A stretch of DNA of 38,423 bases from Dechloromonas sp. (lineage in GTDB: Bacteria > Pseudomonadota > Gammaproteobacteria > Burkholderiales > Rhodocyclaceae): contig JAFLDQ010000013.1 of assembly GCA_017302355.1 (NCBI GenBank), forward strand, positions 1 to 38,423. Reading direction: 5' to 3'. The notes under the pieces were generated by a model that was not told the DNA's origin, searched no databases, and saw only the letters and a list, made by a program, of their open reading frames with translations. The translations under genes were made by a program, and so were the position numbers. The first letter of the stretch is position 1; each line of letters starts with the position of its first letter. This document shows, one piece after another, positions 1-38,423 of the stretch.

Positions 1-123
1 ACCCGCCTGGGTCGCTCCGCCATCGCCGCCGCCTGCTCGCTCACACGCTTCAGCATCGTTCCAGCCATGGCCGCTACTCATTGAATTCTTCGCAGAATCT
101 GTCAAGACTGAAGTGGTTAGTGA

Positions 124-1218
124 CTAACTTAGGTGGCGCGCCAGTTTGTTGCGAAGAAGGATGACCGCCGGTTTGATCCGGCGACCCAAGTACTCCCGCG
201 CAGCCCCGATTGCCCCGTGAATCGATCCTGGATTGTACGCAATGATCCCCCATCGCTCCCGTCGCCTGGTCATCCAGGAAGCCTTGTATGGATCGTCACC
301 AATCAGGTAGTCGATCTCCTTCACACCGTCGGTGTCGATTACTTGGGCCATCAGCGCCGCGGTAAGCAGCGTTCCAGCAGAATAGCGTTTGAATTCCTCA
401 TGATAGGCCAGCTTGAAAATGCTGGCACGGCCATGGGCGACGATCCAGATCTGGGCGGCGATCGGCCGCCCGCCCAGGGTCGCGACCCCAAGACGCAAGC
501 AACTCTTGGCAACCAGCATCCGGATCAGGGAGGGCACGAATTCAGGGTATGGCTCAGGCACTTTCCAACTTGCCGCATAGACGGATTCGTACGCACTGAT
601 GCCGAACTCGACGCGCGATTGATCGGAAATAATCTCCAGGACACCCCCCGCCTGCTGGAAATCGCGTGACTTCCGCTTGACCGAATTTTTTAGCTGACTG
701 GACCTTGCGGAGAAATAGGATGACCAGTCTGCATCGACCGGCTGATGCCAGTTGCCGAAACAAAAATAGGGAAAGGCGATCAATCCTGCCTGGCGCGAGG
801 CTGCAAGGAGAAGTTGATAACACCGCCCATCGACATCCATGGGCGCGAAGCGCATCGCGGAAATCGTGCCATGAACCTGGCGAATCCGGCCCAGCAGGCG
901 GGCAAGCGATTCGACACTCAACCCGGCAGCGAAATATGGCTGGTAAAGCGACGTGTAAAAATTGCCTAGCGACCAGATCTGGCCGTCGTCGGCATGGCGT
1001 ATGGGCAGTACCGCGAGTACTTCGTCGCCACCGTACAGCACGTGTACGGCCACACCCGGATCCGCGGCAAAGACGGTACGGACCAGATTGTCCAGCCATG
1101 GCCAACCCTGCTCGATATCGCTGGCCTCGGCGCAGTCGAGCGCGGCCAACACCGCTTCCGGCAAGGCTCCGATTTCGCGGTAGGTTTCCACCCGCAGGTT
1201 CGACGTGCTGGAAGTCAT
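124..1218 (-). CDS. GNAT-fold (Acetyltransf_6/FemAB-like) acyltransferase of the EPS locus
   Basis: A 364-residue soluble protein of the GNAT/FemAB-like type (Acetyltransf_6, the fold of BcsL/CelD proteins in polysaccharide clusters). The recognisable core is in the C-terminal half: a segment reading AAQIWIVAHGRASIFKLAYH, followed by EEFKRYSAGTLL and then a conserved acidic stretch ending IDYLIGDDPYKASW. Such proteins are thought to transfer an acyl or aminoacyl group to a sugar or peptide; the substrate here is unknown. The reading frame continues 61 codons upstream, but I place the start at the ATG whose A overlaps the TGA of hydrolase 1 (ATGA), which matches the other junctions of this leftward operon. 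The stop sits in a small 13-bp palindrome at 116-128. The family call is fairly sure; the reaction is inferred only from context. Confidence 0.75.
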   Translation of the reverse strand: MTSSTSNLRVETYREIGALPEAVLAALDCAEASDIEQGWPWLDNLVRTVFAADPGVAVHVLYGGDEVLAVLPIRHADDGQIWSLGNFYTSLYQPYFAAGLSVESLARLLGRIRQVHGTISAMRFAPMDVDGRCYQLLLAASRQAGLIAFPYFCFGNWHQPVDADWSSYFSARSSQLKNSVKRKSRDFQQAGGVLEIISDQSRVEFGISAYESVYAASWKVPEPYPEFVPSLIRMLVAKSCLRLGVATLGGRPIAAQIWIVAHGRASIFKLAYHEEFKRYSAGTLLTAALMAQVIDTDGVKEIDYLIGDDPYKASWMTRRRERWGIIAYNPGSIHGAIGAAREYLGRRIKPAVILLRNKLARHLS

Positions 1219-2111
1219 CGGATCGCATTCCCGGAGAATCCGGCGGACGACGGTACAGCCCCTGGCTCCAATCCGGATCGGTTCAACCAGTCCACCGTGC
1301 CTTGGGCGACCCGGTCGCGCCAGTTGGCTGAGGAGAAAGTGTGGTCGGCCTCCGGCAATGACAGGGTGGCAATCTGCGGCCTGGCGAGCAAGCCTTCCCA
1401 TGCCGGATCGTCGCCGGCATATTGCAGGAACTCCTTCGCCGTATAGTCGTTCCCGCTCAAGACCAGCAGGACCGGCCCAGCGAACGCCCCGAGCGCACTG
1501 GCCATGCGCCCCTGAAAACTTCTGGACTCCGCTCTGGCGCCCTTGCGTGTCAGCCGCAGGTTCGCGAACAACCCCGCTGCGGCGCCGAAGATGTCAGCCT
1601 TCCCGGACAGCAGTTTTGTCCAGAATTCGCTCTGCAGAAGGCGTTGACCGTAGTAATGCCGGACATGCGTCCTGGCCAGCGAAGCTTCGGAGCGCACCCA
1701 GGGATTGAGCAGGCACATCCCATAAACCCTCGGATCCCGCCTGGCTTCCCAATACAACAGGCTGGCCGACGCGGCATCGCACAGACCCCAAAGCACGATC
1801 CGCTCGATCCCGGGGTAGCGAGCCACGAAGGCATCGATCGCCGCGCCGATGTCATCCTCGACGGCCTCGAAGTCGCGCATCGCGCCACTGCTATCGCCCA
1901 TTCCGCGAAAATCGAACCGCAGCACCGGAAACCCTGCCCGCGCCAGGCTGCGGGACAGCAGCAGGAACTGGCGGTGGCTGCCCACGCGATATTGTGGCCC
2001 GCCGACGGCGACGACGATGCCGGTCGATGCCGCCATCTCCGGTATACAAGCGATGCCAAGCAACGCCTCTCCCGCGCATGAAAACAGAAAAGCCTGTTCG
2101 CCGGTCTTCAT
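1215..2111 (-). CDS. Hydrolase 1, exosortase A system-associated (alpha/beta hydrolase)
   Basis: A 298-residue alpha/beta hydrolase matching the exosortase-associated 'ortholog 1' family (TIGR03100 by recollection). An early RFDFRGMGDSSG block is the usual oxyanion-side motif. The nucleophile elbow reads WGLCDAAS, so the expected serine is a cysteine (Cys111), as in dienelactone-hydrolase-like enzymes. Asp222 (SGNDYTAKEF) and His257 (PEADHTF) are in the right places to complete a Cys-Asp-His triad, so this copy looks catalytically competent. The substrate is unknown. It overlaps hydrolase 2 upstream and the GNAT gene downstream by ATGA junctions, so the three are probably translationally coupled. 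In this family the gene is almost always accompanied by hydrolase 2, as here. Confidence 0.88.
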   Translation of the reverse strand: MKTGEQAFLFSCAGEALLGIACIPEMAASTGIVVAVGGPQYRVGSHRQFLLLSRSLARAGFPVLRFDFRGMGDSSGAMRDFEAVEDDIGAAIDAFVARYPGIERIVLWGLCDAASASLLYWEARRDPRVYGMCLLNPWVRSEASLARTHVRHYYGQRLLQSEFWTKLLSGKADIFGAAAGLFANLRLTRKGARAESRSFQGRMASALGAFAGPVLLVLSGNDYTAKEFLQYAGDDPAWEGLLARPQIATLSLPEADHTFSSANWRDRVAQGTVDWLNRSGLEPGAVPSSAGFSGNAIR

Positions 2112-2926
2112 TGCCAGGCTCTCATGACGCCCAGCGTCGCCTCGATCAGTGCCGGCGCCTCTTCAATTTCGCTGGTCTGCCAGAACGCCGGCCCATTGAC
2201 TGCCCTGGCGTCAACCTGCCAACCCGCCGCACGCCATGCCTCGATCCGCTGCAGGGAAATCGGGGAAATTTCCCCCGACGGACGCGCTGACATCTCGAGC
2301 CACGCCACGCGCCCTCCCTGTCCGGCACCGGAGAGCAATTCGGCAGCGGCCAGCCCTTCCGCCATCCGCGGACTGATCGAATAGCCGGCGATTTCCACAT
2401 TGTCTCCTGCGCCCAGTTGCTGCCGCAGGCCGTCGAGGACATCCTTCCCGTTCCCAGACCCAAGCGCTGCGGCCGCCTTCAAGCGCATGAACTGCTGCCA
2501 GTGCTGTTTGCCGGAAATCACCGGCTGCCAGAAAACGAAATTCGGCCTTTTTTCGAGGTCGACCGCAACAGACGCCGCCAGCAGGGATCCGGCGCGCAGT
2601 CCCCAGAGCGTCAACGGCAGTGGAAGACGTTCCTGAAGCCAGGCGACGCCGGCGGCGACATCCGCCCGCCAGTCCTCCCAACTCGCATCGCCAAATTCCC
2701 CGCTACTGTCGCCGCAGCCCAGCAAGTCGATTTGCAAGACCCCGAACCCGGCCTCGCTGAGCGCCCGTGAAAACAGGGCGGCCATGCGTCGCGACTTGTT
2801 CATCTCTTCGGCGAAGGGATGGACGTACAACACCGCACCACGCGCTACAGAACCCTGGTGCGGATGAAAAATGCAGAAACGCTGCCCGCCGGCAGCCGGG
2901 AGAAAGAAGACCTCTTGCACCGCCAT
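2108..2926 (-). CDS. Hydrolase 2, exosortase A system-associated (alpha/beta hydrolase fold, catalytic residues missing)
   Basis: A 272-residue alpha/beta-hydrolase-fold protein of the exosortase-associated 'ortholog 2' family (TIGR03101 by recollection). The N-terminal half carries YVHPFAEEMNKSRRM and IDLLGCGDSSG, typical of the family. The nucleophile elbow reads WGLRAGS: an arginine (Arg111) occupies the nucleophile position. The C-terminal region (VNGPAFWQTSEIEEAP) has no histidine where a triad His would be expected. It may therefore be a pseudoenzyme or a partner of hydrolase 1. I believe arginine at this position is common in the family, but cannot check. It lies 5 bp downstream of the ACP gene and overlaps hydrolase 1 by ATGA, placing it inside one operon. 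Confidence 0.87.
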   Translation of the reverse strand: MAVQEVFFLPAAGGQRFCIFHPHQGSVARGAVLYVHPFAEEMNKSRRMAALFSRALSEAGFGVLQIDLLGCGDSSGEFGDASWEDWRADVAAGVAWLQERLPLPLTLWGLRAGSLLAASVAVDLEKRPNFVFWQPVISGKQHWQQFMRLKAAAALGSGNGKDVLDGLRQQLGAGDNVEIAGYSISPRMAEGLAAAELLSGAGQGGRVAWLEMSARPSGEISPISLQRIEAWRAAGWQVDARAVNGPAFWQTSEIEEAPALIEATLGVMRAWQ

Positions 2927-2931
2927 CGCAC

Positions 2932-3219
2932 TCAGGCAGCAACCTTCCGCTCGACGAAGTCGACCAGCGAGCCAACCGTGGCAAACGTCGCCCCGTCGAT
3001 TTCATCGTCGTCTATGGAGAATCCAAGACGCTCTTCCAGGTTCGTGATCACCGCGACGACGGCCATCGAGTCGAGTTCCGGAATGGCACCCAGAAGCGGC
3101 GTCCTGTCGGTAAAACCGGCGCTGCGCCCGCCGAGGCTGAGGATCTCGTCCAGAATGGCCAAAACTTCTTGCTTGATTTCCAAGGCTAACTCCAAAGACG
3201 TTGAGTCGGGAGTCGCCAT
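2932..3219 (-). CDS. Acyl carrier protein of the exosortase A/EPS locus
   Basis: A 95-residue acyl carrier protein. The phosphopantetheine attachment site is Ser51 in PELDSMAVV (the usual DS[LM] context), followed by the helix-III acidic segment FSIDDDEID. Secondary-structure spacing and length fit a stand-alone ACP. It is the first gene of the leftward operon and is divergent from the AMP-forming ligase, which is the natural candidate to load it, while the PLP-dependent decarboxylase and the hydrolases could act on the loaded group. This is a pathway inference: the acyl group is not known. No strong Shine-Dalgarno sequence is visible before the chosen ATG, but no better start in this frame gives a complete ACP fold. 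Confidence 0.88.
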   Translation of the reverse strand: MATPDSTSLELALEIKQEVLAILDEILSLGGRSAGFTDRTPLLGAIPELDSMAVVAVITNLEERLGFSIDDDEIDGATFATVGSLVDFVERKVAA

Positions 3220-3244
3220 TATAGAGGGGGGTTCCGTAATCGGG

Positions 3245-3262
3245 CTGTGAGATACTACACAC
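3245..3262. promoter_or_regulatory. CRP/FNR-like dyad in the divergent ACP/ligase control region
   Basis: The 18-base site CTGTGAGATACTACACAC has half-sites TGTGA and ACACA separated by 6 bp, the geometry of CRP-family operators (consensus TGTGA-N6-TCACA). It lies 26 bp before the ACP start on one strand and 55 bp before the ligase start on the other, so it could control both operons. A near-copy (15 of 18 identical) lies at 6263-6280. The binding protein is unknown. Confidence 0.45.
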
Positions 3263-3317
3263 TGTCATGCTTCTCGGCTTGCCGAAATCCTTGTCATTTA
3301 TCTACCCGTCTGACCCC

Positions 3318-4916
3318 ATGCGCGACCCCACCCTACTCCCTGATCTGATAAGACTCTCGGCGGAACGGTTTCCGGACCTCCCCGCCATCACCCATGGCAA
3401 GGAAACCGTTCACTACAGCGAGCTACACGACGCCGTCGCAGATTTTGCCGGTGGCTTGATGAACCTTGGGCTTCAACGTGGTGAGCGGGTCGCCATCTAT
3501 CTCGAGAAGCGTTTCGAGACGGTCATCGCCAGCTTTGGCGCTCCCGCTGCCGGCGGCGTCTTCGTGCCGCTGAATCCACTGCTCAAGCCCGAGCAGGTCG
3601 GCTACATCATGCGCGACTGCAATGTGCGGGTATTGGTTACCTCGCCTGAGCGCCTTGCACTGCTCGCCGATACGCTGAAGCAGTGCCACGATCTTCGCCA
3701 CGTGGTCGTTCTGGACTCAGCCGAACCGCTGCCAGCAAATGGCCCGGTCTCCTATTCAAGCTGGAGCGAGCTACTCGCAACGCCGCAAAAACGCGGGCAT
3801 CGCGTCATCGACACCGACGTTGTCGGAATCCTTTACACCTCGGGCAGCACCGGGAAGCCAAAGGGAGTGGTGCTTTCGCATCGGAATATGGTAGCTGGGG
3901 CAAAGAGCGTTGCCAGCTACCTCGAAAACCACTCAGGGGACACCCTGCTTGCCGCTCTCCCCCTCTCTTTCGATGCCGGCTTCAGCCAGCTGACCACGGC
4001 CTTCCATGTCGGTGCGCGCGGGGTGCTGTTGAACTACCTGCTACCCCGCGACGTGATCAAGGCCATCGAACGCGAGAAGGTCACCGGACTGACCGCTGTA
4101 CCGCCACTGTACATCCAGTTAACGCAACTCCCTTGGCCGGAATCGATCACCCGGCATCTGCGCTACTTCGCCAACACCGGTGGCCGCATGCCGCGGGAAA
4201 CGCTGGCCGCATTGCGCAAACATCTGCCGGAGTCGAAACCCTTCCTGATGTACGGACTGACCGAAGCCTTTCGCTCGACCTATCTGCCGCCCGCCGAAGT
4301 CGACCGGCGGCCCGACTCGATCGGCAAGGCCATCCCCAATGCGGAGATTCTGGTATTGCGCGAGGATGGCTCGCCCTGTGCGCCCCATGAGCCCGGCGAA
4401 CTGGTCCACCGCGGCGCGCTGGTCGGCATGGGTTACTGGAACGATCCGGAAAAGACCGCCGAACGCTACAAGCCGCTGCCGCTCAATGCCCCGGGACGCG
4501 AGGCGGGACTGGTACTGCCGGAAATCGCCGTGTTCTCGGGTGATACGGTTTGCATGGATGAGGACGGGTTCCTCTACTTCATCGGCCGGCGCGATGAAAT
4601 GATGAAGACTTCCGGCTACCGAGTGAGCCCCACCGAGGTGGAGGAAATTCTTTACGCGACCCGGATGGTCGGCGAATGCGTCGCATTTGGCGTCGACCAC
4701 GAAACACTGGGCCAGGCAATCCAGGTCATTGTCTCGGCGCCTGCCGGGCGCGAAATCGACACCGCCGCCCTGCTCGCCGAATGCCGCGTGCGCATGCCGG
4801 CCTACATGGTGCCGGCCGGCATTGAGGTTCGCGATGGCCCGTTGCCACGCAATCCCAACGGCAAAATCGACCGAAAAACACTGTCGACCGCGTGGGTCGA
4901 GAAACATGCCGCGTGA
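3318..4916 (+). CDS. AMP-forming acyl-CoA ligase/synthetase, exosortase A system-associated
   Basis: A 532-residue ANL-superfamily enzyme (TIGR03098 by recollection) expected to activate a carboxylic acid as the adenylate and pass it to a thiol, here most plausibly the ACP encoded divergently. The ATP-binding loop YTSGSTGKPKG is at about residues 173-183. MYGLTEAFRSTYLPP, SGDTVCMDEDGFLYFIGRRD and the hinge around KTSGYRVSPTEVEE follow in order. The C-terminal catalytic lysine is in NPNGKIDRK. An in-frame ATG at 3267 exists, but it would put the start 5 bp from the CRP-like dyad and add 17 residues atypical of the family, so I chose the ATG at 3318. The PLP decarboxylase follows 24 bp downstream in the same operon. 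Confidence 0.88.
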   Translation: MRDPTLLPDLIRLSAERFPDLPAITHGKETVHYSELHDAVADFAGGLMNLGLQRGERVAIYLEKRFETVIASFGAPAAGGVFVPLNPLLKPEQVGYIMRDCNVRVLVTSPERLALLADTLKQCHDLRHVVVLDSAEPLPANGPVSYSSWSELLATPQKRGHRVIDTDVVGILYTSGSTGKPKGVVLSHRNMVAGAKSVASYLENHSGDTLLAALPLSFDAGFSQLTTAFHVGARGVLLNYLLPRDVIKAIEREKVTGLTAVPPLYIQLTQLPWPESITRHLRYFANTGGRMPRETLAALRKHLPESKPFLMYGLTEAFRSTYLPPAEVDRRPDSIGKAIPNAEILVLREDGSPCAPHEPGELVHRGALVGMGYWNDPEKTAERYKPLPLNAPGREAGLVLPEIAVFSGDTVCMDEDGFLYFIGRRDEMMKTSGYRVSPTEVEEILYATRMVGECVAFGVDHETLGQAIQVIVSAPAGREIDTAALLAECRVRMPAYMVPAGIEVRDGPLPRNPNGKIDRKTLSTAWVEKHAA

Positions 4917-4940
4917 TCCTGTTCCGGAGAAATAGATTCC

Positions 4941-6185
4941 ATGTCCGCTTCCGAGCACCCGATTCCGGTCCACGCCCCGATCAACCAGTTCGCCACTGCC
5001 GATGGCCAGCTTCTGGTTGGTAGCATCAGCCTGCAGCGCCTTGCCGCCCGGGTCGGCCAGACTCCCTTTTATGCCTACGACCGGAGTTTGTTGAAGTCCC
5101 GTGTAGCCGAACTGCGTGGGGCGCTCCCGGACGCGGTCAAGCTGCACTATGCGATGAAGGCCAACCCGATGCCGGCGCTGGTCGGTGTCATGGCCGGCCT
5201 CGTCGATGGCATCGATGTTGCTTCGGGGGGCGAGTTGAAGGTTGCGCTCGATGCTGGCGCCGACCCGGCCGAGATCAGCTTCGCCGGCCCCGGCAAGCGC
5301 TGTGGCGAACTGGCCCAGGCGGTGGCGGCAGGTGTCCTGATCAACATCGAATCGTTCCGTGAAGTCAGCGAACTGGCCGTGATTTCCGCTGAGCTTGGTC
5401 TTCCGGCAAGGGTTGCGGTGCGCGTCAACCCGGATTTCGAGCTCAAGAGTTCGGGAATGAAGATGGGCGGCGGGCCGAAGCAGTTCGGTGTCGACGCCGA
5501 ACAGGTTCCCGGGATCCTGGCCGACATCGGGCGCGCAAGCCTGGCTTTTGAGGGTTTTCATTTGTTTGCCGGTTCACAGAACCTGCGCGCCGAATCGATC
5601 TGCGAGGCGCAGCAGAAATCGTATGAGTTGGCATTACGACTTGCAGCCAAGGCTCCGGCGCCGGTCCGCTTCCTCAATCTTGGAGGCGGATTTGGAATTC
5701 CCTACTTCCCAGGCGAGCAGCGACTTGAACTGGCGCCGATCGGCGAGAATCTCGACGGCCTGGTGCGGCGCGCGAGACAGGACATGCCGGATGCCCATCT
5801 GGTGGTCGAACTTGGTCGTTATCTGGTCGGCGAGGCCGGAATCTACGTCGCTCGCGTGGTCGACCGCAAGATATCGCGGGGGCAGACCTATCTCGTCGTC
5901 GATGGCGGGCTAAACCATCACCTGTCGGCATCCGGCAACTTCGGACAGGTCATCCGCAAGAATTACCCGGTCGCCATCGGCAACCGGATGACTCCGGGCC
6001 AGCACGAAACAGCTTCCGTGGTCGGCCCCCTGTGCACGCCGCTCGACCTGCTCGCCGACCGCATGGAACTTGCGGTTGCGCAACCAGGCGATCTGGTGGT
6101 GATCTTCCAGTCGGGCGCCTATGGGGCCAGTGCCAGCCCGCACGGTTTTCTCGGGCACCCGGCCCCGGTCGAGGTGCTTGTCTGA
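4941..6185 (+). CDS. PLP-dependent decarboxylase, exosortase A system-associated
   Basis: A 414-residue fold-III PLP enzyme of the diaminopimelate/ornithine decarboxylase type (TIGR03099 by recollection). The PLP lysine is Lys73 in LHYAMKANP. The phosphate-binding glycine loop is NLGGGFGIPY, and the C-terminal domain carries VGPLCTPLDLLA with the conserved cysteine and the SGAYGASASP segment that contacts PLP. A GGAGA ribosome-binding site precedes the ATG. It probably decarboxylates an amino acid or an amino-acyl group; with the ligase and ACP it may make an amine-bearing unit used in the EPS or in envelope modification. That role is inference. It ends the ligase operon, and a 273-bp gap with regulatory motifs follows. 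Confidence 0.88.
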   Translation: MSASEHPIPVHAPINQFATADGQLLVGSISLQRLAARVGQTPFYAYDRSLLKSRVAELRGALPDAVKLHYAMKANPMPALVGVMAGLVDGIDVASGGELKVALDAGADPAEISFAGPGKRCGELAQAVAAGVLINIESFREVSELAVISAELGLPARVAVRVNPDFELKSSGMKMGGGPKQFGVDAEQVPGILADIGRASLAFEGFHLFAGSQNLRAESICEAQQKSYELALRLAAKAPAPVRFLNLGGGFGIPYFPGEQRLELAPIGENLDGLVRRARQDMPDAHLVVELGRYLVGEAGIYVARVVDRKISRGQTYLVVDGGLNHHLSASGNFGQVIRKNYPVAIGNRMTPGQHETASVVGPLCTPLDLLADRMELAVAQPGDLVVIFQSGAYGASASPHGFLGHPAPVEVLV

Positions 6186-6262
6186 CCGGCGCCTTTGCAG
6201 GGTGATCAACGCGAGGGGCATTCGATCCCGGTGCTCGCCATCCATCCGCAGACTTCCAACGA

Positions 6263-6280
6263 CTGTGAAATAGTACACAG
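6263..6280. promoter_or_regulatory. CRP/FNR-like dyad upstream of the EPS sugar transferase
   Basis: The site CTGTGAAATAGTACACAG is a perfect 5-bp inverted repeat (CTGTG, 8-bp spacer, CACAG), equally readable as TGTGA-N6-ACACA. It matches the dyad at 3245-3262 in 15 of 18 positions. It sits 178 bp before the sugar transferase start, in the 273-bp gap 6186-6458. The rest of that gap shows no gene; it contains one other palindrome at 6347-6359 and a ribosome-binding site (AGAGGA) just before 6459. Confidence 0.45.
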
Positions 6281-6346
6281 AGCACGTCAGCACGCCCGGA
6301 TAGACTCTCCTCGGAACCATGACGACCGGGCCAGCTGCACCCACCG

Positions 6347-6359
6347 CCGGATTATCCGG
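6347..6359. repeat. 13-bp perfect palindrome upstream of the sugar transferase
   Basis: CCGGATTATCCGG is a perfect palindrome around one central base, 99 bp before the sugar transferase start. It could be an operator half of the same control region or chance; nothing else supports a function. Confidence 0.25.
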
Positions 6360-6458
6360 ATCTCGTTGCCAGCCAGTTCGTCAGGGCAGAGGCACCGTTG
6401 CCATCGGCAGCAAGGGACGGATTCGGGTTCGGCACGATCACCAAGGCATTAGAGGACC

Positions 6459-7841
6459 ATGATAAACCGAATGTTCACTCACTGGCTGTACTGGCGGCCT
6501 CTCGCACAGACCCTGTTTGATTCGGCGTTCATCATCGTCGTTGCCCTCATTGCCTTCGGGTGGGCCAACAGCGGCTTGCCAATCGATCAGAAACAGGTCG
6601 TCGTTTTCGGCCTGATTTACGTCGCTGTCGCCATGCTGATCACCGCATTGCTGGGCATCAATCAGCGCATCAACCCGCAGACTGCCATCGGGCCGCGAAC
6701 CCGAATACTCTTCTCGGTCTATCTATCGTTTCCGATCGCCTATCTCATTGATGTTCTGTTTTTCGTCCGGTTCGATCGTGAATTGCTTTACATGGCCATC
6801 ATGGCAGCGGTTTTCGGGGTGCTTGTCTCGCGCATCGGAATGTCAGGCTCGCGCGATCCGGAGCACGCCAAGCGCCGGATTCTGGTTTTTGGAACGGGTT
6901 CCAAGGCAATCGAGGTCAGGGACGCACTCAGGAAGTCGGACAGGAATGCCGTTATCGTCGGTTTTTTTGCCGGGCCCAATGAGAACGACTCGATCCTTCA
7001 GGGGAGCCGCCTGGTTGCGCAGGACGGGAATCTGCTCGATGCCGCAATCGCGCTGGAAGCAGATGAGATCGTCATCGCCTTGTCCGAACGGCGCGGCGGC
7101 TCCATGCCCATGCGCGAACTTCTGGATTGCCGCCTGAATGGAATCCGCGTCCTCGACCTGGCCAGTCACTTCGAGAAGACGCTTGGCCAGATCCGCCTGG
7201 ACTCCCTTTACGCTGGCTGGCTGATTTTCGGCGAGGGCTTCAGTCAGGGCGTCGTGCGTTCGGTCGTGAAGCGGATCTTTGACATCATCGCCTCGCTCAT
7301 TCTTCTGATCGTCGCGGCGCCCGTGATGCTTGTCACCGCACTGCTGATCGGACTGGAAACCGGCTTCCCGCTCCTTTACCAGCAGGAGCGAGTGGGGCTT
7401 AACGGACGTCTGTTCAATGTCATCAAGTTCCGCAGCATGCGCCAGGACGCCGAGAAGCATGGAAAACCCGTCTGGGCGACATCATCCGATGATCGCGTGA
7501 CAAAGGTTGGGCGCATCATCCGGAAACTGCGCATCGACGAACTGCCACAACTCTACTGCGTCCTCAAGGGTGACATGAGTTTTGTTGGCCCGCGCCCGGA
7601 ACGGCCCTTCTTTGTCGATCAACTCACCAGGGAGATACCATTCTATGCGGTCCGGCACAGCGTCAAGCCCGGGTTGACCGGCTGGGCCCAGGTTTGCTAT
7701 CACTATGGTGCATCCACCGAGGACGCAGCGGCGAAACTGCAGTACGACCTCTACTACGTCAAGAATCACTCGTTGTTTCTCGATCTCGTCGTGATGTTCG
7801 AAACGGTGGGAGTCGTACTGACTGGCAAAGGTGCGCACTAG
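6459..7841 (+). CDS. EpsB-type polyprenyl-phosphate sugar-1-phosphate transferase
   Basis: A 460-residue membrane enzyme of the WcaJ/EpsB type (TIGR03013, exosortase-associated sugar transferase, by recollection) that starts EPS assembly by moving a sugar-1-phosphate from a UDP-sugar to undecaprenyl phosphate. Four to five hydrophobic segments fill residues 1-125. A nucleotide-binding-like domain with VFGTGSKA is near residue 145. A further membrane segment starts at KRIFDIIASLILL (about 271), and the catalytic Bac_transf domain carries QQERVGLNGRLF, VIKFRSM, LRIDELPQL, GDMSFVGPRPERP and PGLTGWAQV. AGAGGA lies 4 bases before the ATG. The prsK gene follows after 41 bp. Confidence 0.9.
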   Translation: MINRMFTHWLYWRPLAQTLFDSAFIIVVALIAFGWANSGLPIDQKQVVVFGLIYVAVAMLITALLGINQRINPQTAIGPRTRILFSVYLSFPIAYLIDVLFFVRFDRELLYMAIMAAVFGVLVSRIGMSGSRDPEHAKRRILVFGTGSKAIEVRDALRKSDRNAVIVGFFAGPNENDSILQGSRLVAQDGNLLDAAIALEADEIVIALSERRGGSMPMRELLDCRLNGIRVLDLASHFEKTLGQIRLDSLYAGWLIFGEGFSQGVVRSVVKRIFDIIASLILLIVAAPVMLVTALLIGLETGFPLLYQQERVGLNGRLFNVIKFRSMRQDAEKHGKPVWATSSDDRVTKVGRIIRKLRIDELPQLYCVLKGDMSFVGPRPERPFFVDQLTREIPFYAVRHSVKPGLTGWAQVCYHYGASTEDAAAKLQYDLYYVKNHSLFLDLVVMFETVGVVLTGKGAH

Positions 7842-7882
7842 ACCGTGGTTGCACGGCATGCGTGTCGTCCTCTGACTGAACC

Positions 7883-9997
7883 ATGAATCAAGAAACCGTA
7901 TCGCTGATCGCATGGAGCATGGGCACCGCAGCAGTCAGTTACGGACTGCTGGCCGCCCGTCTCATCTCTCTCGGCCACGACTGGCGTGGCAACCGGCGCG
8001 TCCAGGCAATCCTGGCAGCCGTGGTTCTCGCGGCTCTCTGGGCGCTCGCCGGCACTCTCGTTGCCCTGACCGGAGAGAGCATTCTTCTTGTATCGACCGT
8101 TCTGCTCGATACCCTGCGCTATGGCGCCTGGTACGTCTTTCTCGCCCTTCTGCTAACTCCACCCGCCATGAATCGACGGAGGGACCGGATCCTTCCTCCC
8201 TGGCTGATTCCTGCAGGCGGGGCAATGGTGATTTGCCGTATCGGTGTGCATCTGGCGATCTCCATGGGGTGGCTGCAGGCGTTCCAGTGGGCGAGGACGG
8301 AAATCTTCCTCACGCTGGGAATGGCCATCATCGCCCTGATCCTTCTGGAACAGGTTTTCCGTAACGTAACGGATGACGCGCGCTGGAACGTCAAGCCGCT
8401 GTGCCTGGCCCTGCTCGGGCAGTTCGGCTTCGATCTCTACCTCTATTCGGACGCACTTCTATTCAACCGGATCGACGCCGACGCCTACGCGATACGTGGA
8501 TTCGTCCATGCGCTGGTGATCCCGCTGCTTCTCGTCGCCACCATCCGCAGCCGCGACTGGAAGACGAAGATTCAGCTTTCCCAGAAAGCTGCATTCCACA
8601 CGACGACACTTCTACTTGCAGCCATCTATCTGCTGCTCATGGCTTCCCTCGGCTATTACATCCGGTTTTTTGGCGGCGACTGGGGACGCGCACTGCAGTT
8701 CTCGGTCTTGTTCATCTCGCTGCTCATGCTTGCGGTACTGGTGTTTTCAGGCTCGATGCGGGCAAAAGTGCGTGTCCTGGTCAGCAAGCATTTCTTCAGA
8801 TACCGCTACGACTACCGCGAGGAGTGGTTGCGCTTTACCCAGACACTGTCATTACAGGACTCTCCCCAGGCCATCGGACAGCAGACCATCCGCGGCCTTG
8901 CCAACCTGGTCGAGAGTCCGGCAGGCGGCCTGTGGCTCCGGGAACCCGGACAAGATGCGTTCAGAATGGCCGGAAGATGGAATATCCCGGCCATCGAAGG
9001 CGCCGAAGAGGACGATTCATCGCTCTGCCGATTTCTTGTCCGTAGGGGCTGGGTCATCAATCTCGAGGAGTTCCGGACGGCGCCGGGCCGCTATGCCGAA
9101 CTGGAGATCCCCGAGTGGGTCTATCGCATACCCAACGCCTGGCTGGTGGTTCCGCTGATTGTCAATCAGGAAATGACCGGCTTCGTGATCCTGGCCAGCG
9201 CCCGCACACCCATCAATGTCAATTGGGAGGTAAACGACGTGCTTCGCACCGCTGGCTGCCAGGCGGCAGGTTTCCTGGCGCGGATGCAAGCCACGGAAGC
9301 CCTCCTCGAAGCCCGGAAATTCGATGCATTCAACAGGATGTCGGCGTTTGTGGTGCATGATCTCAAGAACATCATCACCCAACTCTCGCTGATGCTGCGC
9401 AATGCCGAACGGCACCGGGACAACCCGGAATTTCAGCAGGACATGTTGATGACGGTGGAGCATTCAGTCGAGCGCATGCGCCAGCTGATGATGCAGCTCC
9501 GTGAAGGGCCGACCCCGCCGGGAACGGTATGCGGCGTGCAACTTACCAACGTCATCAACTGCGTTCGGGAGAGTAAAATGAAGCAGGGACGGACTATTGA
9601 AATGACCATTAGCGAAGACTTGGCAACTCGAGGCCACGCGGAGAGACTGGAGCGCGTCATCAGCCATCTGGTTCAGAATGCGCTGGATGCCACCGATGAA
9701 GACGGAAAGGTGTGGGTTTCGCTGAAGCGCCACGGTGACCGGGCGGTCGTCGAAGTCGGCGACACGGGCTGCGGGATGACCGAGGAGTTCATTCGGGATC
9801 GGCTGTTCAAGCCCTTCCAGAGCACGAAACAGGCGGGCATGGGCATCGGCGCCTATGAAAGCGCCCAGTACATACGCGAAATGGGGGGTGAATTGCAGGT
9901 TGCAAGCCAGGAAGATTCAGGGACCCGGGTCACGATGATCCTTCCCTTGTTCGACGCCGGAAAGCGATCCGATCTGCATGAAACGGAGCGCGCGTGA
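7883..9997 (+). CDS. prsK: PrsK, membrane sensor histidine kinase of the XrtA/PEP-CTERM system
   Basis: A 704-residue sensor kinase. Residues 1-290 form about eight hydrophobic segments. A GAF-like domain follows at about 320-470, containing AGGLWLREPG and WLVVPLIVNQEMTGFVIL. The dimerisation/phosphoacceptor helix has His492 in FVVHDLKNIITQL. The ATPase domain shows the N box (HLVQNALDATDEDG), the G1 box (VGDTGCGM) and the closing GMGIGAYES motif. It belongs to the PrsK family (TIGR02916 by recollection), which works with PrsR to control PEP-CTERM protein and EPS genes. Its stop overlaps the prsR start (TGATG), so the pair is translationally coupled. The signal sensed is not known. Confidence 0.92.
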   Translation: MNQETVSLIAWSMGTAAVSYGLLAARLISLGHDWRGNRRVQAILAAVVLAALWALAGTLVALTGESILLVSTVLLDTLRYGAWYVFLALLLTPPAMNRRRDRILPPWLIPAGGAMVICRIGVHLAISMGWLQAFQWARTEIFLTLGMAIIALILLEQVFRNVTDDARWNVKPLCLALLGQFGFDLYLYSDALLFNRIDADAYAIRGFVHALVIPLLLVATIRSRDWKTKIQLSQKAAFHTTTLLLAAIYLLLMASLGYYIRFFGGDWGRALQFSVLFISLLMLAVLVFSGSMRAKVRVLVSKHFFRYRYDYREEWLRFTQTLSLQDSPQAIGQQTIRGLANLVESPAGGLWLREPGQDAFRMAGRWNIPAIEGAEEDDSSLCRFLVRRGWVINLEEFRTAPGRYAELEIPEWVYRIPNAWLVVPLIVNQEMTGFVILASARTPINVNWEVNDVLRTAGCQAAGFLARMQATEALLEARKFDAFNRMSAFVVHDLKNIITQLSLMLRNAERHRDNPEFQQDMLMTVEHSVERMRQLMMQLREGPTPPGTVCGVQLTNVINCVRESKMKQGRTIEMTISEDLATRGHAERLERVISHLVQNALDATDEDGKVWVSLKRHGDRAVVEVGDTGCGMTEEFIRDRLFKPFQSTKQAGMGIGAYESAQYIREMGGELQVASQEDSGTRVTMILPLFDAGKRSDLHETERA

Positions 9998-11352
9998 TGG
10001 GCGACAAACCACGTTCGCTGCTGATTGTCGAAGACGACCTGGCGTTGCAGAAGCAACTGCGCTGGTCTTTCGACCGGTTTGAGGCGTTGACCGCGAGCGA
10101 CCGCGAAAGCGCCCTGACCCAGGTCCATCGTCACAATCCGGCGGTCGTAACCATGGATCTGGGACTTCCGCCCGAGGCGGATTCGGTCTCCGAAGGCTTT
10201 CTGCTGCTTGAACAGATCCTTGCCGCCGCCCCCGACACAAAAATCATCGTGCTTACCGGCCAGAACGACCAGGCCAATGCCTTGCGTGCGATTGCACTGG
10301 GCGCCTACGACTTCTTCGCCAAGCCGTTCGAGCCCCAACTTCTCACGCTGACCATTGATCGCGCGTTCAGGCTGTTCGACCTGCAGCAGGAAAACCGGCG
10401 ACTCCAGGCCTTGCAGCAACCGGCCGCACTCTCCGGTCTGCTGACGCGGGACAGCGAAATGCTGCGCACGTGCCGGACTATCGAGAAGGTGGCAAACACC
10501 AATGCCACGGTCCTCCTGCTGGGTGAGAGCGGCACCGGCAAGGAGGTTCTCGCGCGCGGACTGCATGAAACGTCAACCCGCAAGGGAGAGCGCTTTGTGG
10601 CAATCAACTGCGCCGCGATTCCCGACAATCTTCTCGAGAGCGAGTTGTTCGGCTATGAAAAGGGGGCGTTCACCGGCGCCGCCAAGACGACCCAAGGCAA
10701 GATCGAAGTGGCGAATGGCGGAACGCTGATGCTGGACGAAATCGGCGACCTGCCCCTGGGGTTGCAGGCCAAGTTGCTGCGCTTCCTTCAGGAACGGGTC
10801 GTGGAACGACTTGGTGGCCGCCAGGAGATTCCTGTCGATGTCCGCATCGCCTGCGCCACGCATCAGGATCTGAAAGCGCAGCTCAAGGCCGGGCTTTTCC
10901 GCGAAGATCTCTACTATCGGCTGGCCGAGATCGTTGTCACCGTTCCCCCGCTGCGCGCCCGAACGGGAGATTCGGCACTTCTTGCCCATGCGTTCGTTCG
11001 CCGCTTCGCAGCCGAACATCATCGTGCAAACCTCGGCCTTTCCGAAGATGCCGTACGGGCAATCGAGGCCTACGGCTGGCCAGGAAATGTCCGTGAACTC
11101 GAAAACTGTATCAGGCGCGCAGTCATCATGGCCGACGGGCAACAGATCACCCGCGCCGATCTCGCCCTGGAAATTGCAGCCGATGACGGTGACGGCTACA
11201 TCGATCTGCGTCGCGTTCGCGACGAAGCCGAGAGGGGCGCCGTGGCCACCGCGCTTGGCAGGGCCAACGGCAATCTGGTGCGTGCCGCCGAACTGCTGGG
11301 AGTCAGCCGCCCTACCCTCTATGACATGATGCACCGCCTGGGGCTGAAGTGA
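9997..11352 (+). CDS. prsR: PrsR, sigma-54-dependent response regulator of the XrtA/PEP-CTERM system
   Basis: A 451-residue NtrC-type activator. The receiver domain has the acidic pair VEDD and the phosphoacceptor Asp54 (TMDLGLPP), with KPFEP for the conserved lysine. The AAA+ domain shows the Walker A GESGTGKE, the sigma-54-contact loop GAFTGA (preceded by FGYEKG), the Walker B LMLDEIGDLP and the arginine-finger region around WPGNVRELENC. A Fis-type helix-turn-helix (NLVRAAELLGVSRPTLY) ends the protein. It should activate RpoN promoters when phosphorylated by PrsK. I chose the ATG in TGATG over an immediately preceding GTG. One candidate target promoter is the degenerate -24/-12-like sequence at 19768-19782. 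Confidence 0.93.
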   Translation: MGDKPRSLLIVEDDLALQKQLRWSFDRFEALTASDRESALTQVHRHNPAVVTMDLGLPPEADSVSEGFLLLEQILAAAPDTKIIVLTGQNDQANALRAIALGAYDFFAKPFEPQLLTLTIDRAFRLFDLQQENRRLQALQQPAALSGLLTRDSEMLRTCRTIEKVANTNATVLLLGESGTGKEVLARGLHETSTRKGERFVAINCAAIPDNLLESELFGYEKGAFTGAAKTTQGKIEVANGGTLMLDEIGDLPLGLQAKLLRFLQERVVERLGGRQEIPVDVRIACATHQDLKAQLKAGLFREDLYYRLAEIVVTVPPLRARTGDSALLAHAFVRRFAAEHHRANLGLSEDAVRAIEAYGWPGNVRELENCIRRAVIMADGQQITRADLALEIAADDGDGYIDLRRVRDEAERGAVATALGRANGNLVRAAELLGVSRPTLYDMMHRLGLK

Positions 11353-11375
11353 CCTGCAACCATACCGGAAAACGC

Positions 11376-14147
11376 ATGTTGAAGAAGCCAGCCAATTACC
11401 GCATCACCTTTGCCGCAGTTGTCGTGACGGCCCTGATGGCCGGCTGCGGCGCCGGAGATCCGGATTCGCTCATGGCGTCAGGAAAGGACTACCTCGCGAA
11501 GAACGACAGCAAGGCTGCCGTCATCCAGTTCAAGAATGCGCTGCAGATGAATCCGAATCTTGCCGAGGCGCGCTTCCTTCTCGGCAAGGCATTGCTCGAG
11601 GCTGGCGACCCGCAAGGCGCCGAACTCGAGTTGAGACGGGCGCTTGAGCTCAACCATGCTCGCGAGTTGGCAATTCCCCTGTTGGCCCAAACTCTCCTCG
11701 CCAACGGCCAGGCCAGGAAGGTCATCAATGAGTTCGCCCGGACGGAGCTGTCTGGCGAAGCGAAGGCGAATCTCCATACGACACTGAGTCTCGCCTACCA
11801 GGCGCTGGGCGACGCCGAATCGTCCAGGGCCGCCCTTGCGGCCGCGCTGGCTGCACAGCCGGATCATGCTCCCGCGCTCATTGTCGAAGCCAGGCGCAAG
11901 GCAGCGGATAGGGACATTTCCGGCTCCCTGGCGACTGTCGACCGGATACTGGCCAAAGCACCGGCAAATCACGACGCGTTGGTCCTCAAGGGTTCTCTGA
12001 TCGCCCTCACGGGGGATCAGGACGGCGCCCTCCAGTCATACAAGGCGGCGCTTCAGAACCGGCCGGATTTCATCCCCGCGCACTCGGCGATCATTTCCGC
12101 CCTGATGCAGAAAGGGGCCATCGACGATGCCGGACGGCAACTCGAGGCTCTGAAGAAGGTCGCCCCGAATCATCCCCAGACCATCTATCTCGAAGCGCAG
12201 CTGGCATACCAGCGCAAGGAGTACAGGACGGTCAGCGATCTGGCGCAACAACTGCTGAAGACCGCGCCGAACAACCCGACCGCGCTGCAACTCGCCGGAG
12301 CGGCCGAATATCAGCTTGGCGCCTATTTTCAGGCCGAATCCTACCTGACCAAGGCACTGCAACAGGCGCCGGATCTGCGGCTTGCGCGCGGTCTGTTGAT
12401 AGCGAATCATCTGCGCGCCGGCCAAGCTGACAAAGCGCTCGCCACCCTGCAACCGGTACTGGGCAAGTTCGACGACGATCCGGACTTCCTGGCGCTGATC
12501 GGAGAGGTCTACCTGCATACCGGCGACCCAAAGAAAGCCGAAGAGTATCTCCACCAAGCCAGCAAGCTCGATCCGCATGACCTGACGAAGCGAACGGCCG
12601 TCGCCGTTGCCCATATGGCTCAGGGCAGAGTCAGCGAAGCCGCAGGCGAGTTTGAACGGATTTCACGGGTCGATGACGGGGTCTCCGCGGACCAGGCGCT
12701 CATTGCTTCCTATCTCCATCGCAACGAGCTGGACAAGGCTCTGACCGCCATGGACGCCCTCCAGAAGAAGCAGCCCGACGATCCCGCGACCCATGGCTTG
12801 CGGGGACGTGTCCTGCTGGCCAAGAAGGACAACGCGGCGGCTCGCCGGAGCTTCGAGAAGGCCGTGGAAATGAATCCCTCCTATATTCCGGCAGTTGCGG
12901 GCCTGGCGTCGATGGACATGGCCGAAGGGAATCCGGCCCGGGCGCGCAAGCGCTTCGAGGAAGTGCTGGTGGCGGACCCGAAGAACATGCCGGCGTTGCT
13001 CTCATTGGCCAGGCTGACTGCTGCCACGGGCGGCAGCGCCGCCGAGTCCCTCACGCTGATCAGAAAGTCGATCAGCGCCGATCCCGACGCACTGGCTCCC
13101 CGCTTGGCGCTGATCGATTTCTACATGGCAGGCGACGAAGCCAAGAAGGCCGATTCCGCCGCGCAGGAAGCGCTCGCCGCAATGCCGGACAAGCCCGAAC
13201 TGCTGGACGCCGCCGGCCGCGCCCAGGTGAGAGCCGGAGAAGTCAACCAGGCCCTGGCGACCTATGGAAAACTCGCCACCCTGCAGCCATCCTCACCGCT
13301 TCCCTACCGGCGCATGGCGGACATCCATCTGGCCAACAAGAATACGGATGAGGCCGTCAAGAATTTGCGCAAGGCGCTGGAGATCAGGCCGAATCTGTTC
13401 GAGGCGCAGCGAAAGCTGGTTCAGATACTGCTCGGCGCAGGCAAGACCACCGACGCGATTGCCGTCGCTCGGGAGGTTCAGGGGCAGCGTCCCAACGAGG
13501 CGATTGGCTACCTGCTCGAAGGCGACATCCACGCCTCTGAAAAGCGCTGGTCGGATGCCGCGGCCGCCTACAGAAATGGAATTCGCCAGGCGCCCGCTTC
13601 CGAGCTTGCCATAAAGCTGCACACGGCTCTGTCAGCCGCAGGAAAGACTGCCGAAGCGGACAAGGCTGCCACCTCCTGGCTGAAGGACCACCCGAAGGAT
13701 GTCGCCTTCCGCCTCTATTCGGGCGACCTCGCGACGGCGCGCAAGGACTACCCGGCAGCCGTGCAGTATTATCGGGCGGCAGTCGACATCCAGCCCGAGA
13801 ATGCGCTCGCACTCAACAATCTGGCATGGGTTTCCGGGCGGATGAAGTCACCGAAGGCGCTGGAATACGCAGAAAAGGCGAACCGGCTTGCCCCGAATCA
13901 GCCAGCATTCATGGACACGCAGGCCATGCTGATGGCTGAGCACGGTGACACCGCAGGCGCGACCGCGCTCCTGCGCAAGGCCCTGGAAATCGCACCGCAG
14001 GCCGCCGCGGTTCGCCTCAATCTGGCGACGGTCCTGATCCTCTCCGGGCGCAAGGATGAAGCCCGTGTGGAACTCGACGCCCTCGCCAAGCTGGGCGAGA
14101 AATTCCCCGAACACGCTGAAGTGAAGCGCTTGCAGGGGACACTCTAG
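11376..14147 (+). CDS. prsT: PrsT, TPR-repeat lipoprotein of the XrtA/PEP-CTERM system
   Basis: A 923-residue lipoprotein made almost entirely of tetratricopeptide repeats (about 20 or more, recognisable by recurring A-x2-x-F/Y-x-KAL...P patterns such as AVIQFKNALQMNPNLAEA and AVKNLRKALEIRPNLFEA). The N terminus has two lysines, a hydrophobic stretch and the lipobox LMAGC with Cys24, so it should be lipidated in the envelope. The family (TIGR02917 by recollection) accompanies PrsK/PrsR; a role as a periplasmic scaffold for EPS assembly or export is inference. A GTG overlapping the prsR stop opens the frame at 11349, but the ATG at 11376 gives a proper lipoprotein signal and is preferred. Confidence 0.9.
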   Translation: MLKKPANYRITFAAVVVTALMAGCGAGDPDSLMASGKDYLAKNDSKAAVIQFKNALQMNPNLAEARFLLGKALLEAGDPQGAELELRRALELNHARELAIPLLAQTLLANGQARKVINEFARTELSGEAKANLHTTLSLAYQALGDAESSRAALAAALAAQPDHAPALIVEARRKAADRDISGSLATVDRILAKAPANHDALVLKGSLIALTGDQDGALQSYKAALQNRPDFIPAHSAIISALMQKGAIDDAGRQLEALKKVAPNHPQTIYLEAQLAYQRKEYRTVSDLAQQLLKTAPNNPTALQLAGAAEYQLGAYFQAESYLTKALQQAPDLRLARGLLIANHLRAGQADKALATLQPVLGKFDDDPDFLALIGEVYLHTGDPKKAEEYLHQASKLDPHDLTKRTAVAVAHMAQGRVSEAAGEFERISRVDDGVSADQALIASYLHRNELDKALTAMDALQKKQPDDPATHGLRGRVLLAKKDNAAARRSFEKAVEMNPSYIPAVAGLASMDMAEGNPARARKRFEEVLVADPKNMPALLSLARLTAATGGSAAESLTLIRKSISADPDALAPRLALIDFYMAGDEAKKADSAAQEALAAMPDKPELLDAAGRAQVRAGEVNQALATYGKLATLQPSSPLPYRRMADIHLANKNTDEAVKNLRKALEIRPNLFEAQRKLVQILLGAGKTTDAIAVAREVQGQRPNEAIGYLLEGDIHASEKRWSDAAAAYRNGIRQAPASELAIKLHTALSAAGKTAEADKAATSWLKDHPKDVAFRLYSGDLATARKDYPAAVQYYRAAVDIQPENALALNNLAWVSGRMKSPKALEYAEKANRLAPNQPAFMDTQAMLMAEHGDTAGATALLRKALEIAPQAAAVRLNLATVLILSGRKDEARVELDALAKLGEKFPEHAEVKRLQGTL

Positions 14148-14174
14148 AACTTATTTCAACACAAGACGAGAAAG

Positions 14175-15458
14175 ATGATGAGAACAATTGCTGTTGTCGG
14201 ACTGGGTTATGTGGGACTACCGCTGGCGGTTGAATTCGGCAAGAGATTCCGGACGATCGGTATCGACCTGTCGGCCGAGAAGGTCGCCTGCTACAAAGAG
14301 CATTTCGACCCGACTGGCGAGGTGAGCACCGAAGACCTCAAGGCCGCCACCCTGCTCGAGATGGGGACCGACCCATCGGCCTTGAGAGAAGCTGATTTCG
14401 TGATCGTCGCGGTGCCCACTCCGGTCGACGATGCGCATCAGCCCGATTTCAGCCCGCTGGTCAGTTCCTCGCGCGCCGTTGGCCAGAACCTGAAGCAGGG
14501 AGCGATCGTCGTGTACGAGTCGACGGTGTACCCGGGCGCTACCGAGGAGGTCTGTATCCCCATCCTCGAGCGGTGTTCGGGCAAGAAATGGAAAACCGAC
14601 TTCTTTGTCGGCTATTCTCCGGAACGCATCAACCCCGGCGACAAGGAACGCACCGTCACCAAGATCGTCAAGGTGGTCTCGGGCGACACTCCCGAGACGC
14701 TGGCAACGGTCACCGAAATCTATGGAAGCGTGATCCAGGCCGGTGTCTTCCCGGCTTCCTGCATCAAGGTGGCGGAGGCCGCGAAGGTCATCGAAAACAC
14801 CCAGCGCGACCTCAACATCGCCCTGATGAACGAACTGGCGATCATCTTCGACAAGATCGGCATCGATACGCTCGAAGTCCTTCAGGCCGCCGGGACGAAA
14901 TGGAATTTCCTGCCCTTCCGCCCCGGCCTGGTCGGTGGCCACTGCATCGGCGTCGATCCCTACTACCTGACGCACAAGGCCCAGAAGCTCGGCTATCATC
15001 CTGAAGTGATCCTGGCCGGTCGCCGCATCAATGACGGGATGGGCAAGTTCGTTGCCGAACAGACGATCAAGCAACTGGTACGCAGGGGCCATCCGGTCAG
15101 GGACTGCCCGATCATCGTTCTCGGTCTGACGTTCAAGGAAGACTGTCCCGATCTGCGCAACTCGCGGGTCATCGACGTCATTCGCGAACTGGAATCCTAT
15201 GGCGCCAGGGCCATCGCTCATGACCCGGTGGCGGACGCCGCGGAGGCTCTTCACGAATATCGTGTCGATCTGTGTGCGTGGGACGATCTGCCCAGGGCCG
15301 GGGCCATCGTTGCCGCGGTCAACCATCGCGAATTCCGGAATCGGCCCGTTGGCGACTTCTTGTCGAAACTGCAAAAAGATGGTGTGATAACGGACGTGAA
15401 GAGCATGTTCGAAACCGCAGCCTTTGCCGGGTCGGGTATCGAACTCTGGCGTCTGTAG
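14175..15458 (+). CDS. UDP-N-acetyl-hexosamine 6-dehydrogenase (TviB/WbpA type)
   Basis: A 427-residue nucleotide-sugar dehydrogenase that oxidises C6 of a UDP-sugar twice with NAD+, giving a uronic acid precursor for the EPS. The Rossmann motif GLGYVGLPLA is at residues 9-18 and the sugar-binding block VAVPTPVD is near 80. The catalytic cysteine is Cys257 in GGHCIGVDPYYL, and the C-terminal domain has GLTFKEDCPDLRNSRV. The CIGVDPYYL and CPDLRN wording fits the TviB/WbpA subfamily, which uses UDP-GlcNAc or UDP-GalNAc, better than UDP-glucose dehydrogenases; the exact sugar cannot be told. It sits 27 bp after prsT and just before a lytic transglycosylase, apparently in the same transcript. Confidence 0.88.
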   Translation: MMRTIAVVGLGYVGLPLAVEFGKRFRTIGIDLSAEKVACYKEHFDPTGEVSTEDLKAATLLEMGTDPSALREADFVIVAVPTPVDDAHQPDFSPLVSSSRAVGQNLKQGAIVVYESTVYPGATEEVCIPILERCSGKKWKTDFFVGYSPERINPGDKERTVTKIVKVVSGDTPETLATVTEIYGSVIQAGVFPASCIKVAEAAKVIENTQRDLNIALMNELAIIFDKIGIDTLEVLQAAGTKWNFLPFRPGLVGGHCIGVDPYYLTHKAQKLGYHPEVILAGRRINDGMGKFVAEQTIKQLVRRGHPVRDCPIIVLGLTFKEDCPDLRNSRVIDVIRELESYGARAIAHDPVADAAEALHEYRVDLCAWDDLPRAGAIVAAVNHREFRNRPVGDFLSKLQKDGVITDVKSMFETAAFAGSGIELWRL

Positions 15459-15473
15459 GAAGGAGTGTCCAGG

Positions 15474-16364
15474 ATGAAGCGCGCACCGTTTGATCGATTC
15501 CTTCCCAGGCCTTGGGCGTTTTGCGCCCTGCTTGCCGTGGCCTCCTTCAGCAAGCTGGCAGTCGCCGACCCGGTCAGGAACGAAAAGGCGGCGGCCCTGC
15601 GCATCGAGGGACGCAGCTACGAGCATGGCGACACGGCAACGCGCGACCCCGCCAAGGCGGTGCGCCTCTATTGCGAGGCTTCGCGCCTGGGTGATGTCGA
15701 GGCGCAGTACAACCTGGGCTGGATGTACGCCCACGGGCGGGGCGTTCGGCGCGACGATGCGACCGCCGCCTACTTCTTCGCAATGGCTGCCAAGCAAGGC
15801 GATGCCCTGTCGCAGCGAATGCTGCGCCAGGTCGGTGAACCGTCTGGCAAGCCACCGGAGTGCCTATTCGACAGCGATGGACTCGACATGGTCGCGCAGG
15901 CGGCCCCCGATCGGCGCAAGGTCATGGAACTGGTCCTGAGACTGGCGCCGGAGTATGGCGTCTACCCACGGCTGGCGATGGCGGTGATCCGCACCGAATC
16001 CAATTTCAATCCCGGCGCCGTCTCACCCAAGAATGCGCAGGGGTTGATGCAGCTCATCCCGGAAACCGCCGAACGATTCAATGTCAAGAAGCCTTTCGAT
16101 CCCGAACAGAACATCCGCGGCGGATTGGCCTATTTGCGCTGGTTGCTGGCCTACTTCAAGGGGGATATCACCCTGGTTGCCGCTGCGTACAATGCCGGCG
16201 AGGGTGCCGTGAATCGCCATGCCGGCATTCCGCCCTACGCCGAGACACAGGGTTACGTGAAGCGCATCCGCGAAATCTTCAAGCACGACGAGCACCCCTA
16301 TGACCCGGCGGTGACCGCTCCCTCTCCCGACCTGCCAAGGATCGCCTCGCGCAGGATGATGTGA
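15474..16364 (+). CDS. Sel1-repeat lytic transglycosylase (SLT domain), secreted
   Basis: A 296-residue exported protein. A signal peptide ends around LAVADP. Two Sel1-like repeats follow (ALRIEGRSYEHG and YNLGWMYAHGRGVRRDDATA, to about residue 115). The C-terminal SLT domain has catalytic Glu175 in IRTESNFNPGAVSPKNAQG, then LMQLIPETAERFNV and AAYNAGEGAV, the hallmark blocks of family-1 lytic transglycosylases that cleave peptidoglycan to 1,6-anhydromuramyl products. Within an EPS locus it could open the wall for a trans-envelope machine (inference). AGGAG lies 8 bases before the ATG at 15474; a GTG three codons earlier is less likely. Its stop overlaps the GTG start of the next gene (GTGA). 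Confidence 0.88.
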   Translation: MKRAPFDRFLPRPWAFCALLAVASFSKLAVADPVRNEKAAALRIEGRSYEHGDTATRDPAKAVRLYCEASRLGDVEAQYNLGWMYAHGRGVRRDDATAAYFFAMAAKQGDALSQRMLRQVGEPSGKPPECLFDSDGLDMVAQAAPDRRKVMELVLRLAPEYGVYPRLAMAVIRTESNFNPGAVSPKNAQGLMQLIPETAERFNVKKPFDPEQNIRGGLAYLRWLLAYFKGDITLVAAAYNAGEGAVNRHAGIPPYAETQGYVKRIREIFKHDEHPYDPAVTAPSPDLPRIASRRMM

Positions 16365-16798
16365 ACCGCGCCAGACCCTCTTCCCGATTCCTGCTTGCAT
16401 TGCTTGCCTGCCTGTTGTCGGGGATGGCGTCAGCCGAACTGGTGGGATTCACCGGGTTCCCGATCGGCGGGGCGCTCGGCTTCTCGCCGGTGACCCATCG
16501 CGGTATGGTGTCATCGATCACTCCGATCGCGCTGCCCGCGGCGAATGCGCGGCAAGTCAATGAAAAGCTGGTTCGCCAGCTCAAGCGCGGATCATTCAGC
16601 ATCTTCCAGCTCGATGCCACCGCCTACCCCGGCAACAGCGGAAGCCCGGTATTCGATGCCGGCAGCGGCGAAGTCATCGGCATCATCAACATGGTGTTCA
16701 TCAAGGGCAGCAAGGAAGCGGCGCTGAGCCAGCCGTCCGGGATCACCTACGCGATCCCCGCGAATTACCTGAAAGACCTGCTGCTCAAGGCGCCGTGA
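16361..16798 (+). CDS. Shortened trypsin-like serine protease (C-terminal half only, with signal peptide)
   Basis: A 145-residue exported protein starting at GTG, overlapping the transglycosylase stop. A signal peptide (RFLLALLACLLSGMASA) is followed at once by LVGFTGFPIGGALGFSPVTH, which in full-length trypsin-like relatives lies in the second beta-barrel. The serine motif YPGNSGSPVFD (Ser93) and the GEVIGIINMVF block are intact. The first barrel, with the catalytic His and Asp of the family, is absent, so about 100 residues seem to be missing between the signal peptide and FTGFPIG. The frame is open throughout, so this is an in-frame internal deletion rather than a frameshift. It may be inactive, a remnant, or a binding module; an assembly error is also possible. 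Confidence 0.7.
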   Translation: MNRARPSSRFLLALLACLLSGMASAELVGFTGFPIGGALGFSPVTHRGMVSSITPIALPAANARQVNEKLVRQLKRGSFSIFQLDATAYPGNSGSPVFDAGSGEVIGIINMVFIKGSKEAALSQPSGITYAIPANYLKDLLLKAP

Positions 16799-16902
16799 TT
16801 CCATTTCCAGATCAATTGTGACGCGAAGACGAGCCGCCGACAGTGCAAGTAGCACGGCAACGCGAAGTCGACAAAGTCACGGTTGGTTTGGAAATGGAAT
16901 AA
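16796..16902. repeat. ~106-bp structured interspersed repeat, copy A
   Basis: A 107-bp element also found at 24133-24238 in the same orientation. Its ends form a perfect 12-bp inverted repeat (ATTCCATTTCCA and TGGAAATGGAAT), an inner GTGAC/GTCAC pair is present, and the centre has a GTGC-loop-GCAC hairpin. The TGA stop of the protease gene overlaps its left end. It fills the gap between that gene and the convergent nucleotidyltransferase, so it may also act as a transcription barrier. No target-site duplication is visible. Confidence 0.8.
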
Positions 16903-16915
16903 CCAGTCGTTTCCC

Positions 16916-17983
16916 TCATGCCTGCACACGCTTGACCGGTTGAAACCCGACCCACATCTTGTGCAGCAGGTGGATCAGGAGGAGGTTTGGTGGCAAACGC
17001 AGGGACATTTCCCGGACCATCAACAACCAGTCCGCCAGCTTCTGTCCGCGCATTCGCGTGTCCGGGTGACGTGAGTAAACCGCCTTTTCGACCAGCGTGA
17101 CGAAGGTGGTCGGCTCCCGTCTCAGCAAACGTTCATCGACCGGCGTGGAGAAGAAGTTCCGAGCCAGATAGAGCGCTTGCCGGAGAATCGTTTCCAGCCC
17201 GACTTCGGCGGAACGGGCGACAAGGCGTTTCGGGAACTCCGCCGAAACCGCTGAAAAATGGCGGAAGAGAAGGTCAATATCGCAGAGATCCCGCAGGCCG
17301 CGATTGAACTCTCCATTCAGCAGCAGATGGGCGGCCGCGTGCAGCAGGACATCCTCGTCCCGCAACCGCCAGAAATGCCCGCTCCCGGCAATCGGCACCG
17401 CATCGTCGATCATCCGCGAGGAATCGACGGCAATGCGGCACGTGGGCATGACGAGGGAATGGTGAAGATCGATCGTGGTGCCGCGATGCGTGTGAGTCAT
17501 TGGCGGAATCTCATGCGACCACTGTCGGTAGTAGCGGTCGTCGTACGGATCGAGCTGGCCCGTAATCCACCCGCCAAGCATCAGTTCGCTCTCGACGAGG
17601 GGTATCTGGTCGCCCGCGACGAGCAGATCGATATCGCTGAAGACCCGGCCATCCGCAACGGGCAAACCCAAAGCCACGTACGATGCGCCTTTCAGCAGCA
17701 GGACCGGCGCCTCGACACGAACCAGCGCGCTGCTGATCGATCGCAGTTCACGCTGCACGTCGCGGCGAAAGGCAGCCGATTGAATCAAGGCTGCCGCCAG
17801 GCTGCCTTGATGGCGTGGCGGGGCATTTCCGGCCATCGACGAACCGGGGATCCAGTGAGCGATCCGTGCCAGCATTCCCGCGTGCAGTGCCTCGGCGAGC
17901 ATGAGGCTCCACTCCTCGGCGGAGAAGGTGTCCGCCACCCGCCGATCCCGCAGGAAGCACATCAGGGGCGACGACTCAGGCAT
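16916..17983 (-). CDS. Nucleotidyltransferase-family protein (NTP_transf_5-like) of the HprK/PqqD cassette
   Basis: A 355-residue protein of the uncharacterised nucleotidyltransferase type (PF14907-like). The core is KGASYVALGLPVADGR followed by FSDIDLLV, giving the two metal-binding aspartates of the polymerase-beta fold (Asp117 and Asp119 with the start used here). A helical region with LLHAAAHLLLNGEF, DLCDIDLLFRHF and similar blocks follows. Proteins of this type occur next to HPr-kinase-like and PqqD-like genes, including in some lasso-peptide clusters, where they are thought to modify a peptide or its phosphate; the substrate here is unknown. The start could also be the ATG at 18001; the ATG at 17983 overlaps the kinase stop by 8 bp and fits the tight packing of this operon. 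Confidence 0.78.
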   Translation of the reverse strand: MPESSPLMCFLRDRRVADTFSAEEWSLMLAEALHAGMLARIAHWIPGSSMAGNAPPRHQGSLAAALIQSAAFRRDVQRELRSISSALVRVEAPVLLLKGASYVALGLPVADGRVFSDIDLLVAGDQIPLVESELMLGGWITGQLDPYDDRYYRQWSHEIPPMTHTHRGTTIDLHHSLVMPTCRIAVDSSRMIDDAVPIAGSGHFWRLRDEDVLLHAAAHLLLNGEFNRGLRDLCDIDLLFRHFSAVSAEFPKRLVARSAEVGLETILRQALYLARNFFSTPVDERLLRREPTTFVTLVEKAVYSRHPDTRMRGQKLADWLLMVREMSLRLPPNLLLIHLLHKMWVGFQPVKRVQA

Positions 17984-18890
17984 GCTGCTCGACAAGCTCA
18001 TTCAACGCGTCCCTGGCTTCATCGAGCGACGAGTACTCGATCTCCCAGGCCTCGGCAGAGCGGACCAGGCCGGCCAGCCTCTCAAAGCCGGATGCGCCGA
18101 GGGTCGAGTAATTGAACGACTGGTCGATCAGGCGCATGGCGGCCTGCCCCTGACCAACGGCACGGATGCCCAGTGAGGCGCCGTCCGTCCATTTCGGGAA
18201 GACGATCAAACGGGGTGTGGCGTTTTCGCTGCCCCGTCGGACCGAATCGCCGGGCGCCGGCAGGTGCGCAATACTCCCCTTGTGCGTATTGGTCGCCGGG
18301 GGGCCAAATACGGCCTCCGGATGTCTGCTCTGGATGAGATCGATGGATGAATTCTTCAGACTGACCGGTCGCACGCAAGGAATCAGTTCGAGATTCTCGT
18401 CCAGCAACGCAAGTTCGTCCGAGAGCAATCTCCAGCCGCTCAGCGCGAGTTCCGCCGCGAGGGTGCTCTTGCCGCTCCCGGACACCGCCGAGAGAAGAAC
18501 CCCGGCGCCGCGGGTCTCCAGGACAGCCGAGTGGAGTATCAGGTAGTTATGGGCGAACGAACCTATGGTCCAGTTCAGTCCCCACTCGAACAACGCGTGG
18601 GCGTGCCCCGCAGCGACAGGGAGAAAGGGGCGTTCCCCGGAAAGCTCGAACACGACATTGCGCGCAAGGTAACGGCGAAGCCAATTGGGCGGCGCGATGG
18701 TGATATCGAAGTCGTATTCGCCACCATTCACTGCACATGGATGCCGGCCATAGAGCGTCCTGAGTGCCTGCGGAAAGTCAGGGATGGCGCTCGTGACCTT
18801 GACCCTCAGGCGTCCGATGTCGAGACGGAAGCGACCCTGCCGCATCGCCTCATCGAGGTCTCGTCCGGAAAAGTCCTGAACGGTCAGCAA
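17976..18890 (-). CDS. HprK-related kinase A (P-loop kinase of the HPr-rel-A type)
   Basis: A 304-residue protein related to the catalytic domain of HPr kinase/phosphorylase. LILHSAVLE precedes the Walker A loop SGSGKST (residues 137-143), and LLSDELALLDENLELI lies about 15 residues later, as in HprK. It lacks the N-terminal domain of true HprK and there is no HPr/PTS gene nearby, so it probably phosphorylates something else, most simply the product of the neighbouring cassette genes. It starts with TTG, overlapping the PqqD-like gene by 7 bp, and its stop overlaps the nucleotidyltransferase start, so all are likely translated together. The family match (TIGR04352 by recollection) is fairly sure; the substrate is unknown. 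Confidence 0.82.
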   Translation of the reverse strand: MLTVQDFSGRDLDEAMRQGRFRLDIGRLRVKVTSAIPDFPQALRTLYGRHPCAVNGGEYDFDITIAPPNWLRRYLARNVVFELSGERPFLPVAAGHAHALFEWGLNWTIGSFAHNYLILHSAVLETRGAGVLLSAVSGSGKSTLAAELALSGWRLLSDELALLDENLELIPCVRPVSLKNSSIDLIQSRHPEAVFGPPATNTHKGSIAHLPAPGDSVRRGSENATPRLIVFPKWTDGASLGIRAVGQGQAAMRLIDQSFNYSTLGASGFERLAGLVRSAEAWEIEYSSLDEARDALNELVEQHA

Positions 18891-19132
18891 TCCGGGAAAT
18901 GCCCCAGGCTGGAAATGAATCCCTGGAGTTCGCGGTCTCCCGTGTCGCTTTCCCCGATCCGCCTTCGCAGGAAATCGAGTAGCAGCGACCGTTCGAACGG
19001 AAGCAGGGACGTGTCTCCAGTTGCGGCGTCAAACACGAGCACGCCGTCATCTACCGGGCGAAAAGTGATATGCAAAAAAACATTGGGGTTGGCAATGCCA
19101 ACCCCGGATTCTGAGTCATTCGCGAACAACAT
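18884..19132 (-). CDS. PqqD-like peptide chaperone of the HPr-rel-A system
   Basis: An 82-residue protein with the winged-helix PqqD/RRE pattern: a beta-rich N-terminal part (VFLHITFRPVDDGVLVFDAATG) followed by SLLPFERSLLLDFL, where the dividing-line valine/leucine strands and helix match small PqqD-family proteins that bind leader peptides. In RiPP pathways such proteins deliver a precursor to a modifying enzyme. Its ATG shares a base with the stop of the Tat-leader gene (TGATG) and its own stop overlaps the kinase start, so it stands between the putative substrate and the kinase. Assignment rests on length, fold pattern and context; the sequence itself is divergent. Confidence 0.68.
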   Translation of the reverse strand: MLFANDSESGVGIANPNVFLHITFRPVDDGVLVFDAATGDTSLLPFERSLLLDFLRRRIGESDTGDRELQGFISSLGHFPDC

Positions 19133-19719
19133 CAGACCATTGTCGCCCTCTTGATGTATTCGACGATCTGCGGCGCACCCCAGAAGACTCCGGCGACCGG
19201 CTGATAATTTCCGTTACGGCCAGCCCACATGCTCTTCATGGTCTCCAAGCTCAAAACGGAAGCGGGAACTTTTCCGGTTTGCAGGTTGCACCACGCGGCG
19301 CACAAATGCGAACCCAATTTGAAAGGATCGTCCTGGCCTTTCGATGCCAGGACATCCTTCAGCGTCTTTCCATTAAAACCATCGCTAGCGGAAAAGCATG
19401 CGGAAAAATACCGGTCCTCCGCGCCGCAGCCTTTCCAGTGTCCATGATGAGCGCTCTTCTCGTTCGAAGCCTCTTTCCAGAAATCGGGACGCTTGCCGAA
19501 GCACTCAGACCCCCTCCGGCGATCCGGCCTGCTGCGATCGAGGGCGATCGACGCCTGTGCCGAGGGCGAAAGGCAGGTACTGGCCAACGCCGAGCGCGAG
19601 GCCACCGTCAGGATGACCGGGGTCGCAATCCCGACACCGCGAACGAAACGGCGCCGCCCCGCAGACTTCGAGTCCATTCCGGCCTGGCCGGAACCCACTT
19701 GGTTTGATTGATCACGCAT
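19132..19719 (-). CDS. Tat-leader Cys-containing exported protein, candidate substrate of the HprK/PqqD cassette
   Basis: A 195-residue protein with a twin-arginine-type leader: GRRRFVRG (residues 21-28), a hydrophobic stretch VGIATPVILTVA and a cleavage-like site SALAS. The mature part begins with a cysteine block TCLSPSAQASIAL and contains six cysteines (49, 73, 98, 108, 140, 144). Further recognisable blocks are CFGKRPDFW, LGSHLCAAWCNLQTG and SMWAGRNGNYQP near the C terminus. I recall similar unnamed proteins beside other HprK-A/PqqD cassettes, but cannot verify this. It is first in the operon and preceded by AGGTGA at a good distance. It may be the modified substrate or an export partner. 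An inner ATG at 19677 is possible, but the stronger ribosome-binding site supports 19719. Confidence 0.72.
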   Translation of the reverse strand: MRDQSNQVGSGQAGMDSKSAGRRRFVRGVGIATPVILTVASRSALASTCLSPSAQASIALDRSRPDRRRGSECFGKRPDFWKEASNEKSAHHGHWKGCGAEDRYFSACFSASDGFNGKTLKDVLASKGQDDPFKLGSHLCAAWCNLQTGKVPASVLSLETMKSMWAGRNGNYQPVAGVFWGAPQIVEYIKRATMV

Positions 19720-19767
19720 ATTCGTTCACCTGACTAGTACTCGATTGGAGGTTGCACCGACACCAAA

Positions 19768-19782
19768 GCAATTTTCATGCAA
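19768..19782 (-). promoter_or_regulatory. Degenerate sigma-54 (-24/-12)-like sequence before the Tat-leader gene
   Basis: On the minus strand the sequence TTGCATGAAAATTGC matches TGGCACG-N4-TTGC in the -12 element, the spacing and five of seven -24 positions, but the first G of the essential GG is T. A start about 12 bp on would leave a 5' leader near 38 nt. PrsR in this window is a sigma-54 activator, which makes the match worth noting, but it is weak. Confidence 0.25.
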
Positions 19783-19889
19783 GAACCCTGTTTTCAATTA
19801 ACAATCAACGGCTTGGAGCACTTCACCGGAAATGGAACCTCGGATCCTCAACGAAAGTGTAAAGAAAACCGACAGTCTTGCTCTTGTCC

Positions 19890-19905
19890 CCTGTAATTCT
19901 ACAGG
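19890..19905. repeat. Short perfect inverted repeat in the Tat-gene/galE gap
   Basis: CCTGTA-ATTC-TACAGG is a 6-bp stem with a 4-base loop, in the 269-bp gap 19720-19988. No T-run follows on either strand, so it is not a convincing terminator; it could be an operator. The rest of the gap shows no gene, only the sigma-54-like sequence above. Confidence 0.3.
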
Positions 19906-19988
19906 CTGCGTCTGGCCTGACAAGGAGATATTTCACGAACCATCGACGCTTGCTCCGATCGGGGACTCCCCCCCTCCCCGTCTCCGGG

Positions 19989-20999
19989 TCACGCGGCGAA
20001 CCCCAGCGGGTTTGTCGACTGCCAGCGCCACGAATCCTCGCACATCGTCGCCATGCTCCTTCCGGCTGACCAGCCGAGCAACTCCCGAGCAAGTGATGCA
20101 TCTGCGTAACAGGCGGCAATATCCCCCGGCCTGCGGTCGACGATGCGAAATGGCACCCTTCTACCACTGGCGCTCTCGAAAGCCGCGACGACCTCGAGCA
20201 CACTGTGGCCGCGACCGGTCCCAAGGTTGATCGGAACCGCTCCCGCCAGCTTGTCCAGGACATTGAGGGCCGCGAGGTGACCGCGCGCCAGATCGACGAC
20301 ATGGATATAGTCGCGCACCCCGGTACCATCCGGCGTCGGGTAGTCCCCACCGAAAACCGAGAGTTCGCGGCGCCGGCCGACTGCCACCTGGGCCACAAAG
20401 GGCATGAGGTTGTTCGGGACACCCTGCGGATCCTCCCCGATCATTCCGCTCGAGTGTGCCCCGACCGGGTTGAAATAGCGCAGCAGCGCCACCCGCCAGC
20501 GCGGGTCGGCGGCTGCCAGATCGCGCAACATCTCCTCGATCATCAGTTTCGTTCGGCCATAGGGACTGGTCGCCTGCAGCGGGAAGTCCTCGCGGATCGG
20601 CACGCTGCGGGGATCCCCGTAGACCGTCGCCGAGGAACTGAAGACCAGGCGGAAGACGCCCGCGTCGGCCATCGCCCCGAACAGTGCGAGAGAGCCGGCG
20701 ACATTGTTGTCGTAATAGCGCAAGGGGCAGTCGACCGAATCGCCAACGGCCTTCAGTCCGGCGAAATGAACGACACCGTCGATCGCATACTCGTCGAATA
20801 TCCGGCGCAGCCCGGCCTTGTCCCGGATGTCGCCGTCAACAACCAGCGGTCGCCTGCCGGCGATGCGCTCGACCGCGTCGACCACCTTGGGCGAACTGTT
20901 GGAAAAGTTGTCGAGGATCAACAGGTCGAGGTTCGCGGTCAGCATTTCAACCACGGTATGCGAACCGATATACCCGGCGCCGCCTGTGACAAGAATCAT
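19989..20999 (-). CDS. galE: UDP-glucose 4-epimerase
   Basis: A 336-residue short-chain dehydrogenase-type epimerase interconverting UDP-glucose and UDP-galactose with bound NAD+. The NAD loop is TGGAGYIGSHT at the N terminus. VVHFAGLKAVGDSV, SSSATVYGDP and the catalytic YGRTK (Tyr-x3-Lys) follow in order. LRYFNPVGAHSSGMIGEDPQG, NNLMPFV and DGTGVRDYIHVVDLA complete a typical GalE. It probably supplies galactose units to the EPS made by the upstream locus, although it is separated from it by the HprK/PqqD cassette. It lies downstream of the two tRNA genes on the same strand (52 bp gap), so readthrough from the tRNA promoter is possible. Confidence 0.95.
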   Translation of the reverse strand: MILVTGGAGYIGSHTVVEMLTANLDLLILDNFSNSSPKVVDAVERIAGRRPLVVDGDIRDKAGLRRIFDEYAIDGVVHFAGLKAVGDSVDCPLRYYDNNVAGSLALFGAMADAGVFRLVFSSSATVYGDPRSVPIREDFPLQATSPYGRTKLMIEEMLRDLAAADPRWRVALLRYFNPVGAHSSGMIGEDPQGVPNNLMPFVAQVAVGRRRELSVFGGDYPTPDGTGVRDYIHVVDLARGHLAALNVLDKLAGAVPINLGTGRGHSVLEVVAAFESASGRRVPFRIVDRRPGDIAACYADASLARELLGWSAGRSMATMCEDSWRWQSTNPLGFAA

Positions 21000-21051
21000 C
21001 GCTGTTCCCGCAATCTGGAATGAACGCCTGACAAGACAAGTGCATCGAAAG

Positions 21052-21128
21052 TGGCGTGCCCGGAGGGACTCGAACCCCCGACCTGCTGCTTAGAAGGCAG
21101 CTGCTCTATCCAGTTGAGCTACGGGCAC
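21052..21128 (-). tRNA. tRNA-Arg (anticodon TCT)
   Basis: A full cloverleaf reads on the minus strand: acceptor GTGCCCG/CGGGCAC, D-arm GCTC...GAGC, anticodon loop CTTCTAA with anticodon TCT, and T-arm with TTCGAGT. The 3' CCA is encoded (21052-21054) after discriminator G. It decodes AGA and lies 23 bp downstream of tRNA-Pro, probably in one transcript. Confidence 0.95.
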
Positions 21129-21151
21129 CTGCCGGGGAAGCACGGAGGAAT

Positions 21152-21228
21152 TGGTCGGGGCGGTGGGATTCGAACTCACGACCCTCTGCTCCCAAAGCAG
21201 ATGCGCTACCAGGCTGCGCTACGCCCCG
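21152..21228 (-). tRNA. tRNA-Pro (anticodon TGG)
   Basis: A full cloverleaf reads on the minus strand: acceptor CGGGGCG/CGCCCCG, D-arm GCGC...GCGC, anticodon stem TCTGC/GCAGA around loop TTTGGGA with anticodon TGG, and T-loop TTCGAAT. It ends with discriminator A and an encoded CCA. The first base is C1, as usual for bacterial proline tRNA. Confidence 0.95.
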
Positions 21229-21242
21229 ACACGAGGGAACGG

Positions 21243-21248
21243 ATTCTA
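21243..21248 (-). promoter_or_regulatory. Extended -10 element for the tRNA-Pro/tRNA-Arg transcript
   Basis: On the minus strand TGT-TAGAAT reads as an extended -10 box ending 15 bp before tRNA-Pro, giving a leader of about 8 nt. No good -35 box is seen at 17 bp (TGGTGC), which the extended -10 could compensate for. Confidence 0.4.
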
Positions 21249-21367
21249 ACATCGCCCGTAAACCCGCACCAGATCAAAGACCTGTATTCCATCAACAAAG
21301 TTTCCTTGCAGCGCGTCCTGCTTTCTGATATCTAGTCCTTTTTTTGTTCCCTGGACGCACAAGCAAC

Positions 21368-21793
21368 ATGTCTGAAGATCTATTACACAAGCATTTCCCG
21401 CCGTACGAACCGAAGGCCGGGGAAGAGTATATGAGCGGAAAGCAGCTTGCGCATTTTCGCAAGATCCTCGAGACGCTCAAGAAGGAGTTGAGCGAGGACA
21501 TCGACCGCACCGTGCACACCATGCAGGACGAAGCCACGGTGTTTGCCGACCCCAATGACCGGGCCAGCCAGGAAACGGATATCGCGCTCGAGCTGCGCAA
21601 TCGCGACCGCGAACGCAAGCTGATCAAGAAGATCAACGAGACCCTGGCGCGCATCGAGAGCGGTGACTACGGCTTCTGCGACAAGTGCGGCATCGAGATT
21701 GGCATCAAGCGCCTGGAAGCGCGCCCGACTGCGACGCTCTGCATCGACTGCAAGACGCTGGACGAGATGAAGGAGAGGCAGATGGCGAAGTAG
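21368..21793 (+). CDS. dksA: RNA polymerase-binding transcription factor DksA
   Basis: A 141-residue DksA that enters the RNA polymerase secondary channel and, with ppGpp, resets rRNA, tRNA and amino-acid gene transcription. The coiled-coil domain covers about residues 25-105 and has the tip sequence DPNDRASQETD with the functional acidic residues. The zinc finger is CDKCG...CIDCK with all four cysteines (C-x2-C-x17-C-x2-C). I start at the ATG giving MSEDLLHKHF; the frame is open eight codons further upstream, but that extension is not typical. The gene is divergent from the tRNA genes and convergent with pnp across a shared terminator. Confidence 0.95.
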   Translation: MSEDLLHKHFPPYEPKAGEEYMSGKQLAHFRKILETLKKELSEDIDRTVHTMQDEATVFADPNDRASQETDIALELRNRDRERKLIKKINETLARIESGDYGFCDKCGIEIGIKRLEARPTATLCIDCKTLDEMKERQMAK

Positions 21794-21841
21794 ACGCCAT
21801 CCTTGCCTGTTGCGGTCGACCCTCGGGAAACCGCGGAAATG

Positions 21842-21873
21842 AAAGGGCACCTCGCGGTGCCCTTGTTGCTTTT
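21842..21873. terminator. Bidirectional intrinsic terminator between dksA and pnp
   Basis: GGGCACC-TCGC-GGTGCCC is a 7-bp GC-rich stem with a tetraloop, followed on the plus strand by TTGTTGCTTTT and on the minus strand by TTTCATTT. It lies between the converging stops of dksA and pnp. Confidence 0.85.
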
Positions 21874-21890
21874 CCGGCCAGACCGGCAGG

Positions 21891-24026
21891 TTACGGTTGC
21901 TGCTCCGGCGGCGCGGCAGCCGGCCGGGCGCTTCCCTCGTCGGCCGCCGCAGCCTTCATCGACAGCTTGACGCGGCCGCGGTCGTCGGTCTCGAGAACCT
22001 TGACGCGCACGACCTGGCCTTCCTTGACGTAGTCTTCGACCTTGTTGACGCGCTCCTGCGCGATCTGCGAGATGTGCAGCAGACCATCCTTGCCGGGCAG
22101 CACGGAGACGATCGCGCCGAAGTCGAGAATCTTCAGCACGGTGCCTTCGTAGATCTTGCCGATCTCGACTTCCGCGGTGATGGCGTCGATGCGCGAACGC
22201 GCCGCGGCGGCCGCTTCGCCGCTGGTGGCGGCGATGGTGATCGTGCCGTCGTCCTGGATGTCGATGGTCGTACCGGTTTCCTCGGTCAGCGCACGGATGA
22301 CGGCGCCGCCCTTGCCGATCACGTCACGAATCTTTTCCGGATTGATCTTGAAGGTATAGAGCCGCGGTGCGTAGGCCGACATTTCCTCGCGCGGGCCGGC
22401 GGCGGCCTGCTGCATCTGCCCAAGAATGTGCAGACGGGCTTCCCGCGCTTGCGCCAGGGCGACCTGCATGATTTCCTTGGTGATGCCCTGGATCTTGATG
22501 TCCATCTGCAGGGCGGTGATGCCGGCGGTCGTGCCGGCTACCTTGAAGTCCATGTCGCCGAGATGATCCTCGTCACCGAGGATGTCGGTGAGCACGGCGA
22601 AACGGTTGCCTTCCTTGATCAGCCCCATGGCAATGCCAGCGACGTGCGCCTTGAGCGGCACACCGGCATCGAGCAGCGCCAGACAGCCGCCGCAGACGGA
22701 TGCCATCGACGAGGAACCGTTGGACTCGGTGATCTCCGAGACGACGCGCATCGAATAGGAGAAGTCCTCCGGCTTCGGCAGTACGGCGAGCAAGGCGCGC
22801 TTGGCGAGACGGCCGTGACCGATTTCGCGACGCTTCGGCGTGCCGACGCGACCGCATTCGCCGGTGGCGTACGGCGGCATGTTGTAGTGCAGCATGAAGC
22901 GGTCGCGGTATTCGCCGGCCAGCGCGTCGATGATCTGCTCGTCGCGGTTGGTGCCGAGCGTGGCGACGGCCAGCGCCTGGGTTTCGCCGCGGGTGAACAG
23001 CGCCGAACCGTGGGTGCGCGGCAGGACGCCGGAACGCATCCTGATCGCCCGCACGGTACGCGTGTCGCGGCCGTCGATGCGCGGGGCGCCCGACAGGATG
23101 CGGCCGCGCACGATCTCGCCTTCGAGGGCGAACATGATGTCCATGACCTCCCCGCCCGACGGTGCGTTGTCGACGCCTTCGGTGACGGCGGCGATGATCC
23201 GGGCGTAGATTTCCTTGATCGCCTGGGTCCGCGTCTGCTTGACCGTGATGTTGTAGGCTGCCTCGAACTCGGGCCTGGCGAGCTCGCGCACCCTGGCGAT
23301 CAGCGGCTCGTTCTTCGCCGCCGGAGCCCAGTCCCACTCGGGTTTGCCGGCTTCCTCGACCAGTTCGTTGATGGCCTCGATCGCCTTCCGCGATTCGCTG
23401 TGACCGAAAACCACGGCGCCCAGCATGACCTCCTCGGACAGCTGGTCACATTCGGACTCGACCATCAGCACGGCGGATTCGGTGCCGGCGACGACGAGGT
23501 CGAGCTGGCTGTCCTTGAGCTGACTCAGCGTCGGGCACAGCACGTACTGCCCGTTGAGGTAACCGACGCGGGCGGCGCCAATCGGGCCGTTGAACGGCAC
23601 GCCGGAAATCGCCAGCGCAGCCGAGGCGCCGATCATCGCCGGTATGTCGGAATCGACTTCCGGGTTCAGCGACATCACCGTGGCGATGATCTGGACCTCG
23701 TTGTAGAACCCATCCGGGAACAGCGGCCGGATCGGACGGTCGATCAGGCGGGACGTCAGCGTCTCCTTTTCCGAGGGCCGCCCCTCGCGCTTGAAGAAGC
23801 CGCCGGGGATACGGCCGGCGGCATAGGTCTTTTCCTGGTAATCGACGGTCAGCGGGAAGAAATCCTGACCGGGCTTGGCATTCCTGGCGACGACAACGGT
23901 CACCAGCACCACCGTCTCCTCCATCGATACCAGCACGGCGCCGCCGGCCTGGCGGGCAATTTCGCCGGTTTCGATGGTGACCTGATGGTCCCCGTAGGCG
24001 AAGGTCTTTTTCACGACATTGAACAT
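21891..24026 (-). CDS. pnp: Polyribonucleotide nucleotidyltransferase (PNPase)
   Basis: A 711-residue PNPase that degrades RNA 3' to 5' by phosphorolysis and takes part in the degradosome. It has two RNase PH domains (the second starts around [13 protein letters not shown] and contains [20 protein letters not shown] and the active-site [15 protein letters not shown]), a KH domain ([20 protein letters not shown]) and a C-terminal S1 domain ([18 protein letters not shown]...[10 protein letters not shown]). Length and domain order are complete. An AAAGGA site precedes the ATG. It follows rpsO on the same strand, with an intrinsic terminator and a structured repeat between them, so it probably has its own promoter in that gap or is expressed by readthrough. 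Confidence 0.97.
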
Positions 24027-24078
24027 ATTTTCCTTTCACGCTCATCACAGTGAACAACACACGACACAACAACAAATG

Positions 24079-24109
24079 AAAAAAGCGGCCGGGAGATTTC
24101 CGGGCCGCT
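24079..24109 (-). terminator. Intrinsic terminator downstream of rpsO
   Basis: On the minus strand AGCGGCC ... GGCCGCT forms a 7-bp stem with a 12-base loop and is followed directly by a run of six T. It lies between the rpsO 3' repeat and pnp (53 bp before the pnp start). Confidence 0.8.
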
Positions 24110-24132
24110 GTTTCGTTGCTTCCGTCCGCGTC

Positions 24133-24238
24133 TTATTCCGTTACCGGGTCAATCGCGACGCGAAGACGAGCCGAAGACAGTGCGCATGCACGGCAAGGCG
24201 AAGTCGACAAAGTCACGGTTGGGCCGGCAGCGGAATAA
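24133..24238. repeat. ~106-bp structured interspersed repeat, copy B
   Basis: This is the second copy of the element at 16796-16902, same orientation. The ends are TTATTCCG and CGGAATAA (8-bp perfect inverted repeat, with a looser continuation). The inner blocks GACGCGAAGACGAGCCG and GCGAAGTCGACAAAGTC match copy A exactly. The central hairpin is GTGC-GCAT-GCAC. It begins one base past the rpsO stop codon, so it would lie in the rpsO 3' untranslated RNA, before the terminator. Confidence 0.8.
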
Positions 24239-24239
24239 A

Positions 24240-24509
24240 TTACTTCCGCAGACCGAGGCGGGTAATCAGGGTACGGTAGGAATCGACGTTCTTGCCCTTG
24301 AGGTAATCCAGCAGCTTGCGGCGCTGGCTGACCAGACGCAGGAGACCACGACGGGAGTGGTGATCCTTCTTGTGCTCCTTGAAGTGCGGGGTCAGATCGT
24401 TGATTCGGGCGGTGAGCAGCGCGACCTGGACTTCCGGGGATCCGGTGTCGCCCTTGGCGCGCTGAAATTCGGCGACGATGCCGGCCTTGGATTCAGTGGT
24501 CATTGCCAT
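24240..24509 (-). CDS. rpsO: 30S ribosomal protein S15
   Basis: An 89-residue S15, which binds the central domain of 16S rRNA and nucleates platform assembly. The diagnostic blocks are [40 protein letters not shown] and [12 protein letters not shown]. The start MAMTTESK is preceded by an AGAGAG purine stretch. It lies between truB and pnp in the conserved order. The 108-bp leader has an inverted repeat that might be used for S15 autoregulation. Confidence 0.97.
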
Positions 24510-24536
24510 TTCAAACTCTCTCTTTCTTGGTTACGA

Positions 24537-24605
24537 CGCAGCCCCAGTTTGATAGAGCCGGCGCCAGATCAGGACGTTCCTTCCCGTTGGCAAGAGAAGG
24601 CTGCG
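24537..24605 (-). promoter_or_regulatory. Inverted repeat in the rpsO leader (possible S15 autoregulatory structure)
   Basis: CGCAGCC (24537-24543) and GGCTGCG (24599-24605) are a perfect 7-bp inverted repeat enclosing 55 bases within the 108-bp truB-rpsO gap. rpsO mRNAs in several bacteria have leader structures bound by S15, but their forms differ between groups, so this assignment is speculative. Confidence 0.3.
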
Positions 24606-24617
24606 CATCATACCAGA

Positions 24618-25517
24618 TCAAGGCGTCCGTTGTACCAGCTTTTTCGGCCACAGGCGGCCATCCCGAGCCGCTTCGCCGACGCCTGTCAGCCTGCCGCCGA
24701 CATAGACGCGGATCTTTCCGCCCAAGCCCGCCGGAAGATCGACCGGGTTCCCGTGGCGGAAGCGTTCAGCCGCCTCGCCTTCGAGGAGCGTGGACGGCAA
24801 GGTGCGCAGCAAGGCATCGACCGGTTGCAGGCAAGCTGTCCGTCCCGCTTCGTCGAGAGACTCGAGATGCGCCAGCGTCACGGCAGCGCCCAGATCGAGA
24901 TCGCCGACCCGGGTCCGGCGCAGGCCTGCCAGGTGCGCGCCACAGCCGAGCGCCTGCCCGATGTCGGCGGCCAGAACGCGGATGTAGGTGCCCTTGCTGC
25001 AGGCGACCCGCAAGTGCAGGCGATCGCCGCCGAAGCCCAGGCAGTCGATGGCATGGATGACGACCGCCCGCGGTTCCCGCTCGACTTCGATTCCCTGGCG
25101 CGCGAGTTCATACAATGGCCGGCCATGGCGCTTGAGCGCCGAGTGCATCGGCGGGATCTGCAGGATGGGGCCGATGAATTGCCGCAGGACCCCGAAAATC
25201 TCGCCCTCGGAGACGTCGACCGCGGCAGTGGCGGTCACCACGCCGTCGCTATCGCCGGAATCGGTGGTCATGCCCAGCCGGATCATGGCTTCGTAGGTCT
25301 TGTCGGCATCGAGCAGATCGGCCGAAAACTTGGTCGCCTCGCCGAAACACAACGGCAAGAGACCGCTGGCCAGCGGGTCGAGAGTCCCGGTGTGGCCCCC
25401 CTTGGCCGCCGAAAACAGGCGGCGCGCCTTTTGCAGTGCGTCGTTGGAAGTCAGACCGCACGGCTTGTCGAGCAGGAGTACGCCATCGACCTGCTTCCAG
25501 GTCTTTCTGACTTGCAT
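24618..25517 (-). CDS. truB: tRNA pseudouridine(55) synthase
   Basis: A 299-residue TruB that makes pseudouridine 55 in the T-loop of tRNAs and acts as a tRNA folding chaperone. The N-terminal block VDGVLLLDKPCGLTSNDAL and the catalytic GGHTGTLDPLASGLLPLC (Asp in TLDPLA) are intact. MIRLGMTTDSGDSDG, SALKRHGRPLYELARQG and SKGTYIRVLAADIG (the last two motifs of the family) follow, and a PUA-like tail ends the protein. It starts 7 bp after rbfA in the nusA-infB operon order usual for proteobacteria. Confidence 0.96.
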   Translation of the reverse strand: MQVRKTWKQVDGVLLLDKPCGLTSNDALQKARRLFSAAKGGHTGTLDPLASGLLPLCFGEATKFSADLLDADKTYEAMIRLGMTTDSGDSDGVVTATAAVDVSEGEIFGVLRQFIGPILQIPPMHSALKRHGRPLYELARQGIEVEREPRAVVIHAIDCLGFGGDRLHLRVACSKGTYIRVLAADIGQALGCGAHLAGLRRTRVGDLDLGAAVTLAHLESLDEAGRTACLQPVDALLRTLPSTLLEGEAAERFRHGNPVDLPAGLGGKIRVYVGGRLTGVGEAARDGRLWPKKLVQRTP

Positions 25518-25524
25518 GCGCGCC

Positions 25525-25896
25525 CTATTCCCCGGGCGTCTGGTCGCTCAACGCGTTCGCCTGGTCGATCAGGTGCGAGAGGCTGATGCCATGCTCGATC
25601 GAGTTGTCGTAGACGAAATGCAGTTCGGGCAGCGTGTGGATGTGGATTCGCCGGCCAAGTTCGCGGCGCAGAAAGCCCGAGGCGCGCTTGAGGCCACGTT
25701 CGATCTCTTCCAGATGTTCGTGATCGAGCGTCAAAAAGAACACCTTGGCGTGCGCGTAATCCGGCGTCAGTTCGACCGCCGTCAGGCTGATCATGCCGAC
25801 CCGCGGATCCTTGAGTTCGCTGCGAATCAGGTCGGCGAGGTCGCGGCGCACCTGCTCGGCGACCCGATCGCTGCGCTGAAAACCGGACTTCTTCAT
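25525..25896 (-). CDS. rbfA: 30S ribosome-binding factor RbfA
   Basis: A 123-residue KH-like protein required for 16S rRNA 5'-end maturation. Recognisable parts are [46 protein letters not shown] and the [20 protein letters not shown] segment near the C terminus. The ATG overlaps the infB stop as ATGA, which sets the start at MKKSGFQR; the frame runs open upstream inside infB, but that part is a shadow. It lies in the rimP-nusA-infB-rbfA-truB operon. Confidence 0.95.
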
Positions 25897-28562
25897 TTCA
25901 ATGTGCGCGCCACTTCCTGGATTTCGTACACTTCGAGATGGTCGCCTTCCTGGATATCGTTGTTGTTCCTGAGCGACAGGCCGCACTCGAAGTTGCTGCG
26001 CACTTCCCTGACGTCGTCCTTGAAACGCTTGAGCGACTCGAGTTCGCCATCCCACTGGACGACATGGTTGCGCAGCAGGCGAATGCGGGAATTGCGCTTG
26101 ACGACCCCTTCCAGCACGTAGCAGCCGGCAATGGCGCCCACCTTGGAGACATTGAAGACCTGACGGATCTCGACCAGACCGATGATCTGCTCGCGCCTCT
26201 CCGGCGCCAGCATGCCGGAAAGCGCGGCCTTGACGTCGTCGACCGCGTCGTAGATCACGTTGTAGTAACGGATGTCGACCCCGAAAGTCTCGGCCAACTT
26301 GCGCGAATTGGCATCGGCCCGGGTGTTGAAGCCGATGATGACCGCATTGGAAGCCTGCGCCAGATTGACATCGGACTCGCTGATGCCACCGACGGCGCCG
26401 TGGATGATCTGCACCCGGACTTCGTCGTTCGACAGCTTGGCCAGCGTCTGCACCAGCGCCTCCTGCGAACCCTGCACGTCGGCCTTGACAATGAGCGGCA
26501 GGGTCTTGACCTCGCCTTCCTTCATCTGCTCGAACATGTTCTCGAGCTTGGCAGCCTGCTGCTTCGCCAGCTTGACATCGCGGAACTTGCCCTGGCGGAA
26601 CAAGGCGATTTCGCGCGCCTTCTTCTCATCCGAGAGAACGATCGCCTCTTCACCGGCCGCCGGCACATCCGACAGACCGAGAATTTCCACCGGGATCGAC
26701 GGGCCGGCCTGGCTGATCGCCTTGCCGTTCTCGTCCAGCATGGCCCGGACCCGCCCCGAAACCTGACCGGCGAGCACGACATCGCCGCGCTTCAAGGTTC
26801 CCGACAGGACCAGCATCGTCGCCACGGCGCCGCGGCCCTTGTCGAGACGCGCTTCAATGATGAGGCCCTTGGCTGGGGCGTCCTTCTGCGCGGCCAGCTC
26901 GAGGACTTCCGCCTGCAGCAGCACCTGCTCGAGCAGTTCGTCGATGCCGATCCCCTTCTTCGCCGAAACCAGCACGAACGGCGAATCGCCGCCGTATTCC
27001 TCGGGAATGACGCCTTCGGCGACGAGTTCCTGCTTGACCCGGTCCGGGTTGGCTTCAGGCTTGTCGATCTTGTTGACCGCGACGACCAGCGGCACGCCGG
27101 CCGCCTTGGCGTGGTGAATCGCCTCCCGGGTCTGCGGCATCACGCCATCGTCGGCGGCGACCACCAGGATGACGATGTCGGTCGCCTTGGCGCCGCGCGC
27201 GCGCATCGCCGTGAACGCCTCGTGACCCGGCGTATCGAGGAAGGTCACCATGCCGCGGGCGGTCTGGACGTGATAGGCGCCGATATGCTGGGTGATGCCG
27301 CCGGCCTCGCCCGCCGCCACCTTGGCGCGGCGGATGTGGTCGAGCAGCGAGGTCTTGCCGTGGTCGACGTGGCCCATGACGGTGACCACCGGCGCCCGCG
27401 GCTCCAGCGGCACATCCTTGTGCGCGGCGGACTCCTCGAGGAAGGCATCGGGATCGTCGAGCTTGGCGGCAAGCGCCTTGTGGCCCATTTCCTCGACCAC
27501 GATCATCGCCGTTTCCTGGTCGAGCACCTGGTTGATGGTGACCATCGACCCCATCTTCATCATCACCTTGATGACTTCGATGGCCTTCACCGCCATCTTG
27601 TGCGCGAGATCGGACACCGAAATGGTTTCGGGAACGTGGATCTCGCGGACAATGATTTCGGTCGGCGCCTGGAAGCTGCCCTGACCCTCGTCCGCGGCGT
27701 GGCCATGCTTCCGGTGGCCGTGCCGGCCGCTCTTCCACGAACTCCCGGGATCGGCCGAGCGCGTCTTGATACCCGGCTTCTTGCGACTGTCGTCGGGACG
27801 GCCGTTGCCGCCCTTCTTGGCATCCTTGCCCGGCGCCTCGGGCTTCTTGTGCAGCGTCGTCCCCTTCTCCGGCGCCCCTTCCTGCGCCTTCGCCTGGGCC
27901 GCGGCCTGCTGCGTCGCCTGCCCGGCCAGCCTCGCGGCCTCGGCCGCCGCGTCGGCCTGCTGGCGCATGCGGGCCAGTTCGGCTTCGCGCGCCAGCTTTG
28001 CCTTCAACTCCCGCTCCTGAATCTCGCGCAACTGGCTGTAGCGACGATCCTGCTCCTCGCGGGAGCGCAATTCACCCTGGCCGATCACCGACGCCAGCGT
28101 GACCGCCGGTTGCGGCGTCACCTCAGGAGGCGCCTCGACCACCGGCGCCTTCTCGATAACCGGCGCAACCTCGACGACCGACGCAACCTCGACGACGGGC
28201 AGAACCGCCGGCTCTTCGGCCGCCGCGCCCGCGGCCTCGACGACCGGCTCGACGACATGATCGCCCGCTTCGCGCTTGATCAGGACACGCTTCTTGCGCA
28301 CCTCGACCTGAACCGTCCGGGCGCGGCCATGCGAATCGGTCGCCTTGAATTCCGACGTCTGCTTGCGGGTCAGCGTGATCCTGGTCTTTGAATCGTCGCC
28401 ATGCGCGCGGCGCAGGTAATCGAGCAGTTTGGCCTTGTCCTGATCGGTCAGCGCATCGCTGCTCTCCCTGGTGCCGACGCCGGCCCTCCCCAGTTGCTCG
28501 AGCAGGGCCGACACCGGCATCTTGAGTTCTGCGGCAAATTGCGAAACGGTTGTTGCAGTCAT
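25893..28562 (-). CDS. infB: Translation initiation factor IF-2
   Basis: An 889-residue IF-2. The N-terminal IF2_N domain ([19 protein letters not shown]) is followed by a long low-complexity charged and Ala/Pro/Val-rich linker, including a run of repeated VVE(V/A)-type units, to about residue 300. The GTPase domain has G1 [28 protein letters not shown] and NKIDKPEA. Domains II-IV follow, ending in the C1/C2 part that binds fMet-tRNA. I use the ATG giving MTATTVSQF, which has GGGAGG upstream, instead of an upstream GTG. It lies 17 bp after nusA. Confidence 0.97.
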
Positions 28563-28579
28563 GCTGGCTACCCTCCCGC

Positions 28580-30052
28580 TCACTCGAACCAGTGAGCACG
28601 CGCCTTCAAAATGATTTCCTTGGCACGCTGTTCATCGATGCCGGTCAATTCGACGAGTTCATCAACCGCCAGTTCGGCGAGATCATCGCGACTCTTGATT
28701 CCCTTGCCGGCCAGCCTGGCCGCCAGTTCACGGGGCATTCCATCGAGCGTCAGCAGGTCGTCGGCAACGCCTTCGAACTGCTCTTCGTTGGCGATGGCCT
28801 CGGTCAGCAGGACATTACGCGCCCGGTTGCGCAACTCATTGACGATGTCTTCATCCAGGCCCTCGATTTCGAGCATCTCGGCCAGAGGAACGTAGGCGAC
28901 CTCCTCGAGCGTCGAGAAACCCTCCCCGATCAGCAGATCCGCCAGTTCCTCGTCGATGTCCAGCTTTTCCATGAAAGTGACGCGGGTTACCGCGTATTCC
29001 GCCTCCGAGCGTTTGACCGATTCGTCCTGCGTCATCAGGTTGATCGTCCAGCCGGTCAGTTCCGAGGCCAGGCGAACGTTCTGGCCGTTGCGGCCGATGG
29101 CGATGGCGAGGTTGTCCTCGTCGACCACGACGTCCATGGCGTGCTTCTCCTCATCGACGACGATGGAGGAAACCTCCGCCGGCGACAGCGCGCCGACGAC
29201 GAATTGCGCCGGATCGGCCGACCACAGCACGATGTCGATGTTCTCGCCGCCAATCTCGTTGCGCACCGCGGTGACGCGCGACCCGCGCAGGCCGACGCAG
29301 GTGCCGATCGGGTCAACCCGCGGGTCGTTGGACTTGACGGCGATCTTGGCGCGCAGGCCGGGATCGCGGGCACACGCCTTGAGTTCCATGAGGCCGTCGG
29401 AGATTTCCGGCACTTCCAGGTCGAACAGCTTGATGACGAATTCCGGCGCGGTGCGCGACAGGATGATCTGCGGGCCGCGCGCACTGCGGTCGATGCGCAG
29501 GAGATAGGCGCGGACGCGGTCGCCGATCCGCAGGTTTTCCTTGGGGATCATCTGGTCGCGCGGCAGCACCGCCTCGATCTTGCCCGCCTCGATGATCGCG
29601 TTGCCCCTTTCCATGCGCTTGATGGTGCCATAGACGATGTGCTCGCCGCGCTCGAGGAAGTCGGCGAGGATCTGCTCGCGCTCGGCATCGCGGATCTTCT
29701 GCAGGATGACCTGCTTGGCCGCCTGCGCGCCGATGCGCCCGAAGTCGATCGGCTCCAGCGGCTCCTCCAGCGAATCGCCCGCCTCGACTTCCGGATCGTC
29801 CTGGCGCGCCTCGGAAAGCGGCACCTCGAGGTATTCATTGACGTACTGGTCGTCGGGGACCACCTGCCAGCGACGGAAGGACTCGTAATTGCCGGTTTCG
29901 CGATCGATCGACACCCGCACATCGGCTTCGTCATGGATGCGCTTCTTGGTCGCCGAAGCCAGCGCCAGTTCCAGGGCGCCAAAGACGATTTCCTTGCCGA
30001 CGTTCTTCTCGCGGGCCAGTGCGTCGACCAGCAGCAAAATTTCACGGCTCAT
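28580..30052 (-). CDS. nusA: Transcription termination/antitermination protein NusA
   Basis: A 490-residue NusA that binds RNA polymerase, controls pausing and termination, and works in antitermination. The N-terminal polymerase-binding domain opens with [18 protein letters not shown]. The S1 domain (about 135-200) includes [20 protein letters not shown], and two KH domains follow ([17 protein letters not shown] and [20 protein letters not shown]). Two acidic helix-hairpin-helix repeats end the protein ([17 protein letters not shown] and [20 protein letters not shown]), as in other proteobacteria. It lies 21 bp after rimP. The leader before rimP contains an intrinsic terminator that NusA itself might influence. 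Confidence 0.97.
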
Positions 30053-30073
30053 GGGCTGAAACCTCCTAGTCCT

Positions 30074-30514
30074 TCAGTCGAATCGCGGCACCAGACGTGC
30101 CCGGTCGATATTATTGAATTCGAGTTCCACGTCATCCTTTTCCAGACGCAGGCCGACCTTGCCCTCCTTGAGACCGAGCAGTTCACCCTGGAAGTTGCGG
30201 CGGCCGTCCTGCGGGATGCGCAGCCTGATCTGGATGTCGTGCCCGGCGAAGCGCGCGAAATCCCCGGCCTTCTTGACGACGCGATCGAGACCCGGCGACG
30301 AGATTTCGAGACGGTCATAATCGACACTCTCGACCTCGAGGAGGCGCGAGAGCTGATTGGACACGCGGGCGCAGTCTTCTACATCGACCCCGTTCTCCTT
30401 GCCCGGCAGGTCGATGAAGACGCGAATGGTCCGGCCACGGGGCGACATCTCGATATCGACGAGTTCATAGCCGAGACCGACCACGGTCGTTTCAAGCAGC
30501 GCGTTTAGATCCAT
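30074..30514 (-). CDS. rimP: Ribosome maturation factor RimP
   Basis: A 146-residue RimP needed for 30S maturation. The N-terminal half has LETTVVGLGYELVDIEMSP, RTIRVFIDLP and VDVEDCARVSNQLSRLLEVE. The junction EISSPGLDRVVKKAGDFARF, highly conserved in the family, precedes the SH3-like C-terminal domain. A GTG two codons upstream is also possible; I take the ATG giving MDLNALLE. No clear Shine-Dalgarno site is visible. It is the first gene of the nusA-infB operon and sits just after an intrinsic terminator. Confidence 0.93.
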   Translation of the reverse strand: MDLNALLETTVVGLGYELVDIEMSPRGRTIRVFIDLPGKENGVDVEDCARVSNQLSRLLEVESVDYDRLEISSPGLDRVVKKAGDFARFAGHDIQIRLRIPQDGRRNFQGELLGLKEGKVGLRLEKDDVELEFNNIDRARLVPRFD

Positions 30515-30524
30515 AGCCACAAAT

Positions 30525-30546
30525 AAAAAATGGGCGAAACGCCCAT
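30525..30546 (-). terminator. Intrinsic terminator between rluB and rimP (possible attenuator)
   Basis: On the minus strand ATGGGCG-TTT-CGCCCAT is a 7-bp stem with a 3-base loop followed by TTTTT-ATTT. It ends 11 bp before the rimP start. Because a good promoter lies just upstream (30597-30625), transcripts into rimP-nusA from that promoter would have to pass it. A second hairpin with stem CCCGTCG/CGGCGGG and loop TTTC (30563-30580) lies between the two. Confidence 0.85.
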
Positions 30547-30596
30547 CTCACGGAAAAGATGCCCCGCCGGAAACGACGGGAGGAACAAACCGGGGG

Positions 30597-30625
30597 ATTA
30601 TAACGGGTTTGCTCGCCCCGGTAAA
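30597..30625 (-). promoter_or_regulatory. Sigma-70 promoter for the rimP-nusA-infB operon
   Basis: On the minus strand TTTACC (30620-30625), a 17-bp spacer and a perfect TATAAT (30597-30602) form a promoter overlapping the rluB stop codon. Initiation near 30590 gives a leader of roughly 75 nt to rimP, containing two hairpins. Confidence 0.6.
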
Positions 30626-31662
30626 TCGGTCTGCGAGACTTTTGCACCGTCCCGCGGCGCCGCCGGCTTGTTCGCTTTCCCCAGTTGGCCCTGGAAAGCC
30701 CTGACTTCGCCCTCCTCCAGTTCGCGCACCTGGCCCCGCTTGAGCTGCGGCGGCAGGGCGAACGGGCCGTAGCGAATCCGGATCAGACGGCTCACCGTGC
30801 ACCCGACCGCCTCGAACATGCGGCGCACCTCGCGGTTGCGCCCTTCGAACAGGGTCACGCGAACCCAGCGGTTGGCCCCCTCGCCCCCGGCTTCCTCGAT
30901 GCTGGCGAAGCTGGCGGGACCATCCTCGAGATCGACACCGTCGAGCAGGCGCTGCTGCGTTTCGCGCGTCAGTTCCCCGAGAACGCGCACCGCGTACTCG
31001 CGGACCAGTTCCGAGCTCGGGTGCATCAGCTGGTTGGCCAGCTCGCCCGAGGTGGTGAACAGCAGCAGGCCGGAGGTATTGATGTCGAGCCGCCCGACGG
31101 CGATCCAGCGGCCGCCGCGGATGCGCGGTAGCGCGGCGAACACCGAAGGCCGACCCTCGGGATCGTCGCGCGAGACGATTTCGCCTTCCGGTTTGTGGTA
31201 CATGACGACGCGCGGCGTCTTGGTCGTCGTGAAGCGGACATTCACCAGACGGCCGCCGATCTTGATCTTGTCGGTCGGCGCCACGCTCTGCCCCAGCCGG
31301 GCGGTCACGCCATTGACGCTGATCCGGCCGGCGGCGATCCACTCCTCCATCTCGCGGCGCGAACCGATGCCGGCCTGCGCCAGCACCTTCTGCAGACGTT
31401 CCGGCCGGGCTTCGGCCAGCGGCCGGCCATCGCGGGCAATGCCGCCGCGATTCGCCCGCCCTCCCGTATTGGGGGCCGGCTTGCGGCGCGGCGCGCCCTT
31501 CCCCGGCGTGGCAGCACCACGCGCCGCGGGCGCCCTGGCGACCTTCGCCGCCCTGGCCGGAGCGCCATCTCTTTGGGGACGGGTGCGGTCGACCGCGTTT
31601 TCCCGGCGATTTTCCGAACCTGCCGACGGCGATGGACGGGAAGGCGTGCGTTTAGTTTTCAT
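30598..31662 (-). CDS. rluB: 23S rRNA pseudouridine(2605) synthase
   Basis: A 354-residue RsuA/RluB-family pseudouridine synthase acting on 23S rRNA. A basic, Ala/Pro/Arg-rich N-terminal extension (about 80 residues) precedes an S4 RNA-binding domain ([20 protein letters not shown]). The catalytic core follows, with [20 protein letters not shown] and the catalytic aspartate in [20 protein letters not shown], then the family block [15 protein letters not shown]. The start is the ATG overlapping scpB by 11 bp; the upstream open frame is a scpB shadow. RluB rather than RluE or RsuA is chosen from the length and S4 domain and from the scpAB-rluB order common in betaproteobacteria. Confidence 0.9.
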
Positions 31663-32194
31663 GATCGGGTTCCAGTGTCTGACTGATCTGTTCGAGCGGC
31701 GGCAGCTCGCTGACGCTGCGCAGCCCGAGATCGTCGAGAAATTTCTTCGTCGTCGCGAACAGCGCCGGCCTGCCGGGCGTGTCGCGATGACCGACGACAT
31801 CGATCCAGCCGCGCTCCTCAAGCGTCTTGACGACATTCGTATTGACGGCGACGCCGCGGATCTCCTCGATGTCGCCGCGCGTCACCGGCTGCCGGTAGGC
31901 GATGATGGCCAGCGTCTCCAGCATCGCCCGCGAGTATTTCGGCGGCTTTTCGGGGTTCAGCCGCTCGAGGTAAGGAAGGAATTCGGCACGCGTCCGGAAG
32001 CGCCAGCCCGAGGCGAGCTGGATCAGCTCGACCGGCCGCTCGGCCCATTCCTCGCGCAGCTCGTCGAGCAGCCTGCGCAGAACGTCGGGCGCCAGTTCCT
32101 CGTCGAACATCTTGCGCAGCTCGAGCGGCGTCATCGGCTCACGGGCAGCGAGCAATGCCGCTTCAAGCACTTTCTTGACCAGACTCGCTTCCAC
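31652..32194 (-). CDS. scpB: Segregation and condensation protein B
   Basis: A 180-residue ScpB, the winged-helix kleisin-interacting subunit of the SMC-ScpAB condensin. The family blocks are [60 protein letters not shown] and [20 protein letters not shown], then [20 protein letters not shown]. It appears to start with GTG at 32194, inside the end of scpA (32-bp overlap), implying translational coupling. No SMC gene lies in the window. Confidence 0.93.
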
Positions 32195-33008
32195 CTTGAT
32201 GCACTCGCAGGTAAATCGGCTGAAACGCCTCGGATTGACTGAATTCGACCAGCTTTTCGCGGGCCAGCTCGAGCATCGCCAGGAAATGCACGACCAGTCC
32301 GGGCACCCCCATGCCCGGATCGAACATCGTTTCGAACTGCACGAAACCGCCGCGCTCGCGCAAGACCCGGAGAATGATCCCCATGTGCTCGCGCACCGAC
32401 AGTTCCTCGCGGCCGATCCGGTGATGCTTGTTCAGGCTGGCCTGGCGCACGACGGCCAGCCAGGCCAGCCGGAGATCCTCGAGCGACACCTCGGGCAAGC
32501 GGACGTACAGCGACTTCTCGACCAGCGTCTCGACCCAGAAGAACTCGCGCTCGGCCTGCGGCAGCTCGTTGAGCCTGACCCCGGCCAGCTTCATCTGCTC
32601 GTATTCCATCAGGCGACGGACGAGCTCGGCGCGCGGATCCTCCGCCTCGTCGCCGGCGCCCGCCTTCGGGCGCGGCAACAGCATGCGCGACTTGATCTCG
32701 ATCAGCATCGCCGCCATCACCAAGTAATCGGCGGCCAGTTCGAGGTTGCTGGCGCGCATGCTCTCGATGTAGTCGAGATACTGGCGGGTCAGTGGCGCCA
32801 TCGGGATGTCGAGAATATCGACGTTGGCCTTGCGGATCAGGTAAAGCAAGAGGTCGAGCGGGCCCTCGAAGGCGTCGAGCATGATCGCCAGCGCATCCGG
32901 CGGGATGTAGAGATCCTGCGGCAATTGCTCGAGCGGCTCACCGTAGATGCGTGCCACCGGCTCGGAAAACGCCTCCCGGGAAAGGTCGACCGCGAGGTCC
33001 ATGTTCAT
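32163..33008 (-). CDS. scpA: Segregation and condensation protein A
   Basis: A 281-residue ScpA (kleisin) that bridges the SMC heads in bacterial condensin. The N-terminal signature is [20 protein letters not shown] followed by [20 protein letters not shown], then [20 protein letters not shown]. The C-terminal winged-helix part contains [20 protein letters not shown]. The frame continues upstream to a TTG at 33038, but the ATG at 33008 (or 33002) is the better start. It is separated from trpS by 73 bp. Confidence 0.92.
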
Positions 33009-33081
33009 CCGGCCGGAACGCGGGTCCGGCCCCGGCAAGGCGGGCCGGGTCGGCGGCGGCGCTTCTGCGCCTCCCTGTGCA

Positions 33082-34284
33082 TCAGTGATACTCCAGGCCC
33101 ATCGACTCGCGCACGTCGCGCATCGTCTCGCGGGCGAGCTCGCGCGCCTTCTCGCAGCCGTCGGCGAGGATGTTGCGGATCAGCCCTGGATCATCCAGAT
33201 AGACCTGCGCCCGCTCGCGCATCGGCGCCTGCTCGCGCAGGATGCCGTCGATCACCGGTTGTTTGCAGTCGAGGCAGCCGATGCCGGCGCTGCGGCACCC
33301 GTGCTGCACCCATTCCTTGCACTGCGCATCGGAATAGACCTGGTGCAGCTGCCAGACCGGACACCTGGCCGGCTCCCCGGGGTCGGTGCGGCGCACGCGG
33401 GCGGGGTCGGTCGGCATGCTGCGGACCTTCTTCGTGACCGAGTCCGCGGATTCCCGCAGCGTGATCGTGTTGCCGTATGACTTGGACATCTTCTGCCCGT
33501 CCAGACCCGGCATTTTCGAGGCCTCGGTCAGCAGTGCGCCGGGCTCGGCGAGGATCATCTTGCCGGCGCCTTCGAGAAAGCCGAACAGGCGCTCGCGGTC
33601 GTCCAGCGACAGATGCTGCGTTTCGTCGAGGATGGCTCTGGCCTGCTCGATGGCGTCGCGGTCGCCTTCCTGCTGGAAGCGGACGCGCAGCTCCTCGTAC
33701 AGCCTGGCCCTCTTGCTGCCCAGTTTCCGGACCGCTTCGCGCGCCTTGGCCTCGAAGCCCGGCGCACGGCCATAGAGGTGGTTGAAGCGGCGGGCGATTT
33801 CGCGCGAAAACTCGATGTGCGGCACCTGGTCCTCGCCCACCGGCACCTTGTCGGCGCGGTAGATCAGGATGTCGGCCGCCTGCAGCAGCGGGTAGCCGAG
33901 GAAACCGTAGGTGGACAGATCCTTGTTTTCCAGTTTTTCCTGCTGGTCCTTGTAGGTCGGCACCCGTTCCAGCCAGCCGAGCGGCGTCATCATCGACAGC
34001 AGCAGGTGCAGTTCCGCGTGCTCCGGCACCTTCGACTGGATGAACAGGGTGGCCTGGCCGGGGTCGACCCCGGCCGCCAGCCAGTCGATGACCATCTCCC
34101 AGGTCGCCTGCTCGATGCCTTGCGGATCGTCGTAATGGGTGGTCAGCGCGTGCCAGTCGGCGACGAAGAACAGGCAGGGGTATTCGTGCTGGAGCCGGAC
34201 CCAGTTCTTGAGGACCCCGTGGTAATGGCCGAGGTGCAGCGACCCGGTGGGGCGCATGCCGGAAAGGACACGTTCTGCGTACAT
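33082..34284 (-). CDS. trpS: Tryptophanyl-tRNA synthetase with a 4Fe-4S-type cysteine pattern
   Basis: A 400-residue class Ic synthetase that charges tRNA-Trp. The HIGH-type motif is PTGSLHLGHYHG (residues 12-23) and the KMSKS loop is QKMSKSYGN (about 264-272). It is about 65 residues longer than E. coli TrpRS, with an insertion of roughly 60 residues (about 180-245). After KMSKS there are cysteines at 308, 330, 337 and 340, spaced C-x21-C-x6-C-x2-C. This is close to the C-x22-C-x6-C-x2-C motif that binds a 4Fe-4S cluster in Thermotoga TrpRS. The start is the ATG giving MYAERVLSGM; the longer open frame upstream overlaps the protease gene and is rejected. Confidence 0.95.
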   Translation of the reverse strand: MYAERVLSGMRPTGSLHLGHYHGVLKNWVRLQHEYPCLFFVADWHALTTHYDDPQGIEQATWEMVIDWLAAGVDPGQATLFIQSKVPEHAELHLLLSMMTPLGWLERVPTYKDQQEKLENKDLSTYGFLGYPLLQAADILIYRADKVPVGEDQVPHIEFSREIARRFNHLYGRAPGFEAKAREAVRKLGSKRARLYEELRVRFQQEGDRDAIEQARAILDETQHLSLDDRERLFGFLEGAGKMILAEPGALLTEASKMPGLDGQKMSKSYGNTITLRESADSVTKKVRSMPTDPARVRRTDPGEPARCPVWQLHQVYSDAQCKEWVQHGCRSAGIGCLDCKQPVIDGILREQAPMRERAQVYLDDPGLIRNILADGCEKARELARETMRDVRESMGLEYH

Positions 34285-34292
34285 GGTTGTGA

Positions 34293-34949
34293 TCAGTAAA
34301 GCCCAAAAATCGATTCGATGGCCCGCGCAGCCAGTATCACCAGGGGATTCATGACCGCGCCGAGGATACCGCTGAACAGGAGCAGCAGCAGGATCGGAAA
34401 GCCCCAGCGCTCGATCTTCGCGAATTTCCAGGCCAGTCCGTGCGGCAGCAGGCTGACGGCGATGCGCCCGCCGTCGAGCGGCGGCAGCGGCAGGAGGTTG
34501 AGCACCATCAGCACGCAATTGACGATGATGCCGACCTTGCTCATCTCGGAGAGCGGCAGCGTGAACACGTTGCCCGGCAGCAGCCAGGCCAGCTTGAGCA
34601 TGAAAGCCCAGCAGAAGGCCATGAACAGGTTGGCGCCAGGACCGGCGGCGGCGACCCAGAACATGTCCTGCTTCGGGTTGCGCAAACGGCTGAAATCGAC
34701 CGGCACCGGCTTGGCGTAGCCGAACAGGAAGGTGCCGCCGGAAAACAGCAGGATGGCCGCGGGAATCAGGATGGTGCCGACCGGATCGACATGGCGCAAC
34801 GGGTTGAGGCTGATGCGCCCCATCTGCCAGGCCGTCGGGTCGCCGAAGTGGCGCGCGGCGTACCCGTGCGCCGCCTCGTGCAGGGTGATGGCGAAGATCA
34901 CCGGCAGCGCGGCGATGGCGATGGTCTGGATCAGCGCGTTGATGTCCAT
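34293..34949 (-). CDS. Site-2-protease-like membrane zinc peptidase (M50 family)
   Basis: A 218-residue membrane protein of the M50 type with HEAAH (HExxH zinc motif) in the first transmembrane segment (FAITLHEAAHGYAARHFGD). The second metal-binding block LLPLPPLDGGRI lies near residue 160. Four to five hydrophobic segments are visible. Proteins of this compact form are common beside yciO and trpS in betaproteobacteria; their substrates are generally unknown. It starts 2 bp after the yciO stop and ends 9 bp before the trpS start, so it is part of the PHP-yciO-M50-trpS run. A longer open frame reaching into yciO is a shadow. Confidence 0.9.
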   Translation of the reverse strand: MDINALIQTIAIAALPVIFAITLHEAAHGYAARHFGDPTAWQMGRISLNPLRHVDPVGTILIPAAILLFSGGTFLFGYAKPVPVDFSRLRNPKQDMFWVAAAGPGANLFMAFCWAFMLKLAWLLPGNVFTLPLSEMSKVGIIVNCVLMVLNLLPLPPLDGGRIAVSLLPHGLAWKFAKIERWGFPILLLLLFSGILGAVMNPLVILAARAIESIFGLY

Positions 34950-34951
34950 GT

Positions 34952-35578
34952 CTAGTCCAGTCCGAACGGCGCGAGCGAACCGCGGCCGGCGCGGATCAGT
35001 TCGGGCGCCCGGCCGGTCAGGTCGATGATGGTGGTCGGCTCGGTGCCGCAATGGCCGGCGTCGAGAATCAGTTCGATCTGGTCGTGCAGGCGATCCTGGA
35101 TCTCCCAGCCCTCGGTCAGCGGCGCTTCGTCGCCCGGCAACTGCAGGGTCGTCGTCAGCAGCGGTTCGTTCAACTCCTGAAGCATGGCGAGCGCGACCGG
35201 ATGATCGGGAACCCGCAGGCCGATCGTCTTGCGCCTGGGGTGCATGACCCGGCGCGGCAGTTCCTTGGTGCCTTCGAGGATGAAGGTGTAGCTGCCAGGC
35301 GTGGCCGCCTTGAGCAGGCGGTACTGGGCGTTGTCGACGCGGGCGAAATGGGCGATTTCCGACAGGTCGCGCACCATCAGCGTCAGGTGATGGCGCTCGC
35401 CGATCTGGCGGATCAGGCGGATGCGGTCCATCGCCTCCTTGTCGCCGAGCTGACAGCCCAGCGCGTAGCACGAATCGGTCGGCAGCGCGACGACGCCGCC
35501 ATCGCGGATGAACTCCCCCGCCTGCGCCAGCAGGCGATGCTGCGGGGACTCCGGATGAATATTGACGATGCGAGCCAT
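34952..35578 (-). CDS. yciO: YciO-type protein of the Sua5/TsaC (threonylcarbamoyl-AMP synthase) family
   Basis: A 208-residue member of the Sua5/YciO/YrdC family. The N-terminal block GGVVALPTDSCYALGCQLGD carries the nucleotide-binding region, followed by RIRLIRQIGERHHLTLMVRD. PGSYTFILEGTKELPRR and KTIGLRVPDHPVALAMLQEL are typical. Length and the RRKTIGLR wording fit YciO rather than TsaC, which makes the threonylcarbamoyl-AMP needed for t6A in tRNA; whether YciO does the same in vivo is less clear. It lies between the PHP-domain gene (3 bp away) and the M50 protease gene. Confidence 0.88.
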   Translation of the reverse strand: MARIVNIHPESPQHRLLAQAGEFIRDGGVVALPTDSCYALGCQLGDKEAMDRIRLIRQIGERHHLTLMVRDLSEIAHFARVDNAQYRLLKAATPGSYTFILEGTKELPRRVMHPRRKTIGLRVPDHPVALAMLQELNEPLLTTTLQLPGDEAPLTEGWEIQDRLHDQIELILDAGHCGTEPTTIIDLTGRAPELIRAGRGSLAPFGLD

Positions 35579-35581
35579 GTC

Positions 35582-36457
35582 TCAGGTCACCAGGCGCCAG
35601 ACCGGCTTGAGGTCTTCCGGCAGTTGCGGCAACCTGCCGAGATCGACATAGCTCTCCTCCGGCCCGTGAAAATCCGAGCCACGCGAGGCGTGAAAGGCGT
35701 AGTGCCGGGCCAGCCTGGCGAAATGCATCACCTGGTCGGGCGAATGGCTGCCGCAGGTGACCTCGAGCCCCCGCCCGCCGAGGTCCTTGAATTCGTCGAG
35801 GAAGCGGCGCATCTCGCCGCCGGACATCCGGTAGCGCCCGGGATGCGCCACCACCGCCACGCCGCCGGCGCCGACGATCCAGCCGATCGCCTCCTGCAAC
35901 GTCGCCCAGCGATGATCGACGTAGCCTGGCTTGCCCGGGGTCAGGTAATGCTGGAAGACGCCGGCCATGTCGCGAGCGATGCCGATCGAAACCAGATAAC
36001 GGCCGAAATGGGCGCGTGAAATCAGGCTCGGATTGGTCACGAAACACAGCGCCCCTTCATAGACGCCGGGAATACCGATCGCCTCCAGCGCCGCGCCCAT
36101 CCGCCTGGCGCGCTCAATGCGGCCGCTGCGCAGTTCATCGAGCCCGCCGGTCAGACCGCGATCCGCCGGATCGAAACCGAGGCCGACGATATGAATCGGC
36201 GCGCCTCGCCACTCGATCGATATCTCGACACCCGGGACAAATCCCATGCCTGCCTCCTCGGCCGCCTCGCGGGCGCTCGCCAGACCCCCGAGATCGTCGT
36301 GATCGGTCAATGCCCAGAGGTCGACCGCGTTGGCCGCCGCCCGCCGCGCCACGTCCTGCGGCGCCAGCAGGCCGTCGGAAACGACCGAGTGACAATGGAA
36401 ATCGAAATTGGCTGGAGACACGGCTTGCGGATGCTCGACAAAAACGCAGTTTACCAT
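35582..36457 (-). CDS. PHP-domain phosphoesterase (RNase AM / 3',5'-nucleotide phosphatase type)
   Basis: A 291-residue PHP-domain hydrolase with the metal-binding motifs FDFHCHSVVSDG and LWALTDHDDLGG near the N terminus, GMGFVPGVEIS next, and histidines in VAVVAHPGRY, TCGSHSPDQVM and SRGSDFHGPEES. It belongs to the YciV/TrpH family, which includes RNase AM and a 3',5'-bisphosphate nucleotidase from Chromobacterium. Either activity is plausible. The start is uncertain: the ATG at 36457 (MVNCVFVEHP) is preferred over one 12 codons upstream. It is divergent from gdhA. Confidence 0.85.
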   Translation of the reverse strand: MVNCVFVEHPQAVSPANFDFHCHSVVSDGLLAPQDVARRAAANAVDLWALTDHDDLGGLASAREAAEEAGMGFVPGVEISIEWRGAPIHIVGLGFDPADRGLTGGLDELRSGRIERARRMGAALEAIGIPGVYEGALCFVTNPSLISRAHFGRYLVSIGIARDMAGVFQHYLTPGKPGYVDHRWATLQEAIGWIVGAGGVAVVAHPGRYRMSGGEMRRFLDEFKDLGGRGLEVTCGSHSPDQVMHFARLARHYAFHASRGSDFHGPEESYVDLGRLPQLPEDLKPVWRLVT

Positions 36458-36514
36458 GAAGGCCGCCGGCGCCCGCCTCGCCTTGCGCTGCATCCGGACC
36501 CATGAAAAAAGAGC

Positions 36515-36543
36515 CTGAAGACAACCCGCAAATGCAGTAGAAT
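36515..36543 (+). promoter_or_regulatory. Possible sigma-70 promoter for gdhA
   Basis: CTGAAG (36515-36520), a 17-bp spacer and TAGAAT (36538-36543) lie 40 bp before the gdhA ATG, in the gap between it and the divergent PHP gene. The -10 box is good and the -35 box is weak. Confidence 0.4.
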
Positions 36544-36583
36544 CGCGTCCCCTTCAACCTCCTCACGCATACGGGATAACATC

Positions 36584-37927
36584 ATGAAATACGCCTCCGT
36601 TGACGACTTCCTTGCCTATGTTGCCGAGCGCAACCCGGGACAGCCCGAGTTCCTGCAGGCGGTCACCGAGGTCATGGAAAGCCTCTGGCCCGTCATCCAG
36701 AAGCATCCGCGCTATGCCGAGCAAGGCCTGCTCGAACGGCTGGTCGAGCCGGAGCGCGTCATCACCTTCCGTGTCTCCTGGGTCAATGATCATGGCGATG
36801 TGCAGGTCAATCGTGGTTACCGTATCCAGCACAGCTCGGCGATCGGCCCCTACAAGGGCGGCCTGCGCTTCCATCCCTCGGTGAACCTCTCCATCCTCAA
36901 GTTCCTGGCCTTCGAACAGACCCTCAAGAACGCGCTGACCACCCTGCCGATGGGCGGCGCCAAAGGCGGTTCCGACTTCGACCCCAAGGGCAAGAGCCCC
37001 GCGGAAGTGATGCGCTTCTGCCAGGCCTTCACCAGCGAACTGTTCCGCCATGTCGGTTCGGATACCGACGTTCCGGCCGGCGACATCGGCGTTGGCGGGC
37101 GTGAAATCGGCTATATCGTCGGGATGATGAAGAAGCTCAGCAACAAGGTCGATTGCGTGTTCACCGGCAAGGGCCTGGAATACGGCGGCTCGCTGATCCG
37201 CCCGGAAGCCACCGGCTACGGCACGGTGTACTTCGCCACGGAAATGCTCAAGCTGAAGGGCCGCAGCTTCGAAGGCGCCCGGGTCAGCATCTCGGGTTCG
37301 GGCAATGTCGCCCAGTACGCGATCGAAAAGGCAATGGAGCTGGGCGCCAAGGTGGTCACGGCCTCGGACTCCAGCGGCACCGTCGTCGATGAAGACGGCT
37401 TCACCCCGGAGAAGCTGGCGGAACTGATGGAAGTCAAGAACCATCACTACGGGCGCGTCAGCGACTACGCCAAGCGCGTCAAGGTTGACTTCCTGGCCGA
37501 CACCAAACCCTGGCACGTCCCGGTCGACATCGCCCTGCCCTGCGCCACACAGAATGAAATCGATGGCAAGGATGCCGAGCTCCTGGTCAGGAACGGCGTC
37601 CTCTGCGTCGCCGAAGGCGCCAACATGCCCTCCACCATCGAGGCGGTCAAGGTCTTCGAAAGCCAGGGCGTGCTCTACGCACCGGGCAAGGCCAGCAATG
37701 CCGGCGGTGTCGCCACCTCCGGTCTGGAGATGAGCCAGAATGCAATGCGCCTCTCCTGGGGTCGCGACGAGGTGGACTCCCGCCTGCATGAAATCATGTG
37801 CAACATCCACGAGGCCTGCCTGACCCATGGCCGGCGCCCCGACGGTTCGGTGAGCTATGTGAATGGCGCCAACATCGCCGGCTTCGTCAAGGTGACCGAA
37901 GCGATGCTCGCCCAGGGCGTCATCTGA
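36584..37927 (+). CDS. gdhA: Glutamate dehydrogenase, probably NADP-specific
   Basis: A 447-residue hexameric-type glutamate dehydrogenase linking 2-oxoglutarate and ammonia to glutamate. The substrate-binding part has GGLRFHPSVN and the catalytic lysine region LPMGGAKGGSDFDPKGKS. DIGVGGREIGYIVG, TGKGLEYGGSLIRPEATGYG (the dinucleotide-domain entry) and SGSGNVAQYAIEKAMELGA (the Rossmann glycines) follow. Wording and length match the E. coli GdhA type, which uses NADPH; cofactor choice is inferred from that. It is a single-gene unit with its own promoter and a strong terminator. Confidence 0.95.
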   Translation: MKYASVDDFLAYVAERNPGQPEFLQAVTEVMESLWPVIQKHPRYAEQGLLERLVEPERVITFRVSWVNDHGDVQVNRGYRIQHSSAIGPYKGGLRFHPSVNLSILKFLAFEQTLKNALTTLPMGGAKGGSDFDPKGKSPAEVMRFCQAFTSELFRHVGSDTDVPAGDIGVGGREIGYIVGMMKKLSNKVDCVFTGKGLEYGGSLIRPEATGYGTVYFATEMLKLKGRSFEGARVSISGSGNVAQYAIEKAMELGAKVVTASDSSGTVVDEDGFTPEKLAELMEVKNHHYGRVSDYAKRVKVDFLADTKPWHVPVDIALPCATQNEIDGKDAELLVRNGVLCVAEGANMPSTIEAVKVFESQGVLYAPGKASNAGGVATSGLEMSQNAMRLSWGRDEVDSRLHEIMCNIHEACLTHGRRPDGSVSYVNGANIAGFVKVTEAMLAQGVI

Positions 37928-37942
37928 CCCTGGACGCCTCGG

Positions 37943-37976
37943 CACGGCCTGCCGCTCATGTGGCAGGCCGTGTTTT
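37943..37976 (+). terminator. Strong intrinsic terminator of gdhA
   Basis: CACGGCCTGCC and GGCAGGCCGTG form a perfect 11-bp stem with an 8-base loop, followed by TTTTCGTT. It lies 15 bp after the gdhA stop. Confidence 0.9.
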
Positions 37977-38205
37977 CGTTCCGCCCGCCCGCCGCTGAAC
38001 GCGGCAGCGCGATGCTGGCCAGTTCGCCGCATCTGGCAGGCCGCAGCCGTGGTGCGGTCCGGCAACCCGGCAAGGGCTGCGGTCGGCGGCATTCCCCCAG
38101 AAAAATTCGAGTTCAGGCCAGATTCGAGTTCGCCAGGCTCGTCATGACCCCTCGCCGGCAACCGGATTTGTACCGGCCCGGATTGATTGGACACTGTTTT
38201 GCAAC
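37977..38205. other. Intergenic stretch between the gdhA terminator and the IS remnant
   Basis: No gene with recognisable family features is visible in these 229 bp. It contains two direct copies of ATTCGAGTTC, 17 bp apart (38105-38114 and 38122-38131). The left boundary of the IS must lie in its right-hand part, between about 38150 and 38205, but no clear terminal inverted repeat or target duplication can be read without the other end. Confidence 0.4.
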
Positions 38206-38423
38206 TCAGGCTGCCTTTCGCATGGCATAGGCCTGACGGGCTTCAAGGGGTGACATGAAGCCCAATTTTTCGAGACGCCAATGGTGATTGTAACGCTCCT
38301 TGAACGCGGTGACGGCGGCGCGCAGCTCCTCGACGTTTTTGAAGACGCGGCCGTGAATGGTCTGTTCCTTGAGTGTCCGGTTGAAGCGCTCGGCGACGCC
38401 GTTGGTCTGCGGCTCGGCAACGA
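38206..38423 (-). mobile_element. IS3/IS481-type transposase, C-terminal part cut by the window edge
   Basis: The minus strand encodes the last 72 residues of an integrase-core (rve) transposase. VAEPQTNGVAERFNRTLKEQ contains the final catalytic glutamate region of the DDE triad. RVFKNVEELRAAVTAF, YNHHWRLEKLGFMSPLEARQ and a TGA stop at 38206-38208 follow. This wording is typical of IS3 and IS481 family elements. The frame is intact to the window edge, so the rest probably continues to the right. The element inserted downstream of the gdhA terminator, where it would not disturb expression. Confidence 0.85.

Follow-up and report, generated by a model that had tools for sequence, protein, structure and literature searches.

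In the 38,423-nucleotide window of Dechloromonas sp. DNA analysed here, four genes form a compact cassette at 16916..19719, encoding a Tat-leader protein, a PqqD-like protein, an HprK-related kinase and a nucleotidyltransferase (Table 1). The preliminary description of this DNA had presented them as four overlapping genes, and their reading frames, common strand and overlaps are as given there: the Tat-leader and PqqD-like genes share one base (TGATG), the PqqD-like and kinase genes overlap by 7 bases, and the kinase gene, whose start codon is TTG, overlaps the nucleotidyltransferase gene by 26 bases. The same gene set is seen again in loci from Beta-, Gamma- and Alphaproteobacteria and from Planctomycetes, a recurrence that marks it as more than a chance arrangement. 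The surroundings of the cassette are those of an exosortase A / PEP-CTERM EPS locus, in agreement with the exosortase-type EPS neighbourhood noted earlier.

Table 1. Genes and features of the cassette, with positions in the window.
Feature	Positions	Strand	Basis
PF14907 nucleotidyltransferase	16916..18001	-	PF14907 score
HprK-related kinase A (TIGR04352)	17976..18890	-	TIGR04352 score
PqqD-like / RRE protein, 82 aa	18884..19132	-	family profile
Tat-leader protein gene, proposed substrate, 195 aa	19132..19719	-	
Tat signal peptide, residues 1-46; predicted cleavage after SRSALA	19582..19719	-	AxA rule
Twin arginine R22-R23	19651..19656	-	invariant in A6
P34-V-I-L-T38 in hydrophobic region, proposed RRE-binding stretch, Pro at -13	19606..19620	-	family Pro pattern
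Mature start S47-S57 (STCLSPSAQAS), proposed acceptor stretch	19549..19581	-	A6 conservation
Folded helical domain, about residues 65-195	19135..19527	-	AF2

The kinase matches TIGR04352 with 314.2 bits, over the curated cut-off of 200, and residues H120, K141, D158 and E159 are invariant in its family alignment (A5, 39 rows), which aligns (hhalign 98.5%, 2.7e-15) to a kinase encoded in a Dechloromonas SSD3 cluster of the lasso type. It shares with HPr kinase/phosphorylase HprK an ATP-binding core in which the His, the P-loop and the Asp align, although the match is confined to about 45 core residues and the cassette has no HPr gene; it differs from lasso kinases, which have His-Lys-Asp-Asp, in carrying an invariant Asp-Glu in place of Asp-Asp (PMC9266682). 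The nucleotidyltransferase scores 147 bits against PF14907, with K104-G105, R119, D123-x-D125 and D178-x-H180 invariant in its alignment (A4, 35 rows), and its profile found no match in the PDB. The PqqD-like protein of the window reaches 19.0 bits against TIGR04353, below the cut-off of 35, and enters its family solely via an iterated profile, so that it is identified through the family profile and not by its own score; the relative at locus L013 scores 54.7 bits. The best PDB matches of the family profile (A3) are TfuB1 (6.5e-6) and TbiB1 (2e-4), RREs that bind lasso-peptide leaders, and the structure model also ranked RRE structures first, as weak matches. Within the 80 kinase loci compared, which are the best 80 of at least 104 relatives, a PqqD-like gene is detected by HMM in 65, and 13 more have, by position only, an ORF of 68-160 aa in its place.

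On sequence evidence, the Tat-leader protein is a real fourth member of the cassette. Its family is found by profile in 75 of these best 80 of at least 104 kinase loci, upstream and on the same strand in 74 of the 75; the five loci with no profile match are L004, L051 and L064, which have little or no upstream sequence, and L056 and L079. The kinase exceeds its cut-off in 50 of 300 genomes of one order, and a Tat-leader gene lies beside it in all 50. In 37 of them the gene is detected by profile within 1.7 kb (31 upstream, 6 downstream, all on the same strand), against none of the other 250 genomes (Fisher 1e-36); in the remaining 13 a Tat-leader ORF lies upstream and was found by reading the region by eye, whereas the 250 kinase-negative genomes were judged by profile alone. 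The latter gave no leader-bearing match and two core-only matches in giant ORFs, and in 36 of these 250 the kinase search gave weak matches that fell short of the cut-off. The 300-genome searches for kinase, Tat gene and XrtA scored 7, 11 and 8 candidates per genome. Conservation of the Tat protein with the other genes had been put forward as a check on the original proposal, and the proposal withstands it.

The Tat protein carries a twin arginine followed by an AxA site (RRRF...SRSALA), the twin arginine being invariant in the family alignment A6, and translation confirms the six cysteines counted previously. The protein has no Pfam or NCBIfam family match. In the AF2 model, ten-residue blocks from residue 71 on have a pLDDT of 81-92, with values below 50 at residues 1-22, 24-46 and 60-64, and a Foldseek search of the model against the PDB gave nothing below E 6. 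The core is also found within ORFs of 1046-2888 aa; L096, the one ORF of this kind that was scanned, also carries SdrD_B and SpaA-type domains, a hint, though no more than that, that the core may function outside the cell. At the opposite extreme, the substrates at L063, L065 and L080 have only about 7-30 residues past the leader, so that the earlier exclusion of a short RiPP precursor is right for this locus but not for these relatives.

Two features set the N-terminal region apart. S53, just past the cleavage site, is the sole residue besides the twin arginines that is invariant in A6, and C49 and S57 are at least 90% conserved; of the 58 rows in A6, 48 come from the kinase loci, which have 76 Tat ORFs in all, and "invariant" applies to that set, the most divergent members having been left out. 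In addition, 57 of 76 family leaders (the window included; L073, with no RR, left out) have a Pro inside the hydrophobic region, at RR+10..13, against none of 30 ordinary Tat signals (p 8e-14); these 30, out of 93 matches, lean to the canonical consensus. The other 19 leaders have no Pro in this interval, all 13 divergent loci have one in the hydrophobic region, and presence of the Pro did not covary with PqqD detection among the 76 leaders (p 0.17). Positions downstream of this Pro vary with the type of leader. Divergent leaders have Ala at Pro+12 in 11 of 13 and Ser at Pro+15 in 11 of 13, and all 110 short relatives of the L098 type combine Ala at Pro+12 with Ser at Pro+16; the latter type was found only in its own genome among the 300, so that a single cassette supports this link. 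Leaders of the window type have Cys at Pro+15/+16 more often than Ser (0.32/0.26 vs 0.16/0.19), which leaves room for a role of Cys or of another Ser, and the pattern C-x(2,3)-S...S is absent from 15 of the 76, including Alphaproteobacterial and Planctomycete members.

These features recall the linear polyphosphorylated peptides (LPPs), which Popov et al. (2026, PMC13381572) call restricted to Bacillota in a paper that mentions neither Tat nor proteobacteria. Both systems have a discrete RRE, an HprK-like kinase and an NTP transferase, and both are located in polysaccharide loci; LPP precursors of 35-200 aa likewise combine a conserved N-terminus with a variable C-terminus, and the LPP Ser is phosphorylated directly past the leader, where the present family has a conserved Ser whose modification is predicted (PMC13381572). 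Counted on the LPP motif YxxPxVLxHQxIxFET|xxS, the residue at -1 is Pro+12 and the phosphorylated Ser is Pro+15, the same spacings as in 11 of the 13 divergent Tat leaders (PMC13381572). An HprK-like kinase and an NTP transferase in one cluster serve as one LPP criterion and are present here; the YxxPxVL leader element, another, appears in the window as IATPVIL, which has no [Y/W]xxP aromatic residue, while the short relative at L098 reads YVAPAIL and [YFW]xxP occurs in 110 of 110 homologues. The LPP nucleotidyltransferase LppN produced no change in a host test (PMC13381572). Unlike LPPs, the cassette has a Tat signal peptide as its leader, Gram-negative hosts and, in the window, a substrate predicted to fold; nor does it include an SpI-like peptidase or an MsbA-like transporter, neither of which was found in the four genes or the larger window ORFs scanned (E 0.1; others at E 1e-20 alone, several of them matchless).

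Lasso clusters offer a further comparison. In paeninodin and pseudomycoidin an HprK-like kinase acts on a precursor Ser ahead of maturation, and in the latter a nucleotidyltransferase adds one or two hexoses to the phospho-Ser (PMC9266682); the cassette likewise encodes both enzyme types. The previously suggested likeness holds in that the RRE and kinase match lasso-type counterparts and PF14907 is fused to a lasso B2 protease in Deinococcus. The acceptor is expected near the core N-terminus, not at the C-terminus as in these lasso peptides (PMC9266682), and neither the four genes nor the same window scan (E 0.1; some ORFs E 1e-20) revealed a macrolactam cyclase or B2 leader peptidase. Nucleotidylation, the modification named in the preliminary description, stays one option and not the only one, as the lasso-cluster enzyme PsmN reportedly attaches hexoses to phospho-Ser (PMC9266682). 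The cassette also resembles the HPr-rel-A system (TIGR04352, TIGR04353), with a kinase over the cut-off and an adjacent PqqD-like gene, and these names are annotated on such a cassette in the plasmid record L081; it departs from that system in the sub-cut-off score of its PqqD-like protein. Eight Tat-type or substrate-position proteins scanned gave no NCBIfam model over its cut-off, and the open-licence PMC literature yielded no paper on the HPr-rel-A names, on HprK with PqqD and exosortase, on PF14907, or on twin-arginine with RRE and leader peptide.

The best reading is that of a Gram-negative, Tat-exported counterpart of the LPP and phospho-lasso pathways, and we consider it fairly probable that the cassette modifies a Tat-exported protein. 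The PqqD-like protein would serve as an RRE for the Tat signal peptide, where it would probably pair with the Pro-led, strand-prone part of the hydrophobic region, and would take the kinase to the flexible, serine-rich stretch directly past the cleavage site. There a conserved Ser, S53 at this locus or, as second choice, S57, would be phosphorylated, and in the weakest step the PF14907 enzyme would put a hexose or a nucleotide on the phospho-Ser. The modified protein, with its folded helical domain, would exit through Tat, and signal peptidase would expose the tagged N-terminus outside the cytoplasm, beside the exosortase-type EPS system. Gene linkage, homology, the leader motif, the conserved Ser and active-site-type residues, all read from sequence, support this scheme. 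The interpretation in the preliminary description is supported in part, by conservation of the Tat gene and the lasso likeness of RRE and kinase, with its short-precursor and nucleotidylation points corrected. A more specific version, which we hold tentatively, gives the same hydrophobic stretch two jobs, as Tat signal and as RRE-binding leader of a RiPP-type pathway: the RRE-held protein could not enter Tat until its N-terminal Ser received a phospho-glycosyl tag, upon which the RRE would release it for export in folded form, perhaps to anchor extracellular polysaccharide through a phosphodiester link.

Other explanations place the activity elsewhere. The kinase and nucleotidyltransferase could make or charge a small molecule, such as a nucleotide-activated EPS sugar, with the PqqD-like and Tat proteins merely co-transcribed or acting as carriers. 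The position within an exosortase A EPS region fits this idea, as do the frequency of XrtA over its cut-off (47 of 50 kinase genomes vs 26 of 250 others in the one order) and the tblastn match to a window EPS gene in 44 of the best 80 of at least 104 kinase loci, some of these matches being weak ones with generic ligases and regulators; it appears unlikely, however, given that the Tat gene accompanies the kinase, that the leader has a feature absent from the 30 ordinary Tat signals (30 of 93 matches), and that the kinase aligns to lasso-type peptide kinases. It is distinctly improbable that the cassette is a Tat-specific chaperone or maturation system, in which the PqqD-like protein would attend the signal peptide and the two enzymes would regulate export or fold control with no lasting tag: the PqqD-like gene does lie directly 3' of the Tat gene and the leader conservation is unusual for a Tat signal, but the conserved Ser past the cleavage site and the LPP-like spacing would be left unexplained.

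Modification could also fall on C49, the conserved Cys, or on a different nucleophile and not on Ser, with the HprK-like protein acting unlike its lasso relatives, an idea suggested by the frequency of Cys at Pro+15 or +16 in the window type and by the conservation of C49. This is very unlikely, as Cys occurs at neither position in the 13 divergent relatives or the 110 short ones, which mostly have Ser at one of the two, and as LppK acted on Ser3 but left S3T and S3Y unmodified (PMC13381572).

If modification of the Tat-exported protein is borne out, kinase- and RRE-dependent peptide modification would extend beyond the short peptides of Bacillota to folded proteins that Gram-negative bacteria export through Tat, and NCBIfam's unexplained HPr-rel-A system would gain a substrate and a site. 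Additions by PF14907 enzymes, the Tat signal as a modification leader, and the tagging of proteins by exosortase-type EPS loci would then become testable together.

The four overlapping minus-strand genes named in the preliminary description hold as observed, and families can be assigned to them: the kinase is an HprK-related kinase A (TIGR04352, 314 bits for a cut-off of 200), and a family scan places the nucleotidyltransferase (NTase) in PF14907. The PqqD-like protein scores just 19 bits against the TIGR04353 cut-off of 35, and the scan gave no Pfam or NCBIfam match for the Tat-leader protein.

Coordinates of the cassettes and associated features
Feature	Locus	Position	Strand	Remarks
Four-gene cassette	window	16916-19719	minus	Order Tat protein, PqqD-like, kinase, NTase; overlaps of 1, 7 and 26 bases
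Trypsin-like exported protease	window	16361-16798	plus	
tRNA-Arg(tct) and tRNA-Pro(tgg) pair	window	21052-21228	minus	Just past GalE
Tandem Tat-leader genes	L048	6047-7482		Ahead of a single PqqD-kinase-NTase set
Short substrate	L080	7411-7605		About 7 residues past Tat leader
Short substrate	L065	3119-3385		About 23 residues past Tat leader
Short substrate	L063	7369-7608		About 29 residues past Tat leader
PF14907-lasso B2 protease fusion	L083	4782-6122		Deinococcus psychrotolerans plasmid
Second, divergent cassette	L098	1395-4207		Azohydromonas lata; PqqD, 74-aa Tat-leader peptide, HprK-like kinase, PF14907 NTase
Lasso-type cluster	L099	3431-10994		Dechloromonas SSD3, close window relative; cyclase-like gene, leader peptide, two HprK-like kinases

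The Tat-leader protein had been proposed as the substrate of the other three products, and conservation of its gene beside theirs bears directly on that proposal. With a kinase alignment as query, the best 80 of at least 104 loci on genome contigs were collected; they belong to Beta-, Gamma- and Alphaproteobacteria and to Planctomycetes. Iterated profiles applied to their ORFs recognized the kinase in all 80 loci, the NTase in 79, the Tat family in 75 and the PqqD protein in 65. The Tat gene lies upstream of the kinase and on the same strand in 74 of these 75, the exception (L043) carrying it downstream on the opposite strand; profile search of the locus ORFs found no Tat protein in the Vibrio hannami locus, where the NTase match is split over two ORFs. 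When 20 genomes of these loci were searched whole, the Tat gene was near the kinase in all 20, and a leader-bearing copy away from it in none, save for a divergent second cassette in one genome (G017). The order to which Dechloromonas SSD3 belongs was sampled with 300 genomes, and the kinase exceeds its cut-off in 50 of them. In 37 of these 50, the profile detects a Tat gene no more than 1.7 kb away and in the same orientation, upstream in 31 and downstream in 6; in one of the 37, the match missed the leader, and the ORF does contain a twin-arginine stretch. Reading of the upstream region by eye revealed a Tat-leader ORF in the remaining 13 of 13. The 250 genomes below the kinase cut-off gave two Tat-profile matches, both core-only and in ORFs of more than 1000 residues, and the Tat protein is therefore conserved with the other three genes (75 of 80 loci; 50 of 50 kinase genomes).

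The region around the cassette is an exosortase A EPS locus, with hydr1_PEP, hydr2_PEP, ligase_PEP_1, dCO2ase_PEP1, an EpsB-type transferase, PrsK, a PEP-CTERM response regulator and PrsT as neighbours; genes for polynucleotide phosphorylase, IF-2 and NusA lie upstream of GalE. Of the 50 kinase genomes, 47 have XrtA above cut-off, versus 26 of the 250 others, and 44 of the 80 kinase loci contain a sequence that matches an EPS gene of the window, some of these matches being generic. This strong association has exceptions: the 11 Alphaproteobacterial and Planctomycete loci give one weak ligase match only. The neighbouring protease has relatives in 29 of the 80 kinase loci, of which 28 are 247-322 residues long and one is truncated by a contig end, with H, D and S motifs in all six that were read; in the window copy the His/Asp half is absent, the signal peptide joining the C-terminal half directly.

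Within the Tat proteins, conservation points to a candidate acceptor past the leader. Only R22, R23 and S53 are invariant in 58 proteins, a set that omits most of the members from Alphaproteobacteria, Planctomycetes, Vibrio and Alteromonas, with C49, S57 and W81 kept in at least 90%; a set of 62 proteins nearer to the window adds S57 and N145 to S53 and the twin arginines as invariant positions. A C-x(2,3)-S...S pattern follows the cleavage site in 61 of 76 Tat proteins versus 0 of 30 ordinary ones. AlphaFold2 gives residues 1-64 mostly low confidence and the remainder a helical domain, consistent with a protein that folds before export and is modified in its flexible N-terminal stretch. The mature domain (GxTPGFWKNH...AALLNA) also occurs within ORFs of 1295 and 1577 residues (L096 and L097), the former with SdrD_B and SpaA-type domains.

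The leaders themselves differ from ordinary Tat signals. With cleavage sites picked by a simple rule, the distance from the twin arginines to the predicted cleavage is 24-26 residues in 59 of 76, some of the other 17 beginning at an inner RR. A proline at RR+10 to +13 in the hydrophobic region is present in 57 of 76, versus none of 30 ordinary signals drawn from ten of the same genomes, and at RR+9 to +13 in 13 of 13 divergent leaders; the looser pattern P-x-x-[LMVIFA]-[TSALM] is found in 51 of 76, 13 of 13 and 0 of 30, respectively. Eleven of the divergent leaders have Ala at Pro+12, and 11 have Ser at Pro+15.

The partner proteins resemble those of RiPP pathways. Searched against the PDB, a profile built from 55 PqqD-like proteins matches best the lasso-peptide RREs TfuB1 (6.5e-6) and TbiB1 (2e-4), and RRE structures rank first, with weak scores, for the AlphaFold2 model (pLDDT 74). 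Over 193 columns, hhalign pairs the kinase profile (98.5%) with a kinase from the Dechloromonas SSD3 lasso-type cluster, in which the leader peptide is above its cut-off (20.9/19 bits) and the cyclase (408/525) and PqqD protein (47/80) are under theirs. H120, K141, D158 and E159 are invariant across 39 kinases; their putative catalytic role rests on HprK alignment and on the His-Lys-Asp-Asp residues published for lasso-peptide kinases (PMC9266682). The NTase residues K-G, R, D-x-D and D-x-H are kept in 35 of 35 sequences, and both domains of the Deinococcus fusion are above cut-off. In the second cassette, the PqqD protein exceeds the PF05402 cut-off, the kinase matches TIGR04352 and PF07475 under theirs, and the NTase is encoded on the opposite strand. 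Its Tat-leader peptide bears YVAPAIL, the canonical RRE motif; the leader type is common to 110 homologues, compared at the level of peptide sequence, all of which carry Ala at Pro+12 and Ser at Pro+16. When 300 genomes were searched for such peptides, this cassette alone was found.

The window leader reads P34-V-I-L-T with Pro at -13, and the motif published for linear polyphosphorylated peptides (LPP), YxxPxVLxHQxIxFET|xxS (PMC13381572), likewise, by our count, places its Pro at -13, with L at -10. Against a simple transfer of the mechanism, the proline is missing from 19 of 76 leaders, the window type frequently shows Cys at the position of Ser in divergent types, and lppN deletion made no difference in the LPP test (PMC13381572). 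Since features that define LPP and lasso clusters were looked for in the window cassette and not found there, it is classed as neither, although it very likely works like one. Precedents include PadeK/ThcoK, which phosphorylate a precursor Ser, PsmN, which puts hexoses onto phospho-Ser (both PMC9266682), and LppK, whose phosphorylation site is Ser3 in the LPP core (PMC13381572). The modification-cassette interpretation stands for genes and motifs, its chemistry being a proposal. Most likely, the RRE would bind the leader of the Tat protein, the kinase would then phosphorylate S53 (or S57), the NTase would attach a hexose or nucleotide, and the modified protein would be exported by Tat, with signal peptidase baring the tag.
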